From positions 4,278,001 through 4,342,000 of the forward strand of contig NZ_JACCBB010000001.1 of the NCBI RefSeq assembly GCF_013409345.1: 64,000 bases of DNA. Direction: 5' to 3'. Within the stretch, counting starts at the first letter, position 1. The number at the start of each line of letters is the position of its first letter. Positions 1 through 64,000 of this stretch are shown one piece after another. Under the pieces are notes generated by a model, which saw only the letters and a list, made by a program, of their open reading frames with translations, made no database searches and was not told the DNA's origin. Made by a program: the position numbers and the translations under genes. This DNA is from Kineococcus aurantiacus (GTDB lineage Bacteria; Actinomycetota; Actinomycetes; Actinomycetales; Kineococcaceae).

Positions 1-362
1 CGGAGATCACCCTGCCCGACGAGGAGCACTCCGCCCGGCGTGCGCGGGCCTTCCTGTCCGAGGCGTACTGCGCCGCGCACCACGCGCGCGTCCTGGACGA
101 GGCGCAGCTGCTCGTCTCCGAGCTCGTGACGAACGCCGTCCGCCACGGCGGCCCGCCGGTCCTGGTGCGGGTGTCCTGCGACGGTGAGGGGCCCGCGCTG
201 CACGTCGCGGTCCGCGACGGCAACCCGCAGCCACCCGTGCGGCGCGACGCCGCCCCCGAGGCCGAGGGCGGTCGCGGCGTGGCGCTGGTCGACATCATCT
301 CCGACCGCTGGGGCGTCGAGCACGACGAGAACGGCAAGACCGTGTGGTTCGTGATCTCGTGA
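1..362 (+). CDS. ATP-binding anti-sigma factor-type protein kinase (5' truncated)
   Basis: The reading frame is open from the window edge (codons start at base 3), so the N-terminus lies outside. The visible 119 residues carry the GHKL/HATPase_c_2 signature of RsbW/SpoIIAB-like proteins: an N-box (ELVTNAVRHG), a G1 box (VRDGN) and a G2 box (GGRGVALVD), ending in the usual short strand KTVWFVIS. Members of this family bind ATP, phosphorylate anti-anti-sigma factors or sequester sigma factors; in actinobacteria many are partners of SpoIIE-type phosphatases such as the one at 3853-5745. Its stop overlaps the start of the next gene by four bases (GTGA), so the two are probably cotranslated. Whether it acts on a sigma factor is inference. 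Confidence 0.85.
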   Translation, partial: EITLPDEEHSARRARAFLSEAYCAAHHARVLDEAQLLVSELVTNAVRHGGPPVLVRVSCDGEGPALHVAVRDGNPQPPVRRDAAPEAEGGRGVALVDIISDRWGVEHDENGKTVWFVIS

Positions 363-886
363 CCGGGACGGCGCTGCGGCTGGCCACGCCCGGCGACGCC
401 GCGGCCGTCGCGGCGCTGCTGCGCGAGAACTGGCCGTTCCTGGAGCCCTACGAGCCGGAGCGGGACGAGTCCCACTTCACCACCGAGGGCCAGGCCGTGC
501 TGCTGACGCAGGCCCTGGCCGAGCACGCCGCGGGCCGCGCCGTGCCCTACGTCATCGAGTTCGAGGGTGAGCTGGTCGGCCGGCTCACGCTGTCGGGGAT
601 CGTGCGGGGCCCGTTCCAGTCCGCCGACGTGGGGTACTTCGTCGCCGAGGCCGTCAACGGCCGGGGCGTCGCCACGGCGGCCGTGGCCGCGCTGGCCGAG
701 GTGGCCTTCGACCCGGCCGGCCTGGGCCTGCACCGGTTGCAGGCCGGCACCCTGCTGTCGAACTCCGCCTCGCAGGCCGTGCTGCAGCGCAACGGCTTCG
801 AGCGGATCGGCGTGGCGCGCCGGTACCTGCGGATCGCGGGGCGCTGGCAGGACCACGTGCTGTACCAGCGCGTCGCCCCGGCCTGA
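359..886 (+). CDS. GNAT family N-acetyltransferase (RimJ/RimL-like)
   Basis: A 175-residue acetyl-CoA-dependent N-acetyltransferase. The start chosen is the GTG at 359, which overlaps the upstream stop as GTGA; an in-frame GTG at 344 would overlap more deeply and is less likely. The middle has the Gcn5-type core: a strand ending in DVGYFVAEAVNGRG, the acetyl-CoA pyrophosphate-binding segment NGRGVATAAV, and the C-terminal pattern NSASQAVLQRNGFERIG typical of ribosomal-protein-serine/alanine acetyltransferases RimJ/RimL. The substrate cannot be told from sequence: it may be a protein N-terminus or a small amine. It ends just before a convergent gene. Confidence 0.85.
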   Translation: MTGTALRLATPGDAAAVAALLRENWPFLEPYEPERDESHFTTEGQAVLLTQALAEHAAGRAVPYVIEFEGELVGRLTLSGIVRGPFQSADVGYFVAEAVNGRGVATAAVAALAEVAFDPAGLGLHRLQAGTLLSNSASQAVLQRNGFERIGVARRYLRIAGRWQDHVLYQRVAPA

Positions 887-889
887 GCC

Positions 890-1522
890 TCAGACCCCGC
901 GGTCGGGGGCCGACATGTCCCCCGTGGCCGGGACCCCCTCCGCCAGGCCGTAGCGCAGGAACACCGAACCCCTCGGGGAGGCCACCGGCGGCTCGAGCAG
1001 GGTGAGGTTGGAGGGCACCGCGCCGCCGTCGAACACCTTCTTGCCGGTGCCGAGCACGACGGGGTGCACCCACAGGTCGAGGCGGTCGAACAGCTTCTCG
1101 CGCAGCAGGGTCTGGACGAGGTTCAGGCTGCCGACGACCTTGACGTCCTCGTGGCGGTCGCGGACCTCCCGCACGGCCGCCACCAGGTCCGGGCCCAGTT
1201 GCGTCGACCCCGCCCAGGACAGGTCGGGGGTGCCGCGGGAGGCCACGTACTTGGGGACGCGGTTGAACAGGGTGGCGATGTCGTCGTCCTGCCCGCCCTC
1301 CTGGTGGGGCCAGTACGCGGCGAAGACGTCGTACGTGCGCCGGCCCAGCAGCAGCGCGTCGGTCCCCTCGTAGGCGGCCTGCACCTGCGCCCCGGCGACC
1401 TCGTCCAGCAGGGGCGCCTGCCAGCCGCCGAAGGCGAAGCCGATCGGGTCCTCCTCGGGGCCGCCGGGGGCCTGGGCGACGAGGTCGAGGGTGGCGAACA
1501 GTTCCAGGTGGATGAGTCCCAT
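890..1522 (-). CDS. Dihydrofolate reductase family protein (RibD C-terminal domain)
   Basis: A 210-residue protein of the RibD-C/DHFR-like fold, frequent in actinobacteria as stand-alone NADPH-dependent reductases of unknown substrate. Visible features are the N-terminal strand MGLIHLELFATLD, the segment LLLGRRTYDVFAAYWP characteristic of the family, and KVVGSLNLVQTLL followed by LWVHPVVLGTGKKVFD, which corresponds to the conserved VxPVxLGxGxxLF C-terminal motif. It lies 29 bp downstream of the TetR gene on the same strand, so the two are likely one transcript and this enzyme could be part of the TetR regulon. It is not a housekeeping folA, which lacks these motifs. Confidence 0.82.
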   Translation of the reverse strand: MGLIHLELFATLDLVAQAPGGPEEDPIGFAFGGWQAPLLDEVAGAQVQAAYEGTDALLLGRRTYDVFAAYWPHQEGGQDDDIATLFNRVPKYVASRGTPDLSWAGSTQLGPDLVAAVREVRDRHEDVKVVGSLNLVQTLLREKLFDRLDLWVHPVVLGTGKKVFDGGAVPSNLTLLEPPVASPRGSVFLRYGLAEGVPATGDMSAPDRGV

Positions 1523-1551
1523 GCCCTACCGACTCGCGGGGGCCCGCGAAC

Positions 1552-2160
1552 TCACCGCGTTCCCGCGACCCGGTGCACCAGGTCGGTCCAGCCCGCGGCG
1601 AGCCGCTCGGGGGAGACGTGCGGGACGCCGTCGGCGTGCCCCTCGACGTAGAAGGCCAGCGGCGCCTCCAGGGCCGCGTGCAGCTGGAACGCCAGCACGT
1701 CGACGTCGCCGCCGACCTGCGCGGACCGCAGCAGGACGCGCAGGTGCAGGCGGCTGAAACCGGCCGGTGCGGCCCCGGCGGCGGGGCGGCCGTTGGCCTC
1801 GCGGATGAGGTGCCCGCGCTCGGAGGTGAACCGCAGCCGGTCGTGCCCGAAGGCCACGAGCCGTTCGACGGGGTCGGCGCCGGGGCCCAGCGGCGGGGGG
1901 CCGGTGAGGCAGGCGGTCTGGAACTCGCGCTCGTACTCGTCCAGCAGCGCGGCGAAGAGCCCGGCGCGGGAGCCGAAGCGCCGGAAGACGGTGCCCTTGC
2001 CCAGCCCGGCCGCGGCGGCCAGGGCGTCCATGCTCAGGCCCGCGACGCCGACCTCCTCGACGAGCCGGCGGGCGGTGCACAGCAGCAGCTCGCGGTTGCG
2101 GGAGGCGTCCGCGCGCCCGGGGACGCCCGGGGCGCCCAGCCGGGCCAGCATCCGTGCCAC
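1552..2160 (-). CDS. TetR/AcrR family transcriptional regulator
   Basis: About 202 residues with an N-terminal TetR helix-turn-helix (roughly residues 24-70): SMDALAAAAGLGKGTVFRRFGSRAGLFAALL, split here as helix 2 (MDALAAAAG), turn and recognition helix (KGTVFRRF). The C-terminal ligand-binding part is divergent, so no inducer can be named. A GTG at 2160 is taken as start; an internal ATG three residues in is possible. It is transcribed divergently from the NADPH-dependent FMN reductase at 2281 with a perfect inverted repeat between them (2216-2229), the classical layout of a TetR repressor and its target. It probably represses itself, the DHFR-like gene behind it and the flavin reductase. 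Confidence 0.88.
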   Translation of the reverse strand: MARMLARLGAPGVPGRADASRNRELLLCTARRLVEEVGVAGLSMDALAAAAGLGKGTVFRRFGSRAGLFAALLDEYEREFQTACLTGPPPLGPGADPVERLVAFGHDRLRFTSERGHLIREANGRPAAGAAPAGFSRLHLRVLLRSAQVGGDVDVLAFQLHAALEAPLAFYVEGHADGVPHVSPERLAAGWTDLVHRVAGTR

Positions 2161-2215
2161 GCCCGCAGACTAAGCCCCCGACCGGGCGAGGGGTGCTTGA
2201 AGGTCGCAGCAGAAA

Positions 2216-2229
2216 CGGACTACAGTCCG
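2216..2229. promoter_or_regulatory. Candidate TetR operator (inverted repeat)
   Basis: The intergenic region between the TetR gene and the flavin reductase contains CGGACT-AC-AGTCCG, a perfect 6-bp inverted repeat with a 2-bp centre, embedded in a locally less GC-rich stretch. Short palindromes of this type between a TetR gene and a divergent target are typical operators. It lies 52 bp before the reductase ATG, where it would overlap its core promoter. Binding by this TetR protein is inference. Confidence 0.6.
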
Positions 2230-2280
2230 CATCGAGGGTGAGCGCCGCGCCGCCCCGACCCGCTTCCCGAGGAGTTCCCG

Positions 2281-2838
2281 ATGACCGACGTCCTGGTCCT
2301 GGTCGGCAGCCTGCGCGCCGCCTCCACCAACCGCCAGATCGCCGAGACCGCCGTGGCCCACGCCCCCGAGGGCGCCCAGCTGCGCATCTACGAGGGCCTG
2401 GCCGACCTGCCCTTCTACAACGAGGACGTCGACGTCGAGGGCAGCGTCCCGCAGGCCGCCGTCGACTTCCGCGCCGCGATCACCGCCGCCGACGCCATCC
2501 TCGTCGTGACCCCCGAGCACAACGGCACCGTCCCGGCCGTGCTGAAGAACGCCATCGACTGGGCCTCGCGCCCGTACGGGGCCAGCCCCCTGACCGGCAA
2601 GCCGCTCGTCGTCGTCGGGTCCGCGTTCGGCCAGTACGGCGGCGTGTGGGCCCAGGACGACGCCCGCAAGGCCCTCGGCATCGCCGGCGCCCACGTCCTG
2701 ACCGAGGTCACCTTCGCCATCCCCGGTTCGGTCGTGCGCTTCGCCGACGTCCACCCCAAGGACGACGCCGAGGTCGTGGAGAAGGTCCAGGTCGTCCTCG
2801 GCGGGCTCGTGGCCGCCGCCCAGGCCAAGGCCGCCTGA
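2281..2838 (+). CDS. NADPH-dependent FMN reductase
   Basis: A 185-residue flavodoxin-like reductase (FMN_red family). The N-terminus has the phosphate-binding segment LVLVGSLRAASTNRQIAE, matching the family GSLRxxSxNxxLA pattern; TPEHNGTVPAVLKNAIDW matches the conserved PEYNxSxPxxLKNAIDW motif; and GSAFGQYGG corresponds to the flavin-contacting GxxGGxR-like loop. Such enzymes reduce FMN or quinones and are often stress-induced. A good ribosome-binding site (GAGGAG) precedes the ATG. The divergent TetR gene and the palindrome upstream suggest it is the main repressed target. Confidence 0.9.
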   Translation: MTDVLVLVGSLRAASTNRQIAETAVAHAPEGAQLRIYEGLADLPFYNEDVDVEGSVPQAAVDFRAAITAADAILVVTPEHNGTVPAVLKNAIDWASRPYGASPLTGKPLVVVGSAFGQYGGVWAQDDARKALGIAGAHVLTEVTFAIPGSVVRFADVHPKDDAEVVEKVQVVLGGLVAAAQAKAA

Positions 2839-2850
2839 GACCCGTCCCGT

Positions 2851-2881
2851 CCGCCCGTCACCCCGCCGGGGTGGCGGGCGG
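2851..2881. terminator. Bidirectional hairpin terminator
   Basis: A near-perfect 15-bp inverted repeat (2851-2865 with 2867-2881, one G-U pair, minimal loop) between two converging genes; it overlaps the last codons of the minus-strand gene. No T-tract follows, as is usual for high-GC actinobacterial terminators. Confidence 0.6.
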
Positions 2882-3346
2882 TTCCGGTGCCACCGGCACC
2901 ATCGCCGAGACGCTCTTGTCCCAGATCCGCGGGTTCCGGTCGGCGAACCGCGAGGCCAGCTCGCGGCGGACGTCGAGGAAGCTGCGGCCGGGTTCGGCGA
3001 CCCGGTGCTCACCCCGTTCCTCGAACCGGTCGTCGTCGAGGCAGTAGGCCACCTCCTCCAGCGCGTTCAGCTGCCGGATCGTGATCAGCTCCTCGACGAG
3101 CACGTCCCCCGGGTTCGCCGCCCCCGGGTGCAGTTCCGCTGCGGCGGTGAGGAACTCCCGCCCGTACCCGGAATCGGTGAAGGCCCAGTCCACCGGCCCG
3201 CCCAGGCCGTGGTCGGTGGCCAGGCCGAAACCCTGGCCGTAGCGCAGCAGGTTCACCGACCACGCGACCGCCCCTGAGGGCAGGTCGGTCTCCTGGTAGC
3301 CGCTGACGCTGTACCGCTGGTGGGGGTGGCTGATCGGCAGGGGCAC
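2858..3346 (-). CDS. Hypothetical protein
   Basis: A 162-residue soluble protein I cannot assign to a family. It has no signal peptide or membrane segment, several aromatic-rich stretches (VAWSVNLLRYGQGFGLATDHG, read in pieces) and an acidic middle (EVAYCLDDDRFEERGEH), and ends with a proline-rich tail. It lies 10 bp downstream of the next minus-strand gene (3357-3752), so the two are probably cotranscribed. Codon usage is like that of its neighbours. The start at 3346 is supported by the conserved length of the open frame only. Confidence 0.6.
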   Translation of the reverse strand: MPLPISHPHQRYSVSGYQETDLPSGAVAWSVNLLRYGQGFGLATDHGLGGPVDWAFTDSGYGREFLTAAAELHPGAANPGDVLVEELITIRQLNALEEVAYCLDDDRFEERGEHRVAEPGRSFLDVRRELASRFADRNPRIWDKSVSAMVPVAPEPPATPAG

Positions 3347-3356
3347 CCGCCCGAGG

Positions 3357-3752
3357 TTACGCGCCGCTCAGCCGCGCCAGTTCCAGCCGGTTGCGCGCCG
3401 ACTCCAGCACGACCCGCTCGGCCACCGTGGCCGGGGACAGGGTCTCCAGCACGCCGAGCAGCCGCGCGCACAGCGCACCGTCCTCGGCGACGAAGGCCGC
3501 GTGCACGAAGGCCAGGTCCATGACGAACGCCGCGTGCCGGCGCGCCTCGATGGCCCGCAGGTCGGTGGCCGTCAGCGCGAGCCCGAGCACCCGGCGCACG
3601 CACGCCGGACCGTAGTGGCGCAGGACCCCGTCGGCGTCCCGGACCAGGGCGGCACCTTCCTGCAGCGGGTGCCGGCAACCGGGGGCCTGGCACCAGCCGC
3701 CTTCGCGGGTGAACCCGACGACGCGGGCCGCGGTGAGGACGGGGGAGAACAC
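3357..3752 (-). CDS. Small Cys-containing protein, possibly zinc-binding
   Basis: A 131-residue protein starting at a GTG. The N-terminal part has CQAPGCRHPL and, about 24 residues on, YGPACVRRVLG; this CxxxxC ... GPxC arrangement is reminiscent of small actinobacterial zinc-ribbon-like modules such as DUF6011, but the match is by pattern only. The rest is predicted helical and Ala/Leu-rich. It forms a probable two-gene unit with 2858-3346. No function can be given; the start is uncertain because no good ribosome-binding site precedes it. Confidence 0.5.
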   Translation of the reverse strand: MFSPVLTAARVVGFTREGGWCQAPGCRHPLQEGAALVRDADGVLRHYGPACVRRVLGLALTATDLRAIEARRHAAFVMDLAFVHAAFVAEDGALCARLLGVLETLSPATVAERVVLESARNRLELARLSGA

Positions 3753-3852
3753 GGGATGAGCGTCGGGTGCCCGGCCCGCGCGCTGGATGCGCCGCTCGGG
3801 CGACGCGCCCGGCCGGGGGAGGGCCCCTGCGGTGGAGGCCGGGACCCCCGAG

Positions 3853-5745
3853 CTACCCGTCCCCGGCCCGGCGGCGGGTGAGGCTGAGGAGGGTGTGGTC
3901 GTCGACGCGGGCCGCGAAGTCGCCGTGCCGCACGGCCGCGGCCTCCACGGCGTCGACCACCCGGCCCGAGCGCTGGCGGTGGCTGTCCCGCACCGCCCGC
4001 AGCACCCCCTCCGGGCCGAACTCCCGTCCCTGCCGGTCGCGGGTCTCCAGCACCCCGTCGGTGAACAGCAGCAGCTGCTGCCCGGGCGGGAACGGCAGGA
4101 CCACCTCCGACCACTGCGCGTCGGGGAGCACCGGCGACAGGATGGGCCCGGTGGCCGGCAGCTCCCGCCACCACCCGGTGCCGCCGGGTCCGTCCCCGGC
4201 GCCGGGCTGCTCCAGGAGGACGTGCCGCTCCTGCCCGGGCCTCGCGCCCGGCGCCACGACCGGCGCCACGACCGGCGCCGCGACCGGCGCCGCGACCGCC
4301 GGGTCGGCCGCCGTGAGCAGACCCGCGGGGTGCCCGGCGTTGACGCAGGTCAGCTGCCCGGCCGCGCGGTCCACGACGGCCACGACCAGCGTCGCGAACA
4401 GCTCGGCGTCCACCCCCGACAGCCGGCGCGCCACGGCCCCCAGCGCCTCACCGGGGGAGGGCACCAGCGTCAGCGCCGTCCGCAGGACGTGCTTGAGGCG
4501 GTAGGCGAACACGGCGCTGACCGGACCGTGACCGGCGACGTCGCCGACGACCACCGCCACGCGCGTGGCGCCGACCTCGAACACGTCGCACCAGTCACCG
4601 GCCAGGACGCCCTCGGCGGGTTCGACCCGGACCTGCACGTCCAGGTCCGGCCACCGCAGCGGCAGCGCGGGGCCGGCGCCCGACGGCGCCCACGACTCCC
4701 CCTGCCCGGGGCCCAGCAGGTCCCGCTGCAGCGCGTCGAGCGCGGGATCGCCCTGGGCCAGCGCCTCCAGCGCGCGGCGGGTGCGCCACAGGTCGGCGGT
4801 CAGCCGGTCGCGCATCGCGGCGACCCCGCCGGCCAGCGCCTGCACCTCCGTCGTCCCCCCGGCGGGCAGCTCCGCGGCGAGGTCCCCGTCGGCCACGGCC
4901 CGGCTGGCGCGCGCCAGCCGCGCCAGCGGGGTGGTCACCCCGCGCCACAGGACGAGGAACCCCGCGACCAGCGCGACGGCCAGCGCAGCCACCGCCACCA
5001 CGAGGACGACCTGCAGCCGCCGCTGGAGGGCGCGCACGCGGTGCTGCTCCTGCGCCTCCTCCCGGGCCAGCCAGCCGTCCAGCGCCGCCGACCCGGCCCG
5101 CACCCGGTCGAAGAGCCCCTTGCCGCGCAGGGTCTCGGACAGCTCGGTGGCCCCGGCGCGGTCGCCGTCGAGGACGCGCTGCCGCTGCACCGCCGCGTAC
5201 CGCGCCCACACGTCGTGGGCGGCCATCGGCGCGTCCACCAGCCCCGCGCGGGCGCCCAGCGCCGCGGCGCTCCGGCGCACCTCCCGCTCCAGGCGGGGCA
5301 GGGTCGTCTGAGCGGTGTTGAGCGGTTCCAGCAGCCGGGGGTCGCCGTTGACGAGGTAACCGCGCAGGCCGGTCTCCTGGTCGACGTAGCTCGTCGTCAG
5401 CTGCGCCAGGGACTGCCGGGCGTCCTGGGCCGCGCTCTGGCGCGACCGCGCCACCGACACCCCCTGCGTGCTCGACAGCAGCAGCGCGCCGGTGGCCAGG
5501 ACCACCACCAGGGCCACGGCGCTGGCGACCAGGACGAGCCGGGTCAGGGACCAGCGCGCCAGGGACCAGCGGGTCGGCAGCAGCCGGAGCGGACCGGTGG
5601 GCCGCGGGCGCGCGTGCGGCGCCCCCCGCCGCGCGACGCTCATCGCCGGGCGCGCGCGGGCAGCGGGCGCACCACGACCCGCGGCCCGCCGGCGCGGCGC
5701 CGCGGGAGCCGCCCGCGCCCGGCGACGTCGGAACTCACGTTCCAT
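3853..5745 (-). CDS. Membrane-bound SpoIIE/RsbU-type PP2C phosphatase with CHASE3 and HAMP
   Basis: About 630 residues: an Arg-rich N-terminus, a transmembrane helix ([21 protein letters not shown], residues about 70-90), an extracytoplasmic CHASE3-like helical domain containing [20 protein letters not shown], a second membrane helix ([22 protein letters not shown]), a HAMP linker ([19 protein letters not shown]), then a PP2C phosphatase with [19 protein letters not shown] and the terminal DDHTLLSL. Enzymes of this type dephosphorylate anti-anti-sigma proteins in partner-switching cascades; GHKL kinases of the matching type are present at 1-362 and 12070-12495. A low-complexity insert ([13 protein letters not shown]) within the phosphatase is encoded by short GC-rich tandem repeats near 4249-4305. 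An ATG at 5643 is an alternative start that would remove the first 34 basic residues. Confidence 0.88.
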
Positions 5746-5813
5746 CCATCGTCCACCGGGGGCCCGGCGTCAAGTCCTCGCGCGTCGGGACCGGGATCGG
5801 GACCGGTGCCGGT

Positions 5814-5840
5814 TCAAGTCCCGGTGCCGCGAGCCGATGG
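5814..5840 (+). promoter_or_regulatory. Candidate sigma28 (FliA/WhiG-type) promoter of the PAS-MCP operon
   Basis: TCAA (5814-5817), exactly 15 bases, then GCCGATGG (5833-5840). This matches the enterobacterial sigma28 consensus TAAA-N15-GCCGATAA at the critical positions, and is nearly the same as the sequence upstream of the third flagellin gene. It sits 60 bp upstream of the PAS gene ATG. Motility sigma control of a chemoreceptor gene is well known in other bacteria. Confidence 0.7.
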
Positions 5841-5899
5841 GGAACCGTCCAACCGGGGCCCTCAGGTCACCCGGCGACCCAGCGACCGGGAGGTCCACC

Positions 5900-6463
5900 A
5901 TGACGACCACGACCCACGGGTCACGGGCGAAGGTCCGGCCCACCGGGCAGGAGCGGACCTTCTCCGCCGACGAGCTGATCGTCTCCAAGACCGACCCGCG
6001 CGGGCTCATCACCTACGCCAACGACGTCTTCCTGCGCGTGGGCGCCTTCGAGCGCCACGAGGTGATCGGGCAGCCGCACAACCTCATCCGCCACCCGGAC
6101 ATGCCCAAGGCGGTCTTCAAGCTGCTGTGGGACACCGTCTCCAGCGGCCACGAGCTGTTCGCCTACGTCAACAACCTCGCCGCGGACGGCGCGAACTACT
6201 GGGTCCTGGCCCACGTCACCGCCAGCAAGGACGCCTCCGGGCGGATCACCGGCTACCACTCCAACCGCCGCCGCCCCGCCCCGGAGGGGGTGCGCGCGGC
6301 CAGCGGCCTGTACGACGTGCTGCTGGCCGAGGAGCGCCGCCACGGCACCGGCAAGGCCGCCGTCGAGGCCTCCTCGGCGCTGCTGACGCGGATGCTGGCC
6401 GAGCGCGGCACCACCTACGAGGAGTTCGTGTGGTCCATCGTCCCCGAGGAGGCCCGTCCGTGA
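5900..6463 (+). CDS. Aer-like PAS domain sensor protein (separate from its MCP)
   Basis: A 187-residue protein consisting of one PAS domain (about residues 20-130) and a helical tail. The segment [20 protein letters not shown] matches the conserved N(I/L)VRHPDMPxxxFxxLW block of Aer-type redox/aerotaxis PAS domains, followed by [13 protein letters not shown] and [13 protein letters not shown]. In Aer this domain binds FAD; cofactor here is inferred only. There is no signalling domain in this protein: the MCP module is encoded by the next gene, whose GTG start overlaps this stop (GTGA), so the pair looks like a split aerotaxis receptor. The ATG at 5900 is preceded by GGGAGGTCC. Confidence 0.85.
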
Positions 6464-7413
6464 ACCCGTTCCGCCGCACCGCCCGCTCGGCCACCGACGA
6501 GGCGGCCCTGTACCGCCGGGTCGTCCAGGAGGTCGCCGCGGTCTGCGAGAAGGCCGCCGCCGGTGACCTCGAGGCCCGCGTCGGGGAGGTCCCGGGGTCG
6601 GCGGCCGTCCCGGAGCTGGGCCGGCTCGCCGACGCGGTCAACCGGTCCCTCGACGTCTCCGACGCCTTCGTGCGCGAAGCCGGGGAGGTCCTGACCGCGG
6701 CCGCCGAGGGGCGCTTCCACCGGCGCCTGCTGACCGGGGGCCTGGGCGGTGCCTTCCGCCACGCCGCCGCCGCCATCAACGCCGGCCGCGCGACCGTGCA
6801 GGCGGGCAGCCGTGCCGCCGAGGACGCCCGCACCAGCCGCCTCGCGCTGGCCGACGAGTTCGAGGCCGGGGTGCTGGGGGTCTCCGAGCAGCTGGCGACC
6901 GCCTCCACGGAGCTGAGCGCCTCGGCGCAGGGCCTGGCCTCGGCCGCCGGCGCCGCCAGCGTCGAGGCCGACCAGGCGACCCTGACGATGCAGGCCCTCA
7001 CCGAGGCCTCCCGGGAGATCCAGCAGGTCGTCTCCGTCATCAACGCGATCGCCGACCAGACGCGCCTGCTGGCGCTCAACGCCACCATCGAGGCCGCGCG
7101 CGCCGGGGAGGCCGGCAAGGGCTTCGCCGTCGTGGCGGCCGAGGTCAAGGAGCTGGCCGACCAGTCCGGCCGCGCGACCGAGCAGGTCAGCCAGCGCGTC
7201 GACTCCATCCGCCAGAACGCCCAGGACGCCGTCCGGGCGATCACGGGCATCGGCACGACCATCGGGGAGATGAACACCCTCGTGGAGGGGGTGCGCACCG
7301 CCGTCGACGGGTCCTCGGACTGGAGCTCGGCGCAGGACACCAGCGGGCTGTCGCAGCTGGCCGAGGAGCTGCGCTCGCAGATCAGCGGCTTCCTCACCGG
7401 CATGCGGAGCTGA
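6460..7413 (+). CDS. Cytoplasmic methyl-accepting chemotaxis protein
   Basis: A 317-residue soluble receptor with no transmembrane segment. Two HAMP-like segments occur near the N-terminus (AAGDLEARV and [10 protein letters not shown] with the following [11 protein letters not shown]), then the coiled-coil signalling domain with the highly conserved hairpin tip containing [20 protein letters not shown] and [18 protein letters not shown], which contacts CheA and CheW. It is translationally coupled to the PAS gene before it and probably takes its input from it. The operon is preceded by a sigma28-type promoter. The C-terminus has no CheR-docking pentapeptide. Confidence 0.92.
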
Positions 7414-7457
7414 CGCCGGGCGGGCCCCGCCCGCCGCCGTCGCGTACCGTCGAACGC

Positions 7458-7850
7458 GTGTTCGACAGGGGGCGGCGGCGGCACGGCCCGCCGGGGTGGC
7501 CGCAGGAGGTGCCGCCCCCCGACGCCGAGGACGTGGAGGACTGGCGGGCCGACGCGGTCGCGTGGCTGCTCGACCAGGCCCCGCCGGAGTTCCGCGGCTA
7601 CCGGGTCGTGCGGCACCACCCGGTGCTGCTGGCCTGGCTGGTGGCCCACCACGTCGCCGCCCAGCACGAGGCCGTGCGGCGGGCCACCGGCACCGCCCGC
7701 CGCGACCTGGCCCACCGGCTGCCCCCGGAGGTGGCCCCGGCCGTCTTCGACGTCCTGGAGCGCGAGGACCTGCGCCTGCGCCGCGTCGCCCGCGCCGTCG
7801 ACCTGCTCCAGCAGGCCCTCGACGGCACGCGCTTCGTGCCCCGTCTGTGA
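7458..7850 (+). CDS. Hypothetical protein
   Basis: A 130-residue protein starting at GTG 7458, rich in Arg, Pro and Ala, with a mostly helical C-terminal half (DLLQQALDGTRFVPRL at the end). The motif YRVVRHHPVLLAWLVAHHV in the middle might be amphipathic helix but is not a convincing membrane span. Similar small genes are common next to dxs in related actinobacteria in my recollection, but I do not recognise a family. It has its own weak leader and is separated from dxs by 114 bp. Confidence 0.6.
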   Translation: MFDRGRRRHGPPGWPQEVPPPDAEDVEDWRADAVAWLLDQAPPEFRGYRVVRHHPVLLAWLVAHHVAAQHEAVRRATGTARRDLAHRLPPEVAPAVFDVLEREDLRLRRVARAVDLLQQALDGTRFVPRL

Positions 7851-7964
7851 ACTGCTCGTGCACGGTTGCGCCGCGCGGGCGGGTTCAGGACGCCGCTGCC
7901 GGGGCGGCCTCCTACACTCGCCGAGTCAGACCGCTCGACCCCGCGACTCAGGAGGCCACCCCGC

Positions 7965-9929
7965 ATGGGGCTGCTCGACACGATCCAGGGGCCGCAGGAC
8001 CTCGCAGCTCTCACCGCCGAGCAGCTGCCCGAGCTGGCCGCGGAGATCCGCGACTTCCTCGTGGCCGCCGTCAGCCGCACCGGGGGGCACCTGGGCCCCA
8101 ACCTCGGTGTGGTGGAGCTGACCATCGGTCTGCACCGCGTCTTCGACTCCCCGCGCGACCGGATCGTCTTCGACACCGGCCACCAGAGCTACGTCCACAA
8201 GCTGCTCACCGGGCGGCAGGACTTCAGCCGGCTGCGCGAGGCCGGCGGCCTGTCGGGGTACCCCTCGCGCGCCGAGAGCGAGCACGACGTGGTGGAGAAC
8301 TCCCACGCCTCGACGTCGCTGTCGTGGGCCGACGGGCTGGCCAAGGCCTTCGAGCTGCGCGGTGAGGTCGACCGGCGCGTCGTGGCGGTCATCGGCGACG
8401 GCGCCCTGACCGGCGGCATGGCCTGGGAGGCGCTGAACAACATCGCCGCGGCCAACCGGCCCGTCATCGTCGTCGTCAACGACAACGAGCGCTCCTACGC
8501 CCCGACCATCGGCGGGATGGCCTCGCACCTGGCGACGCTGCGCACCACCCGCGAGTACGAGAAGCTCCTGGACTGGGGCAAGCAGTCCCTCAAGCGCGGG
8601 GGCGTCCCGGGCCGGCTGGCCTACGAGACGCTGCACGGCATGAAGCGCGGCATCAAGGACATCGTCGCGCCCCAGGGGCTGTTCGAGGACCTGGGCCTGA
8701 AGTACGTCGGCCCCGTCGACGGCCACGACACCGAGGCCGTCGAGCACGCCCTGCGCCGGGCGCGGTCCTTCGGCGGGCCCGTCATCGTCCACGTCATCAC
8801 CCAGAAGGGCCGCGGCTACCAGCCGGCCCTGGCCGACGACGCCGACCACTTCCACGCCGTCGGCGTCATCGACCCCGAGACCGGCGAGGCCCAGGCCACC
8901 TCCGGCTCGTCGTGGACCAGCGTCTTCTCCGACGAGATGGTCCAGATCGCCGCCACCCGCCGCGACGTGGTCGGCATCACCGCCGCCATGCGCATCCCGG
9001 TGGGCCTGGAGGCCTTCGCCCAGGCCCACCCCGAGCGCGTCTTCGACGTCGGCATCGCCGAGCAGCACGCCGTCACCTCCGCCGCCGGCATGGCCGCCGG
9101 CGGCCTGCACCCCGTCGTGGCCGTCTACGCCACCTTCCTCAACCGCGCCTTCGACCAGCTGCTGCTGGACGTCGCGCTGCACGCCGCCGGGGTCACCTTC
9201 GTCCTGGACCGCGCGGGGGTCACCGGCCCCGACGGGCCCAGCCACCACGGCATGTGGGACCTGGCGATGTGCCGCCTCGTGCCGGGCCTGCGCCTGGCCG
9301 CCCCCCGCGACGCGCAGACCCTGCGCGAGGAGCTCGGCGAGGCCGTCGCCGTCGCCGACGCCCCCACGGTGGTGCGCTACAGCAAGGGCAAGGTCCCCGC
9401 GGCGATCCCCGCCCTGGCCCGCACCGGCCACGCCGACGTCCTGGAGGGCGAGCGCTGGGCCACCGGCGACGACGTCCTGCTGGTCGCGGTCGGCTCCCTG
9501 GTCCCGCGGGCCCTGGAGGTCGCCCGGCGCCTGCGCGCCCACGGCGTCGGCGTCACCGTCGTCGACCCCCGCTGGGTCGTGCCCGTCGACGAGGCCCTGG
9601 TGCAGCTGGCCCGCACCCACCGGCACGTGGCGGTCCTGGAGGACGGCTGCGAGGTCGGCGGGCTGGGCTGGGCGCTGGCCGCGGCCCTGCGCGAGCGCCA
9701 CGACGCCACCCCCGTGCACGGCTTCGCCCTGCCCCAGCGGTTCCTCGACGTCGGCGACCGCGAGAGCCTGCTCGACGCCGCCGGCCTGGCCCCCCAGGAC
9801 GTCGCCCGCGCCCTCGTCGAGGCCGTCGCCCAGGAGGCGGGCCAGGGACCGGGGCAGGCGGGCGAGCCCGGGCCCGCCGGGGAACCGGACGGCGTGGCGC
9901 CGCGCGCGGAGGAGTTCCCCTCGCGGTAG
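7965..9929 (+). CDS. dxs: 1-deoxy-D-xylulose-5-phosphate synthase
   Basis: A 654-residue thiamine-diphosphate enzyme that condenses pyruvate and glyceraldehyde 3-phosphate, the first step of the MEP isoprenoid pathway. Clear signatures are [15 protein letters not shown] (substrate-side His), the ThDP/Mg motif [16 protein letters not shown], the catalytic-domain segment [15 protein letters not shown] with the active-site Glu, and [15 protein letters not shown]. Length agrees with bacterial DXS (about 620-650). The ATG at 7965 is preceded by CAGGAGG; a TACACT sequence near 7913 is a plausible -10 element. The C-terminal tail is an extra Gly/Pro-rich stretch of about 30 residues of no obvious function. 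It converges with the rhodanese gene. Confidence 0.97.
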
Positions 9930-9940
9930 GCCCGGCGGGG

Positions 9941-10336
9941 TCAGACCCGCAGGTCCACCGGCCCCCGGTGCACGCCGAACCCCGCGGCCACCCACGCCTC
10001 GACGCCCCCGACGAGGTCGGTGGCCCGGTGCAGCCCGACCGCCCGCAGCGAGGCGGCCGCCAGCGACGAGCTGAACCCGTGCCGGCACACCACGACCACC
10101 CGCAGGTCCGGCCCGGTGGCCTCCGGGATGCGCCACGGGCAGGTGGGGTCCAGCCGCCACTCCAGGACGGTGCGGTCGATGACCAGCGCCCCCGGGAACT
10201 CGCCCTGCTCGGCCCGGTGCGCCGGGGTGCGGGTGTCCACGACGAGGGCGCCCGCGCGCTGCTCGACGGCCAGCTCGGCCGGGGTCAGCCGGTCCAGCCC
10301 GGCGCGCACCCGCGCGAGGTGGTCCTCGACGCTCAC
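9941..10336 (-). CDS. Rhodanese-like sulfurtransferase domain protein
   Basis: A 131-residue single-domain rhodanese. The catalytic Cys sits in the loop VVVCRHGFSSSLAAASL, matching the C-x-x-G-x-S active-site loop; VDTRTPAHRAEQGEFPGALVI is the usual N-terminal 'D-R-x-x-x-x-x-x-G-x-I-x-G-A' segment, and DLVGGVEAWVAAGF the terminal GGxxAW motif. Such proteins transfer sulfane sulfur to thiols or cyanide. The GTG start at 10336 overlaps the stop of the OsmC-like gene as GTGA, so the two are coupled and may act together in thiol/peroxide metabolism. Confidence 0.9.
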   Translation of the reverse strand: MSVEDHLARVRAGLDRLTPAELAVEQRAGALVVDTRTPAHRAEQGEFPGALVIDRTVLEWRLDPTCPWRIPEATGPDLRVVVVCRHGFSSSLAAASLRAVGLHRATDLVGGVEAWVAAGFGVHRGPVDLRV

Positions 10337-10746
10337 CCGGGCAGGACCTGCACGGGCAAGCCCCCGCGCACCGCGGCCAGGACCGTCGAGCCCGCCAGCG
10401 CCGTCCGCACCAGCTCCGCCAGGCCCTGAGCGCCGTCCCCGACGCCCTCGAAGCGCACCCGCGCCCCCGTCACCCGGCCCTCCTCGACGTCGACGTCGAC
10501 GTGCACCCGCACGGCGTCGAGCCGGGGGTCGAGCGGGTCGGGCGCGGCGTACCGGAGGTCGTTCGCCAGGCACCCCGCCAGCGCCAGGGCCAGCAGCTGG
10601 CCGCCGTTGAACCCCAGACCGGCGCCGCCGGCCACCCCCTCGGGCCGGTCCACGACGACCGAGCGGCCCCCGCTGGTGCCGACCGAGGCCCCCGTGCCCG
10701 GCAGGGGACGGGTCACCGCGCTGATCGTCGTCACCGTCGCCACCAC
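10333..10746 (-). CDS. OsmC family protein
   Basis: About 137 residues with the OsmC/Ohr fold signature: a beta-rich N-terminus, GGQLLALALAGCLANDLRYAA carrying the first conserved Cys, and a C-terminal half ending in ALAGSTVLAAVRGG. In OsmC/Ohr peroxidases a second Cys lies in this C-terminal helix (typically CPVS); here that position is Ser-Thr-Val, so the catalytic pair appears incomplete and classical thiol peroxidase activity is doubtful. The GTG start at 10746 was chosen for the GGAGG five bases upstream. It is coupled to the rhodanese gene behind it. Confidence 0.78.
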   Translation of the reverse strand: MVATVTTISAVTRPLPGTGASVGTSGGRSVVVDRPEGVAGGAGLGFNGGQLLALALAGCLANDLRYAAPDPLDPRLDAVRVHVDVDVEEGRVTGARVRFEGVGDGAQGLAELVRTALAGSTVLAAVRGGLPVQVLPG

Positions 10747-10760
10747 CGTCGCCTCCGGCG

Positions 10761-11117
10761 TCAGGCCGCCTCGCGCTCGCGGGCCGCGTGCTCGAGCATG
10801 TCCGCCAGCCGCCACGCCTCGGCGCGGCTGAGGTGGAAGCCCAGCTCCCGGTGGGTGCCCAGACCGGAGTAGATCGCGATGCCGGACAGGTTCGGCTCGT
10901 GGCCGTCGTCCTCGATCACGCTCAGGCAGATCCACGGCTTGATGCCCGGGCGGAAGTGCGCCATCCGCATGGGCGGCACGTGCTTCTCCCCCAGGAGGTA
11001 GGGCACGAGCATCCGCGCGTACGCCAGGTCGTAGACCTCGGTGCGCCCCTCGGCGCGCAGGAAGACGTCGTTGCCGACGATCGAGACGGACTCCGCCGCT
11101 GTGGCTCCGAGCTGCAC
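10761..11117 (-). CDS. Hypothetical protein
   Basis: About 118 residues, no recognised family. The sequence begins with a small strand-rich part (VSIVGNDVFLRAEG) followed by YDLAYARMLVPYLLGEKHVPP and a well-folded-looking middle (KPWICLSVIEDDG, IAIYSGLGTHRELG), ending in a charged helix. No signal peptide or membrane span. The start is uncertain: GTG 11117 has only a short G-run before it, and GTG 11153 is possible. It lies 14 bp upstream of the OsmC-like gene on the same strand and probably belongs to that operon. Confidence 0.55.
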   Translation of the reverse strand: MQLGATAAESVSIVGNDVFLRAEGRTEVYDLAYARMLVPYLLGEKHVPPMRMAHFRPGIKPWICLSVIEDDGHEPNLSGIAIYSGLGTHRELGFHLSRAEAWRLADMLEHAAREREAA

Positions 11118-11197
11118 GCCCCCATTGGACCGGACGAACCACCTCCGTGTCACTTTCGTGACCCGGCTCGCGGTCCGGCCGCGCCGCCCGCCGCCGG

Positions 11198-12013
11198 CTA
11201 CTGCCTGCCCGCCAGCACCTCCTCCACCAGCCGCGGGTTCGTCGGCGCCAGCGCCACCTCCTCGCGCGTCACCAGCACCGGCCGGCGCAGGCCCCGCTCG
11301 GCCGGGTCGGTCGCCACCCACGCGGCGCCGACGTACGCGGGGTCGATGCGGGTCAGATCGAACCAGCCGCGGGTGCGGTCGGGGACGGCGACCGCCCGCA
11401 GCAGGTTCCCCGGGGACCGGTCCGGACCGGCGACGAGGTGCTCGCGCAGGGTCCGCGACGCCAGCAGCGTCGGCACGTCGCACCCGCCCACCGGGCGCAG
11501 GACGCCGTCGCCGGAACCACCGGCGTCGCGCACCAGCCGCTCCACGACCAGCGCGCCGAACCCCTCCAGCCGCGCCAGGTCCGCCTCGCCCGGCAGGACC
11601 GGGCGCCCCGTGGCCCGGGCCGAGACCTCCGGCAGCGGCAGCAGCCGCTCGCTGCGCCCGCGGGGCACGACGACGCCCAGCCCCAGGTCCAGCGCCCCGC
11701 CCAGGAGCCCGCGGTGGGCCCAGCCGGCGGCGGGGTGCCGGTCGGCGCCCACCGGGACGGCCAGCGGGACGACGCGGGCGTCGTCGCGGTGCAGCTCGGC
11801 GTGGGCGTGCAGCAGGGCGGCCACCCGCAGCCGGGCGGTCTCCTCCGGGGCCTCACCGGCCGCGCGCGCCAGGTCGTCCCAGGCCAGGTCGGCGGTCCCG
11901 GGCAGGCGCACGCCCTCGTCGTCGAGCTCCAGGTCCAGGTCGTCGACGACGCTGGTGGCGAGCACGCAGCGCCGCAGGAGAGCCCGGACGGGGGACGGCT
12001 GATCGGTGCTCAC
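11198..12013 (-). CDS. Hypothetical protein
   Basis: A 271-residue acidic protein starting at GTG 12013. It has an acidic early segment (VVDDLDLELDDEGVRLP), a long Ala/Leu/Val-rich middle with GLLGGALDLGLGVVVPRGRSE, and a C-terminal half with DRTRGWFDLTRIDPAYVGAAW and PVLVTREEVALAPTNPRLVEE. I recognise no catalytic motif and no membrane segment. It stands alone between a hypothetical gene and the anti-sigma-type gene, all on the minus strand. Codon use is that of the surrounding genes, so it is a genuine chromosomal gene. Confidence 0.6.
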   Translation of the reverse strand: MSTDQPSPVRALLRRCVLATSVVDDLDLELDDEGVRLPGTADLAWDDLARAAGEAPEETARLRVAALLHAHAELHRDDARVVPLAVPVGADRHPAAGWAHRGLLGGALDLGLGVVVPRGRSERLLPLPEVSARATGRPVLPGEADLARLEGFGALVVERLVRDAGGSGDGVLRPVGGCDVPTLLASRTLREHLVAGPDRSPGNLLRAVAVPDRTRGWFDLTRIDPAYVGAAWVATDPAERGLRRPVLVTREEVALAPTNPRLVEEVLAGRQ

Positions 12014-12069
12014 CCCACCGACCGTAGGCGAGGGCGGCCGCCGGACCCCGTCGGCGTCGCCCGGACGGG

Positions 12070-12495
12070 TCAGCGTGTCGCCAGGTGGAACCACACCGTC
12101 TTGCTTGGCGCGCCGCCCTCCCACGGCTGGGGCCAGCCCTGCCCGTCCTGCTCGCCGCCGTCGCTGCTGTAGACGCCCCACGTCGTGGCCAGCGCGTCGA
12201 CCAGCGCGATGCCCCGGCCCCCGACGGCCTGCGGGGTCTGCGGCATCAGCCGCGGCCCGCGGCCCTCGGCGTCGGTGATGCCGACGAGGATCCCCTCGTC
12301 GTCGTGGCTCAGCGTCAGCACGACCGGCCCGCGGCCGTGGTCCAGGGCGTTCTGCACCAGCTCGCTGGTCAGCAGCTCGGCGATCCACCGCCGTGCGGAC
12401 GGCAGGTGCTCGTCCGGGCAGTGGTCGCACACCCAGTGCCGCGCCATCGCCGCGGCGGACAGGTGCTCGTCCAGGGTGAGACGTTCCACGTCCAC
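12070..12495 (-). CDS. ATP-binding anti-sigma factor-type protein (HATPase_c_2)
   Basis: A 141-residue GHKL domain protein. The N-box ELVQNALDHG, the G1-like ITDAEGRGPRLMP and the G2 box GGRGIALVDAL are clear, and the protein ends KTVWFHLATR as in other actinobacterial RsbW-like proteins. An insertion between G2 and the last strand (SSDGGEQDGQGWPQPWEGG) is longer than usual. Two Cys residues occur near the N-terminus (VCDHCPDEH), a CxxC that could be redox- or zinc-related. It probably works in partner-switching regulation with phosphatases like that at 3853-5745; partner unknown. Confidence 0.82.
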   Translation of the reverse strand: MDVERLTLDEHLSAAAMARHWVCDHCPDEHLPSARRWIAELLTSELVQNALDHGRGPVVLTLSHDDEGILVGITDAEGRGPRLMPQTPQAVGGRGIALVDALATTWGVYSSDGGEQDGQGWPQPWEGGAPSKTVWFHLATR

Positions 12496-12586
12496 CTCCG
12501 TCAGCGTCGGCCGTCGTCACCGCGTCGTGACCACCCGACCATGACGCACGGACGGGGACCCGGCAAGGCGGGAGGTGTCAGCGTGC

Positions 12587-13897
12587 TCAGCCGGCGGTGG
12601 TCCCGCCGCCCGGCCCCTGCGGCGGCACGGTCTCGACGGGGGTCTCGACGGGGGCCTCGACCCTGGCCTCGACCAGGGCCCGGGTGACCGGCTCGACGAC
12701 CAGGTCCAGCTGCCAGTCCCGGGCGCCGCGCGCCGCCAGCGCCGCCCGCACCCCCGCCGCGTCCAGCGGCGCGGGCGGCGACCACACCACGCGGCGCAGC
12801 GCGTCCGGCTGCAGGAGGTTCTCCACCGGCAGGTCCAGCTCCCCGGCCAGCGCCGTGACGACCGCGCGCGCCGCGGTCAGCCGCGCGGCCGCCAGCGGGT
12901 CCTTGGCCGCCCACGCCCGCGGCGGCGGGGGACCGTCGCTGCGGGGGGTGTGCGCGGGCAGGTCGGCCTCCGGCAGGGCGCTGCCGCGGGCCACGGCGTC
13001 GAACCACAGCGGCAGCCGCGACCGCGAGGCGCGGCCGGTGAACCCCGGCGTGGAGGCCAGGGCCTGCGCGGTGCGCGGCACGGCGCGCGCGGCCGCGACG
13101 ATCGCGGAGTCGGGCAGCAGCCGGCCGGGGGAGGTGTCCTTCTCCCGGGCCTCGCCGTCGCGGGCCAGCCACAGCTCCCGCACGACCGCCAGCTGGCGGC
13201 GCGAGCGCACCGCGTGCAACCCCGAGACCCGCCGCCACGGCTCGGCCGGCGGCGCCGGCGGGGGAGTGGCCGCGACGTGCGCGAACTCCTGCCGCGCCCA
13301 CTCCAGCTTCCCCTGCGCGGCCAGGCGCGCGGCCAGGGCCTCGCGCAGCGGCACGAGCACCTCCACGTCGAGGGCCGCGTAGTTCAGCCACGGCGCGGGC
13401 AGCGGCCGCGTCGACCAGTCCACGGCGGAGTGCTCCTTGGCCAGCCGCAGCCCCAGCAGCTCCTCCACGACGGCGCCCAGCCCCACCCGCGGCAGTCCCG
13501 CCAGCCGGGAACCCAGCTCGGTGTCGAACAGCGTCGTGGGCCGCATCCCCAGGTCCACCAGGCACGGCAGGTCCTGGTTGGCCGCGTGCAGCACCCACTC
13601 CACGCCGGTCAGGGCCTCGCCCAGGGCCGACAGGTCCGGCAGCGCCGCCGGGTCGATCAGCGCCGTCCCGGCGCCCTCCCGGCGCAGCTGCACGAGGAAG
13701 GCGCGCTGCCCGTACCGGTACCCCGAGGCGCGCTCGGCGTCCACCGCCACCGGCCCGGTGCCGGCCGCGAACGCCGCGACGACCTGCGCCAGCGCGGCCT
13801 CGTCGGCCACGACCGGCGGCAGGCCGTCGGAGGGTGCCGACAGGAGCGGGAGCTCAGGCTCTTCGACCTGGTCCGGCTCGGTCGGCGTGGAAGTCAC
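12587..13897 (-). CDS. Ribonuclease D family 3'-5' exonuclease with HRDC domain
   Basis: A 436-residue protein. The N-terminal exonuclease domain (residues about 30-210) has the DEDDy motifs: VAVDAERASGYRYGQRA (Exo I, D-x-E), LHAANQDLPCLVDLG (Exo II) and YAALDVEVLVPL (Exo III with the Tyr/Asp). An HRDC-type helical domain follows (about 225-310: LHAVRSRRQLAVVRELWLARDGEA), then a C-terminal extension typical of actinobacterial homologues. The family trims structured RNAs from the 3' end. Its place next to a WhiI-like regulator, DUF3000 and hemE is conserved in actinobacteria as I recall for Streptomyces. The last 30 residues are a degenerate VEA/VETP repeat. Confidence 0.9.
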   Translation of the reverse strand: MTSTPTEPDQVEEPELPLLSAPSDGLPPVVADEAALAQVVAAFAAGTGPVAVDAERASGYRYGQRAFLVQLRREGAGTALIDPAALPDLSALGEALTGVEWVLHAANQDLPCLVDLGMRPTTLFDTELGSRLAGLPRVGLGAVVEELLGLRLAKEHSAVDWSTRPLPAPWLNYAALDVEVLVPLREALAARLAAQGKLEWARQEFAHVAATPPPAPPAEPWRRVSGLHAVRSRRQLAVVRELWLARDGEAREKDTSPGRLLPDSAIVAAARAVPRTAQALASTPGFTGRASRSRLPLWFDAVARGSALPEADLPAHTPRSDGPPPPRAWAAKDPLAAARLTAARAVVTALAGELDLPVENLLQPDALRRVVWSPPAPLDAAGVRAALAARGARDWQLDLVVEPVTRALVEARVEAPVETPVETVPPQGPGGGTTAG

Positions 13898-13918
13898 CGC
13901 CCCACCGTACGTGACCCC

Positions 13919-15598
13919 TCAGGTCAGGCGGCGCAGGACCAGCGGTGTCGCCCCCCGGCTGTCGTAGCTGACCACCTCGACCCGCAGACCCTCGTAGTAG
14001 CTGCCGAGGAACGTGCGCTGGTCGACCCGCGCCCCCGCGGCGTCCAGGTAGACGTCGGTGGCCGGGTCCAGCCACAGCCGGAAGGTCGTCGAGGACCCGC
14101 TCGTCTCGCCCGGTACGGCCTCCTCCCGCACCACGCCGACGTCGACCCGGTCCACGTGGTCGGGCGGGCTGCCCCCGGCGAACCGCAGGTACCCCTCGAC
14201 CTCCTGCAGCCCGAAGGGGTTGCCGAAGGCGAACTCGCCGCTCGGCATCCGGGTGGCCGTCAGGACGTCGCCCACCTGCAACCGGTCGGTGAAGATCGTC
14301 CGGTCGCCGTCGTCGACGAAGGTCGGTTGCGGGACGCCGTCGGGGTAGGTCCACCCCGGGCAGTCCACCGAGTAGCAGACCGGCCAGAGGTTGAACCGCA
14401 CCTCACGTCCGTCGACCACCCCCGTCACCGAACCCGGCCACCGTCCGGCGGTCTGCCCGGTGTAGATCAGCACCGCCGTCTGCCCCACGGCGCCGTCCCA
14501 CGCGTCCGGCCAGCGGCCGGACTCGGCGGCCAGCGACGGCGCGTCGGCGCGCATCCGCTCCAAGACGGAGCTGCTGACCGCGTCCCAGCCGCCGACGAGT
14601 TCGGCCGTCCGCAAGGAGGCGGCGTGCGTCCTGGCGAACGACTGCGCGGCGCCGGGAGCGTCCGGTCCGGCCACCAGGAGCACGCTGGCCCCCCGTTCCC
14701 CGGCGACCGGCCCGGCGGCCAGCGCGTCCACCCGGTACCCGTTGGCCACGAGCACCTCGGCCGGGGCCGGCGGGCCGTACGCGTCCGCGATCGCCGCAGC
14801 CGTCCCGGTCCGGTCCGCGCCGGCCAGGCGTCGCACCCCGCTCAGGCGGGCGGCGCGCGCGGCGGCCGCGGCGGTCGCGGTGCTCACCGCCGACTCCGCC
14901 CCCAGGACGGTCACGGTGGTGACCGACGGGCTGGCCGCCAGCGCCGCGGCGCTCACCGGGGGCAACCGGTCGCGGGCGGTCAGCACGACGGGCACACCCG
15001 CGCGGTAGGCGACCGGGGCGGCCGCCAGCGCGTCCGCGGCCACGTCCCCGGCCGCCACGTCGGCGCGGGCCACGAACACCTCCGCCGGGGCCGGCGCACC
15101 CGACGCGGCCGCCGCCCGCCACACCGCCACCGACGTGGCGTACCGGTCCTCGCCGGCGATCCGCGAGAGCGCGTAGCCGTCGTCGTCGAGGACCTCCAGG
15201 CTCTCGTCCGAGACCGACGGCGCCCCGCCCACGACCACGACCTGCTCGGGGTCGATGGCCTCGATCGCCCGCACCGTCACGTCGGGCAGCTCATCGGCGG
15301 TGCTCAGCAGGACCGGGGCGTGCAGGACACCCGCCAGGTAGGACGCGCTGAGGGCGTCGATCCCCCCGTTGACCCCGTTGGCCAGGACGACGGTGTCGGC
15401 CCGGGAGAACGTGCGCAGCGCCAGCAGCGCCGCCGTCTCGAACCGGTCCGAGCCGGCCGTCCGCGGAGAGCCCGCGGGCCACCCGGGATCCTCGGCCGCC
15501 GCAGCGTGCGGAGCGGACAGCACCAGGACGGGCACGAGGACGGGGACGACGAACGCCGCCCACCGGAGGCGGGCGGCGCGTCGGGCGGCGAGGGTCAC
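13919..15598 (-). CDS. Secreted protein with cell-wall-binding type 2 repeats
   Basis: A 559-residue exported protein: basic N-terminus, hydrophobic core (AAFVVPVLVPVLVLS) and an AxA cleavage region (PHAAAAED). Three cell-wall-binding repeats (CWB2) follow: each starts with a (R)xAGxDRxxTA-type motif (TAGSDRFETAALLAL, IAGEDRYATSVAVW, LAGADRTGTAAAIAD) and includes a strand-turn such as VVVVGGAPSVSDESL. The C-terminal 200 residues are a separate unknown domain with one Cys pair (CYSVDC) likely to form a disulfide. CWB2 modules bind anionic wall polymers, so the protein is probably surface-attached. It starts only 4 bp before the stop of the WhiI-like regulator gene on the same strand. Confidence 0.88.
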   Translation of the reverse strand: MTLAARRAARLRWAAFVVPVLVPVLVLSAPHAAAAEDPGWPAGSPRTAGSDRFETAALLALRTFSRADTVVLANGVNGGIDALSASYLAGVLHAPVLLSTADELPDVTVRAIEAIDPEQVVVVGGAPSVSDESLEVLDDDGYALSRIAGEDRYATSVAVWRAAAASGAPAPAEVFVARADVAAGDVAADALAAAPVAYRAGVPVVLTARDRLPPVSAAALAASPSVTTVTVLGAESAVSTATAAAAARAARLSGVRRLAGADRTGTAAAIADAYGPPAPAEVLVANGYRVDALAAGPVAGERGASVLLVAGPDAPGAAQSFARTHAASLRTAELVGGWDAVSSSVLERMRADAPSLAAESGRWPDAWDGAVGQTAVLIYTGQTAGRWPGSVTGVVDGREVRFNLWPVCYSVDCPGWTYPDGVPQPTFVDDGDRTIFTDRLQVGDVLTATRMPSGEFAFGNPFGLQEVEGYLRFAGGSPPDHVDRVDVGVVREEAVPGETSGSSTTFRLWLDPATDVYLDAAGARVDQRTFLGSYYEGLRVEVVSYDSRGATPLVLRRLT

Positions 15599-15602
15599 GG
15601 TG

Positions 15603-16205
15603 CTACTGGATCACACCCGCGCGCAGCGTGATGGCCACCATCTCGGCGCGGTCGCCGGTCCCGAGCTTGCGGGCGATGCGCGCCAGGTGGCTCTTCACCG
15701 TCAGCGCCGACAGGCCCAGCAGCGCGCCGGTGTCCTTGTTGGAGCGGCCGTCGGCGACGTGCTGGAGCACCTCCACCTCGCGCTCGGACAGCGAGTCCAC
15801 GCCGGACTCCCCGCCGCGACCCTCGAAGCCCACGCCCTCGGGGCGGGTCGTCACCAGGTAGCAGCGCACCCCGGCCGCCACCGCGCCGCGCACGGCGAAC
15901 GGGTCGGCGTTCGAGGACAGCACGACGCAGCGGTTCCAGCCGGCCGCGCGCAGCTCCGAGACCAGCTGGGCGCCCGAGCCGTCCGGCAGGCCGGCGTCGG
16001 CGATGAACAGGGCCCGCGGGCCGGTGCGGGCCATCGCGCGGGCCTGGGCCACGCTCGTGGCGTGCTCGACGTTCACGGCGCCGAGCATGCGCAGCGTGCG
16101 CGTGACCGATTCGCGCACCGCGGGGTCCGCGACGGCGACGAGGGCCGCGAAGCGGCCGAGACGGGAAGGAACGGCCATCCCGGGGCGTTCGACGAGCGCA
16201 GTCAC
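15603..16205 (-). CDS. Orphan response regulator with LuxR-type HTH, WhiI-like
   Basis: About 200 residues: an N-terminal receiver-like domain and a C-terminal LuxR/FixJ HTH (SLSEREVEVLQHVADGRSNKDTGALLG and LTVKSHLARIARKLG). The receiver is degenerate: the acidic pair at the first strand is reduced (VAVADPAV), the phosphoacceptor-like Asp remains (ADAGLPDGSG), and the conserved Lys of the last strand is absent (CYLVTT). Streptomyces WhiI, an orphan atypical regulator of development, sits beside DUF3000 and hemE in the same way; naming by this synteny is inference. GTG 16205 was chosen because AGGAGG lies seven bases upstream. No kinase gene is adjacent. Confidence 0.8.
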   Translation of the reverse strand: MTALVERPGMAVPSRLGRFAALVAVADPAVRESVTRTLRMLGAVNVEHATSVAQARAMARTGPRALFIADAGLPDGSGAQLVSELRAAGWNRCVVLSSNADPFAVRGAVAAGVRCYLVTTRPEGVGFEGRGGESGVDSLSEREVEVLQHVADGRSNKDTGALLGLSALTVKSHLARIARKLGTGDRAEMVAITLRAGVIQ

Positions 16206-16316
16206 CGTCGTCCTCCTGCAGCGGAAACGGCGCACCCCTCGCGGGCACGCCTCTGGTTGCTGAGGAGGTGATCGGCCACCCGGGGGGTGGCCTTGAACGT
16301 TTGGTGCAGGTCGGCC

Positions 16317-16901
16317 TCAGCGGCTGCGGCGTCCGAGGGACATGACGCCCTCGGGCAGCGGCGGCAGACCCGCCACCGTGCACACCAGCACGCCCCACGC
16401 CCGCAGGTGCGCGTCCAGCTGGTCGGGGTCCTGCGGCGTCCACGACGCCCGCAGCTCCACGTCCACCGACGCCTCCCGGTCCGCCAGCGCCCCGTAGCCC
16501 TCCGACAGCACCCGCGTCACCGTGCCCCCGACGCCGCCGGCCAGCGCGCCGGCGCTGGCCAGCCCGTCCTCCAGCCACGACCAGCCGACCGCGCCCAGCA
16601 CCGGGTCGGACCCCAGCTCGGCCTCCAGGTCGGCCCGCACGTACGTCACGACGCGGAACGTCCCGCCCCACTCCTGCGGGGCGGAGGGGTCGTGCAGCAG
16701 GATGAACCGCCCGGTCGCCAGCTCCTCGCCGTCGACGACGACGTCACCGGCCACGGCCCAGGCGTGCGGCGCGATCCGGGCCGGCGCGGGCACCTCGGTG
16801 AGCACCACCTCCGAGCGCAGGCGGACCTCGCGCACCGCGGCCACCGCGGCCTCGAAGGCCGCCGGGGCGACGGGCGCACCCGGGGGTCGACGCACGCTCA
16901 C
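16317..16901 (-). CDS. DUF3000 domain-containing protein
   Basis: A 194-residue protein of the actinobacterium-specific DUF3000 family, recognised from FEAAVAAVREVRLRSEVVL near the start, ARIAPHAWAVAGDV, the acid-rich ATGRFILLHDPSAPQEWGG and WSWLEDGL. Function unknown. The family almost always lies divergently next to hemE, as here (64 bp away), and beside a WhiI-type regulator. GTG 16901 is used as start; the longer open frame has no support. A link to haem synthesis or its control has been suggested only by gene neighbourhood. Confidence 0.85.
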   Translation of the reverse strand: MSVRRPPGAPVAPAAFEAAVAAVREVRLRSEVVLTEVPAPARIAPHAWAVAGDVVVDGEELATGRFILLHDPSAPQEWGGTFRVVTYVRADLEAELGSDPVLGAVGWSWLEDGLASAGALAGGVGGTVTRVLSEGYGALADREASVDVELRASWTPQDPDQLDAHLRAWGVLVCTVAGLPPLPEGVMSLGRRSR

Positions 16902-16965
16902 GCCACGGAGCGTAGGCACCGCACCCCGGCGGGGGGTGCTGCCACGCCGTGGGAGCATCGCCCCC

Positions 16966-18009
16966 GTGAACTCGCCCTACCTGCACGCCGCCCGCGGCGG
17001 GACCAGCCCCTCCCGCACCCCCGTGTGGTTCATGCGCCAGGCCGGGCGGTCCCTGCCGGAGTACCGCGAGGTCCGCGCCGGGACGACCATGCTGGAGTCC
17101 TGCCACCGCCCCGAGCTGGTCGCCGAGATCACCCTGCAGCCGGTGCGCCGGTACGACGTCGACGCGGCCGTCTTCTACTCCGACATCGTCGTGCCGCTGG
17201 AGGCCGCCGGCGTCGGCGTCGAGATCGTGGCCGGCACCGGTCCCGTCATCGCCGAGCCGTTCCGCACCCGCGCCGACCTGGACCGCCTGCCCGAGCTGTC
17301 CCTGGACGCCCTCGCGCACGTCACCGACGCGGTGCGGCTGACGACCGGGGAGCTCGGGGACGTGCCGCTCATCGGCTTCGCCGGCGCCCCCTTCACCCTG
17401 GCCAGCTACCTCGTCGAGGGGGGCCCCTCGCGGGACCTGCTGCGCACCAAGGCGCTCATGCACGCCGACCCGGGGCTGTGGCACGACCTCGCCGCCCGCC
17501 TGGCCCAGATCACCGGCACCTTCCTGCGGGCCCAGGTGCTCGCCGGCGCCTCCGCGGTCCAGCTGTTCGACTCCTGGGTGGGCTCGGTGCCGCTGGCCAC
17601 CTACACCGAGCTCGTCGCCCCGCACTCGGCCGCCGCCCTCGCCCACGTGGGGGACCTGGGCGTGCCCCGCACCCACTTCGGCACCGGCACCGGTGAGCTG
17701 CTGGGCGCCATGGCCGCCGTCGACGGCGGCGTCGACGTCCTCGGCGTCGACTTCCGCGTCCCCCTGCACGTGGGGGCCGCCCGCGGCCGCGAGGGGGCCG
17801 GCCGGCCCGTCGCGGTCCAGGGCAACCTCGACCCGGCCCTGCTGTTCGCCCCGTGGGAGGTGCTGCGCGCCGACCTGCACCGCATCCTGCGCGAGGGCGA
17901 GCTCGCCGGTGCCGGGCACGTCGTCAACCTCGGCCACGGCGTCCCCCCGACCGCCGACCCCGCCGTCCTGGAGCGCGTCGTCGACGAGGTCCACGCGTGG
18001 CGCGCGTAG
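16966..18009 (+). CDS. hemE: Uroporphyrinogen decarboxylase
   Basis: A 347-residue enzyme that removes four carboxyl groups from uroporphyrinogen III to give coproporphyrinogen III in the cytoplasm. The hallmark N-terminal motif [15 protein letters not shown] is present, as are [13 protein letters not shown] with the catalytic Asp, [17 protein letters not shown], and the C-terminal [12 protein letters not shown]. Length is normal for the family. It begins a hemE-hemY-hemQ operon: its stop overlaps the next start by 13 bp. GTG 16966 is the only sensible start. Confidence 0.96.
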
Positions 18010-19400
18010 TCGTCGTGGGGGCCGGGGTCTCCGGCCTCACCGCCGCCTGGCAGCTCGCGCAGGACCTGCCGGCCGGGGACGAGGTGGAGGTCCTGGAGGC
18101 CGCCGCCCACGTCGGGGGCGTCCTGCAGCGGCGCGACGTCGGCGGGCTCACCGTCGACGTCGGCGCCGAGTCGGTGCTGGCGCGCCGGCCCGAGGCGACC
18201 GGCCTGGCCGCCGAGCTCGGCCTGGACCTGGTCCACCCCGCCACGACCCGCGCGTCGCTGGCCACCGAGGACGGTCTGCGGCCCCTGCCGGCGGGCACCG
18301 TCATGGGCGTGCCCCGCACGGCCGACTCCGTGCGGGGCCTGCTCGCCGCCGCCGACGTCGACCGGGTCCGCGACGAGCCGTCGCACCCGGCCGCCCCGCT
18401 GGAGCACGACGTGAGCGTGGCGCGGTACGTCGCCGACCGCGTCGGCCCCGCCGTGGTGGACCGCCTCGTCGAGCCCCTGCTCGGTGGCGTCTACGCCGGC
18501 CACGCCGCGCAGCTGTCCCTGCGGGCGACCGTCCCGGCCCTGTGGGCCCACGCCCGCCGCGGCGGTTCGCTGCTCGCCGGACTGGGCCCGGCCCCGGCCC
18601 CGAGCACGGCCCCGGTCTTCGCCGGTCTGGCCGGCGGCCTGGCCCGGCTGCCCCTCGTCCTGGCCGAGCGCCTGCGGGCCCGGGGCGTCGCGGTCCGCAC
18701 GGGCACCCCGGTGACGCGCCTGGAGCGCACCCCGACCGGCTGGCTCGTCGACGGGACCCCCGCCGACGCCGTCGTCCTGGCCGTGCCCGCCCCCGTCGCC
18801 GCCCGCCTGCTGGCCGCCGCCGTCCCCGCCGCCGCGGCCGAGCTGCGCGAGGTCGTCACGGCGGGCGTGGTCATCGCGGCGCTGGCCGTCCCGGCGGGGC
18901 AGCTGGCCGGCCTGGCCGGCTCGGGGGTCCTGGTGCCCCCCGTCGTGGGCGCGGCGCAGGGGCTGCGCGCCAAGGCGCTGACGCTGTCGGGGAACAAGTG
19001 GGACTGGGTGGGGCGGCAGAGCCGCGACCTGGCCGTCCTGCGCGTCTCCCTGGGCCGGGCGGGGGAGGGCGAGGCCCTGGAGGCCGACGACGCCGACGTC
19101 GTGCGCTGGGCCGCCGAGGACGCCGGGCGGCTGCTGGGGCGCCCGCTGCGCCCCGTCGACCACGCCGTCGTCCGCTGGGCCGACGGGCTGCCGCAGTACG
19201 CGGTGGGGCACGTGGACCGGGTCGCGCGGCTGCGCGCGGCCGTCGCCGCGACGGGCCGGCTGGCGGTCTGCGGGTCGGTGCTCGACGGCGTCGGGGTCCC
19301 GGCGTGCGTCGCCGCCGCCCGCCGGGCCGCGGCCGAGGTCACCGCGCAGCTCGCGGGTCGGCCCGGGGCGGAGGCCGGCGCGGTGACCGCGAGGGGCTGA
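17997..19400 (+). CDS. hemY: Coproporphyrinogen III oxidase / protoporphyrinogen oxidase-type flavoprotein
   Basis: A 467-residue FAD enzyme starting [20 protein letters not shown], the Rossmann GxGxxG of the HemY/PPO family; [24 protein letters not shown] is the usual second FAD segment, and [14 protein letters not shown] with [16 protein letters not shown] closes the FAD site. Because the next gene is hemQ, in this organism the enzyme most probably oxidises coproporphyrinogen III to coproporphyrin III (CgoX role) rather than protoporphyrinogen. The GTG start overlaps the end of hemE. The C-terminal tail is Ala/Gly-rich and shorter than in plants. Confidence 0.93.
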
Positions 19401-19414
19401 GGGAGAATCGGGGC

Positions 19415-20116
19415 ATGTCCGAGCACGCAGCCCCCACCGCCGACCAGATCAACGACACGATCGCCTACACCATGTGGTCGGTCTTCGCCGTCGAGACGAC
19501 CCTCGGCGAGGCCGATCGGGCCGCGTACGCCCAGGAGGTCCAGGACCTGCTCGACGAGCTCACCGGCAAGGGGCTGGTCGTCCGCGGCCTGTACGACGTC
19601 GCGGGCCTGCGCGCCGACGCCGACCTCATGTTCTGGTGGTACGCCCCGACCGTCGAACTGGTCCAGGAGGCCTACCGCCGCTTCCGGACCACCCGCCTGG
19701 GCCGGCACCTGACGCCCGTGTGGTCCGTCGTCGGGCTGCACCGCCCGGCCGAGTTCAACCGCGGCCACGTCCCGGCCTTCATGTCCGGGGAGCGGGCCCG
19801 CGACTACATGAGCGTCTACCCGTTCGTGCGGTCCTACGACTGGTACCTGCTGCCCGAGGACGAGCGCCGCAAGATGCTGCGCGACCACGGGCTGGCGGCG
19901 CGCCCCTACGAGGACGTGCGGGCCAACACGGTCTCCGCGTTCGCGCTGGGGGACTACGAGTGGATCCTCGCCTTCGAGGCCGACGAGCTGCACCGCATCG
20001 TCGACCTCATGCGCGAGCTGCGGAACACCGAGGCCCGCCGCCACGTCCGCGAGGAGGTGCCGTTCTTCACCGGGCCCCGGGTCGAGCTGGGGGAGCTGGT
20101 CTCCACCCTGCCCTGA
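19415..20116 (+). CDS. hemQ: Coproheme decarboxylase HemQ/ChdC
   Basis: A 233-residue member of the chlorite-dismutase-like superfamily, starting with ATG 19415. Family segments are [67 protein letters not shown] and the haem-proximal stretch [17 protein letters not shown]. HemQ performs the last step of the coproporphyrin-dependent pathway, oxidative decarboxylation of coproheme to haem b, in actinobacteria and Firmicutes. Its position directly after hemY completes hemE-hemY-hemQ; ferrochelatase is not in the window. Confidence 0.95.
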
Positions 20117-20137
20117 CCCCGGCCCGGTCGCGCCGGC

Positions 20138-20455
20138 TCAGACCTGGCGGTAGTCCTGGTCGGAGTCGGACGCCGCGGCCGAGGAGGGGTCCACGTCGGG
20201 CTCCTCCTGGGCCAGGCGCGTCTCCAGCGTCTCGTCGTCCCGGTCGCCGTCGGCGATGAGCTCGGCGGTGAAGCCGCTCAGCCGGTACTCCGGCTCCCAC
20301 CCCTGGTCGTCCTGGTCGTCGCGCATGAGCGTGTCGGTCGACAGGACCTCGGGGTCGTCGGCGGAGGGGGAGGCGTCCGGGTCGACCTGCTGGAGGTCGG
20401 GGTCCGCCAGCGGGTCGACGTCGGGGTCGCGCGGTTCGTAGGGCTGCTCGCTCAT
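20138..20455 (-). CDS. Small acidic hypothetical protein
   Basis: A 105-residue very acidic, probably partly disordered protein rich in Asp, Glu, Pro and Ser (YEPRDPDVDPLADPDLQQVDP at the start, read in parts). The only ordered-looking piece is GWEPEYRLSGFTAELIADG. Similar small acidic proteins of unknown role (such as DUF5709-type) are common in actinobacteria; the relation is not certain. It lies 15 bp downstream of msrB on the same strand and may be its cotranscribed partner. Confidence 0.55.
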   Translation of the reverse strand: MSEQPYEPRDPDVDPLADPDLQQVDPDASPSADDPEVLSTDTLMRDDQDDQGWEPEYRLSGFTAELIADGDRDDETLETRLAQEEPDVDPSSAAASDSDQDYRQV

Positions 20456-20470
20456 GCAGCCCAGCCTGCC

Positions 20471-20908
20471 TCAGGCCTGCGTGGGCCGCAGGGTGAGGCT
20501 GATGGAGTTGATGCAGTACCGCTGGTCGGTGGGGGTCGGGAAACCCTCGCCCTCGAACACGTGGCCCAGGTGCGAACCGCAGGTGGCGCAGCGCACCTCG
20601 ACGCGGCGCATGCCCAGGGAGTCGTCCTCGAGCAGCTCGACGGCCGAGGAGTCCTTCGGGTCGTAGAACGCCGGCCACCCGCAGTGGGCGTTGAACTTCT
20701 CGTCGCTGGTGAACAGCTCGGCCCCGCACGCGCGGCACGCGTAGACGCCCTCGGTCTCCTCGTCCTCGTACTCACCGGTGAACGGGCGCTCGGTCCCCGC
20801 CTGCCGCAGCACGTGGTACTCCATCGGGTCCAGCTGGGCGCGCCACTGCTCGTCGGACTTGGTGACGCTGTAGGTCTTGCCGCTGGTCTCGGGGGTGTGC
20901 GCAGTCAT
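20471..20908 (-). CDS. msrB: Peptide-methionine (R)-S-oxide reductase
   Basis: A 145-residue MsrB. Two CxxC zinc-binding pairs are visible (CRACGAELF and CATCGSHLGHVF), the core motif FNAHCGWPAFYDP, and the catalytic Cys near the end in QRYCINSISL. It reduces the R epimer of methionine sulfoxide in oxidised proteins, using thioredoxin. Cys rather than selenocysteine is at the active site, so this enzyme does not depend on the sel genes downstream in the window. ATG 20908 is a clear start. Confidence 0.96.
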   Translation of the reverse strand: MTAHTPETSGKTYSVTKSDEQWRAQLDPMEYHVLRQAGTERPFTGEYEDEETEGVYACRACGAELFTSDEKFNAHCGWPAFYDPKDSSAVELLEDDSLGMRRVEVRCATCGSHLGHVFEGEGFPTPTDQRYCINSISLTLRPTQA

Positions 20909-20944
20909 GTCCCGTCCAACCCTCCCGGGCGTGGTGGTGTTCCG

Positions 20945-21472
20945 TCAGCCCAGCCGCGTGGTGCCGGCGTAGACGTGCAGGACCGGCACCCCCAGGCTGT
21001 CGCGGGCCTGGGAGGCCCAGTCGGCGTGGAAGGTGTCCTCGACGGCGTGCGGGCGCGTCACGACGACGAGCTCGCGCGCGTCGGGCTCCTCCGCCAGCGC
21101 CCGGCGCACCGCCGGCAGCGGGTCGTCGTCCGTCGTGCGGCCCTCCACGGTCAGCCCCTCGGCGCGCAGCGCCTCCACGGTGGCGCGCAGCGCGGTCTCG
21201 GCGTCGGCGCGCGCCGCGTCGGGGGCCGGCTGCCCCGCGCGCAGGTCCGCCAGCGCCTGGCGCAGCTCCCCGAGGCTGAGGCGGTCCAGGACGTCGGCGA
21301 GCAGGTTGCGGTGGGTGTCGGCGGGCACCAGGACGAGGTGGCGCACGTCCTGGCCCTCGGCGCGCTCGGCGGCGTGCAGCCCGGCGACGTTGCGGGCGTC
21401 GACGTCACCGAACGCCTCCTCGGTGAGGACGACGACGGTCCAGGGCTGGGTGTCTGCGGTCGGCACGGCCAC
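20945..21472 (-). CDS. Universal-stress-protein-like hypothetical protein
   Basis: About 175 residues with an alternating strand/helix pattern like the UspA/HUP fold: a first strand WTVVVLTEEAF, a middle with RHLVLVPADTHRNLLADVL, and a C-terminal segment ELVVVTRPHAVEDTFHADWAS ending VPVLHVYAGT, which corresponds to the usual 'hxxxxVPVxVV' end of Usp domains. The ATP-binding G2xG9xG(S/T) motif is not clear, so ATP binding is doubtful. The start at GTG 21472 is uncertain; GTG 21466 is also possible. Confidence 0.55.
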   Translation of the reverse strand: MAVPTADTQPWTVVVLTEEAFGDVDARNVAGLHAAERAEGQDVRHLVLVPADTHRNLLADVLDRLSLGELRQALADLRAGQPAPDAARADAETALRATVEALRAEGLTVEGRTTDDDPLPAVRRALAEEPDARELVVVTRPHAVEDTFHADWASQARDSLGVPVLHVYAGTTRLG

Positions 21473-21539
21473 GACCCTAACGGCGGCCCGGGGCGGGGGT
21501 GCGTGCGCCCGGGACCGCCGCGTCCGGCAGGATCGGGCC

Positions 21540-21908
21540 GTGATCAGCTCCGGACGGCTGCGCCGGGCCGCCCCCGCGGCGCTCTTCGGGGTGGCCGGGG
21601 TGGCCCACCTGCTGCGGCCGGAGGGCTTCGACGCCATCGTGCCCCGGGTCCTGCCGGGCCGCCCGCGGTGGTGGACGACCGGTTCCGGGTGGGCCGAGCT
21701 GGCGCTGGCGGCCGGTCTGGCGCTGCCGGCCACGCGCCGGCCCGCCAGCCGGGCCGGGGTCGTCCTCCTGCTGGCCGTCTGGCCCGCCAACGCGCAGATG
21801 GCCCTGGACGCCTGGCGCTCGGGGTCGGTGGCCCGGCGCGCGGTGACGACCGCCCGGCTGCCGCTGCAGGTGCCGCTCATCCGCCTGGTCGCGGCGGCCG
21901 GCCGGTGA
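21540..21908 (+). CDS. DoxX-like small membrane protein
   Basis: A 122-residue protein with about three to four hydrophobic helices (AAPAALFGVAGVAHLL, WAELALAAGLALPA, GVVLLLAVWPANAQMALDA). The arrangement GVAGVAHLLRPEGFDAIVPRVLP followed by a Trp-rich loop is the pattern of DoxX-family membrane proteins, whose biochemical role is mostly unknown. It begins a coupled operon: its stop overlaps the start of the hydrolase gene (GTGA). GTG 21540 is the start. Confidence 0.75.
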   Translation: MISSGRLRRAAPAALFGVAGVAHLLRPEGFDAIVPRVLPGRPRWWTTGSGWAELALAAGLALPATRRPASRAGVVLLLAVWPANAQMALDAWRSGSVARRAVTTARLPLQVPLIRLVAAAGR

Positions 21909-23065
21909 ACGGGCGCCGGGCCGCGGCCGTCGGGGCCCTCGCCACGACCGCCGCCGCGACGGTGACGGGGGTGGCGCTGACCGGGGCGGCCGTGTCCTTC
22001 GCGCGGGCCGTCGTCACGCCGCGCCGGCACAAGCCCGACGACCTGGAGGTCCTGCAGGTGGGGCCGCGGCGCGTGGTCCTGTCGGCCACGGCGGACACCG
22101 TCGTGCCCGGCCGGTACGGGGTGTGGACCGACGGCGGGCGGGGCCACTTCCGGGTCGGGGACGTCCTGGAGGCCGGCCCCGGGCGCGTCACCCGGGAACT
22201 GCTCGGCGTCGACGCCGGGACCCCGGTCCCCGGGCACGCCCGCTGGAACCAGTACTACTACGCGGGGGACCCCACGACGGCCCTGGGCCTGGAGCACCGG
22301 GACCTCACGGTCCGCAGCGCGGTCGGCGACCTGCCCTGCTGGTTCGTCCCGGGGGACTCCCCGACGTGGGCGGTCCTCGTGCACGGCCGCGGGGCGACCC
22401 GCGAGGAGGCGCTGCGCGCGGTGCCCGCCCTGCACGCCCTGGGCCTGCCGTGCCTGGTCCCCAGCTACCGCAACGACGCCGACGCCCCGCAGGCGGAGCC
22501 GGGCCTGTACGGGCTCGGGGACACCGAGTGGCACGACGTGGAGGCCGTCGCCCGGTACGCCCTGGACCACGGCGCGCAGCGCCTGCTCCTCGTGGGCTGG
22601 TCCATGGGCGGGGCGATCCTGCTGCAGCTCGTGGCCCGCTCGGACCTGGCCGCCGAGGTCGTCGGGCTGGTCCTGGACGGCCCGGTCGTCGACTGGTTCG
22701 ACGTGCTGGACCACCAGGCGCGCCAGCGCGGCGTGCCGGTCCGCCTGGGCCGCTACGGGGTGCAGCTGCTGGGGCACCCGCTGGGCCGCCGGCTGGTGGG
22801 GCTGGAGGGCCCGGTGGACCTGCGGACCATGGACTGGGTCACGCGCGCCGAGGAGCTCTCGCTGCCCGTGCTGCTGCTGCACTCCGACGCCGACGACTAC
22901 GTCCCGTCCGGCCCCTCGCAGCGGCTGGCGCGGGCCCGCCCGGACCTGGTGACGTACGTCGGCAGCTCCACCGCCCGGCACACCAAGGAGTGGAACGTCG
23001 ACCCCGCGGGGTGGGAGTCGGCCGTCACCGAGTTCGTCACGTCGAAGCTGGAGGTCGGAGGGTGA
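21905..23065 (+). CDS. Alpha/beta hydrolase, probably membrane-anchored or exported
   Basis: A 386-residue protein with an N-terminal hydrophobic segment (VGALATTAAATVTGVALTGAA) that looks like a signal anchor. The hydrolase domain begins near residue 150: WAVLVHGRGATREE is the oxyanion region, LLLVGWSMGGAILLQL the nucleophile elbow (GWSMGG, Ser), and LLHSDADDYVP the acid with a C-terminal ARHTKEWNVDP supplying the His. Substrate unknown; lipases/esterases and cutinase-like enzymes share this layout. It is coupled on both sides by 4-bp overlaps, between the DoxX-like and the dehydrogenase gene. Confidence 0.85.
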   Translation: MNGRRAAAVGALATTAAATVTGVALTGAAVSFARAVVTPRRHKPDDLEVLQVGPRRVVLSATADTVVPGRYGVWTDGGRGHFRVGDVLEAGPGRVTRELLGVDAGTPVPGHARWNQYYYAGDPTTALGLEHRDLTVRSAVGDLPCWFVPGDSPTWAVLVHGRGATREEALRAVPALHALGLPCLVPSYRNDADAPQAEPGLYGLGDTEWHDVEAVARYALDHGAQRLLLVGWSMGGAILLQLVARSDLAAEVVGLVLDGPVVDWFDVLDHQARQRGVPVRLGRYGVQLLGHPLGRRLVGLEGPVDLRTMDWVTRAEELSLPVLLLHSDADDYVPSGPSQRLARARPDLVTYVGSSTARHTKEWNVDPAGWESAVTEFVTSKLEVGG

Positions 23066-24039
23066 GCGTCGCGCACGCGTTGTGGACCACCGGGCCCGGG
23101 ACGGTGGAACTGCGTGAGGAGTTCCTGCCCGTCCTCGGGACCGCGGACGTGCAGGTACGGGCGGAGTTCTCCGCCGTCAGCCGCGGGACCGAGTCGCTGG
23201 TCCTGGCCGGGGGCGTGCCGCCCAGCCAGCACGACGTCATGCGCGCCCCCTTCCAGGCCGGTGAGTTCCCCTACCCCGTGAAGTACGGCTACCTGTCGGT
23301 CGGCACGGTCGAGCAGGCCGGTCCCCGGGCGCTGGACCTGGTGGGGCGCAGGGTCTTCTGCCTGCACCCCCACCAGGACCGGTACGTCGTGCCGGCCGCG
23401 GCCGTCCTGCCCGTCCCGGCCGGTGTCCCGGCGGGGCGGGCCGTGCTGGCCGGGATGCTGGAGACCGCCGTCAACGGCGTCTGGGACGCGGGGGTGGGCA
23501 TCGGCGACCGCGTCAGCGTCGTGGGCGCGGGCGTGCTCGGCCTGCTCGTGGCGGCCCTGGCCGCCCGGGTCCCCGGCACCGACGTCGAGGCCGTCGACGT
23601 GCGCACCGACCGCGCCGCCGCCGCCGAGCGGCTCGGGTTCGCCCTGGTCGCCCCCGACGACGCCCGCCGCGGCCGCGACGTCGTGCTGCACACCAGCGGC
23701 ACCGGCGCGGGCCTGACCACCGGCCTGCAGCTGCTCGGCGACGAGGGGCTGCTGGCCGAGCTGAGCTGGTACGGCGACCGCAGCGTCCAGGTCGGGCTGG
23801 GGGAGGGCTTCCACTCCCGCCGGCTGACGATCCGCGCCTCGCAGGTCGGGAAGGTGCCCCCGGCGCGGGCCCCGCGCTGGACGACCCGCCGGCGCCTGGC
23901 CCTGGCGCTGGACCTGCTGGCCGACGAGCGCTTCGACGCCCTGCTGGACGGCGTGACGCCGTTCGCGACGGGCGCCGAGGTGCTGCCGCGCGTGGCGGCC
24001 GCCGACGGCGGCGCGCTGTGCCACCGGTTCAGCTACTGA
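23062..24039 (+). CDS. Zinc-type alcohol dehydrogenase-like (MDR) protein
   Basis: A 325-residue medium-chain dehydrogenase/reductase. The N-terminal GroES-like part has FSAVSRGTESLVLAGGVP and KYGYLSVGTVEQAG; the Rossmann fold carries VVGAGVLGLLVAALAA followed by VEAVDVRTDRAAAAERLG. The motif for the catalytic zinc (GHE) is not present in normal form, and the sequence resembles the group of MDR proteins often annotated as threonine dehydrogenase-like/zinc-binding dehydrogenases next to 6-pyruvoyl-tetrahydropterin-type enzymes. No such enzyme is in this window. Substrate unknown. Confidence 0.82.
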   Translation: MSVAHALWTTGPGTVELREEFLPVLGTADVQVRAEFSAVSRGTESLVLAGGVPPSQHDVMRAPFQAGEFPYPVKYGYLSVGTVEQAGPRALDLVGRRVFCLHPHQDRYVVPAAAVLPVPAGVPAGRAVLAGMLETAVNGVWDAGVGIGDRVSVVGAGVLGLLVAALAARVPGTDVEAVDVRTDRAAAAERLGFALVAPDDARRGRDVVLHTSGTGAGLTTGLQLLGDEGLLAELSWYGDRSVQVGLGEGFHSRRLTIRASQVGKVPPARAPRWTTRRRLALALDLLADERFDALLDGVTPFATGAEVLPRVAAADGGALCHRFSY

Positions 24040-24233
24040 GGGGACCGGCCCGAGCGCGGGGGCACCGTTCCGGGCCGGGGGCGGCGCCGTGACGACTCCT
24101 CCCGCCGCCACCGTCGCCGAGGTCCTCCCTCGTGGCGGCCTGCCAGCCGCGTCGCAGGGGGCTCCCAGCCCGCCGCGGCAGGTTCGGTCCCGCCCCCGCG
24201 TCGTCGCGGGCGGCCGGAGCAGGAGGGGGCGCG

Positions 24234-24566
24234 GTGACGAGGCAGCGCACGGGACGGGGACCGCTGGCGGTGAGCCTGCACGACTCCGGCGCCGGGCACC
24301 CGCGGCTGTCCGTCGGCGACGGCCACGGGCTCGTCGTGGTGCTGCCCGTGCCGGTGGGAGCGCTGCCGCGGGTCCGCCACCACCTCGCCGACCCCGGGAC
24401 CGGGGGCGCGTGCGACGTGGAGCTCCTCGACGACCGCGGCGAGGTGGCCTCGCGGTGGGGGAGCGTGGCGCGGCCGGGGGAGGCGGCGGCCCTGGCCCTC
24501 GCGCTGGTGGCCGCGGACCGCACCCTCGCCCGGGCCCGGGTGGTGCCCGTGGGCGGCGGCGGCTGA
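24234..24566 (+). CDS. Hypothetical protein
   Basis: A 110-residue protein starting at GTG 24234, preceded by AGGAGGGGG. No recognised domain; strands and loops typical of a small beta-rich domain (HPRLSVGDGHGLVVVLPVP, CDVELLDDRGEVASRWG). The upstream 194 bp (24040-24233) shows no other gene or strong structure. It is on the same strand as the preceding dehydrogenase but separated, so it probably has its own promoter. Confidence 0.5.
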   Translation: MTRQRTGRGPLAVSLHDSGAGHPRLSVGDGHGLVVVLPVPVGALPRVRHHLADPGTGGACDVELLDDRGEVASRWGSVARPGEAAALALALVAADRTLARARVVPVGGGG

Positions 24567-24570
24567 GCGC

Positions 24571-24598
24571 ACCGGCGGGTCCCCGTCTCCCCGCCGGT
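24571..24598. terminator. Hairpin terminator between convergent genes
   Basis: Inverted repeat ACCGGCGGG (24571-24579) and CCCGCCGGT (24590-24598) with a 10-base loop, immediately after the small plus-strand gene. The remaining 170 bp up to the aldo-keto reductase stop hold nothing recognisable. Confidence 0.5.
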
Positions 24599-24769
24599 CC
24601 CAGTGGCAGACCGCGCGCGGCGTCGAAGCGCTGCGGCCAGCCGGGGAGTTCCCCCACGTCTCGTGCACGTCGGTGCCCCGGCGCAGGTGGCTGGTGGGCG
24701 GGCGCTACGCCCGCGCCGTCCCGACCCGCGCCGGCGCCGGGGCCCAGCGGTGGAGCCGGGCGGTGGGGA

Positions 24770-25612
24770 TCAGACGGGGACGTAGTCCATGGTGTCGGGG
24801 TGCCCGCCGATGCGGCCGGCGTCGCCCTGGTCCAGGGCGGTGATGAGGGCCAGGTCCTCCTCGGTCAGCTCCACGTCGAAGAGGTCGAAGTTCTCCTCCA
24901 CGCGCGAGCGCGTCACCGACTTGGGGAAGACGATGTCGCCGCGCTCGATGTGCCAGCGCAGCACGACCTGGGCCGGGCTCTTGCCCAGCCGCTGGGCGAC
25001 CTCGGTGATCGTCGGGTTGTCCAGGACCTTGCCCTGGGCGATGGGCGACCAGGCCTCGACGCCGATCTGGTGTTCACCGCAGTAGGTGCGCACCGCCTCG
25101 TTGCCGAAGTACGGGTGCACCTCGATCTGGTTGACCGCGGGCACGACGGTGGTCTCCTGGGCCAGCCGCTGCAGGTGCGGGACCTGGAAGTTCGACACGC
25201 CGATGGAGCGCAGGCGGCCGTCGGCGCGGGCCTCCTCCAGCACCTTCCACGTCGAGACGAAGTCGCCGCCGTACAGGGTCGGCAGCGGCCAGTGGATGAG
25301 GTACAGGTCGATGGGGCCGCCGAGCTTGTCGACCGAGGAGTCGATCGCGGCGCGGGCGGCGTCGGGTTCGTGGGCGGCGTTGCTGAGCTTGCTGGTGATC
25401 CAGACGTCCTCGCGCGGCACACCGGAGTCCAGGACGCCCTGGAGCGTCTCGGCCTCGTTGCCGTACATCTGCGCGGTGTCGAGGTGGCGGTAGCCGACCT
25501 CCAGGGCGGTCCGCACGGCGGCGGCGGTCTCGGCCGGCGGGATCTGGAAGACCCCGAAGCCCAGCTGGGGGATCTCACGGCCGTCGTTGAGCAGGATGGT
25601 GGGAACGGTCAC
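24770..25612 (-). CDS. Aldo/keto reductase
   Basis: A 280-residue NADPH-dependent reductase of the AKR5-like group (2,5-diketo-gluconate reductase type). The catalytic tetrad is visible: Asp in YRHLDTAQMYGNE with Tyr four residues on, Lys in WITSKLSN and His in LYLIHWPLP; IGVSNFQVPHLQRL, VNQIEVHPYF and the cofactor segment VFPKSVTRSRVEEN complete the family. GTG 25612 is taken as start. It is divergent from the formate dehydrogenase operon, with only 66 bp between, so the two promoters must lie close together. Substrate unknown. Confidence 0.92.
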   Translation of the reverse strand: MTVPTILLNDGREIPQLGFGVFQIPPAETAAAVRTALEVGYRHLDTAQMYGNEAETLQGVLDSGVPREDVWITSKLSNAAHEPDAARAAIDSSVDKLGGPIDLYLIHWPLPTLYGGDFVSTWKVLEEARADGRLRSIGVSNFQVPHLQRLAQETTVVPAVNQIEVHPYFGNEAVRTYCGEHQIGVEAWSPIAQGKVLDNPTITEVAQRLGKSPAQVVLRWHIERGDIVFPKSVTRSRVEENFDLFDVELTEEDLALITALDQGDAGRIGGHPDTMDYVPV

Positions 25613-25678
25613 GGCCCCGATCCTGGTGCGGGCGGGTCGGGCGCGCACGCGGGGAGTTCCGGGAGTACGTTCTGCGAC

Positions 25679-28600
25679 GTGGGCCTGAAGACGTTCCTCG
25701 AGGGGTGGCCGGTCTACCGGCAGCTGACCGGCGACGACCCGCTGGGTCGTGGCGCGGCGACGCAGTCGGCGCGCTCGAAGTCGCTGACGCCCCGCACCGC
25801 CACCGCCGACCGCGTCGCGAAGTCGGTCTGCCCGTACTGCGCCGTGGGCTGCGGCCAGCGCGTGTACGTCAAGGACGAGAAGGTCGTGCAGATCGAGGGC
25901 GACCCGGACTCCCCGCACTCGCGCGGGCGGCTGTGCCCCAAGGGCTCGGCCAGCGAGCAGCTGGTCAACGGCGACTCGCGCGCCACGAGGATCCGCTACC
26001 GCGCGCCGTACGCGACGGAGTGGTCCGACCTCGACCTCGACACCGCCATGGACATGATCACCGACCGGGTGCTGGACGCCCGGCGGCGCGGCTGGCAGGA
26101 CGCCGACGCCCAGGGCCGGCGGCTGAACCGGACGATGGGGATCGCCAGCCTCGGTGGTGCGACGCTGGACAACGAGGAGAACTACCTCATCAAGAAGCTG
26201 TTCACCGCCATGGGCGCGATCCAGGTGGAGAACCAGGCGCGCATTTGACACTCCGCCACGGTGCCCGGTCTGGGTGCCTCGTTCGGTCGTGGTGGAGCCA
26301 CCGGTGACCTGCAGGACCTGAGCAACGCCGACGTCATCGTCATCCAGGGCTCGAACATGGCCGAGTGCCACCCGGTCGGGTTCCAGTGGGTGATGGAGGC
26401 CAAGGCGCGCGGCGCGAAGGTCTTCCACATCGACCCGCGCTTCACCCGCACCAGTGCGCTGGCGGACACGTACGTCCCGATCCGCACCGGCACGGACATC
26501 GTCCTGCTGGGGGCGGTCATCAACCGCGTCCTGACCCAGGAGCGGGACTTCCGCGAGTACGTCGTGGCGTACACCAACGCCTCGCACCTGGTGAGCGAGG
26601 ACTTCCAGGACACCGAGGACCTCGACGGCCTCTTCTCCGGGTTCGACCATGAGACGCGGTCCTACGACACGTCCTCGTGGCAGTACGCCGGCGCGGAGGA
26701 GCACGGCGACGAGGAGGAGGAGACCGCCGAGTCCAGCGACAGCGAGTCCGGCCACGCCCTCGGCTCCGGGGGCGCCGCGGTGGACCACCGGTCCATCCAG
26801 CGGGACGAGACCCTGCAGGACCCGCGCTGCGTCTACCAGGTGCTCAAGCGGCACTTCGCCCGCTACACCCCGGAGATGGTCGCCGACGTGTGCGGCATCC
26901 CGGTCGACGTGTTCGAGGAGCTCGCCGAGGCCTGGATCTCCAACTCGGGCCGGGAGAAGACCGCGGCGCTGGTCTACAGCGTCGGCTGGACCCAGCGCGG
27001 CACGGGCGTGCAGTACATCCGCGCCGGTGCGATCCTGCAGCTGCTGCTGGGGAACATGGGCCGGCCCGGCGGCGGGGTCATGGCGCTGCGCGGGCACGCC
27101 TCCATCCAGGGCTCGACCGACATCCCGACGCTGTACAACCTGCTGCCGGGGTACCTGCAGATGCCGCACGCCGAGCGGCACCCGGACCTCGCGGGGTACG
27201 TCGACGCGATCCGTGGCACGAACCAGAAGGGGTTCTGGGCCAACGCCGACGCCTACACCGTCAGCCTCCTGAAGGCGTACTTCGGTGAGAACGCCACGGC
27301 GGAGAACGACTACCTGTTCGACGACCTGCCGAAGATCAGCGGTGACCACGGCACCTACAGCCAGGTCATGGACATGATCGAGGGCGGGAAGATCTTCGGG
27401 TACTTTCTGCTGGGGCAGAACCCGGCCGTCGGCTCGGCCAACGGCCGCGCGCAGCGCCTGGGCATGGCGAACCTGGACTGGCTCGTCGTGCGGGACCTCG
27501 TGATGATCGAGAGCGCGACGTTCTGGAAGGACGCACCGGAGGTCGAGACCGGCGAGATCGTCACCGAGCAGTGCCGCACCGAGGTGTTCTTCCTGCCCGC
27601 CGCCTCCCACGTGGAGAAGGAGGGCACGTTCACCCAGACCCAGCGGCTGCTGCAGTGGCGCGAGAAGGCGGTCAACCCGCCGGGTGACGCCACCAGCGAG
27701 CTGTGGTTCTTCTACCACCTGGGCCGGCGCATGCGGGAGAAGCTGGCCGCGTCCACCGACCCGCGCGACCAGCTGCTGCTGAAGCTGGCGTGGGACTACC
27801 CGCTGCACGGCGAGGAGCAGGAACCCAGCTCCGAGGACGTGCTCCGGGAGATCAACGGCTACGACCGCACGACCGGGGAGCTGCTGCCCGGGTACACGGC
27901 GCTGAAGGCGGACGGGTCCACCTCCAGCGGGTGCTGGATCTACTCCGGGGTCTACGCCGACGACGTGAACCAGGCCGCGCGCCGCAAGCCCGGCCGTGAG
28001 CAGTCGCTGCACGCCCCCGAGTGGGGCTGGGCGTGGCCCATGAACCGCCGCATGCTCTACAACCGGGCCTCGGCCGACCCCGACGGGAAGCCGTGGAGCG
28101 AGCGCAAGGCGCTCGTGTGGTGGGACGAGGACGCGCAGCGGTGGGTGGGCGACGACGTCGCCGACTTCGAGGCGACCAAACCCCCCTCGTACCGTCCCCC
28201 GGAGGGGGCGACGGGCGTGGCGGCCATCGCCGGTGACGACCCGTTCATCATGCAGAGCGACGGCAAGGGCTGGCTCTACGCGCCCAAGGGCGTCGTCGAC
28301 GGCCCGCTGCCGGCGCACTACGAACCGGCCGAGTCCCCGTTCCGCAACGCCGTCTACACCCAGCAGGCCAACCCGGCCCGGGAGATCTACACCAACCACC
28401 TCAACGAGGTGCACCCCTCGCCGCCGGAACTGGGCAGCCAGGTGTTCCCCTTCGTGTGGCTGACCTCCCGGCTCACCGAACACCACACGGCCGGCGGCAT
28501 GAGCCGCTACCTGCCCTACCTCGCCGAGCTCCAGCCGGCCCTGTTCATGGAGGTCTCCCCGGAGCTGGCGCGGCTGCGGGGGCTGGAGCACCTCGGCTGG

Positions 28601-29143
28601 GCGCACGTGGTCACGGCCCGCGCGGTCGTGGAGGCGCGCGTGCTGGTCACCGACCGGCTCACGCCGCTGAAGGTCCAGGACCAGCTGGTGCACCAGATCT
28701 GGCTGCCCTACCACTGGGGACAGGGCGGCCTGACCACCGGTGACGTCGTCAACGACCTCATGCACCTGACGCTGGACCCGAACGTCCACATCCAGGAGTT
28801 CAAGGCCGGGACGTGCGACGTGCTGCCGGGCCGCCGGCCCCGGGGCGGCGCGGTGCTGGAGCTGATCGACGAGTACCGGGTCCGGGGCGGGGTCACGATG
28901 GCCTCCGGGGCCGTGGCCGTCACCGCCGACCTCATCGCCCGCGGCGGCCGGGGCGTCGCCGACCTCGCCGAGGGCGGCGCGACGCAGGTGGGGGCCGGGC
29001 ACACCAGCGACCTGCTCGAGAAGGTCGTCGGGGTCCGCCACGACACCCGCTCCCGCCCGGGGGACCCGCAGCAGAACGGTGTCGACCCGGCGGTGCTCGA
29101 CGCGCACCCCGCAGAGGGCCTGGACGAAGGAGGGGACCGCTAG
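25679..29143 (+). CDS. fdh: Selenocysteine-containing formate dehydrogenase, alpha (catalytic) subunit
   Basis: A 1154-residue molybdopterin enzyme oxidising formate to CO2. An in-frame TGA at 26246-26248 (residue 190) stands exactly where the catalytic Sec of Sec-FDHs lies: the context NQARI-U-HSATVPGLGASFGRGG matches the conserved Q-A-R-x-U-H-x-x-x-V motif. Homology continues unbroken on both sides in the same frame, so this is recoding, not a stop. N-terminal Cys 51, 54, 58 and 86 (CPYCAVGC ... RLCPKG) bind a 4Fe-4S cluster. GTG 25679 is the start by homology (VGLKTFLEGWPVYRQLTG). No Tat signal is visible, unlike FdnG/FdoG, so the subunit is probably cytoplasmic. An acidic insert (EEHGDEEEETAESS, near residue 340) is unusual. 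Conventional gene callers would split this gene in two. Confidence 0.95.
26246..26295 (+). ncRNA. SECIS-like hairpin following the Sec codon
   Basis: After TGA (26246-26248) an 18-base interval leads to the loop GGTCT (26267-26271), closed by a 7-bp stem GGTGCCC (26260-26266) with GGGTGCC (26272-26278) including two G-U pairs. A lower 7-bp helix can form between 26253-26259 and 26289-26295. The GGUCU apical loop and the 18-base spacing are the same as in the E. coli fdhF SECIS, to which SelB binds. This element lies within the coding sequence, as bacterial SECIS elements do. Confidence 0.85.
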
Positions 29144-30297
29144 TGGTCTCGCTGGACAACCTGTCGAGCAGCCTGTACGGCCGGCTCGACGACCCCGCGC
29201 GCGACGCGGGGTACGCCGACCCGCCGCCGCGCAAGGGGTTCTTCACCGACACGTCGGTGTGCATCGGCTGCAAGGCCTGCGAGGTGGCCTGCAAGGAGTG
29301 GAACGCCGTCCCCGAGGACGGCATCGACCTGCTGGGCCTGTCCTACGACAACACCGGTGGGCTCGGCGCGGACTCCTGGCGGGCGGTGGCGTTCATCGAG
29401 CAGTCCCGCCCGGTGGGGAACCAGACCTCCCCGTTCGCCGGCACGGCGACGGGCCCGTCCTCCGAGCAGCTCCAGCAGGACGCCGTGGCGGCCGGGTTCG
29501 ACGTCTTCGCCGAGGCCGAGCGCCTGGGCACCGGTGTCGCCGGCGGTCACCCGCTGGCCGAGCGGGCCCACGAGAACCGCGGCGGCGGGTGCGGCGGCAG
29601 CTGCGGCGGCGGCGCGGCGGCCACGTCGGCCACGGCCCCGGCGGCGCCCGCGGCCCGGGAGTCCGGCGGCCAGTTCCTCGGGATGCCCGGGATGCTGGCC
29701 CCCGCGCCGCTGCCCGACCGCGACGGCCGCTCGGACGTGCGCTGGCTGATGATGTCCAACGTCTGCAAGCACTGCACGCACGCCGCCTGCCTCGACGTGT
29801 GCCCCACGGGGGCGCTGTTCCGCACCGAGTTCGGCACCGTCGTGGTCCAGCAGGACGTCTGCAACGGCTGCGGGTACTGCGTCTCGGCCTGCCCCTACGG
29901 CGTCATCGACAAGCGCGAGGGCGACGGCCGGGCCTGGAAGTGCACGCTGTGCTACGACCGCCTCGGGGACGACGAGACCCCCGCGTGCGCCAAGGCCTGC
30001 CCGACGGAGTCCATCCAGTTCGGCGACCTCGACGAGCTGCGCGAACGCGCCGAGCGCCGCCGCCAGCAGCTGCACGACGTCGGCGTCACCGAGGCGCGGC
30101 TGTACGGGGAGGACCCCGACGACGGTGTCGGCGGGGACGGGGCGTTCTTCCTGCTGCTCGACGAGCCGGAGGTGTACGGCCTGCCGCCGGACCCTGTCGT
30201 CACCACGCGCGACCTGCCCTCGATGTACAAGCACATGATCGCCGCGGCGGGTTTCATGGTCCTCGGGGTCGCCGCGGCCGCGCTGGGGAAGCGATGA
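29143..30297 (+). CDS. Formate dehydrogenase beta subunit, four 4Fe-4S clusters
   Basis: A 384-residue electron-transfer subunit. The first ferredoxin motif is CIGCKACEVACKEWN (Cys 40, 43, 46, 50); three more follow in the second half: CKHCTHAACLDVCPTGA, CNGCGYCVSACPYG and the mixed CTLCYDRL ... CAKACPTESI. Between the first and the rest is a Gly/Cys-rich insert (GGGCGGSCGGG) not found in FdnH. The C-terminus ends with a hydrophobic helix (MIAAAGFMVLGVAAAALG) that may anchor it to the membrane, as in FdnH-type subunits. The GTG start overlaps the alpha-subunit stop by one base. It passes electrons from the catalytic subunit to the NrfD-type membrane subunit. Confidence 0.93.
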   Translation: MVSLDNLSSSLYGRLDDPARDAGYADPPPRKGFFTDTSVCIGCKACEVACKEWNAVPEDGIDLLGLSYDNTGGLGADSWRAVAFIEQSRPVGNQTSPFAGTATGPSSEQLQQDAVAAGFDVFAEAERLGTGVAGGHPLAERAHENRGGGCGGSCGGGAAATSATAPAAPAARESGGQFLGMPGMLAPAPLPDRDGRSDVRWLMMSNVCKHCTHAACLDVCPTGALFRTEFGTVVVQQDVCNGCGYCVSACPYGVIDKREGDGRAWKCTLCYDRLGDDETPACAKACPTESIQFGDLDELRERAERRRQQLHDVGVTEARLYGEDPDDGVGGDGAFFLLLDEPEVYGLPPDPVVTTRDLPSMYKHMIAAAGFMVLGVAAAALGKR

Positions 30298-31412
30298 ACC
30301 CGGCGCCGTCGCAGCGCACCCCGCACCAGCCCGGTCAGCCCGGGTCCGAGCACGTGCCCGGCACGGACCCGATCGGGGGTCAGGCGGCCCGCATGTGGGA
30401 CGCCGGGATGGGCCGGCGCAAGGGCGGGGGCAGGAAGCGGCGCGGCGACGTCAACGCCGTCGTCCCCGACGCGGAGTTCCGGTCCTACTACGGCCGGGCC
30501 GTGCTCAAACCCCCCGTGTGGACCCACGAGATCGCCTACTACCTGTTCGCCGGCGGCCTCGCGGCGGGGTCCTCGATGCTCGCCGCGGTGGCCGACGCCC
30601 ACGGGCACGTCGCCGCGCGCCGGGTCCTGCGGACCACGTCGCTGGGCGCGGTGGGCGCCAGCGCCTACTTCCTCATCGCCGACCTGGGCCGGCCCGAGCG
30701 GTTCTACAACATGCTGCGGGTGGCGAAGGTGACGTCGCCCATGTCGGTGGGGACGTACATCCTGTCGGTGTTCGGCCCGCTGTCCGGCGTCGCGGCCGCC
30801 TCCGAGCTGGCGGCGCTGCTGCCCGAGCGCGGCCCGCTGGGGCTCGTGCGCCGACTGGCCCGGCCCGCCGGGTCGGTGGCCGGGGTGGGCGCCGCCCTCA
30901 CCGGCCCGCTGCTGGCCACCTACACCGCGGTGCTGTTCGCCGACACCGCCGTGCCGAGCTGGCACGAGCCGTACCGCGAACTGCCGTTCGTCTTCGGCGG
31001 CAGCGCCCTGGCCGCCGGGGCCGGGACGGCGCTGCTGCTGGCGCCCACGGCCCAGACCGGTTCCGCCGCGCGCGTCGCGGCGATCGGTGCCACCGTGGAA
31101 CTCGCTGCCGCGCACCGGATGGAGACCTCGCACGGGCTGGTCAGCGAACCCTTCCACCTCGGGCGCCCGGGGAAGTTCCTCACCGCTGCCCGGACGCTCA
31201 CCGCGTCCGGTGCCGCCGGTGCGGTGCTCAGCCGCGCGCTGCCCACCCGGGTGGCCCGGGTGGTGTCCGCCGTCGCGGGGGCGAGCCTGCTCGCCGGGTC
31301 GTTCCTGACCCGCATGGCGGTCTTCGAGGCCGGGGTCGCCTCCACCAAGGACCCCAAGTACGTCGTCGTCCCGCAACGGGAACGGCTGGAGGCGCGTCGG
31401 CGCGCCTCCTGA
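30294..31412 (+). CDS. nrfD: NrfD/PsrC-type polysulfide-reductase-like membrane subunit
   Basis: A 372-residue integral membrane protein with about eight to nine hydrophobic helices after a 75-residue basic, Gly-rich cytoplasmic N-terminus. PPVWTHEIAYYLFAGGLAAGSSML and DLGRPERFYNMLRVAKVTSPMSVGTYILS are typical NrfD/PsrC segments, in which the conserved acidic and aromatic residues near the quinone site are found. It replaces the cytochrome b gamma subunit of FdnGHI and is expected to pass electrons to menaquinone. Start ATG 30294 overlaps the beta-subunit stop (ATGA). It shares this position in other actinobacterial formate dehydrogenases. Confidence 0.9.
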   Translation: MNPAPSQRTPHQPGQPGSEHVPGTDPIGGQAARMWDAGMGRRKGGGRKRRGDVNAVVPDAEFRSYYGRAVLKPPVWTHEIAYYLFAGGLAAGSSMLAAVADAHGHVAARRVLRTTSLGAVGASAYFLIADLGRPERFYNMLRVAKVTSPMSVGTYILSVFGPLSGVAAASELAALLPERGPLGLVRRLARPAGSVAGVGAALTGPLLATYTAVLFADTAVPSWHEPYRELPFVFGGSALAAGAGTALLLAPTAQTGSAARVAAIGATVELAAAHRMETSHGLVSEPFHLGRPGKFLTAARTLTASGAAGAVLSRALPTRVARVVSAVAGASLLAGSFLTRMAVFEAGVASTKDPKYVVVPQRERLEARRRAS

Positions 31413-31438
31413 GCCGCCCGTCGTCCCCAGGAGGTCCC

Positions 31439-32296
31439 ATGGCGTACAAGACGCCCGACCAGATCGCCGTCGCCGCCGCCGCCAGCGGTGAGAAGAAGGC
31501 GCACCTGCCCGTCTCGAAGATGGTCGTCGGCGGTTTCCTCGCCGGGGCGTACATCGCCTTCGCCGGGTTGCTCGCCGTCGACGTCACGGCCGGGCTGGAC
31601 CCGGCGATCTGGGGCGGGGTGACGACCCTGCTCACCGGGGCCGTCTTCAGCCTCGGCCTGGTGCTCGTCATCATCGCCGGGTCCGAGCTGCTCACCGGGA
31701 ACATGGCCCTGGTGCCCATCGCACTGCTCACCCGGCGGACCACCCTGGGCCGGCTCGGCCTGAACTGGGGGGTCGTCCTCGTCGCGAACCTGCTCGGGGC
31801 GCTGTTCGTGGCGTACTTCCTGGCCGTGCAGACCCACGTCATCGGCGCCGAGGGCTCGGCCACCTTCACCCGGCTGGCCGCCATCGCCACCGGCAAGGCC
31901 GTCACCGAGGACGAGACGACGATCTTCCTGCGCGCCATCGGGTGCAACTGGCTGGTGTGCCTGGGGGTGTGGATGGCCATGGCCGCCGAGGACGTCGCCG
32001 GCAAGGTGCTGGCGATCTTCTTCCCCATCACCGCGTTCGTGGCGCTCGGGTTCGACCACGTCGTGGCGAACATGTTCTTCCTGCCCGCCGCGCACTGGGC
32101 CGGGGTGCCCGGGTTCGGCTGGGGCGACATCGTGCGCAACTGGGTGTTCGCCGGCCTGGGCAACGTCGTCGGCGGCGGGGTGTTCGTCGGGCTCGCCTAC
32201 TGGTTCCTGTACCTGCGCGGGCGCGGGGCCGACGCGACGTCGGCCCCGGCGGCCACCTCGGACGGGGCCGGGACCGCCGGGGCCCCGCACCGCTGA
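31439..32296 (+). CDS. Formate/nitrite transporter family channel
   Basis: A 285-residue FocA/NirC family membrane protein with six hydrophobic helices (GGFLAGAYIAFAGLLAV, LLTGAVFSLGLVLVIIAGSELLTGN and others). SELLTGNM, NWLVCLGVWMAM and the pair FPITAFVALGFDHVVANMFF are conserved FNT segments lining the pore, including the His of the central gate (FDHVVANM). It lies 26 bp behind the formate dehydrogenase membrane subunit with a strong RBS (AGGAGG), so it presumably imports formate for the enzyme. A C-terminal Ala-rich tail is extra. Confidence 0.92.
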   Translation: MAYKTPDQIAVAAAASGEKKAHLPVSKMVVGGFLAGAYIAFAGLLAVDVTAGLDPAIWGGVTTLLTGAVFSLGLVLVIIAGSELLTGNMALVPIALLTRRTTLGRLGLNWGVVLVANLLGALFVAYFLAVQTHVIGAEGSATFTRLAAIATGKAVTEDETTIFLRAIGCNWLVCLGVWMAMAAEDVAGKVLAIFFPITAFVALGFDHVVANMFFLPAAHWAGVPGFGWGDIVRNWVFAGLGNVVGGGVFVGLAYWFLYLRGRGADATSAPAATSDGAGTAGAPHR

Positions 32297-32317
32297 GGAC
32301 CCGCTGAGGGCGGGGGG

Positions 32318-33298
32318 TCAGCGCACCACCAGCGTCGTGTCCCCCCGCCGCGGCACCAGTTCCCCCACGACCGGGTAGCCGGGGACCTCCCCGGCCACCA
32401 GCAGGCCGCCGGAGGTCTGCGCGTCGGCCAGCAGCACCAGCTCGTCCTCGCCCACCGCCCCGGCGTCCAGGTGCGGGCGGACCCACTCCAGGTTGCGGCG
32501 GCTGCCGCCGGGCACGAAACCCTCGGCCAGGGACCGGCGTGCGCCCTCGACGTAGGGGACGGCCGCGGCGTCCACGACGGCCGTCACCCCGCTGGCGCGC
32601 GCGACCTCGTGCAGGTGGCCCAGCAGACCGAACCCCGTGACGTCGGTGGCGCAGCGGGCCCCGGCGGCCAGGGCCGCGCGGGAGGCGTCGGCGTTCAGGG
32701 TCGTCATGACGGCGACCGCTTCGGCGAACACCTCCCCGGTGGCCTTGTGGCGGTTGTTCAGGACCCCCAGGCCGAGCGGTTTGGTGAGGGTCAGCGGCAG
32801 ACCGGGCTGCGCGGCGTCGCCCCGCAGCAACCGCTCGGGGTCGCCGAGGCCGGTGACGGCCATCCCGTACTTGGGTTCGGGGTCGTCGATGCTGTGCCCG
32901 CCGCCGAGGTGGCAGCCGGCCGCGGCGGCCGCGTCGGCGCCGCCGCGCAGGACCTCCCGGGCCAGCTCGGGGGGCAGGACGTCGCGCGGCCAGCCCAGCA
33001 GGTTCACCGCCACCAGCGGTTCCCCGCCCATGGCGTACACGTCCGACAGCGCGTTCGTCGCCGCGATGCGGCCGAAGGTGTAGGCGTCGTCGACGACGGG
33101 GGTGAAGAAGTCGGCGGTCGCGATGACGGCCCGGCCGCCCTCGACCCGCACCACGGCCGCGTCGTCGCCGACCCCCACGAGCAGGTCCCCACCGGCCGGG
33201 CCGGTCAGGCCCGCGACCATCTCCTCCAGCTCACCGGGCGGGATCTTGCACGCGCATCCGCCGCCGTGGGCGTACTGGGTGAGTCTCACGCGCGTCAC
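32318..33298 (-). CDS. selD: Selenide, water dikinase (selenophosphate synthetase)
   Basis: A 326-residue SelD: the N-terminus RLTQYAHGGGCACKIPP matches E. coli SelD with the essential Cys and Lys (here Cys form, not Sec), followed by GVGDDAAVV, TADFFTPVVDDAYTFGRIAATNALSDVYAMGG, the GGHSIDDPEPKYGMAVTG segment and DVTGFGLLGHLHE. It makes selenophosphate from selenide and ATP, the Se donor for SelA. GTG 33298 is the start. It is transcribed away from selC-selA-selB with only 27 bp between its start and the tRNA gene, and converges with the formate channel gene. Confidence 0.95.
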   Translation of the reverse strand: MTRVRLTQYAHGGGCACKIPPGELEEMVAGLTGPAGGDLLVGVGDDAAVVRVEGGRAVIATADFFTPVVDDAYTFGRIAATNALSDVYAMGGEPLVAVNLLGWPRDVLPPELAREVLRGGADAAAAAGCHLGGGHSIDDPEPKYGMAVTGLGDPERLLRGDAAQPGLPLTLTKPLGLGVLNNRHKATGEVFAEAVAVMTTLNADASRAALAAGARCATDVTGFGLLGHLHEVARASGVTAVVDAAAVPYVEGARRSLAEGFVPGGSRRNLEWVRPHLDAGAVGEDELVLLADAQTSGGLLVAGEVPGYPVVGELVPRRGDTTLVVR

Positions 33299-33325
33299 CG
33301 TATGGCACCCTGGGCGCACGTGCGA

Positions 33326-33421
33326 GGAGGCGTACGGGTGCCTGGTGGCCCCCGCGGTCTTCAACACCGACGTGACCGAGCACCTCGGTCAGGTGGGTTC
33401 GATTCCCATCCGCCTCCGCCA
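33326..33421 (+). tRNA. selC: tRNA-Sec (anticodon TCA)
   Basis: A 96-base RNA gene ending with an encoded CCA after a G discriminator (33418). The 7-bp acceptor stem (33326-33332 with 33411-33417), a 6-bp D-stem with a T-C mismatch in its fourth pair (33336-33341 with 33348-33353), anticodon TCA (33361-33363) in a CTTCAAC loop, a very long extra arm (8-bp perfect stem 33373-33380 with 33384-33391, 3-base loop) and TTCGATT T-loop are all visible. The long extra arm, long D-stem and TCA anticodon are diagnostic for selenocysteine tRNA. The eighth acceptor pair is a T-C mismatch but the T-stem can have six pairs, so the 13-bp stack is kept as 7+6. Its 3' end is 15 bp before selA. Confidence 0.95.
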
Positions 33422-33436
33422 CGTACGGTGGGCCCC

Positions 33437-34777
33437 GTGACCCAGGACGCGACCCAGGACCACCGGCGGACCGTCCCGCGCACCGACGCGCTGCTCGCCG
33501 ACGAGCGCCTGGTCAGCGCCGTGCGCGACCGGGGCCGCGACGTCGTGAAGGCCGCGGTGCGCCGGGCCCAGCAGCAGGTCCGCGACGGCGCCCTGGACCC
33601 CGGCCGCGTCGTCGAGGCGGTCCTGGCCGCGCTGCCCCCGGCGGGGACGACGCTGCGCCCGGTCCTCAACGCGACCGGCGCGGTCCTGCACACCAACCTC
33701 GGGCGCGCGCAGCTGTCCGCGGCCGCGGTCGAGGCCGTCGTCGCGGCGGCCGGGGCGACCGACGTCGAGATGGACCTGACGACGGGGCGCCGGGCCCGGC
33801 GGGGCCGGGGGACGCTGGACGCGCTGCGCGGGGCCGTGCCCGCCGCCGGGGACGTGCACGTCGTGAACAACGGCGCCGCCGCCCTCGTCCTGGCCGCCAC
33901 CGCCCTCGCCGCCGACCGCGAGATCGTCGTCAGCCGCGGTGAGCTCGTGGAGATCGGCGACGGGTTCCGGCTGACGGACCTGCTGGAGTCGACCGGGGCC
34001 CGGCTGCGGGAGGTCGGGACCACCAACCGCACCTCGGTCGCGGACTACCGCGACGCCGTCGGGGAGCGGACGGGGTTCGTCCTGAAGGTGCACCCGTCGA
34101 ACTTCGTCGTCAGCGGGTTCACCGCGGCCGTCGGGCCGGAGCAGCTGCGCGGCCTGGGGGTCCCCGTCGTGGTGGACATCGGCTCCGGCCTGCTCGCCCC
34201 GGACCCGCTGCTGCCGGCCGAACCGGACGCGGCCTCGGCCCTGGCGGCGGGCGCCGACCTGGTGACCGCCTCGGGGGACAAGCTCCTCGGCGGCCCCCAG
34301 GCCGGGCTGCTGCTGGGCGAGGCCGGGCTCGTGGAGCGGTTGCGGCGGCACCCGCTGGCCCGGGCCCTGCGCGTCGACAAGCTGACCCTGGCCGCGCTGG
34401 AGGCGACGCTGCGGGCCGCGCCGAACCCCACGCGCGACGCCGTGCACGCCGACCCCGGCGAGCTGCGGGACCGCAGCGAGCGGGTGGTGCGGGCGCTGGC
34501 CGGCGCCGGGGTCGCGGCGGGCGTGGAGCCGTCCGTCGCCGTCGTGGGCGGCGGCGGCGCCCCCGGGGTCGAGCTGCCGTCGTGGGTGGTGGTGCTGCCC
34601 GCCGAGCTGGCCGTCCCGCTGCGGACCGGCGCGCGCCCGGTCGCCGGGCGCGTGGAGGGCGGGCGGCTGCTGCTGGACCTGCGCACCGTCCCCGCCGGCG
34701 CCGACGACCTGCTCGTCGAGGCCGTCACCACCACCGCCGCCACCACCGCCGCCACCACCGCTGAGGTGCTCCGCTGA
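33437..34777 (+). CDS. selA: L-seryl-tRNA(Sec) selenium transferase
   Basis: A 446-residue PLP enzyme converting Ser-tRNA-Sec to Sec-tRNA-Sec. The frame includes PVLNATGAVLHTNLGRAQLS (family N-terminal motif), VHVVNNGAAALVLAATAL, and the PLP-Lys segment TASGDKLLGGPQAGLLLG. Length is close to E. coli SelA (463). The start GTG 33437 comes 15 bases after selC, so selC may be processed from a transcript reading into selA. The stop overlaps the ATG of selB by one base (TGATG). A run of Thr/Ala codons near the C-terminus (TTTAATTAATTAEVL) is low-complexity. Confidence 0.95.
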   Translation: MTQDATQDHRRTVPRTDALLADERLVSAVRDRGRDVVKAAVRRAQQQVRDGALDPGRVVEAVLAALPPAGTTLRPVLNATGAVLHTNLGRAQLSAAAVEAVVAAAGATDVEMDLTTGRRARRGRGTLDALRGAVPAAGDVHVVNNGAAALVLAATALAADREIVVSRGELVEIGDGFRLTDLLESTGARLREVGTTNRTSVADYRDAVGERTGFVLKVHPSNFVVSGFTAAVGPEQLRGLGVPVVVDIGSGLLAPDPLLPAEPDAASALAAGADLVTASGDKLLGGPQAGLLLGEAGLVERLRRHPLARALRVDKLTLAALEATLRAAPNPTRDAVHADPGELRDRSERVVRALAGAGVAAGVEPSVAVVGGGGAPGVELPSWVVVLPAELAVPLRTGARPVAGRVEGGRLLLDLRTVPAGADDLLVEAVTTTAATTAATTAEVLR

Positions 34778-36558
34778 TGCACGTCGTCGCCACCGCCGGG
34801 CACGTCGACCACGGCAAGTCCTCGCTGGTGCGCGCGCTCACCGGCCGCGACCCCGACCGCTACGCCGAGGAGAAGCGCCGGGGGCTGACCCTGGACCTCG
34901 GGTACGCCTGGACGGACCTGCCCGGCGCGGGGCAGGTCGCGTTCGTCGACGTCCCCGGCCACGAGCGGTTCGTGCCGACCATGCTCGCCGGGGTCGGGCC
35001 GGTGCCCGTCGCGCTGTTCGTCGTGGCCGCCGACGGCGGCTGGATGCCGCAGTCGGCCGAGCACCTCGCGGCCCTGGACGCCCTCGGGGTCCGGCACGGC
35101 CTGCTGGTCGTGACCCGCGCCGACCTCGCCGACCCCGCCGACGCCACCGCCGAGGCGCTGGCCGAACTGCGCGGCGGGTCCCTGCGCGACGTGCCCGCCG
35201 TGGCGTGCAGCGTCGTCACCGGCGCTGGGCTGGACGACGTCCGCGCCGCCCTGGCCGCCGTGCTGGCGCGGGTCCCGTCCCCCGACCCGGCCGCACCCGT
35301 GCGGTTCTGGGTGGACCGCAGCTTCTCGGTGACCGGTGCCGGGACCGTCGTCACGGGCACGCTGCCGGCGGGGGCGGTCGCGGTGGGCGACGAGCTGCGG
35401 CTGGGCGAGCGCACGGTCCACGTGCGGGGCGTGCAGTCCCTCGAGCACCCCGTGCCGCGGGCGCAGGGCGTGGCGCGGGTCGCGCTGAACCTGCGCGGGG
35501 TCGACCGGCGCGACGTGCGCCGCGGCGACGCGCTGCTGACGCCGGGCACCCACGTGCGCACCGACGTCGTCGACCTGCGGGTCGGGGCCACGGCCGACGA
35601 CGCGGCCGACGACACAGCCGGCGACGTGGCGGCCGCCGACCTGCCCCCCGAGCTCGTCGTGCACGTCGGGTCGGCCGCGGTCCCGGCGCACGTGCGGCCG
35701 CTGGGCGCCGACCTCGTGCGGCTGCGGCTGGGCTCGGCGCTGCCGCTGGTGGTGGGCGACCGGCTGCTGCTGCGGGACCCGGCCCGGCACGAGGTCCTCG
35801 GCCCCGGCACCGTCCTCGACGTCGACCCGCCCCCGCTGCGCCGGCGGGGGGCCGCGGCGGCGCGCGCGGCGGAGCTGGCCGACGTGCGCGGCCCCGACGC
35901 CGCCTCCGAGTTGCGGCGGCGGAAGGTGTTGCGCGGCAGCAGGTTGCGGGAGATGGGGGTCCCGGTCGCCGGGACGCCGGTGGTGGGCGACTGGTACGCC
36001 GACCCGGGGTTCTGGGCGCAGTGCCGGGCCCGGCTGCGCCCGCTCGTCGCCGCGTTCGCCGCCGCCGACCCCCTGCAGCCGGGGCCGACCCTGGAGCAGG
36101 TCCGCCGCGACCTCGCCCTGCCCGACCTGGACCTGGTCACCGCCCTGGTCGCCGAGCCCCTGCGGGTGCGCGGGGGCCGGGTCGTCGAGCGCACCGACGA
36201 CCTGCCCCCGGCCGTCGAGCGGTCGGTGGCGGCCGTCCTGGCGGACCTGGCCGGCGCCCCGTTCACGGCCCCCGACGTCGAGCGGCTGCGGGAGCTGCGG
36301 CTGGGCCGGGCCGAGCTGGCCGCCGCCGTGCGCGCGGGCCGGCTGGCGAAGGTGGCCGAGGGGATCGTGCTGGCCCCCGGCTGGGCCGACCGGGCCGTCG
36401 AGGCGCTGCGCGCCGTCCCGCAGCCGTTCTCGGCCAGCGACGCCAAACGGGCGCTGTCGACGTCGCGCCGCGTCGCGGTGCCGCTGCTGGAGGCGCTGGA
36501 CGCCGCGGGCCGCACCGCGCGCGGGGCCGACGACCGCCGCCGGCTCACGGGGCGCTGA
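34777..36558 (+). CDS. selB: Selenocysteine-specific translation elongation factor
   Basis: A 593-residue GTPase. The N-terminal G domain has GHVDHGKSSLVRAL (P-loop, residues 8-21), TLDLGYAW, DVPGHERFVPTMLAG (G3) and VVTRADLADPA in the NKxD position; EF-Tu-like domains II and III follow, and the C-terminal half consists of winged-helix repeats (from about residue 370) which recognise the SECIS. The C-terminus (QPFSASDAKRALSTSRRVAVPLLEALD) is the canonical last winged helix of SelB. It is coupled to selA by TGATG and separated from anmK by 3 bp. Confidence 0.96.
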   Translation: MHVVATAGHVDHGKSSLVRALTGRDPDRYAEEKRRGLTLDLGYAWTDLPGAGQVAFVDVPGHERFVPTMLAGVGPVPVALFVVAADGGWMPQSAEHLAALDALGVRHGLLVVTRADLADPADATAEALAELRGGSLRDVPAVACSVVTGAGLDDVRAALAAVLARVPSPDPAAPVRFWVDRSFSVTGAGTVVTGTLPAGAVAVGDELRLGERTVHVRGVQSLEHPVPRAQGVARVALNLRGVDRRDVRRGDALLTPGTHVRTDVVDLRVGATADDAADDTAGDVAAADLPPELVVHVGSAAVPAHVRPLGADLVRLRLGSALPLVVGDRLLLRDPARHEVLGPGTVLDVDPPPLRRRGAAAARAAELADVRGPDAASELRRRKVLRGSRLREMGVPVAGTPVVGDWYADPGFWAQCRARLRPLVAAFAAADPLQPGPTLEQVRRDLALPDLDLVTALVAEPLRVRGGRVVERTDDLPPAVERSVAAVLADLAGAPFTAPDVERLRELRLGRAELAAAVRAGRLAKVAEGIVLAPGWADRAVEALRAVPQPFSASDAKRALSTSRRVAVPLLEALDAAGRTARGADDRRRLTGR

Positions 36559-36561
36559 CCC

Positions 36562-37707
36562 GTGCGGGTGCTGGGGATGCTGTCGGGGACCTCCCACGAC
36601 GGCATCGACCTCGCGGTCGTGGACTTCTCCGTCCACCCGGGGGAGCACGGCGACGTCCTGCGGGCCCGGCTGGGCGAGCACCGCACCGTGCCGTACTCCG
36701 ACGACCTGCGCGCCGACCTCGTCGCCGCCCTGCCCCCGGGCCGGGTCGACCTGGCGCAGGTGTGCGCCCTGGACGTGCGGATCGGGCAGGAGTTCGCCGC
36801 CGCGGCCGCCTCGGTGGGCGAGGGGTTCGACCTGGTCTGCTCGCACGGGCAGACGGTGTTCCACTGGGTGCAGGACGGCACCGTGCGCGGCACGCTGCAA
36901 CTGGGGCAGCCGGCGTGGATCGCGGAGGCGACCGGCGTCCCCGTGGTCTCCGACCTGCGGACCGCCGACGTCGCCGCCGGCGGTCAGGGTGCGCCGCTGG
37001 TCCCCGTCCTGGACCGCCTGCTGCTCGCGCCGTTCCTCGCGCGGGGTGCGAGCGCCGCGGCCCTGAACCTCGGCGGCATCGCGAACGTGACGGTCTGCGC
37101 GCCCGGCCGGCCGCCGCGGGCCTGGGACACCGGCCCGGCCAACGCCCTCCTGGACGCCGCGGCCGGCGGCGTGGACCTCGACGGGCGGCTCGCGGCCGCG
37201 GGGACGGTGGACCGGGCCGTCCTGGCCGAACTGCTCGCCGAGCCCTACTACGCGCTGGCCCCGCCGAAGACGACGGGCAAGGAACTGTTCCACCCCGGGT
37301 ACCTGCGGCGGTTCTCCCACCTCGCCACCGCCGACCTGGTCGCGACGCTGACCGAGCTCACCGTGCGGACCGTGGCGGACGCGCTGGACGGTGTCGACGT
37401 CGTCGTCGCCTCCGGCGGCGGGGTGCGCAACCCGGTCCTGCTGTCCGGGCTGCGGGCCCGGCTGCCCGGGCTGGTCGTCTCCGACGAGCTCGGCTGCCCG
37501 GCCGACGCCAAGGAGGCCGTCGCCTTCGCCCTGCTCGGCTACGCCGGCGCGCGGGGCTGGCCGGGCAACGTCCCCTCGTGCACGGGCGCCCGCGGGGAAC
37601 GTCTGCTGGGGCGGCTGACCCCGGGGAGGTCCCCGGGGAACCCCTCGTGGAGCCCCCCGGGGACCTCCCGGTGGCCCGTCTCGCTGGACCTCAGCCCAGC
37701 GGGATGA
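36562..37707 (+). CDS. anmK: Anhydro-N-acetylmuramic acid kinase
   Basis: A 381-residue enzyme phosphorylating 1,6-anhydro-MurNAc during cell-wall recycling. The N-terminus [18 protein letters not shown] is the family signature (GTSxDGxD); [29 protein letters not shown] and [10 protein letters not shown] are conserved sugar/ATP site segments. The C-terminus ([16 protein letters not shown]...) is longer than usual and reads through a perfect 15-bp hairpin (37624-37669), and the last 17 bp overlap the converging CitMHS gene; the true stop could be as annotated or the tail may be dispensable. It directly follows selB (3 bp gap) but has no known link to selenium. Confidence 0.92.
37624..37669. 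terminator. Strong hairpin inside the 3' end of anmK
   Basis: A perfect 15-bp inverted repeat (37624-37638 with 37655-37669), with further pairing of CTC (37644-37646) and GAG (37650-37652) inside the 16-base loop. It lies between two converging genes but is still within the open frame of anmK, so it either terminates both transcripts or shows that the anmK 3' end is constrained. Confidence 0.6.
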
Positions 37708-39115
37708 CGCCCGTGGCGAGCGCCGCGAGGAGCATCACCAGCGACAGCACCACGGCCCGCCAGATGACCTTGCGGTGGTGGTCGGCGAGCTCGACCTTGG
37801 CCAGCGACACGAGCAGCAGCATCGCCGGGACCAGCGGGGAGGTGAAGTGCACGGGCTGGCCGACGATCGAGGCGCGCGCCATCTCCACCCCGGAGATGCC
37901 GTACTCGGCCGCGGCCTGCGACAGGATCGGCAGCACCCCGAAGTAGAAGCCGTCGTTGGACAGGAAGAACGTCAGCGGCATGCTCAGGACGCCGGTGATG
38001 ACGGCCAGGTGCGGGCCCCACGCGTCGGGGACGACGTCGACGAGCCAGTTCGCCATCGCGGTGTCCATCCCGGTCTGCGACAGCACCGCGGTCAGCACGG
38101 CCGCCGCGAACACCATGGAGACGACCGAGACGATGCTCGAGGAGTGCTCCTTGATCCGCTCGACCTGCTCGGCGGGGCGGGGGAAGTTCACCAGCAGGGC
38201 GACCGCGGTGGCCACCATGAACAGGAAGGGCAGCGGCAGGACGTCCATCCCGAGCAGCACGAGCAGCGCCACCGTCAGGGCGCCGTTGAACCAGATCAGC
38301 CTGGGGCGCAACGTGGGGCGGCCGGGGTCGAGGGCGCCGCGGTCGGCGTCCCCACCGGCCGGCCCGCCGTCACCGGCGGAACCCGCGGCGGGGGAGGACC
38401 CGCCGGTGCGGGAGCGGGGGCCGCCGCCGGACAGCGCCAGTTCGCGGGACTCGACGACCTCGACGGTCTGCACCGTCCCGAGGGACATCTCCAGGCCCTG
38501 CCGCTGCAGCCGCCGCTTCTCCGAGACGCCCAGCGCCCAGGCCATGAGGACGACCGCGACCATGCCGGCGAGCATGCTGGGGATCATCGGGTTGAACAGT
38601 TCCGAGGGGGACACGCCCAGCGCGGTGGCGGCCCGGACCGTGGGCCCGCCCCAGGGGATGACGTTCATGACCCCGGCGGACAGGTTCGCCACGACGGTCA
38701 GGACCACGGGGGACAGCTTCAGGCGCAGGTACAGCGGCAGCATGGCCGAGACGGTGATGATGAACGTCGTCGACCCGTCGCCGTCGAGGGACACGAGCGC
38801 GGCGAGCACCGCGGAGCCGACGACCACGCGCACGGGGGAGTTCCCGCACAGCCGCAGGATCAGCCGGATGAGGGGGTCGAACAACCCGACGTCGATCATC
38901 AGCCCGAAGTAGACGATCGCGAAGAACAGCAGCGCGGCCGTGGGGGCGAACTCCCCGACCTGGTCCATGACGGCGTCCCCGACGCCGGCCCCGGCGCCGG
39001 CGATCACCGCGAAGCACAGCGGGACGAGGATGAGGGCGACGACCGGGGTGAGCCGCTTGGTCATGATGAGGACCATGAACAGGGCGACCATGGTGAAACC
39101 GAGGGTGACGAGCAT
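37691..39115 (-). CDS. CitMHS family citrate-metal:proton symporter
   Basis: A 474-residue membrane protein with about 11-12 hydrophobic helices. The start used (ATG 39115: [21 protein letters not shown]) coincides with the N-terminus of the CitMHS family; [42 protein letters not shown] and [23 protein letters not shown] are highly conserved family segments. A cytoplasmic, Gly/Pro-rich loop lies in the middle (about residues 220-260). The gene is divergent to a CitA/CitB-like two-component system and converges with anmK, overlapping it by 17 bp. Substrate is probably citrate complexed with Mg2+ or Ca2+. Confidence 0.93.
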
Positions 39116-39272
39116 CGTGGCTCCGACTCCGAGTTCTCCGTCGAACGGGACGCGGGGAACGCTAGGGGTGCCCACCGGCCGGTGAGGGGTTGCGCGCACT
39201 GAGCGCGGGCGGACCCGATCCGTGCGTTGTGCGCGTTCTGCTCACGGCCGCCGGGAGGACTACCGTTCCCGC

Positions 39273-40892
39273 GTGGACCCCCGACGATGGCCGTTCAGCC
39301 GGCAGGTGCTGGCCGTCCTGCTGCTCCTGGTCGCCGTGGTCCTCGCCGTCGGGTGCGGGGGGTCGGTCTACCTGCTGCACCAGCAGGCCGTCGTGGAGTC
39401 GCGCAACCGCAGCCTCGACGTCGCCCGCACCCTGGCCGAGGACGACACCGTCCGCGCGGCGGTGGCCGCCGCCGGCGACGCCCCGCCGGCGAGCGCGGCG
39501 CAGCTGGCCGACGGGGAGGTGCAGCGGGAGGCCGAGGCGGTGCGGGCCCGGACCGGAGCCCTGTTCGTCGTCGTGACCGACGACCGCGGGCTGCGGCTGG
39601 CCCACCCGAACCCGCAGCTGCTGGGCCGCCGCGTCAGCACCGACCCCTCCCGGGCGCTGGCCGGTCAGGAGGTCGTCACCGACGAGACCGGGACGCTGGG
39701 GGAGTCGGCGCGGGCCAAGGTGCCCGTGTACGCGCCGGCCTCGGCCCGGGTCGTGGGCGAGGTCAGCGTCGGCGTGGGGGCCGCCGCGGTCGCCGACCGG
39801 GCCCGGGACGCGCTGTGGCCGGCCCTGGCCGTGGCCGCCGGCGCGCTCGTGGTGGGCCTGGTCGGCGCCCACGTCCTGGCCCGGCGGCTGCGCCGGCTGA
39901 CCCTGGGCCTGCAGCCGGACGACCTCGGCGGGATCCTGCAGGCGCACGACGCCGTGCTGCACGGCATCGCCGAGGGCGTGGTCTCGCTGGGCCCGGACGG
40001 GCGCGTCGTGCTGGCCAACGGGGAGGCGGCCCGCCTGCTCGGGCGGCCCGTCCCGGCCGGGTCGTCGCTGGCCGACCTGCCGGTCCCCGTGCGCGACGTC
40101 GTCGAGCGGCCGCGGGCGGTGCCGGCGCTGGCGGTGGTGGGGGACCGGGCGCTGCTGCTGGCCGCGCGCGCCGTCGAGCGCGACGGGCACCTGCTGGGCC
40201 ACGTCGTGACGGTCGCCGACCGGACCGACGTGGAGCTGCTGACCCGCCAGCTGGACGCCGTGCACGCCGTGGGGGAGGTCCTGCGGGCGCAGCGGCACGA
40301 GTTCGCCAACCGCCTGCACCTGGTCTCCGGGCTCCTGGAGACCGGCCGCCCGCAGGAGGCCGCGGACTACGTGCGGGCGTTGCTGGCCACGGGGCCGCTG
40401 GGGTCGCGCGTCGACGGGCTGGACGCCGTCGCCGACCCGTACCTGCAGGCCTTCGTCGCGGCCAAGGCCGCCCACGCCCGCGAGAAGCAGGTCGCGCTGG
40501 GGCTGGGGGAGGTCTCGGTGGCCGGGCGCGTGGCCGACCCGGTGGACGTCACGACGGTGCTGGGCAACCTCGTCGACAACGCCCTCGCGGCGGCCGCGGG
40601 TCGGCCCGGGGCGTGGGTCGAGGTGGACCTGGTGCAGGAGGGTTCCGACCTCGTGCTGGCCGTCGCCGACTCCGGCCCGGGGGTTCCCGAGGAGTTGCGC
40701 GACACCGTGTTCGAGACGGGGGTGACGACCCGGCACGACGGGCAGGGCATCGGGCTGGGGCTGGTGCGCCAGGTCGCGCGGGCCCGCGGCGGCGACGCGT
40801 GGCTGGCCCCGTCGGCCCCCGGTGCGGGGGCGGTGTTCGTCGCCCGGCTGCCCGGCGCCCTGACGCCCGTGCACGCGGTGGAGGTGGGCTGA
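39273..40892 (+). CDS. Sensor histidine kinase, CitA/DcuS-like
   Basis: A 539-residue kinase: membrane helix (VLAVLLLLVAVVLAVGCGGSVYLL, residues 10-34), an extracytoplasmic sensor of PDC/CitA type (about 35-175) with GALFVVVTDDRGLRLAHPNPQLLGRRV typical of the citrate/C4-dicarboxylate sensors, a second helix (LAVAAGALVVGLVGAHVL), a cytoplasmic PAS (GIAEGVVSLGPDGRVVLANG), the H-box QRHEFANRLHLVSGLLE and an ATPase domain with GNLVDNAL, DSGPGVP and GQGIGLGLV. It presumably senses citrate or a related carboxylate and drives the divergent CitMHS gene via the adjacent regulator. GTG 39273 is the start. Confidence 0.92.
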   Translation: MDPRRWPFSRQVLAVLLLLVAVVLAVGCGGSVYLLHQQAVVESRNRSLDVARTLAEDDTVRAAVAAAGDAPPASAAQLADGEVQREAEAVRARTGALFVVVTDDRGLRLAHPNPQLLGRRVSTDPSRALAGQEVVTDETGTLGESARAKVPVYAPASARVVGEVSVGVGAAAVADRARDALWPALAVAAGALVVGLVGAHVLARRLRRLTLGLQPDDLGGILQAHDAVLHGIAEGVVSLGPDGRVVLANGEAARLLGRPVPAGSSLADLPVPVRDVVERPRAVPALAVVGDRALLLAARAVERDGHLLGHVVTVADRTDVELLTRQLDAVHAVGEVLRAQRHEFANRLHLVSGLLETGRPQEAADYVRALLATGPLGSRVDGLDAVADPYLQAFVAAKAAHAREKQVALGLGEVSVAGRVADPVDVTTVLGNLVDNALAAAAGRPGAWVEVDLVQEGSDLVLAVADSGPGVPEELRDTVFETGVTTRHDGQGIGLGLVRQVARARGGDAWLAPSAPGAGAVFVARLPGALTPVHAVEVG

Positions 40893-41566
40893 TGCTGCGG
40901 GTCCTGGTGGTCGACGACGACTTCCGCGTCGCGTCCCTGCACGCCGGGTACGTCGAGGCCGTCGCGGGGTTCGAGGTGGCGGGCACGGCCGGCTCGGTGG
41001 GGCAGGCGCGCGCCGCGCTGGCCCGGGGCAACCCGGTGGACCTGCTGCTGGTCGACGTGTACCTGCCCGACGGTTCCGGGCTGGACCTGCTGGGCGACCG
41101 CGACGCGTTCGTCCTGACGGCGGCGGGGGAACCGGCCACGTTCCGCCGGGCCGTGCGGTCCGGGGCGCTGGGGTACCTGGTCAAACCCTTCGGCGAGGCG
41201 GCGCTGCACACCCGGTTGCGGGCCTACGCGCGGTACCGGCGGGTGCTGTCGACGGCCGAGGAGCACGGCCAGCCGCTGGACCAGGACGTGGCGGACGCGG
41301 CGCTGCGGGCGCTGCACGCCGAGTCCGGCGCGGCCCGCGGCGCCAGCGCGGCGACGAGCGCGACGCGGGAGCTGGTGCTGCGGGCGCTGGCGGAGGCGCC
41401 CGGGCCGCTGTCGGCGGCCGAGGTGGCGGCCGCCACCGGCGTCTCGCGCGCCACCGCCCAGCGCCACCTGGCGGCCCTGGACGGGGAGGGGCGGCTGGCG
41501 CTGCGGTTGCGCTACGGCGCCACCGGCCGGCCCGAGCAGCGGTACGCGCCGCTGCCGAACCCCTGA
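40892..41566 (+). CDS. Response regulator, CitB/DcuR-like
   Basis: A 224-residue regulator with a complete receiver domain: acidic pair VVDDDF, phosphoacceptor Asp in LLLVDVYLPDGSGLDLL, Thr in VLTAAGE and Lys in YLVKPF; followed by a helical linker and a C-terminal winged-helix/HTH (LSAAEVAAATGVSRATAQRHLAAL). This domain layout is that of CitB/DcuR/DctR regulators. Its ATG overlaps the stop of the kinase by one base (TGATG). The likely target is the CitMHS gene, in whose 157-bp divergent upstream region a 12-bp palindrome CACCGGCCGGTG (39173-39184) is present. Confidence 0.92.
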   Translation: MLRVLVVDDDFRVASLHAGYVEAVAGFEVAGTAGSVGQARAALARGNPVDLLLVDVYLPDGSGLDLLGDRDAFVLTAAGEPATFRRAVRSGALGYLVKPFGEAALHTRLRAYARYRRVLSTAEEHGQPLDQDVADAALRALHAESGAARGASAATSATRELVLRALAEAPGPLSAAEVAAATGVSRATAQRHLAALDGEGRLALRLRYGATGRPEQRYAPLPNP

Positions 41567-41590
41567 GGGGCCGCTGACCGGGGCCGCTGA

Positions 41591-41619
41591 CCGGGGGACG
41601 CTGAGGCGTCAGTCCCCGG
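41591..41619. terminator. Hairpin terminator between convergent genes
   Basis: CCGGGGGAC (41591-41599) pairs with AGTCCCCGG (41611-41619), with further GC pairing inside. It lies between the regulator gene and the GGDEF gene and overlaps the last codons of the latter. Confidence 0.5.
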
Positions 41620-43042
41620 CCAGGACGCAGCGGTCCCGGCCGCCGGCCTTGGCGGCGTAGAGCGCCCGGTCGGCCGCGGCGAGCACGTCCGCCGCCGCCG
41701 CGTCCGCGTCCCCGGTGGCCACGCCGACGCTGCAGGTGACGCGGGGCCGGGTGCCGGCCGCCACCGCGGCCCGCAGCCGCTCGGCGACCGCGCGCGCCTC
41801 GGCCGGGCCCGTGCGCGGCAGCAGCACCGCGAACTCCTCCCCGCCGTAGCGGGCCACCAGGTCGCCCTCGCGCGCGGCGGCCACCAGGCCCGCGGCCGCC
41901 GTCCGCAGCACCTCGTCCCCCGCCTGGTGCCCGTGGGTGTCGTTGACCGCCTTGAAGTGGTCCAGGTCGACCAGCGCGATCGACCAGGGGGCCCCGGCGC
42001 GGTCCAGCCCGGCCAGGGCCCCGTCCAGGGTCCGGCGGTTCGCCACCCCGGTCAGGCCGTCGAGGGTCGCGGCCCGCCGCAGCCCGGCGACCGCCGCGGC
42101 CCGCGACAGCGCCAGGGCCGCGTGCGAGACGGCCTGCTCGGCGGTGCGCAGGACCCGCCGCTCCAGGCCGCGGTCGCGGCCGAAGTCGACGAGCAGCCAC
42201 CCGCCGCCGGTGCCCGGCGGCAGCGGCAGCACCGCGACGCCGCGGGCGTCGGGCCACAGCGCCGCCAGCCACGGGTCCCGGGCGGCGTGGGGGCGGCGCA
42301 GCAGGACCGGGCGCTGCTGCGCGCTCGCCGTGACGAGGCTGGTGTCGTCGACGGCGGTGCGCAGCAGCCGGGCCCGGCGCGCCGGCAGCTGCTCGACGGC
42401 GAAGGCCGTCAGCAGGTCGGCGACCCGGTCGGCGTCGTCGACGGTCGCGAGGTCGCCCAGCAGCCCGTGCAGCGCCTCGGCGTCCAGCCGCCGCCGGCGC
42501 AGCTCCCGCTCGTTGACGGCCGCGAACGTCGCCGTGCCCAGCGTGGCGGCCCAGATGACGGCCGCCGCCGCGGTCGCGTCGCGCCCCGACGTCCCGGTGC
42601 CCGGCCCCAGGTCGAGCACGCCCGTCGCTCCGGCCTGCAGGAGCAGGAGGACCAGGACGCTCTGCACGACGGCGACCTTCACCCCGGTCCGGAACGACGT
42701 CACGAGCGTCACGGCCATCGCGTGGACGGCGAACAGCGCGACCCCGGGAGCCCCCAGGGTCGGCAGGGCCGCCGTCAGGGCCAGGCTGTCCAGGACCAGG
42801 CCCAGGTCGAGCCCGGCGCGGGCGGCGCGGCGGCCGGCCCGCACCAGCAGCGCGAGCAGGCTGGTCAGCACCAGGTGCCCGGCGGCCAGCGCGAGCAGCG
42901 CCGCGCCGTTCGCCGGGTCGCGGCCGTCGGCGGCCCACCACAGCACGGCCGCCGTGCCCGCCAGCAGCAGGCGCAGGACGACGGTCCAGCGGATGCGGTC
43001 GGCCAGCGGGACCAGGGAGCTGGTGTCCCTCGAGGGACTCAC
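41609..43042 (-). CDS. Membrane GGDEF diguanylate cyclase
   Basis: A 477-residue protein. The N-terminal 200 residues hold about six hydrophobic segments (LLLAGTAAVLWWAAD, LLALAAGHLVLTSLLALLV, GVALFAVHAMAVTLV and others), a MASE-like membrane sensory part, then a GAF-like linker and a C-terminal GGDEF domain with DHFKAVNDTHGHQAGDEVL and the active-site RYGGEEFAVLL. The product inhibition site RxxD is present five residues before GGEEF (REGD). It should make cyclic di-GMP. Start GTG 43042 overlaps the stop of the NHL-repeat gene (GTGA), so the two are translated together. Confidence 0.92.
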   Translation of the reverse strand: MSPSRDTSSLVPLADRIRWTVVLRLLLAGTAAVLWWAADGRDPANGAALLALAAGHLVLTSLLALLVRAGRRAARAGLDLGLVLDSLALTAALPTLGAPGVALFAVHAMAVTLVTSFRTGVKVAVVQSVLVLLLLQAGATGVLDLGPGTGTSGRDATAAAAVIWAATLGTATFAAVNERELRRRRLDAEALHGLLGDLATVDDADRVADLLTAFAVEQLPARRARLLRTAVDDTSLVTASAQQRPVLLRRPHAARDPWLAALWPDARGVAVLPLPPGTGGGWLLVDFGRDRGLERRVLRTAEQAVSHAALALSRAAAVAGLRRAATLDGLTGVANRRTLDGALAGLDRAGAPWSIALVDLDHFKAVNDTHGHQAGDEVLRTAAAGLVAAAREGDLVARYGGEEFAVLLPRTGPAEARAVAERLRAAVAAGTRPRVTCSVGVATGDADAAAADVLAAADRALYAAKAGGRDRCVLAGD

Positions 43043-45462
43043 GTCGGGCCCCCTTCCGCGGGGAGTCGTGCCGGGGTCGCCTCGTCGAAGGCCAGCCGGT
43101 CGTCGGGGACGACCGGGGAGAGCGCGAGCTTGGGGTCGTCGCGGTCGATGCGGTGCTGCAGCACCAGGAACACCGCGGCGACGAGCAGCACCCCGGCGGG
43201 GTACTGGGCGTGGCGGACCATCGCCACGCCCACCGTGGCCACCGCGCGCGCCGGGTCGCGCAGGGCCTGCGGGAGGTCGGGCAGCAGGGCGTCCAGCGGG
43301 GCGCCCCACGCGCGGCCGTCCCGCTCCCGCGGCCCCGTGGTGCGGGGTCCCGGGGGCGGCGGTGCGGGCGGGGCGCCGACCGCCGGGGCGCTCGTGGGGG
43401 AGCCGGGAGCGGTCCCGGGGGCGGTCCCCGGGGTGGTTCCCGGGGTGGGCGGTGCCGTGCCGGCGTTCGCCGCGGCGGGCACGGGGAGGGGGGTGGGGGC
43501 GTCGGACGGCGTCGCCGCTGGGGCGGGGGCGGTGGTGACCGGGGTGCGCGCGCCGGGACCGGTCGGCGAGCGCGGGGTGGGTGCGGCGGCCGTCGCCGCG
43601 GGGGTGGTGGTGGGTCGTGAGGTCGGCCCCGGGAGGGGCTGCCCGGTGGGCGGGGTGGTCGGCTCGGTGGTCGGTGCCACCACCGGCTCGGTGGCGGGTG
43701 CGGTGGTCGGTGCGGTGGTGGGTGCGGTGGTGGGTCGCACCACCGGTGTCGTGGTCGGTGCGGTGGTCGGTGCGGTGGTCGGTGCGGTGGTCGGTGCGGT
43801 GGTGGGTGCGCTGGTCGGTGCGGTGGTGGGTGCGCTGGTCGGCGCGGTGGTGGGTGCGGCGCTCGGACGGGGGCGGACCGTCCCGGTCGTCGTGGTCGCG
43901 GGCCCCGCACCCTGGGCGTTGACGGCGCTGACGGAGAAGGCGTGGTCCCGGCCGGGGGCGAGGCCGTCGACGACCGCCGTCCCGACGGCGCCGACCCGGA
44001 CGGTGCGCCCGGTGCTGCGCCCGGACCCGTCGAGCACCTCGACGACGTAGCCGGTGACCGGGGAACCGCCGTCCCGGGCGGGAGGAGTCCAGGTCACGGT
44101 GGCGCTCAGCTCCCCCGCCGTCGCGGAGACGTCCGACGGTGCCCCCGGCGTGGTGGGGTCGGCGAGGAGCGAGAGCGTCCGGGCCGCGCAGCCGCGGAGC
44201 TGGTAGGCGCAGGTGCGCACCGTGGCGGTGCCGGTGCCGGCCCGCGCGGGCGTCCAGCTGAGCGTGCCGGTGGCCCCGTCGAGGCTCAACCCGTCGGGGA
44301 CGGCGCCGACGAGCGCCCAGCTGCCGGTGCGCTGACCCGACAGCGCGAACGAGGAGGGCGCGCCCCAGGTGGCCCGCAGCACCCCCGGGTCGTCGATGAC
44401 GGCGGGGCTGCTCGGGGACCACCGCACGACGCGGTGGTTGCGCTGGTCGGCGATGAGGACGTCCGAGCCGGACGTCGACACCCCGGTCGGCTCGTCGAGG
44501 CTGAGGCCGCGCAGGTCGAGCTCACGGATGGTCCCGTCGGCGTCGATGACGTCGACGGCCTTGTTGCCGGCGTCGGCGAGGTAGAGGTTGCCGTCGGCGT
44601 CGACGGTGATGCGCTCGGGGTAGTAGAGGGGGCTGCGGGTGGCCGGCCCGACGACGATCCGCCCCACGTCGCCGTTGCCCGCGACGACCGACAGGCGCCC
44701 GCCCTGGAGCGCGTAGACGCGCTGGTGGGACTTCGAGACGATGTCCAGCACCCCGCCGGGGGTGACGGCCAGTCCCACCGCGCCGCCGAGCGCGACCTCG
44801 GTGGCCGGGCGCGACAGGTCCGACGTCCCGCCGGTCTTGCCGGCCCCCGCCACGACGTCCAGCCGCCCGTCGCTCACGGCGAGGACCTGCTCGGCGTTCT
44901 GGTCGGCGACGAAGACCGTCCCGTCGTGGACGGCGACCTCGACCGGTTGCCACAGGGGCGAGGACAGGGCGTCGCCGGCGACGGGTGCGCCGAGGGTCCC
45001 GTTGCCCGCGACGACGGTCAGGACCCCGCCCGGGGTCACCCGGACGACCCGGCCGTGGCCCATGACGGCGATGTACACGTCGTCCCGGGCGTCGACGTCG
45101 ATGCCCATGGGCTGCATGAGGTCCGCCGCCGTGGCGGTGCTCGCGGGCTGCGCCGCGGCGTTCCCCCACTCACCCGTGCCGGCGAAGACCGTCCGGGTCC
45201 CGTCGGGGGCGATCCGGAAGACCCGGTTCCGGCCGGCGTCCGAGACGTAGGTGTTGCCGTGGCTGTCCACGGCGGTGTCGACGGCCGCGCCGATCTCGAG
45301 CGGGGTGCCGGTGTGGCCGGTGTTGTCGGCGATGACGGTGGCCGTGTAGCCGACGGTGTCGGCGGCCAGGGCGGGGGTGGGGACGCTCACGAGGACGCCG
45401 ACGACGACCGCGACGGCCCAGCGCAGGGCGCGGGCCGTTCGGGTCGGTGTCGAGGAGGGCAC
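43039..45462 (-). CDS. Secreted NHL-repeat / fibronectin type III protein with Thr-Pro-rich stalk
   Basis: An 807-residue exported protein. Signal peptide (WAVAVVVGVLVSVPTPALAAD), then an NHL-repeat propeller (about residues 40-350) with units such as GIDVDARDDVYIAVMGHGRVVRV and ITVDADGNLYLADAGNKAVDVI; a putative Ig-like domain, a fibronectin type III domain (about 435-520, PSDVSATAGELSATVTWTPP), a long Thr/Ala/Pro stalk of TAPT repeats, and near the C-terminus a membrane segment (AQYPAGVLLVAAVFLVLQ) followed by a short charged tail. This is the architecture of a cell-surface protein on a wall-spanning stalk. The next gene, coupled by overlap, is the GGDEF cyclase, so it may be a sensor or adhesin linked to c-di-GMP signalling. 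Confidence 0.85.
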   Translation of the reverse strand: MPSSTPTRTARALRWAVAVVVGVLVSVPTPALAADTVGYTATVIADNTGHTGTPLEIGAAVDTAVDSHGNTYVSDAGRNRVFRIAPDGTRTVFAGTGEWGNAAAQPASTATAADLMQPMGIDVDARDDVYIAVMGHGRVVRVTPGGVLTVVAGNGTLGAPVAGDALSSPLWQPVEVAVHDGTVFVADQNAEQVLAVSDGRLDVVAGAGKTGGTSDLSRPATEVALGGAVGLAVTPGGVLDIVSKSHQRVYALQGGRLSVVAGNGDVGRIVVGPATRSPLYYPERITVDADGNLYLADAGNKAVDVIDADGTIRELDLRGLSLDEPTGVSTSGSDVLIADQRNHRVVRWSPSSPAVIDDPGVLRATWGAPSSFALSGQRTGSWALVGAVPDGLSLDGATGTLSWTPARAGTGTATVRTCAYQLRGCAARTLSLLADPTTPGAPSDVSATAGELSATVTWTPPARDGGSPVTGYVVEVLDGSGRSTGRTVRVGAVGTAVVDGLAPGRDHAFSVSAVNAQGAGPATTTTGTVRPRPSAAPTTAPTSAPTTAPTSAPTTAPTTAPTTAPTTAPTTTPVVRPTTAPTTAPTTAPATEPVVAPTTEPTTPPTGQPLPGPTSRPTTTPAATAAAPTPRSPTGPGARTPVTTAPAPAATPSDAPTPLPVPAAANAGTAPPTPGTTPGTAPGTAPGSPTSAPAVGAPPAPPPPGPRTTGPRERDGRAWGAPLDALLPDLPQALRDPARAVATVGVAMVRHAQYPAGVLLVAAVFLVLQHRIDRDDPKLALSPVVPDDRLAFDEATPARLPAEGGPT
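43690..43870. repeat. 12-bp tandem repeat coding for TAPT/SAPT units
   Basis: About 14-15 consecutive or near-consecutive imperfect copies of a 12-bp unit (GGTGCGGTGGTC and variants on the plus strand), coding Thr-Thr-Ala-Pro on the minus strand. Such repeats are prone to slippage, which would change stalk length in steps of four residues without frameshift. Confidence 0.8.
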
Positions 45463-45721
45463 GGTGGGTGTTCGGGCGTTCGGCCACCGGACGTGACGGC
45501 CGGTCCACCGGGTGGGCCAAGCCGTCAGCCGTCGATCCGCTCACGGGCTCCGCCGGGAGGGGGCCGATCGGGTGATCGGTGGGTGCCTCAGCAGGACGAG
45601 CCCGGCGAGGCGTGGTGATGTGAGCACGCTGAGTAGAAGAAGCAGGTGGCCTGAACGGGTCGAAGTAGACAGACTGCGACGAACCGGTGACCATGAGCAG
45701 TTAACGAGGGAGGAGCTGCGG

Positions 45722-47320
45722 ATGAGCCGGTGGCCCTGGTCGGCCCGGCACCAAGCAGGCGACGACGTGCGCACCCGCGTCGTGCCCTGGGCGATCTTCT
45801 CCCCGCTCGTCGCCGTCGGCGTCTTCGCGCTGTGGCAGGTGGCCTACGACGGCGGCCCCACCCTGGGGTCCCTCGTGGCCGCGCTCATGGGCGGGGTGGT
45901 CTCCTCCGCGCTGCTGCTCCTGCTGGCCCTGCAGTCCGCCGTCCGGCTCGACGCCGACGGCCGCCACCGGCAGCTCGAGCTCGACGCCGCGCTGCGCCAG
46001 GCCCTGCACGACCCCCTCACCGACCTCGGCAACCGGCAGCTGTTCACCGACCGCCTCCAGCACGCCCTGGCCCGCCGCGGGTCCAAGGCGTGCGCGGTCC
46101 TCTACCTCGACCTCGACGGGTTCAAGGGCGTCAACGACACCCACGGGCACGCCGTCGGCGACGTCGTGCTCGTCGAGGTCGCCAACCGGCTGCGCGCCGC
46201 CGTGCGCCCCGAGGACACCGTCGCCCGCTTCGGCGGCGACGAGTTCGCCGTGCTGTGCGAGGACCTGTCCGACGAGCTGAACGCCTCCCGCATCGCCGAC
46301 CGCGTCGTGAACTCGATCGCCGACCGCCCCATCGAGTTCGGCGAGGGCCGCCAGCTCGTCATCACCCCCAGCGTGGGCATCGCGCTGGCCCGCGACGAGG
46401 CCGACGCCTCCAAGCTGCTGCGCCGGGCCGACGCCGCCCTGTACCGCGCCAAGGAGGGCGGCAAGGCCCGCTCGGAGCTGTTCGACGAGCGCATGCAGGC
46501 CCAGGCCGTCGACACCCTGCAGACCGAGGACGACCTCGCCCTCGCCGTCGCCGAGGGCCAGCTGCGCCTGCACTACCAGCCGATCGTCGACCTGCGCGAC
46601 GGGCACGTGCAGGGCGTCGAGGCGCTGCTGCGCTGGCAGCACCCCCGCCGCGGCCTGCTCCAGCCGGCGGAGTTCGTGCCGCTGGCCGAGCGCAGCGGCC
46701 TCATCGTCGACATCGGCAAGTGGGTCATCGACGAGGCCTGGCGGACGCTGGAGCACTGGTACGCCACCATCGAGGACTGCCGGCTGACGATCGCCGTCAA
46801 CGTCTCGCGCCGCCAGCTCGCCAACGCCCAGCTCCTGGACGCCGTCGCCACCAACCAGCCCACCGGGCCGGCCGGGAACGCGCTGCTCGTCGAGGTCAGC
46901 GAGGACCTGCTCGTGGCCGACGCCAACGCCGGGTTCTCCACCCTGCACGCCCTGCGGATGATGGGCGTGCGCGTCGCCGTCGACGACTTCGGCGCCGGCG
47001 TCTCCTCCCTGGCGCACCTGCAGACCATGCCCATCGACCACGTCAAGGTCGACCGGCACTTCGTGGCCGGCCTGGGCCGGCACCGGCAGGACGAGGCCGT
47101 CGTCGCGGGCATCATCGGGCTGGCCAAGAACATGGGGGTGGGGGTCGTCGCCGAGGGCGTGGAGTCCTCCGACCAGCTCGAGGCCCTCAAGCGGCTCGGC
47201 TGCGACTCCGCCCAGGGGTTCCTGCTCGGTCGCCCCAGCGCCGACGTCCGCGACGTCATCGACCTGCCCGCGGTGGAGCGGGCGCAGGACGCGGTGGAGC
47301 GGGCGGTCGTGACGCGGTGA
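45722..47320 (+). CDS. GGDEF-EAL c-di-GMP turnover protein, membrane-anchored
   Basis: A 532-residue protein. Two hydrophobic helices near the N-terminus (VPWAIFSPLVAVGVFALWQV and GSLVAALMGGVVSSALLLLLAL) are followed by a GGDEF domain (LDLDGFKGVNDTHGHAVGD, RFGGDEFAVL, with I-site RPED five residues upstream) and an EAL domain (GVEALLRWQHPRRGLL, AVNVSRRQL, DDFGAGVSSL, VKVDRHFV, VAEGVES, QGFLLGRP). Catalytic residues of both are intact, so either synthesis or hydrolysis of c-di-GMP is possible. ATG 45722 has an ideal RBS (GAGGGAGGAG). The 259-bp upstream region is relatively A-rich in its second half and shows no clear riboswitch or sigma28 site. Confidence 0.93.
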   Translation: MSRWPWSARHQAGDDVRTRVVPWAIFSPLVAVGVFALWQVAYDGGPTLGSLVAALMGGVVSSALLLLLALQSAVRLDADGRHRQLELDAALRQALHDPLTDLGNRQLFTDRLQHALARRGSKACAVLYLDLDGFKGVNDTHGHAVGDVVLVEVANRLRAAVRPEDTVARFGGDEFAVLCEDLSDELNASRIADRVVNSIADRPIEFGEGRQLVITPSVGIALARDEADASKLLRRADAALYRAKEGGKARSELFDERMQAQAVDTLQTEDDLALAVAEGQLRLHYQPIVDLRDGHVQGVEALLRWQHPRRGLLQPAEFVPLAERSGLIVDIGKWVIDEAWRTLEHWYATIEDCRLTIAVNVSRRQLANAQLLDAVATNQPTGPAGNALLVEVSEDLLVADANAGFSTLHALRMMGVRVAVDDFGAGVSSLAHLQTMPIDHVKVDRHFVAGLGRHRQDEAVVAGIIGLAKNMGVGVVAEGVESSDQLEALKRLGCDSAQGFLLGRPSADVRDVIDLPAVERAQDAVERAVVTR

Positions 47321-47493
47321 GCACCGCGAGCGCTGCGCCGGACGACGCGGTACCGCCGACCCTCGTCGACCTCCCGGGCGTGCAGGACGGGACCGACGTC
47401 GAGTTCGAACCGGTGCCCCTGGGGCTGACCGCACGGACCCCCGACCTCCGGGGCGCTCCCCACCCCGAACCCGGGGACGACGCCCTGGGATAA
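47317..47493 (+). CDS. Possible small protein
   Basis: A 58-residue open frame whose GTG overlaps the stop of the GGDEF-EAL gene (GTGA) and which ends 9 bp before the next gene. It is Pro/Asp-rich (VDLPGVQDGTDVEFEPVPLG) without recognised domain. The tight overlap argues for translation, but it may be only a spacer containing the promoter of the following gene. Confidence 0.35.
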   Translation: MSTASAAPDDAVPPTLVDLPGVQDGTDVEFEPVPLGLTARTPDLRGAPHPEPGDDALG

Positions 47494-47502
47494 CGTGCGC
47501 CC

Positions 47503-48321
47503 GTGCCGACGATCGACCTGCAGGACCTCCACGACCCGGCGCACGCCAGCTTCCTGCGCGACTACACCTCCCTGCGCGACGTGCAGCTGCGCACCCGCCG
47601 GGAACCGGCCGAGGGGTTGTTCCTGGCCGAGAGCGCCGAGGTCATCCGCCGGGCCCTGGAGGCCGGGTACGTCCCGCGCTCGTTCCTCCTCTCCCCGCAC
47701 CGCCACGCCGAGCTCGCCGACGTCCTGCCCGCCGACGTGCCCGTGTTCGTCGCCCCGCCCGCGGCCGTGGAGGAGCTGACCGGCGTCGACCTGCACCGCG
47801 GGGCGCTGGGCTCGTTCGTGCGCCCGGCCCCCCGCACCGTCGAGGACCTGCTCGCGGCCCTGCCGCCCGGGCCGGCGCGCCTGGTGGTGCTGGAGGACGT
47901 CGCCGACGCCACGAACGTCGGCGCCGTCGTGCGCTCGGTCGCCGCGTTCGGCGTCGACGGGGTCGTCGTGTCCCCGCGCTGCGCCGACCCCCTCTACCGG
48001 CGCGCCGTGCGGGTGTCCATGGGCACCGTCCTGCACCTGCCGTGGGCCCGCGCCCGGTCCTGGCCCGGCGACCTGGACCTGCTGCGGGGCGCGGGGTTCA
48101 CCGTCGCGGCCCTGGCGCTGTCGGACGACTCCGTGGCGCTGGGGGAGTTCGAGGTGCCCGAACGGCTCGCGTTCCTGCTGGGCACCGAGGGCGACGGGCT
48201 GAGCCGGCGCGCGCTCGCGGCCGCCGACGTCGTCGTGCGGATCCCGATGGACCCGCGGGTGGACAGCCTCAACGTGGCGGCCGCCGGCGCCGTCGCGCTG
48301 TGGGAGACGAGGCGGGCGTAG
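47503..48321 (+). CDS. TrmH/SpoU family RNA 2'-O-methyltransferase
   Basis: A 272-residue knotted SPOUT methyltransferase. Motif 1 (DATNVGAVVRSVAAFGVDGVVV), motif 2 (LGTEGDGLS) and motif 3 (IPMDPRVDSLNVAAAGAVALWE) are complete, and the N-terminal part resembles the RNA-binding L30e-like substrate domain (EGLFLAESAEVIRRALEAG). It methylates ribose in tRNA or rRNA; the precise nucleotide is not predictable. GTG 47503 is the start; gpsA follows after 1 bp. Confidence 0.92.
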   Translation: MPTIDLQDLHDPAHASFLRDYTSLRDVQLRTRREPAEGLFLAESAEVIRRALEAGYVPRSFLLSPHRHAELADVLPADVPVFVAPPAAVEELTGVDLHRGALGSFVRPAPRTVEDLLAALPPGPARLVVLEDVADATNVGAVVRSVAAFGVDGVVVSPRCADPLYRRAVRVSMGTVLHLPWARARSWPGDLDLLRGAGFTVAALALSDDSVALGEFEVPERLAFLLGTEGDGLSRRALAAADVVVRIPMDPRVDSLNVAAAGAVALWETRRA

Positions 48322-48322
48322 C

Positions 48323-49291
48323 GTGGCGGACGTGCACGTCGCCGTCCTGGGAGCCGGGTCGTGGGGCACGGCCGTGGCCGGGGTCCTGGCCCACCGCGCC
48401 GACAGCGTGGGGTTGTGGTGCCGGCGGGAGGAACTGGCCGCGCAGGTCCGCGCGACGGGTTCCAACGAGGCCTACCTGCCGGGCGTCCCGCTCTCACCGC
48501 GCATCGCGGCCGGTTCGGAGTTCGCGGCCGTGGTGGCCGGTGCCTCCTTCGTCGTCCTGGCGGTCCCGTTGCAGCAGTTGCGGTCCCGGCTCTCGCAGTG
48601 GGCCGGGGAGTTCCCCGCGGTGCCCGTCGTGAACCTCGCCAAGGGCGTCGAGGCGGCCACGGGCGAGTTCGGCACCGAGATCGTGCGGGAGGTCCTCGAC
48701 GTCCCGCACGTGCTGGCCCTGTCGGGGCCGAACCTGGCCGCCGAGATCGCCCGCGGGCAGCCCGCGGCGACCGTCGTGGCGGGGACCGACCTCGCGGTGG
48801 CGCAGGAGGTGGCCGAGGCCTTCACGACCCCGGTGTTCCACGCGCACGCGGTGACCGACGTCGTCGGGGTGGACGTCGCGGGGGCGTTCAAGAACGTCGT
48901 GGCGCTGGCCGTCGGGATGGTCGAGGGGGCGGGGCTGGGCGCGAACGCGCGCGCCGCGGTCCTGACGCTGGGCCTGAGCGAGATGGCCGCGCTGGGGTGC
49001 CGGCTGGGAGCCTCGACCTCGACGTTCCTCGGGCTGGCCGGGGCTGGGGACCTCGTCGCGACGAGCACGTCGTCGCTCTCGCGCAACCACCGGGTCGGGG
49101 TGGCGCTGGGGGAGGGGCTGCCGCTGCCGGCGGCGGTCCAGCGGGCCGGCGGCACCGCCGAGGGGGTCGCGACGGCTCCGGCGCTGCTGCGGCGCGACGC
49201 CGACCTGCCGTTCGTGCGCGACGTCGTGGCCGTGCTGGAGGGGGACGTCTCACCCGTGCAGGCGGTCTCCCGGCTCCTGTCGGCGTCCTGA
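48323..49291 (+). CDS. gpsA: NAD(P)-dependent glycerol-3-phosphate dehydrogenase
   Basis: A 322-residue dehydrogenase making sn-glycerol 3-phosphate from dihydroxyacetone phosphate for phospholipid synthesis. Visible are the Rossmann VLGAGSWGTAVAGVL, LSGPNLAAEIARGQPAATVVAG, the catalytic Lys in GAFKNVVALAVGMVEG and the substrate segment STSSLSRNHRVGVALGEG. GTG 48323 is the start. Its last 42 bp overlap the converging SRPBCC gene, an unusually long convergent overlap. It is transcribed with the rRNA methyltransferase gene. It may be a second copy, as actinobacteria often keep gpsA next to plsC-type genes. Confidence 0.94.
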   Translation: MADVHVAVLGAGSWGTAVAGVLAHRADSVGLWCRREELAAQVRATGSNEAYLPGVPLSPRIAAGSEFAAVVAGASFVVLAVPLQQLRSRLSQWAGEFPAVPVVNLAKGVEAATGEFGTEIVREVLDVPHVLALSGPNLAAEIARGQPAATVVAGTDLAVAQEVAEAFTTPVFHAHAVTDVVGVDVAGAFKNVVALAVGMVEGAGLGANARAAVLTLGLSEMAALGCRLGASTSTFLGLAGAGDLVATSTSSLSRNHRVGVALGEGLPLPAAVQRAGGTAEGVATAPALLRRDADLPFVRDVVAVLEGDVSPVQAVSRLLSAS

Positions 49292-49612
49292 GACCAGCCG
49301 CCGCAGCGCCGGCCACGCGAACGGCAGGTAGGGCAGCGGGCCCTCGAAGGTCGTGAGGCACCCGCCGGGGGTGGCCCGGACGGCGTGTTGCAGGTCGATC
49401 CCGGCGACGCGCCACGACCAGGTCATGGCCGCCTCGTCGACGGCGGTCACCGTGAAGGGGACGAAGTTCACCGTCCCGGTGACGCCGGGGGCGATCCGCT
49501 CCGCCGAGGCCCGCACGCGCCGGACCTGCGGGGACCAGGACGGCCAGCGGGCGGGGCGGGCGTAGTCCTCCCACGCCTGCCCCGCCGGCCGGGTCCCGCG
49601 GGCGTGGATCAC
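49250..49612 (-). CDS. SRPBCC (START-like) family protein
   Basis: A 120-residue small protein of the polyketide-cyclase/START-like group: AWEDYARPARWPSWSPQVRRV is the typical first helix/strand, then VNFVPFTVTAVDEAAMTWSWRV, HAVRATPGGCLTTFEGPLPYL and WPALRRLV. Such proteins bind hydrophobic ligands; the ligand is unknown. GTG 49612 overlaps the stop of the next minus-strand gene as GTGA. The end overlaps gpsA by 42 bp. Confidence 0.72.
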   Translation of the reverse strand: MIHARGTRPAGQAWEDYARPARWPSWSPQVRRVRASAERIAPGVTGTVNFVPFTVTAVDEAAMTWSWRVAGIDLQHAVRATPGGCLTTFEGPLPYLPFAWPALRRLVSGRRQEPGDRLHG

Positions 49613-50172
49613 CCGGCGGCCAGCGCGATGTCGACGACCTCGGCGTTCGGCAGCGCCGCGAGGTCCGCGCCGCGCACGACGAGCTTGGAGCGGCGCACGC
49701 CGGAGCCGACGAGCACCCAGTCGGTGGCCGCGACCCGGGTGTCGACGAGCACGCGCCAGTGCGCCGGCAGCCCGACGGGGGTGATGCCGCCGAACTCCAT
49801 GCCGGACTCGGTCACGGCCCGCTCCACCGGCAGGAACGAGGCCTTGCGGACCTCCAGCAGCTTCTTCACCGCCCCGTTGACGTCGGCGCGGGTGCCGGCC
49901 AGGACCACGCAGGCCGCGACCCGTTCGGCGCCCTCGCGCTTGCCGGCCACGACGACGCAGTTCGCCGAGGCGTCCAGCGGCACGCCGGCCGCCTCGACGA
50001 GGGCGGCGGTGTCGGCCACACCGGGGTCGATGGCGGTGACCCACGCGCCGTCGGGCAGCGCGGCCCGCACGACCTCCGGCAGCAGTTCGGGGTGAGCGGC
50101 GGCGGGGGACAGGTCCAGCGTGCCCGCGGCGCGCTGGGCCGCGGGCGGGACGACGGGGTGGGCGTCCGTCAC
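49609..50172 (-). CDS. YbaK/ProX-like aminoacyl-tRNA deacylase domain protein
   Basis: A 187-residue protein of the YbaK/EbsC family, which clears mischarged Cys-tRNA(Pro) or similar. Family segments are [30 protein letters not shown], the substrate-binding [34 protein letters not shown] and [11 protein letters not shown]. The catalytic Lys corresponds to the Lys of VRKASFL. Its GTG start overlaps the stop of the PEBP gene as GTGA, so three minus-strand genes are linked in a row by overlaps. Confidence 0.9.
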
Positions 50173-50675
50173 CGGGAGTAGACGGGGCTCAGGGTGGCCC
50201 GGGCGAGGACGTGACCCAGCGACATGAAGGCCGCGACCGTCGGCGTCGCCCCCGCGGGCAGGCCGAGGGACTCCACGTCGAGGGCGTGGACGGCGAAGAC
50301 GTACCGGTGCGGGCGGTCCCCGGGCGGCGGGGCCGCGCCCGTGAAGTCGGGCGAGCCCATGTCGTTGTCCAGCGCCAGCGCGCCCTGCGGCGCCGCCGCG
50401 CCCCGCTCCAGGCTCGTCACCGAGACCGGGACGTCGACGAGGGTCCAGTGCCAGAACCCCGCGGGCGTCGGTGCGTCGGGGTCGAAGCAGTTGACCAGGA
50501 AGCTCCTGGTGCCCTCGGGGAAGCCGTCCCAGCTCAGCTGGGGGGAGACGTTCCCGCCGGCGTGCCGCTCGTCCATCTGCTCACCCGAGGTGACGTCGGA
50601 GGAGTGCAGGGCGAAGGCGGGGACCGCCGGCAGCAGGGAGTAGGGGTCGGGGGCCACGGGGCGTTCGAGGTTCAC
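50169..50675 (-). CDS. YbhB/YbcL family (PEBP-like) protein
   Basis: A 168-residue phosphatidylethanolamine-binding-like protein. Family motifs [44 protein letters not shown] (read in parts) and [12 protein letters not shown] are intact, corresponding to the anion-binding pocket DxDxP...H. Function in bacteria is unclear, perhaps kinase-inhibitor-like or Raf-kinase-inhibitor homologue. It is not visibly related to flagella though it borders the flagellar cluster. GTG 50675 is the start. Confidence 0.93.
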
Positions 50676-50742
50676 GGGACGAACCTAACGAACGGGTGCC
50701 GGACCGGCCCGGCGGGCCGAGCCGGCACCCGGGTGAAGGTGA

Positions 50743-51150
50743 CTAGTTCCCCTTGGGCGGCAGCGGGGCGTCCAGCGGGTGGTCCTCGCCGTAGAGCATG
50801 GCCTGGACGGCGCGGTGGGCCTTGGGGTTGACCACGATGGGGGCGAAGAGGTTCATGGTCGCCTTCTCCATGCCCTCGGCGAGGTTGACGATGGCCAGGA
50901 CGGCCCCGTCCTCCTCCTTCTCGATCTGGAGGGCCTTGGCCGTGTCGGGGTCGATCACGGCGTCGTAGTCGGGGTAGAACGGCTGCGGGTCGGCCAGGAC
51001 CAGGCGCAGGTCCGGGTCGGACGTCGACCGCATGGTGAGGAAGAGTCCGTCCTCGTCGAGGGGCTCGAGCTCGAAGCGGGTGTGCTCGTCGAAGCCCATG
51101 AGCGGAGTGACGAACTCGATCTTCGGGGTGGTTTCGGAGGCGATGCTCAC
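50743..51150 (-). CDS. fliW: Flagellar assembly factor FliW, copy 1
   Basis: A 135-residue FliW: FVTPLMGFDEHTRFELEPLDEDGLFLTMRS, FYPDYDAVIDPDTAKAL, AIVNLAEGMEKATMNLFAPIVVNPKAHRAVQAML are all family signatures. FliW binds newly made flagellin and the translation regulator CsrA, coupling flagellin supply to its synthesis. A second, quite different FliW lies 232 bp upstream, separated by a strong terminator. No csrA gene is in the window. GTG 51150 is preceded by AAGGGA. Confidence 0.9.
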   Translation of the reverse strand: MSIASETTPKIEFVTPLMGFDEHTRFELEPLDEDGLFLTMRSTSDPDLRLVLADPQPFYPDYDAVIDPDTAKALQIEKEEDGAVLAIVNLAEGMEKATMNLFAPIVVNPKAHRAVQAMLYGEDHPLDAPLPPKGN

Positions 51151-51311
51151 GTCGTCGATCCCTTCGTCTGCAGTTCCCCGGGCTTCCTGTGCCCGGGCAT
51201 CGGGCTTCCCACCACCGGGCTCGGCACGTTGGCCCGGCGGTCGCTCGACTGATACAGACAGTAGCCGAAAAGTGGCTCAGCGTCGCGGTGTTGACCGGAA
51301 CGCGGGAAACG

Positions 51312-51348
51312 CCGGACGCCCCGTCGCGCGCGGCGACGGGGCGTCCGG
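51312..51348. terminator. Strong hairpin between the two fliW genes
   Basis: A perfect 16-bp inverted repeat (51312-51327 with 51333-51348) with a 5-base loop GCGCG, 30 bp downstream of the fliW copy 2 stop on the minus strand. It separates the flgN-flgK-flgL-fliW2 operon from fliW copy 1. The rest of 51151-51381 contains an A/T-richer patch near 51250-51275, plausibly the fliW1 promoter. Confidence 0.75.
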
Positions 51349-51381
51349 GGGGAGGTGCCGGTGGGGCGGGGGCGAAGCTGC

Positions 51382-51783
51382 TCAGGCCACCAGCAGCGGC
51401 GCCCGCAGCGGCAGCTCGGTGCCCGCCAGGACGACCTGGGCCGCCCGCAGCGTGCGCTGGTTCACCACGATCGGGGCCAGCAGGTTCACCGTCGCCGTGG
51501 CCGGGTCGTCCCCGATGTTCACGACGTTGAGCACCACGGCCTCGGAGGCGTCCTGCAGGTCCAGGGCGTGGACGACCTCGTCGTCGACCCGCGGGGCGTA
51601 GTCGGGGAAGAAGCGGCCCGGGGCCACCACCACCAGCCGCACCCCGCTGCCGTCGGCCGCCCGCAGCGACGACAGCGTCCCCTCCTCGTCCAGCGGGAGG
51701 AGGTGGAACGTCGTCTGCTCGGCGAAGCCCATGAGGGGGGCGACGAACTCGATCGCGCGGGTGGTCACGGACAGGTCGGTCAT
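51382..51783 (-). CDS. fliW: Flagellar assembly factor FliW, copy 2
   Basis: About 133 residues, divergent from copy 1 but with the same core: FVAPLMGFAEQTTFHLLPLDEEGT, FFPDYAPRVDDEVVHAL, LNVVNIGDDPATATVNLLAPIVVNQRTLRAAQVVL. ATG 51783 has GGAG eight bases upstream; the longer GTG frame has no RBS. It lies 46 bp behind flgL and belongs to the flgN-flgK-flgL operon. The two copies differ in many surface residues and may serve different flagellins. Confidence 0.85.
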   Translation of the reverse strand: MTDLSVTTRAIEFVAPLMGFAEQTTFHLLPLDEEGTLSSLRAADGSGVRLVVVAPGRFFPDYAPRVDDEVVHALDLQDASEAVVLNVVNIGDDPATATVNLLAPIVVNQRTLRAAQVVLAGTELPLRAPLLVA

Positions 51784-51829
51784 GGGGGTCACTCCAGGAG
51801 CTCCGGGTCGGGGCGGCTGACGGCGGCCG

Positions 51830-52717
51830 TCAGCGCAGGAAGTCCAGCAGCGTCGGCTGGATCGTCTTGGCCGTCGCCTGCAGGGCCGCCTGGTAGGCGA
51901 CGTTCTGCATGTTGAACTCGACGTAGGTCTTGGCCATGTCGACGCCCTCGACGTCGTCCAGCTGCGTCCGCAGGTACTGCAGCTGGTTGGCGTTGACCTC
52001 CTCGGCGTGGTCGAGCTGGTTGTCGCGCGCGCCGATCGTCGCCAGCGCGGTGGCGTTCTTGCTGATCCGCGAGTCCAGCCCCACCAGGCTGGCGCCGATC
52101 GCCGTGCCGTTGTTCGCCGTGACGGCCGCGGCCAGGTCGGTCAGCTCGTCGAACAGCGAGTTCGGGGCGGTGCCGAAGACCGCGCCGCCGTTGACGTTGA
52201 CGGTCATGTCCACGCCGGGGGAGATCGTCCGGGTCACCGCGGCGCCGTTGTCGGCGGACGCGTACGTCACCGGGTCGTAGGCCTGGGTGGTGTCCCTCGT
52301 CCCGGCGAAGACGGCGCGCCCCTGGTACTGGGCGTTGGCCGAGCCCAGGATGGACGCCTTCGCCTCGTTGATCTCCGCGACGATCGCCGCGCGGCCCTTG
52401 TCGTCCAGGGTCGCGTTGCCGGCGCGCACCGCGAGGTCGCGCACGTAGCTGAGCCGGTCGGCGACGCTCGTGAGCGCCTCCTCCTGCGTCGTGTTCCACG
52501 CCCGCGCGTCGGCGATGTTGCGGGTGTTGGCGTCGTTGCCGGCGATCTGGTCGTTCAGGCGCAGCGCGGCCGCGGCCCGCACCGAGTCGTCGGAGCCCTT
52601 GGACAGGGACTTGCCGCTGGACAGCTGCTCCTGCAGCTTCGCGGTGCGCGACTGCGCGTTCTGCAGGTTGGTCAGGGAGTTGAGCGCGATGCTGCGCTGG
52701 GTCACTCGGCCGATCAT
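51830..52717 (-). CDS. flgL: Flagellar hook-associated protein 3
   Basis: A 295-residue HAP3: flagellin-like N-terminus (RVTQRSIALNSLTNLQNAQSRTAKLQEQLSSGKSLSKGSDD in parts) and C-terminus (DMAKTYVEFNMQNVAYQAALQATAKTIQPTLLDFLR in parts), as in FlgL proteins, with a variable middle. HAP3 joins hook-filament junction with FlgK. Transcribed behind flgK with 32 bp gap. An ATG start with GAGGAG upstream. Confidence 0.95.
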   Translation of the reverse strand: MIGRVTQRSIALNSLTNLQNAQSRTAKLQEQLSSGKSLSKGSDDSVRAAAALRLNDQIAGNDANTRNIADARAWNTTQEEALTSVADRLSYVRDLAVRAGNATLDDKGRAAIVAEINEAKASILGSANAQYQGRAVFAGTRDTTQAYDPVTYASADNGAAVTRTISPGVDMTVNVNGGAVFGTAPNSLFDELTDLAAAVTANNGTAIGASLVGLDSRISKNATALATIGARDNQLDHAEEVNANQLQYLRTQLDDVEGVDMAKTYVEFNMQNVAYQAALQATAKTIQPTLLDFLR

Positions 52718-52749
52718 CGTCGGGAGCTCCTCTCAGGGGGTGGTGGGGG

Positions 52750-54144
52750 TCAGCGGACCATGTTCAGCAGCGCGTCGAGCGCCTGGTCCATGGTGGTGAG
52801 GACCTTGGCCGCCGCGGAGTACGCGTGCTGGTAGGCGACGAGGTTGGTCATCTCCTCGTCCAGGTTGACGCCCGAGACGCCGTCGCGGACGGCGCTGGAC
52901 TTCAGCGACACCTGCGAGGCCAGCTCGGCGCGGTTGTTCGCCGACTGGGTCGAGGCCGCCAGCTTGGTCACGTTCGCCTGCCAGGTCGCCTTGGTGCCCG
53001 CGCTGCCGCCGAAGGTCGCCAGGACGTCCTTGGCGACGCTGCGGTCGGACAGGCCGGCCGGGCTGTCGACCAGCGCGGTGGGGGAGGCCACGAGGCTCGC
53101 CTCCACCTGCAGGCTGTGGGCGGTGATCGTGGTGTCCCCGCCGGCGGGGGTGAAGAACTTCCGCGTCCCCGTGGAGTCGTACTTGGCGTTGACGTCGGCG
53201 GCGAACTTCTGGGTGAACGTGTTCAGCCCGTCCCACTGCTTGGCCAGCGTGGTGTTGGCCCCGTCGATCGTGGCCTTCAGCGAGCCCGAGACCGGCGCCG
53301 TGGTCTGGTTGCCGACGGTGACGACGAGCTGGTCGCCCCTGCGCAGCTGCGGGTTGCCCGGCGTCGTGCCGTCGCTCGCCCGGTAGCCGACCGTCATGTC
53401 GTGGGCGAAGTCCCCGTTCACGACGAAGGTGTTGCCCACCAGGACGTCGACGGTGCCGTTCTCGCGGGCGACGGTGCGGGCGCCGGTCAGGTCGGCCAGC
53501 TGGTTGAGGTACTGGTCGCGCTGGTCCAGCAGCTCGTTCGCCGAGGCGCCGGAGGCCAGCGTCTCGCGGATCGAGGTGTTCAGCCGGGCGATGTTGGCGC
53601 TCGCGGTGTTGGCCTGCGTGACCAGGGTCTCCGCCTGCAGGCCCAGCTGGGCGTACTGGCCCTGGAGCTGCTGGTCCATCCCGCTGATCGTCGCGGCGAC
53701 GCTCTGGCTGGTCGTCACGACCAGGGACTTCGCGCCCTCCAGACCCGTGGTGCCGGCGTTGACCAGCGAGTTCCACGCCGAGGTGAGGTCGGCGAGGTCC
53801 TTGCTCAGGCCCGTGGTGCCGGTGTCGCCGATCGCGGCCTCGGCCGCGGACAGGACGGTCGCCGCGGTGGCCTGCTCCTGGGCGTTGGCCGAGTCCTGGC
53901 GGGCGGTCGCGGTCGCCAGCGCGTCGTTGACGCGGGTCAGGCCGTTGACCACGACGCCGTCGCCCGGGACGTGCTTCTGGGTGAACTGGCCCGTCTGGTT
54001 CAGGACGCTCGCGGACTGCTCGACCCGCTGGCGGGAGTAGCCCGGGGTGTTCACGTTGGCGATGTTCTGCCCCGTCGTCTCCATGCCGCGCTGGGCGGCG
54101 CCGAGGGCGCGGGAAGCGTTGTTGATGCCGGAGAAGGTGCTCAT
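52750..54144 (-). CDS. flgK: Flagellar hook-associated protein 1
   Basis: A 464-residue HAP1. The N-terminal FSGINNASRALGAAQRGMETTGQNIANVNTPGYSRQRVE contains the flagellar rod/hook motif (NIANxxTPGYSRQ), and the C-terminus has EEMTNLVAYQHAYSAAAKVLTTMDQALDALLNM, the axial-protein ending. The middle has GxSANELLDQRDQYLNQLADLTGARTV, conserved in FlgK. Preceded by AAAGGA at ATG 54144 and 13 bp after flgN. It joins with FlgL at the hook-filament junction. Confidence 0.97.
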   Translation of the reverse strand: MSTFSGINNASRALGAAQRGMETTGQNIANVNTPGYSRQRVEQSASVLNQTGQFTQKHVPGDGVVVNGLTRVNDALATATARQDSANAQEQATAATVLSAAEAAIGDTGTTGLSKDLADLTSAWNSLVNAGTTGLEGAKSLVVTTSQSVAATISGMDQQLQGQYAQLGLQAETLVTQANTASANIARLNTSIRETLASGASANELLDQRDQYLNQLADLTGARTVARENGTVDVLVGNTFVVNGDFAHDMTVGYRASDGTTPGNPQLRRGDQLVVTVGNQTTAPVSGSLKATIDGANTTLAKQWDGLNTFTQKFAADVNAKYDSTGTRKFFTPAGGDTTITAHSLQVEASLVASPTALVDSPAGLSDRSVAKDVLATFGGSAGTKATWQANVTKLAASTQSANNRAELASQVSLKSSAVRDGVSGVNLDEEMTNLVAYQHAYSAAAKVLTTMDQALDALLNMVR

Positions 54145-54157
54145 CGTCCAGGTCCTT

Positions 54158-54649
54158 TCAGAGGGCTTCGTCGACGAAGTGGGCGCGGGACCCGCCGGTC
54201 GACGCAGTCGTGTTCTTGCCCCGGGCGGTGTAGGTGTCCAGGGGCTGGTCCAGCCCCAGGAGGGTCTCGCGCAGGGCGCGGGACCCGGCCTTGAGCAGGT
54301 CCCGGTTGGCGTCGGCCAGGTCCTGGATCTCCGAGGTCAGGGTCAGGAAGGCGTCGCGGTGCGACGTGAACAGCTGCCCCCACGGTTCGGGGGCGGCCTC
54401 GGCGATCGCGTTCAGGCTCGGCCCGGGCTCCAGCCCGAGGTCGGCGGCGATGGCGTCGACCTCGACGGCCCGCAGGAGCTCCGTGGAGCGGATCTGCTCC
54501 ATGACGAACTCGACCTCCCGGGTCGCGTGCGCCAACCAGCGCGTGCGGCCGCTGGCCAGCACGAGCTGCTCCTCCTCGAGCTTGAACAGGAGCAGCTCCA
54601 GCAGCTCCCGCTCCTTCCAGAGGATGCCGGAGACCTCGGCGAGTCCCAT
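54158..54649 (-). CDS. flgN: FlgN-family secretion chaperone
   Basis: A 163-residue helical protein. EVSGILWKERELLELLLFKLEEEQLVLASGRTRWLAHATREVE is typical of FlgN chaperones (heptad-rich N-terminal helix), which carry FlgK and FlgL to the export gate. It lies directly upstream of flgK, the usual position. The C-terminal DTYTARGKNTTAS is disordered. ATG 54649 is preceded by AAGGA. Confidence 0.85.
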   Translation of the reverse strand: MGLAEVSGILWKERELLELLLFKLEEEQLVLASGRTRWLAHATREVEFVMEQIRSTELLRAVEVDAIAADLGLEPGPSLNAIAEAAPEPWGQLFTSHRDAFLTLTSEIQDLADANRDLLKAGSRALRETLLGLDQPLDTYTARGKNTTASTGGSRAHFVDEAL

Positions 54650-54740
54650 GCGTGTCCTTCCACGATGCCGTCGTGCCGTCGTCAGTGGTGCTCGAGCCCT
54701 CCATCGACGCCGACCGGCGTGAGCTGAGGCGCCGGGCTGG

Positions 54741-55088
54741 TCAGGAGCCGGTCCTGCGGATGAACTGCGCGTTCTTGGTCGGCTTGCGCAGGTAGTACGG
54801 CCGGCCGTCCTCGCGGGCGTTGCGCATCTCCTGGTTCAGCACGCGCGCCTCCTCCTCCATGGCGCGGTTGACGGCGTTCTGGTCCACGCTCATCTCCCGC
54901 TCGCGGGCGAGGTGGTCGTTGCGGCCGATCTCGTGCTCGACGTCGAGGTAGTTCTTGGCGCACAGCGCGTAGAGGGCGCTGATGCGCTCACCGTGCTTGA
55001 CGGCGTAGTCGTCCAGGAAGGACGGGGTGAGCCGCCCCTTCTTGTACGCGAACTCCAGGTCGCGGACGACCTCCCACAGCGGCTTCAC
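54741..55088 (-). CDS. Hypothetical protein heading the flgN-flgK-flgL operon
   Basis: A 115-residue, highly charged helical protein (VKPLWEVVRDLEFAYKKGRL, EHEIGRNDHLAREREMSVDQNAVNRAMEEEARVLNQEM in parts). I recognise no family. It starts at a GTG with GGAGGG upstream, and is the first gene after the divergent sigma28-type promoter opposite the sigma factor gene, 91 bp upstream of flgN. Its length and coiled-coil character would fit a small flagellar assembly or regulatory protein. It is too long and charged to be FlgM, but an anti-sigma28 role cannot be excluded, since no flgM is seen nearby. Confidence 0.75.
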   Translation of the reverse strand: MKPLWEVVRDLEFAYKKGRLTPSFLDDYAVKHGERISALYALCAKNYLDVEHEIGRNDHLAREREMSVDQNAVNRAMEEEARVLNQEMRNAREDGRPYYLRKPTKNAQFIRRTGS

Positions 55089-55162
55089 GTCTTCCCTCCA
55101 GAAACACGAACCTCAAGCGCCACACCCGCCACGTGGTTTCGCGGCGTGGGCGCACCCGCCCA

Positions 55163-55190
55163 CCATCGGCCGGTCCGGGCCCGCGACTGA
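55163..55190 (-). promoter_or_regulatory. Candidate sigma28 promoter for the flgN-flgK-flgL operon
   Basis: On the minus strand TCAG (55187-55190), 16 bases, GCCGATGG (55163-55170), 75 bp upstream of the first gene start at 55088. The -10 octamer is identical to that of the PAS-MCP operon; spacing is one base longer than the usual 15. Confidence 0.5.
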
Positions 55191-55307
55191 AGGGACCCGC
55201 GCCGTCCGGGGGAGGGTCCACCCGGGTGGCGGTGCCGACCACGACCGGTGACGGTGCGCGACCTGTTCGGCGCAGCGGCCGGCGCGCAGCCGTCACCCGT
55301 TCGGCGC

Positions 55308-55336
55308 TCAAGTCGGCGGGGGCGGCGTGCCGAGAA
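55308..55336 (+). promoter_or_regulatory. Possible sigma28-like autoregulatory promoter
   Basis: TCAA (55308-55311), then 17 bases, then GCCGAGAA (55329-55336). The -35 box with its following GTCGG is like the third flagellin promoter, but spacing is two bases too long and the -10 has one change. If used, transcription would begin about at the GTG 55344, giving a leaderless message, or translation would start at GTG 55383. Confidence 0.35.
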
Positions 55337-55343
55337 GGGGTGT

Positions 55344-56249
55344 GTGACCGCAGACACCGCCTCCGCCACCCGGGAGCTCCCCGTGATCGAGCTCTCCGCC
55401 GCTGAGCGCCACGCGCTCGTGGAGAAGCACCTGCCCCTCGTCGGCTACATCACCAGCGAGTTCATCGGTCGTCTGCCGTCGCACGTCAGCCGCGACGACC
55501 TCACCTCGGCCGGGCTGATGGCGCTGTTCCAGGCGTCGCGGGCCTACGACCCCACCACCGGCGTCCCCTTCAACCGCTACGCCAACACCCGCATCCGCGG
55601 CGCCATCCTCGACGACCTGCGGGGAGCGGACTGGGCCTCGCGCGGCGTCCGCAGCCGGCAGCGCAAGCTGAACCGGACCGAGGACGAGCTGACCGCGGAG
55701 CTCGGCCGCACCCCCACCGCCGCCGAGCTGGCCGCCACCCTCGGCGTCTCGGAGAAGGAGCTGGCCGAGACCCGCGACGAGGCGCAGCGCTCGATGGTGC
55801 TGTCGATGCAGGGCTTCACGGCCGAGGGCGCGTCCCTGGACGACCACCTGCCCACCCAGATCCCCAGCCCCGAGCAGGAGCTGCTGCACCGCGAGCGGCT
55901 GGGCTACCTGCGCTCGGCCGTCGCCGTGCTGCCCGAGCGCCTGCGGCACGTCGTCGAGGGCTACTTCGTCCAGGAGCGGCCCATGGCCGAGCTCGCCGAG
56001 GAGCTCGGGGTCTCCGAGTCGCGCATCTCCCAGATGCGCGCCGAGGCGCTGACGCTGCTGCGCGACGGCATGAACACCCACCTGTCCCCGGAGATGGTGG
56101 CCGCCCGCGGCGGCGCGTCCTCCGCGGCGGTCAAGCGCAAGGAGTCCTACTTCGCCGCCGTCGGCGCCCACTCCGACTTCAAGGCGCGGCTGGCGCTGTC
56201 CGCCTTCGCCTCGGCCGGCGTCGTCGCGCCGCTGCACCGCTCCGCCTGA
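55344..56249 (+). CDS. fliA: RNA polymerase sigma factor of the FliA/WhiG type (sigma28)
   Basis: A 301-residue sigma factor. Region 2 is LPLVGYITSEFIGRLPSHVSRDDLTSAGLMALFQASRAYDP and FNRYANTRIRGAILDDLRGADW (in parts), region 3 has RKLNRTEDELTAELGRTPTAAELAATLGVSEKEL and region 4 RPMAELAEELGVSESRISQMRAEALTLL. This is the FliA/WhiG/SigD arrangement. After region 4 there is an additional 60-residue tail (from about residue 240) not found in FliA. GTG 55344 or GTG 55383 (GGAG upstream) may be the start. Location between flgK-side operon and flagellins, with sigma28-like promoters on both sides, fits motility sigma. Named fliA by context; WhiG is also possible by sequence. Confidence 0.9.
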   Translation: MTADTASATRELPVIELSAAERHALVEKHLPLVGYITSEFIGRLPSHVSRDDLTSAGLMALFQASRAYDPTTGVPFNRYANTRIRGAILDDLRGADWASRGVRSRQRKLNRTEDELTAELGRTPTAAELAATLGVSEKELAETRDEAQRSMVLSMQGFTAEGASLDDHLPTQIPSPEQELLHRERLGYLRSAVAVLPERLRHVVEGYFVQERPMAELAEELGVSESRISQMRAEALTLLRDGMNTHLSPEMVAARGGASSAAVKRKESYFAAVGAHSDFKARLALSAFASAGVVAPLHRSA

Positions 56250-56283
56250 GCCCGCGCGGACGGCCGCGCCCGCAGGTCACCGT

Positions 56284-56318
56284 CGAGAGCCCCGCACCGT
56301 TCCGGTGCGGGGCTCTCG
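56284..56318. terminator. Terminator of the sigma factor gene
   Basis: Perfect 16-bp hairpin (56284-56299 with 56303-56318) with a 3-base loop, 34 bp after the stop. It is the clearest intrinsic-like terminator in the window. Confidence 0.85.
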
Positions 56319-56482
56319 GCGTTCCCGAGACAGGTGAGCACTCTCTGTGGTTGACTGGTTACAGAAGGACCGGGGTGTGGGTTGTCCCGGTCCCGTCGGT
56401 GCAGAGCCGGCACGCGAGTGGCTGGAGGGACTCCAGCGAGTGCCGGTGCTGGAGCGTCACCCGTTCGCCCTGAGGTTCCTGT

Positions 56483-56509
56483 TCAGGTCGAGGCGGTGGC
56501 TGCCGATGA
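56483..56509 (+). promoter_or_regulatory. Candidate sigma28 promoter of flagellin 1
   Basis: TCAG (56483-56486), exactly 15 bases, GCCGATGA (56502-56509), 70 bp upstream of the flagellin ATG. The same -10 octamer precedes the third flagellin. Confidence 0.75.
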
Positions 56510-56579
56510 AGGGAGTGCCAGGCCACGGACGGCCACGCACGGGTAGACCGTCAGACCCCACATCACGGAGGAAGTCACC

Positions 56580-56888
56580 ATGGGTCTTCGCATCAACACC
56601 AACACCGCGGCGCTGAACAGCTACCGCAACCTGCAGGCGACCGACAAGGCGCTGAACTCCTCCCTGGAGAAGCTGTCCTCGGGTCTGCGCATCAACCGCG
56701 CCGCCGACGACGCGGCCGGCCTGGTGGTCTCCGAGGGTCTGCGTGCGCAGATCGGTGGCCTGAGCACCGCGGCGCGCAACGCGCAGGACGGTGTCAACTA
56801 CGTGCAGATCGCCGACGGCGCGCTGTCGACCGTGGGTGACATGCTGACCCGCATGCGCGACCTGGCCGTGCAGGCCTCCAACGTCACC
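56580..56888. repeat. Flagellin 5' conserved block (three copies)
   Basis: The first 309 coding bases of flagellin 1 are identical to 58623-58931 of flagellin 3 and nearly identical to 57565-57873 of flagellin 2 (about five differences seen). Homology with flagellin 3 extends about 40 bases upstream into the leader. Confidence 0.85.
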
Positions 56889-57413
56889 GCCGACACCGAC
56901 GCCCGCACCGCCGCGAACAAGGAGTTCGAGGCGCTGCGCACCCAGATCGACAACATCGGCTCGCAGACGAAGTTCGGCGGCACGGGGATCTTCAACGGTG
57001 CGGCCGGGGCGACCTTCCAGGTCGGCGCGAACCAGGGCGAGACCATCGTCATCAGCTCGATCACCCTGAGCAACACCGCGGGCGGCATCGCCGGCGGCAC
57101 CCTGAGCTCCAGCAGCCTGACCACCATGGCGCTGGCCTCTGCCGCGATCGGGGAGATCAACGACGCGATCACGAAGGTCGCCTCCTCCCGCGCGGACCTG
57201 GGTGCGGTGCAGAACCGGTTCCAGCACGTCATCAACAACCTGAACGTGTCGATCGAGAACCTGTCGGCGTCGCAGTCGGCGATCCGCGACACCGACATGG
57301 CGCAGGAGATGACGAAGTTCACCCGCAGCCAGATCCTGTCCCAGGCCGGGACGAGCATGCTGGCCCAGGCCAACTCCGCCTCGCAGAACGTCCTCTCGCT
57401 CCTGCGCGGCTGA
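56580..57413 (+). CDS. fliC: Flagellin 1
   Basis: A 277-residue short flagellin with D0/D1 domains only: N-terminus GLRINTNTAALNSYRNLQ and RINRAADDAAGLVVSEGLRAQIGG, C-terminus TDMAQEMTKFTRSQILSQAGTSMLAQANSASQNVLSLLRG. The middle (residues about 110-190) is the variable part. The first 309 bases are identical to flagellin 3 and the last 260 identical to flagellin 2 by eye. The leader has CACATCACGGAGGAAGTCACC before ATG, with an ideal SD and a CACGGA that could be a CsrA site. Assembled into the filament, assisted by FliS and FliW. Confidence 0.97.
   Translation: MGLRINTNTAALNSYRNLQATDKALNSSLEKLSSGLRINRAADDAAGLVVSEGLRAQIGGLSTAARNAQDGVNYVQIADGALSTVGDMLTRMRDLAVQASNVTADTDARTAANKEFEALRTQIDNIGSQTKFGGTGIFNGAAGATFQVGANQGETIVISSITLSNTAGGIAGGTLSSSSLTTMALASAAIGEINDAITKVASSRADLGAVQNRFQHVINNLNVSIENLSASQSAIRDTDMAQEMTKFTRSQILSQAGTSMLAQANSASQNVLSLLRG
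57154..57413. repeat. Flagellin 3' conserved block (three copies)
   Basis: The last 260 coding bases of flagellin 1 are identical to 58145-58404 of flagellin 2 and share most bases with 59191-59450 of flagellin 3, including silent positions. Confidence 0.85.
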
Positions 57414-57423
57414 TCGAGCCCTC

Positions 57424-57457
57424 ACCGCGGGACCGTCCTGACCGGCGGTCCCGCGGT
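57424..57457. terminator. Terminator after flagellin 1
   Basis: Perfect 12-bp inverted repeat (57424-57435 with 57446-57457) and a 10-base loop, ten bases after the stop. Confidence 0.8.
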
Positions 57458-57564
57458 CCCTCACGACGCTCGCCGGGGACCGGTGGAGCGCACACCACGG
57501 CACGGACGTCGCCAGCCACGGACGGCTCACGACGAGAGCACCCCACATCACGGAGGAAGTCACC

Positions 57565-58404
57565 ATGGGTCTTCGCATCAACACCAACACCGCGGCGCTG
57601 AACAGCTACCGCAACTTGCAGGCGACCGACAAGGCGCTGAACTCCTCCCTGGAGAAGCTGTCCTCGGGTCTGCGCATCAACCGCGCCGCCGACGACGCGG
57701 CCGGCCTGGTGGTCTCCGAGGGTCTGCGTGCGCAGATCGGTGGTCTGTCGACCGCGGCGCGCAACGCGCAGGACGGTGTCAACTACGTGCAGATCGCCGA
57801 CGGCGCGCTGTCGACCGTGGGTGACATGCTGACCCGCATGCGCGACCTGGCCGTGCAGGCCTCCAACGTCACCACCGACGACACCGCCCGCACCGCGGTG
57901 CAGAAGGAGTTCACCGCCCTGCAGGACCAGATCACCGCGATCGGTTCGCAGACGAAGTTCGGTGGTACCCCTCTCTTCAACAACGGTGCGGCCGGGGCGA
58001 CCTTCCAGGTCGGCGCGAACCAGGGCGAGACCATCGTCGTCAGCGCGATCACCCTCAACGGCGGCAGCAACGACGGCGTCGCGGGCGGCAGCATCGCCGG
58101 CCTCGACCTCAGCAGCATGGCCGGTGCGTCGCTGGCCATCGGCAAGATCAACGACGCGATCACGAAGGTCGCCTCCTCCCGCGCGGACCTGGGTGCGGTG
58201 CAGAACCGGTTCCAGCACGTCATCAACAACCTGAACGTGTCGATCGAGAACCTGTCGGCGTCGCAGTCGGCGATCCGCGACACCGACATGGCGCAGGAGA
58301 TGACGAAGTTCACCCGCAGCCAGATCCTGTCCCAGGCCGGGACGAGCATGCTGGCCCAGGCCAACTCCGCCTCGCAGAACGTCCTCTCGCTCCTGCGCGG
58401 CTGA
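57565..58404 (+). CDS. fliC: Flagellin 2
   Basis: A 279-residue flagellin with the same ends as flagellin 1 and a different middle (GGTPLFNNGAAG, ITLNGGSNDGVAGGSIAGLDL). It has the same SD context (CACATCACGGAGGAAGTCACC), but the region between the preceding terminator and the gene shows no sigma28-type promoter; only short pieces of the conserved leader are left. It may be expressed by read-through or from another promoter. Intact frame, no sign of pseudogene. Confidence 0.97.
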   Translation: MGLRINTNTAALNSYRNLQATDKALNSSLEKLSSGLRINRAADDAAGLVVSEGLRAQIGGLSTAARNAQDGVNYVQIADGALSTVGDMLTRMRDLAVQASNVTTDDTARTAVQKEFTALQDQITAIGSQTKFGGTPLFNNGAAGATFQVGANQGETIVVSAITLNGGSNDGVAGGSIAGLDLSSMAGASLAIGKINDAITKVASSRADLGAVQNRFQHVINNLNVSIENLSASQSAIRDTDMAQEMTKFTRSQILSQAGTSMLAQANSASQNVLSLLRG

Positions 58405-58444
58405 TCGAGCTCTCACCGCGCCGGTGACCCCGGCTCGTCGACTT

Positions 58445-58475
58445 GAAGGGGACCGTCCATCGGGCGGTCCCCTTC
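58445..58475. terminator. Terminator after flagellin 2
   Basis: An 11-bp perfect stem (58445-58455 with 58465-58475) and 9-base loop, followed by a short pyrimidine run (CTCGTTCC). Confidence 0.8.
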
Positions 58476-58526
58476 CTCGTTCCCGCACGTCCACCACACG
58501 TTCGGAACCGGCAACGCACTCGGAGC

Positions 58527-58553
58527 TCAAGTCGGGCGCGAGACTGCCGATGA
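58527..58553 (+). promoter_or_regulatory. Candidate sigma28 promoter of flagellin 3
   Basis: TCAA (58527-58530), exactly 15 bases, GCCGATGA (58546-58553). It is the best match in the window and lies 69 bp before the ATG. Confidence 0.8.
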
Positions 58554-58622
58554 AGAGAACGTCGGCCACGGATGGCCACGCACGGGTACACCGTCAGACC
58601 CCACATCACGGAGGAAGTCACC

Positions 58623-59450
58623 ATGGGTCTTCGCATCAACACCAACACCGCGGCGCTGAACAGCTACCGCAACCTGCAGGCGACCGACAAGGCGCTGAAC
58701 TCCTCCCTGGAGAAGCTGTCCTCGGGTCTGCGCATCAACCGCGCCGCCGACGACGCGGCCGGCCTGGTGGTCTCCGAGGGTCTGCGTGCGCAGATCGGTG
58801 GCCTGAGCACCGCGGCGCGCAACGCGCAGGACGGTGTCAACTACGTGCAGATCGCCGACGGCGCGCTGTCGACCGTGGGTGACATGCTGACCCGCATGCG
58901 CGACCTGGCCGTGCAGGCCTCCAACGTCACCACCGACGACACCGCCCGCACCGCCGCGAACAAGGAGTTCAAGGCGCTGGCCCAGCAGATCAACGACATC
59001 GGGTCGCAGACGAAGTTCGGCACGACGGCCCTGTTCAACGGCACCGCGGGTTCCACCTTCCAGGTGGGAGCCAACGGTGGTGAGACCCTCGTCGTCGCCG
59101 CCATCGCGCTGACTTCCGCCGATGTCGCCGGGACGAACGTCAACGGTGGCGACCTGACGAGCATGGCCAACGCGTCCACCGCGATCGGCACCATCAACAC
59201 CGCGATCACGAACATCGCCGCGAAGCGTGCGGACCTGGGTGCGGCGCAGAACCGGTTCCAGCACATCATCAACAACCTGAACGTGTCGATCGAGAACCTG
59301 TCGGCGTCGCAGTCGGCGATCCGCGACACCGACATGGCGCAGGAGATGACGAAGTTCACCCGCAGCCAGATCCTGTCCCAGGCCGGGACGAGCATGCTGG
59401 CCCAGGCCAACTCCGCCTCGCAGAACGTCCTCTCGCTCCTGCGCGGCTGA
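58623..59450 (+). CDS. fliC: Flagellin 3
   Basis: A 275-residue flagellin. ATG 58623 is equivalent to the starts of the other two; the open frame extends upstream but only through leader sequence. The N-terminal third is identical in DNA to flagellin 1; the middle (TTALFNGTAGSTFQVGANGG, LTSADVAGTNVNGGDL) is its own; the C-terminus has two small differences (AAKRADLGAAQNRFQHI). With flagellins 1 and 2 it forms a three-gene filament locus. Confidence 0.97.
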   Translation: MGLRINTNTAALNSYRNLQATDKALNSSLEKLSSGLRINRAADDAAGLVVSEGLRAQIGGLSTAARNAQDGVNYVQIADGALSTVGDMLTRMRDLAVQASNVTTDDTARTAANKEFKALAQQINDIGSQTKFGTTALFNGTAGSTFQVGANGGETLVVAAIALTSADVAGTNVNGGDLTSMANASTAIGTINTAITNIAAKRADLGAAQNRFQHIINNLNVSIENLSASQSAIRDTDMAQEMTKFTRSQILSQAGTSMLAQANSASQNVLSLLRG

Positions 59451-59494
59451 GACCGTTCCTTCGAGGCCGGCTGAAACCAGCAGGACCTCGCCGC

Positions 59495-59522
59495 GGGGGT
59501 CACCGGAGACCCGGTGACCCCC
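59495..59522. terminator. Terminator after flagellin 3
   Basis: Perfect 12-bp hairpin (59495-59506 with 59511-59522) with a 4-base loop, 44 bp after the stop. The fliD gene begins 49 bp later and shows no clear sigma28 site. Confidence 0.8.
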
Positions 59523-59571
59523 GTCGTCGTCTGCGTTCCAACTACTCACCGAAGGGAAAGGAGGAAGAGCG

Positions 59572-61014
59572 ATGCCCTCCGTCGACGGCCTCTCCAGCGG
59601 CCTGGACACCACCAGCATCATCAACTCGCTCATCTCCGTGGACGCGGCGCCGCAGACCCGGTTGAAGAGCAGCGTCAGCGCTGCTCAGCAGAAGGTCACG
59701 GCGTTCCAGTCCATCAACACCAAGCTCACCGCCCTGCAGACCGCGGCGGACAACCTCAAGAAGGCGGCCGGGTGGTCGCCCAGCACCGCCACCACCTCCG
59801 ACACCTCGGTGGCGGTCACTGCCGCGGCAACGGCCCCTGCCGGTGCTCTGAGCTTCCAGGTCAAGGAACTGGCCGCCGGGCGGTCCGTCATCAGCCAGGA
59901 CGAGGCCGGCATGGCCCTCACGGACAACGCCGCGAACGCGCTCGGCGGCTACCCCCTGGACGTCGTTCGTGACGGCAAGATCGTCGGGACGGTCAGTCCC
60001 AGCACCGGCAGCCTGTCCGACGTGGTGGACGCCATCAACAAGGCGACCAACCTCGGCATCACCGCCGTCGCGGTCCGCGTCAGCGACGGCAAGTACCGCC
60101 TCCAGATCACCTCCACCACGACGGGCGAGAAGAAGGGGGACTTCGGCTTCGTACCGTCCAACGGCTCGCCCAACGAGCGCAAGGTCGGCGACCCCTACAG
60201 CGCCCCCGTGCCCTTCTCGTCTGACTTCACCACCGTGTCGAGCCCCAAGGACGCCCAGATCGTCCTGCCCGGCAACGTGCCGGACCCCAACGATGCGACC
60301 AAGACCCTGGCGGTCAAGGTCACGTCGGCGACCAACACGTTCTCCGACATCATGCCCGGAGTCACCCTGACGGTGTCCGCCAAGACCGCCGCCGACAAGC
60401 CGGTGTCGGTCTCCGTGGCCAGCGACCCCAAGGCCGTCGCGGCCTCGATGCAGGCCCTCGTCGACGCGGCCAACACCGCGCTGAGCGAGCTCACGACGCA
60501 GTCCAAGGCCGGGACCGTGGGGGCGGACGGCAAGCTCACCGGTGCCGGCCCCCTGCGCGGGGACGGCGCGCTGCGCACCCTGCGCACGGACCTGCTCAAC
60601 ACGGTGACGAGCGCGCTCGGCAACGGTGCGTCGCCCGCCACCCTGGGGATCCAGTCGACGTCGACCGGCACGCTCACCTTCGACAAGGACAAGTTCCTCA
60701 CCGCCTTCGCGAAGGACCCGGCGGGCGTGCAGAAGCTGCTGGCGCCCACGTCGGCCGATCCCAAGAGCAACGCGGTCGGGCTCGTCGAGCGGCTCAGCAC
60801 GCTGGCCAAGGACGCCGTCGCACCCTTCAAGACGTCGATCTCCTCCCAGGAGACGTCCATCAGGACCATGCAGGGCCGGATCTCCGACTGGGACACCCGG
60901 CTGGCCCAGAAGCGGGAGGCGTACGCGAAGTACTACGCCAACCTCGAGTCCTCCCTGAGCAAGCTCAAGACCCAGGGCTCCTGGCTGTCCGGCCAGCTGG
61001 CCAGCCTCGGCTGA
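59572..61014 (+). CDS. fliD: Flagellar filament cap protein
   Basis: A 480-residue FliD (HAP2). N-terminus VDGLSSGLDTTSIINSLISV is the family signature, with a coiled-coil segment after it; the middle has two beta-rich domains (LSFQVKELAAGRSVIS and similar), and the C-terminal helix RISDWDTRLAQKREAYAKYYANLESSLSKLKTQGSWLSGQL ends as in other FliD (in parts). It caps the growing filament and chaperones flagellin folding. ATG 59572 is preceded by GGAAAGGAGGAAG. Terminator follows at 61039. Confidence 0.96.
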   Translation: MPSVDGLSSGLDTTSIINSLISVDAAPQTRLKSSVSAAQQKVTAFQSINTKLTALQTAADNLKKAAGWSPSTATTSDTSVAVTAAATAPAGALSFQVKELAAGRSVISQDEAGMALTDNAANALGGYPLDVVRDGKIVGTVSPSTGSLSDVVDAINKATNLGITAVAVRVSDGKYRLQITSTTTGEKKGDFGFVPSNGSPNERKVGDPYSAPVPFSSDFTTVSSPKDAQIVLPGNVPDPNDATKTLAVKVTSATNTFSDIMPGVTLTVSAKTAADKPVSVSVASDPKAVAASMQALVDAANTALSELTTQSKAGTVGADGKLTGAGPLRGDGALRTLRTDLLNTVTSALGNGASPATLGIQSTSTGTLTFDKDKFLTAFAKDPAGVQKLLAPTSADPKSNAVGLVERLSTLAKDAVAPFKTSISSQETSIRTMQGRISDWDTRLAQKREAYAKYYANLESSLSKLKTQGSWLSGQLASLG

Positions 61015-61038
61015 CCCGGTCCTGACCGTGGTACCGGC

Positions 61039-61074
61039 GAGGGCCGGGTGGACGTCCGCGTCCACCCGGCCCTC
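61039..61074. terminator. Terminator after fliD
   Basis: Perfect 16-bp hairpin (61039-61054 with 61059-61074), 4-base loop, 25 bp after the fliD stop. Confidence 0.85.
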
Positions 61075-61107
61075 CGTCGTTCGCGGCGCGTCCGTGCCGG
61101 CAACCCC

Positions 61108-61134
61108 TACGGTTCGCCCGGTCGGTGCCGATAG
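61108..61134 (+). promoter_or_regulatory. Possible sigma28 promoter of fliS
   Basis: TACG (61108-61111), 15 bases, GCCGATAG (61127-61134), 39 bp upstream of the fliS ATG. The -10 is nearly consensus, the -35 is weaker than the others. A promoter is needed here because fliD ends with a strong hairpin. Confidence 0.5.
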
Positions 61135-61172
61135 GGCGGTGCAAGCACACCCCACTCACGGAGGACGATGGC

Positions 61173-61592
61173 ATGCCCGCGATGACCTTCGGTCGCGTCC
61201 CGAACAAGAACCGCTACTTCGAGAACAGCCTCGAGACCGCCAGCCCGTCGGCGCTGCTCGTCATGCTGTACGACCGCCTGGTGCTGGACCTCAAGCGGGC
61301 CGAGGAAGCCCTGGGAGCGCAGGACCGGACGAGCGCGCACACCAACCTCGTCCACGCCCAGGACATCGTCCGTGAACTCCTGTCCAGCCTGAACACCGAC
61401 GCGTGGGAGGGGGCGCAGGGGCTGGGCTCCCTCTACACCTGGCTCTACCAGGAGTTCGTCGCCGCCAACGTCGAGGGCGACGCCGAGCGCGTGCGCAGTG
61501 CCCGCACCGAGGTCGTCGAACCGCTGGCCGAGGCCTGGCGCCAGGCCGCTCTGGAGGTCCTCGGCGCGACGCCCCCTCCGACGAGCGCATGA
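61173..61592 (+). CDS. fliS: Flagellin export chaperone
   Basis: A 139-residue FliS. NRYFENSLETASPSALLVMLYDRLVLDLKRAEEAL matches the family YxxxxVxTASPxxLIxMLYDGxI segment (in parts), with the remainder helical and ending in a Pro/Thr tail. FliS binds the C-terminus of flagellin and prevents polymerisation in the cytoplasm. ATG 61173 has GGAGG eight bases upstream in a context (CACGGAGGA) like that of the flagellin genes. The stop overlaps the next gene start (ATGA). Confidence 0.95.
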   Translation: MPAMTFGRVPNKNRYFENSLETASPSALLVMLYDRLVLDLKRAEEALGAQDRTSAHTNLVHAQDIVRELLSSLNTDAWEGAQGLGSLYTWLYQEFVAANVEGDAERVRSARTEVVEPLAEAWRQAALEVLGATPPPTSA

Positions 61593-61963
61593 CGGCCACT
61601 CCCGGAGCCGTCGAGGTGGCGACGCGGGAGGACCGCCGCTGGCGGGAGGCCTGGACCGAGGCCCTCGACGCCCTGGAACTGGACGTCCGGGCCGCGGAGG
61701 AGCTCTTGGAGCACCTGCACGACGGCAGCGTCGAGCAGCTGGAGGACGTCCCCCTCCCCGTGGCCCAGGACTGGGTGGCCGACACCGCACTGGGCCCGAT
61801 GCCCGGGGACTTCGCCGATCGGGCGCGCCGCCTGCTCCAGCGCCAGCTCAGCCTGGGGGAGCGGCTCGCCGAGGCCATGGTCCAGGTGCGCGCGCAACGG
61901 CGCGTTCTGGGCAAGATGGACCGTGCGGAAGCCCGGCCGGTCTTCGTCGACCGCTCGGCCTGA
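61589..61963 (+). CDS. Hypothetical protein at the FliT position
   Basis: A 124-residue helical protein coupled to fliS by ATGA. REDRRWREAWTEALDALELDVRAAEELLEHL is a long amphipathic helix and RARRLLQRQLSLGERLAEAMVQVRAQRRVLGKMD a second (in parts), similar in length and character to FliT-type or 'flagellar protein FliT-like' chaperones found after fliS. Sequence identity to FliT is not evident, so function by position only; it could serve as chaperone of FliD. Confidence 0.7.
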   Translation: MTATPGAVEVATREDRRWREAWTEALDALELDVRAAEELLEHLHDGSVEQLEDVPLPVAQDWVADTALGPMPGDFADRARRLLQRQLSLGERLAEAMVQVRAQRRVLGKMDRAEARPVFVDRSA

Positions 61964-62000
61964 ACACGGCCCGTCCCGAACACCGAACCAGGAGACGCGC

Positions 62001-63533
62001 ATGTCGAACCAGCAGGTGCTGGTCAGCGGTTGCTACATCGTCAAGGACGAGGAGGACGTGCTGGCGGCCTCGCTGCAGGCGCTGGGCCCCTTCGTGGACG
62101 AGGTCGTGGTCTACGACACCGGGAGCTCGGACCGCACGCGTGAGATCGCGCGGGAGTTCGGTGCGGTGGTGGTGGAGGGTTTCTGGGACGACGACTTCGG
62201 GGCGGCGCGCAACCGGGCGCTGGAGCACTGCCGGGGTCGGTGGGTCTTCGCCGTCGACGCCGACGAGGTCGCCACGGGTGACCCCCGCGCCTTCCGGCGC
62301 TGCCTCCAGCGCTCGGACGCCACGGCCCTCAGCGTGCCGCTGACCTCCGACACGTGGGACGGCGTGACGGGGACGCTCAGCTTCCCCCTGGTCCGGGTCT
62401 TCCTGCGGCGGCTGTGCCACTGGGAGGGTGCGCTGCACGAACAGCTGATGACGACCCAGGGCGCTCCCGCTGCCCAGCCCACCACCGGTGTCGGGCTTCA
62501 GCACAGCGGGTACACCACCGTCCGCCAGCACCAGCGGGGCAAGGGCGAGCGCAACCTGCGGCTGGCCCGGCGCAGCGTCGAGGAGTCCCGCCCGCACGGG
62601 TCTCCCCGCCTCGACACCCACCTCATCGACCTGGGTCGGTCAGCGCTCATGGCCGGGGCCCTGGAGGAGGCCGCCGCGGCCTTCGCCGAGGTCGACCGCC
62701 GGGTCCTGACCTCCGCTCAGGGCGTGGTGGCTGCGCACAACGCCATCGCGGCCGCCACGGGGACCGGGGACCTGGAGGCGGCTCGCGAGTGGCTGACCGC
62801 CGCTGCCGGTTGGGGCGAGACCCAGCCGGTGCTGGCGGGCCTGGAGGCCCGGATCGCCCTGGCCGCCGGTGACGCGGCTCGGGCCGTGGAGCTGCTGCAG
62901 GACCAGGAGCACCTTCCCCAGGTCGACGGGGTCGTGTTCCGGGGACTGACGTTCGCCGAAGTGCACGTCAACGCCCTCCTCAAGCAGGAACGTCTGGAGG
63001 AGGCGGTCAGCCTGCTCTTGCGGCACGTGGCCGGGGGGCGCCTGAGCACCAGCTACGCGGGTTCCCTGCTCGTGCTGTCCCAGCTCGACGGCGGGGTGCG
63101 CCGGTTCGCCGAGGCTCTCCCGGCCGAGCTCGTCGTGCCCTGCCTGGGGCAGCTGGAGGTCAGCGACCCGCGCCTCGTGGACGAGCTCCTCGAAGCGCTC
63201 TGGGTCCGCGGTGGGTCCACGGCAGCTGTCCTGGCCAGCGCCAGCCGCCGGTGGCTCCAGCTCCCCTTCGAGCGCGCCCTCGTGTGGTCGTTGCGCCTGA
63301 GGGAAGCCGGCTTCCCCGACGAGTGCCCGCTGCGGCGCATCGTCGCATCCCCGGAACGGGACGCCCGCACGCGCGTGCTCAGCGGCGCTGTCCTCGTCGA
63401 GATCGGCGAGGGCGAGGTCCTGGCTGTCCTGGAGCCGCTCCTGGAGCAGCTCGACGAGAGTGAGGTCCCGGCACTGCTGGCCGAGCTGCGGGCCGTCGCA
63501 CCCGCCTTCGCCGCCGCCCTCGTCCCGGCCTGA
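62001..63533 (+). CDS. Family 2 glycosyltransferase with TPR-like C-terminal region
   Basis: A 510-residue protein. The N-terminal GT-A domain (residues 1-190) starts VLVSGCYIVKDEEDVLAASL and has YDTGSSDRTREIAREFGA, DDDFGAARNRALEHC, the metal-binding AVDADEVATGD and CHWEGALHEQL, characteristic of SunS/GT2 'TPR glycosyltransferases'. From about residue 200 on it is all-helical with repeats like TPR. Such enzymes are often flagellin glycosyltransferases when next to fliC/fliS. ATG 62001 is preceded by CAGGAGA. Its N-terminal 252 bp recur in the following gene with three changes. Confidence 0.92.
   Translation: MSNQQVLVSGCYIVKDEEDVLAASLQALGPFVDEVVVYDTGSSDRTREIAREFGAVVVEGFWDDDFGAARNRALEHCRGRWVFAVDADEVATGDPRAFRRCLQRSDATALSVPLTSDTWDGVTGTLSFPLVRVFLRRLCHWEGALHEQLMTTQGAPAAQPTTGVGLQHSGYTTVRQHQRGKGERNLRLARRSVEESRPHGSPRLDTHLIDLGRSALMAGALEEAAAAFAEVDRRVLTSAQGVVAAHNAIAAATGTGDLEAAREWLTAAAGWGETQPVLAGLEARIALAAGDAARAVELLQDQEHLPQVDGVVFRGLTFAEVHVNALLKQERLEEAVSLLLRHVAGGRLSTSYAGSLLVLSQLDGGVRRFAEALPAELVVPCLGQLEVSDPRLVDELLEALWVRGGSTAAVLASASRRWLQLPFERALVWSLRLREAGFPDECPLRRIVASPERDARTRVLSGAVLVEIGEGEVLAVLEPLLEQLDESEVPALLAELRAVAPAFAAALVPA
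62016..62267 (+). repeat. 252-bp near-identical segment, copy 1
   Basis: Bases 62016-62267 in the first glycosyltransferase match 63546-63797 in the second with only three differences (GCC/GCT, GTC/ATC, TTC/CTC). Similarity is lost abruptly after the codon for the last Glu of AVDADE. Confidence 0.95.
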
Positions 63534-63545
63534 TCCGGGGTCGCC

Positions 63546-63797
63546 GTGCTGGTCAGCGGTTGCTACATCGTCAAGGACGAGGAGGACGTGCTGGCGGCTT
63601 CGCTGCAGGCGCTGGGCCCCTTCGTGGACGAGATCGTGGTCTACGACACCGGGAGCTCGGACCGCACGCGTGAGATCGCGCGGGAGTTCGGTGCGGTGGT
63701 GGTGGAGGGTCTCTGGGACGACGACTTCGGGGCGGCGCGCAACCGGGCGCTGGAGCACTGCCGGGGTCGGTGGGTCTTCGCCGTCGACGCCGACGAG
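63546..63797 (+). repeat. 252-bp near-identical segment, copy 2
   Basis: Second copy, offset 1530 bp from the first, covering the very beginning of the truncated second glycosyltransferase gene. It begins at the GTG, so the first five codons of gene 1 are not included. Confidence 0.95.
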
Positions 63798-64000
63798 CTG
63801 GTCCGCGGTGACGCAGGGGCCTTCCGCGACGCGTTGCGCGCGAGCACGGTGGACTGGCTCCACGTCGCGCAGGTGTCGGAGGTCATCGCCGGCACCGGCC
63901 GGTCCGTGGAGTGCTTCGTCCCCCGTCTCCTGCGGCCGGCCACGTGCCGCTGGGAGGGTGCGATCCACGAGCAGATCGTGGCGATCGGCGCTCCCGTCCG
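63546..64000 (+). CDS. Family 2 glycosyltransferase, second copy (cut by the window end)
   Basis: Starting at GTG 63546, 12 bp after the stop of the first glycosyltransferase; the frame is open through to the window edge (151 codons). The first 84 residues are the same as in gene 1 except for two changes (V to I, F to L), then it diverges (AVDADELVRGDAGAFRDALRAST) while keeping the fold (RWEGAIHEQIVAIGAPV, equivalent to HWEGALHEQL). It is thus a paralogue with a newly copied or conserved catalytic head and a different acceptor half. No good RBS is seen before the GTG; it may be translationally coupled. Confidence 0.88.
   Translation, partial: MLVSGCYIVKDEEDVLAASLQALGPFVDEIVVYDTGSSDRTREIAREFGAVVVEGLWDDDFGAARNRALEHCRGRWVFAVDADELVRGDAGAFRDALRASTVDWLHVAQVSEVIAGTGRSVECFVPRLLRPATCRWEGAIHEQIVAIGAPV

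Follow-up and report, generated by a model that had tools for sequence, protein, structure and literature searches.

A small Kineococcus gene in the spacer between fliA and flgN is a candidate sigma28-dependent accessory of the motile stage

The gene described here, which we call X, is a real and conserved gene located at positions 54741..55088 on the minus strand of the window, the 64,000-nucleotide stretch of Kineococcus aurantiacus DNA that was analyzed. It codes for a protein of 115 amino acids belonging to a family specific to Kineococcus-type genomes. With moderate confidence, we propose that X serves the motile stage of Kineococcus as a cytosolic accessory protein that is specific to this lineage and made late (class III) under sigma28 control.

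The open reading frame holds up as the initial annotation had it. Translation starts at a GTG that is preceded by a likely ribosome-binding site, GGAGGG (55094..55099, minus strand, read from the sequence). The GC content by codon position is 0.66/0.37/0.99, a strong coding signature of the kind that real genes in this genome carry, and for this reason we regard X as real. There are 29 invariant columns in an alignment of 16 family members. Copies that occupy the same place between fliA and flgN (termed X1, as distinct from X2 for copies elsewhere that share neighbors) are under purifying selection, with dN/dS values of 0.17-0.36 (NG86, six pairs) that are rough because the genome is GC-rich.

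The neighborhood is clearly flagellar. Divergent to X is a gene (55344..56249, plus strand) that had been called a sigma factor, and family matches now place its product in the FliA/WhiG family; the start at 55344 is assigned from the conserved GTG, and the mechanical ORF opens at 55248. On the minus strand, the next gene after X is flgN (54158..54649; PF05130, 3e-20), followed by flgK (52750..54144, Pfam match) and a flgL-like gene with flagellin N and C domains (51830..52717, Pfam match and position). Two neighboring fliW genes, both matching PF02623, are found downstream of flgL at 50743-51150 and 51382-51792 of the window.

Actinobacteria do not carry X as a general part of their flagellar gene set. 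Homologues were found in 11 of 59 genomes, its own included, and a 16-row profile found the family in 11 of 396 genomes of the order, all of Kineococcus type. The Kineococcus-type group comprises 12 genomes, which are 11 of the genus and that of K. xinjiangensis (G011), filed as a sister genus; X is present in 10 of the 11 and in K. xinjiangensis. This retention of at least one copy in 11 of 12 genomes is counted in favor of an accessory protein. A profile search of 396 genomes of the phylum returned its own genome and one partial match (E 0.003) and nothing else, and no relatives were found in the plasmids, phages or viral contigs searched. A scan of named genomes with X alone gave no match, and an alignment scan gave five named Kineococcus loci, those of K. 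vitellinus, K. indalonis, K. rubinsiae, Kineococcus sp. TRM81007 and K. xinjiangensis. No description of the gene family was found in the literature searched.

FlgN occurs in 87 of 297 genomes of the order, of which 12 are of Kineococcus type, and an X match is absent from the 75 FlgN-bearing genomes outside this group, assuming that the genome sets overlap. We fetched 20 flgN loci from outside the genus, taken from among the best-scoring of 76 non-genus FlgN genomes. At 18 of these loci, fliA is the divergent direct neighbor and no separate gene is called in between; the other two (L061 and L071) carry no fliA in the fetched stretch. The co-occurrence of X with fliA in motile actinobacteria, proposed at the outset as a check, is not seen at these 18 loci, and the suggestion of a general actinobacterial anti-sigma factor is unsupported by a family that is confined to the Kineococcus-type genomes among the 396 of the order. 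Within the genus, a draft assembly of 500 contigs (G002) has fliA, flgN and flgK and no copy of X that was detected, and X therefore appears not to be required for flagellar genes as such.

The protein belongs to no flagellar family that we could recognize, as had been claimed. X alone matches no Pfam family at E ≤ 1, and searches of Pfam, NCBIfam and PHROGs with X by itself and with all 16 family members gave weak matches only and no credible family. The strongest of these were to PHROG 8165, which one member matched at E 0.014, and to Pfam Ta0938, which two members matched at E 0.0052 or worse; both were rejected, since neither recurred in the rest of the family. A profile search of solved structures gave one match, at E 1.5. 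A match to a known non-flagellar family would have refuted the initial reading, and none was seen, but there is a paralogue at a non-flagellar locus.

One line of evidence for the favored reading comes from the promoter. Upstream of X is a sigma28-like site, TTCA-N17-GCCGATGG (55163..55191, minus strand), which scores 19.0 on a matrix whose training set was 20 upstream regions of flgN and fliC, with none from X. None of 183 non-flagellar background upstream regions scores 16 or more, and the sigma28-like promoter proposed for X is therefore supported. The background regions are what remains of 259 after removal of 76 flagellar or X genes, with starts taken from a simple ORF caller.

Ahead of all 16 copies of X, at -77 to -103, stands a sequence close to YTCA-N17-GCCGATGR. 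Its spacing is 17 throughout, and several copies differ from the consensus at one or two bases. The seven copies located away from flagellar genes are no exception. It is this same-spacing site, shared by copies at flagellar and non-flagellar loci alike, that leads us to read the family as sigma28-dependent. With the matrix, 14 of the 16 copies score about 10.8 or more, a threshold that is the lowest of these 14 scores and was chosen after the scores were seen; it is reached by 4 of the 183 background regions and by 18 of 1600 mononucleotide shuffles. The two weak sites are those of L005, which scores 6.0, and L007, which is equally weak and whose top-scoring site (8.4) lies elsewhere than at the conserved position. 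A conserved sigma28-type promoter, as would mark a member of the sigma28 (FliA) regulon, is therefore found in 16 of 16 copies, two of them weak. On the other strand, a weak sigma28-like site, CTCA-N18-GCCGAGAA (55307..55336, plus strand, read from the sequence), precedes fliA, and through it autoregulation of fliA is possible; the fliA sites of four relatives have matrix scores of 8.6-8.9.

The initial annotation also described X as first in an flgN-flgK-flgL operon and cotranscribed with it, and this is doubtful. The flgN gene has a sigma28-like promoter of its own, CTCA-N16-GTCGATGG (54701..54728, minus strand), which scores 19.0 as a member of the training set. Such a site is found at -70 to -110 in 12 of 12 flgN loci, all of them training members whose scores are not independent, and three of these loci, those of G002, G009 and K. 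xinjiangensis, have no X in the slot between fliA and flgN. The gap between X and flgN is 91 bp here; four of the nine X1 genomes have gaps of 91-232 bp, and the other five have gaps of 578-700 bp. Given the separate flgN site and the long gaps in five of nine genomes, X is probably transcribed as a unit of its own, whether or not transcription runs on into flgN. In one long gap (L018, from G001), a Uma2-type gene lies at 8827-9366 on the opposite strand. The remaining four long gaps resemble it by eye.

These findings bear on the suggestion that X acts in flagellar export, as a chaperone or co-chaperone, to which we give very little credence. The protein is small and predicted to be helical, like the chaperones FlgN, FliS and FliT, and is coded beside flgN, flgK and flgL among the late flagellar genes. 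However, recognized chaperones (FlgN and FliS) are already there, X has no profile match to FlgN, FliS or FliT and no dedicated substrate adjoining it, and the gene has its own sigma28-like promoter and is often set apart from flgN. Its paralogue likewise has no recognized export substrate alongside.

The family occupies two kinds of locus. X1 is found in nine genomes and a copy elsewhere in seven (G000, G001, G005, G007, G008, G009 and K. xinjiangensis), with five genomes having both. In G000, G001, G005, G007 and G008, X2 shares as neighbors a P450 gene, a gene on the opposite strand that codes for 152 amino acids (L030, 9118-9576) and a LysR gene, and no flagellar gene was found at this locus. 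The 152-residue protein has no Pfam match. Of the 12 Kineococcus-type genomes, 11 carry its gene, which adjoins X2 tail to tail in these five and head to head in G009, and is on a different contig from the X copy in K. xinjiangensis. There is no X at the tail-to-tail place beside this gene in G003, G004 and G010. In G006 (L135), X2 has decayed, and about 29 C-terminal residues are left beside the 152-residue gene. G002 lacks both X and the 152-residue gene.

Among the five genomes with two copies, X1 copies are 79-85% identical and X2 copies 68-79%, and selection on X2 is weaker (dN/dS 0.40-0.50 in three pairs, versus 0.17-0.36 for X1). Three genomes have no X between fliA and flgN, namely G002, G009 and K. 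xinjiangensis, and the latter two carry only a distant copy. A tree of FliA, FlgN and FlgK unites the nine X1 genomes in one clade, with a support of 87, and places K. xinjiangensis beside G002 and G009 (support 43). Both a single gain of X1 in the nine-genome clade and an older duplication with later loss fit this arrangement, and the tree of the X family itself is unrooted. The copy in the slot might be either a duplicate that settled there or one of an ancient pair that a few species went on to lose.

The position of X would also suit a direct regulator of the adjacent sigma factor, and one such role would be that of FlgM. The absence of flgM noted at the outset is confirmed: PF04316 has no match in this genome at E ≤ 1 and none over the cut-off in 297 genomes of the order, where one partial match falls below it. 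FlgM is a mostly unfolded protein, and the gene order in Bacillus subtilis is flgM-flgN-flgK-flgL-...-fliW. X fills the flgM place in this order, here beside fliA, and resembles FlgM in its small size and in having, at the sequence level, its own sigma28-like promoter (score 19.0). X might therefore be a functional equivalent of FlgM, an unrelated anti-sigma28 factor invented in this lineage that binds FliA to give negative feedback and is possibly exported via the finished hook.

We do not favor this proposal and consider it rather unlikely. Searches of the order did not detect X in its other flagellated members, which also lack flgM over the cut-off. In two of the 11 genus genomes and in K. 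xinjiangensis, fliA and flgN are kept but the slot holds no X; one of these relatives is devoid of any copy and two have the distant copy only. X has no sequence match to FlgM: the 16 members together match five families, and PF04316 is none of them. A paralogue at a locus without a flagellar gene, the restriction to Kineococcus-type genomes and a predicted folded N-terminal domain followed by a helix and a tail are also unlike FlgM, and binding to FliA is putative.

According to the published analysis in PMC2587704, flgM is missing from K. radiotolerans and from three other flagellated Actinobacteria whose genomes were available at the time, which leaves two options: an unrelated protein does the job of FlgM, or a new mode of control acts on FliA. 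The absence of FlgM also agrees with what PMC10746217 reports for the later actinobacterial classes. Table 7 of PMC2587704 lists flgK as 1622 and fliA as 1625 with nothing between, and X and flgN are probably the two genes missing from that table. X and its paralogue are concrete candidates for the question of the missing flgM as it is put there. If X were an anti-sigma28 factor, FliA in Kineococcus would be subject to a negative feedback that is apparently missing from related flagellated Actinobacteria.

Another small helical actinobacterial protein, RsiG, is worth comparing because the partner of X would be a sigma factor of the FliA/WhiG family. RsiG is a c-di-GMP-dependent anti-sigma factor of WhiG, and the motif given for it in PMC8325347, E(X)3S(X)2R(X)3[Q/H](X)3D, occurs in none of the 16 X-family proteins.

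The charged coiled coil expected by the initial annotation was not borne out by structure prediction. Two AlphaFold2 models built from 16 sequences have mean pLDDT values of 75 and 79 and low pTM values of 0.45 and 0.47. They agree in predicting three helices within residues 4-45 (block pLDDT 88-94); after a linker come one more helix, at residues 70-93 or 72-95, and a basic C-terminal tail of low confidence (pI 11.6 for residues 96-115). Foldseek gave no match at E ≤ 0.001 for either model.

With VIA, one of the models retrieved several helix-turn-helix (HTH) domains with Z values up to 4.2 (LsrR 4.2, AsnC 3.9, NtrC4 3.6), and one of the 16 members weakly matches the PHROGs entry 'HTH DNA binding protein', at E 0.085. 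Together with the basic tail and the placement of the gene between divergent promoters, these matches raise the prospect that X is a small regulator that binds DNA, with an HTH-like N-terminal domain acting on the fliA-flgN spacer. This seems decidedly improbable to us, since HTH Z values of this size are usual for common arrangements, the third predicted helix is mostly hydrophobic and in this differs from a recognition helix, and no HTH family of Pfam matches at E ≤ 1. Furthermore, the second model, that of X2, ranks N-terminal domains of the NuoE type first, with higher Z values of 5.3-6.2.

The likeness of the latter to the three-helix N-terminal domain of NuoE, HydC and NfnC is confined to residues 1-62 of the X2 model, and the thioredoxin-like iron-sulfur domain of these proteins is absent from X. 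PF01257 has no match in any of the 12 Kineococcus-type genomes. Homology to NuoE was rejected, because a profile comparison with 28 NuoE proteins gave a probability of 0.15 and did not outperform reversed or shuffled controls.

Returning to the favored reading of a late accessory protein, FliA would make X only once the basal machinery has been built, and X would then remain in the cytosol. There it might bind a partner through the predicted three-helix N-terminal domain, with the helix and basic tail providing a possible second contact. With low pTM values and no confident fold match for the models, this partner-binding role is an inference. X would thereby adjust the late motility program rather than serve as a builder of the flagellum.

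The program in question might be broad. A strict sigma28-like pattern has 18 occurrences in this genome, versus 1 for the reversed control, and the genes downstream include those for flagellin, FlbD, an MCP, a T2SSE-type (type II/IV secretion) ATPase, GGDEF, EAL and PAS proteins, and X2. When eight of the downstream genes, picked after being seen, were scanned for families, six had such families, one had a periplasmic-binding-like domain and one had no family. Ten of the 18 sites fall within called ORFs, and so not every strict site need be a promoter. Nevertheless, the sites ahead of genes for GGDEF and EAL proteins and a secretion-type ATPase, in addition to flagellar genes, hint at a wide FliA regulon.

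The spacer between fliA and X also holds a recurring element, the box GCGCCGAACGGGTGA (55293..55307, minus strand). Allowing at most one mismatch, GCKCCGAHCGGGTGA occurs at 44 places in this genome, versus 6 for the reversed control. With at most two mismatches, it lies no more than 330 bp upstream of 15 of the 16 X copies, versus 9 of 180 background genes. In six of the seven copies away from flagellar genes, the box starts 30-52 bp above the sigma28-like site, and it is within 300 bp of only 2 of 17 chromosomal strict sigma28-like sites. The box may be a site for an activator.

Three tandem, closely similar flagellin genes are found at 56580-59450 of the window. The middle one has a poorer sigma28-like site, with a score of 15.4 and a spacing of 15, and its neighbors have sites that score 19.3 and 21.9, all three being members of the training set.
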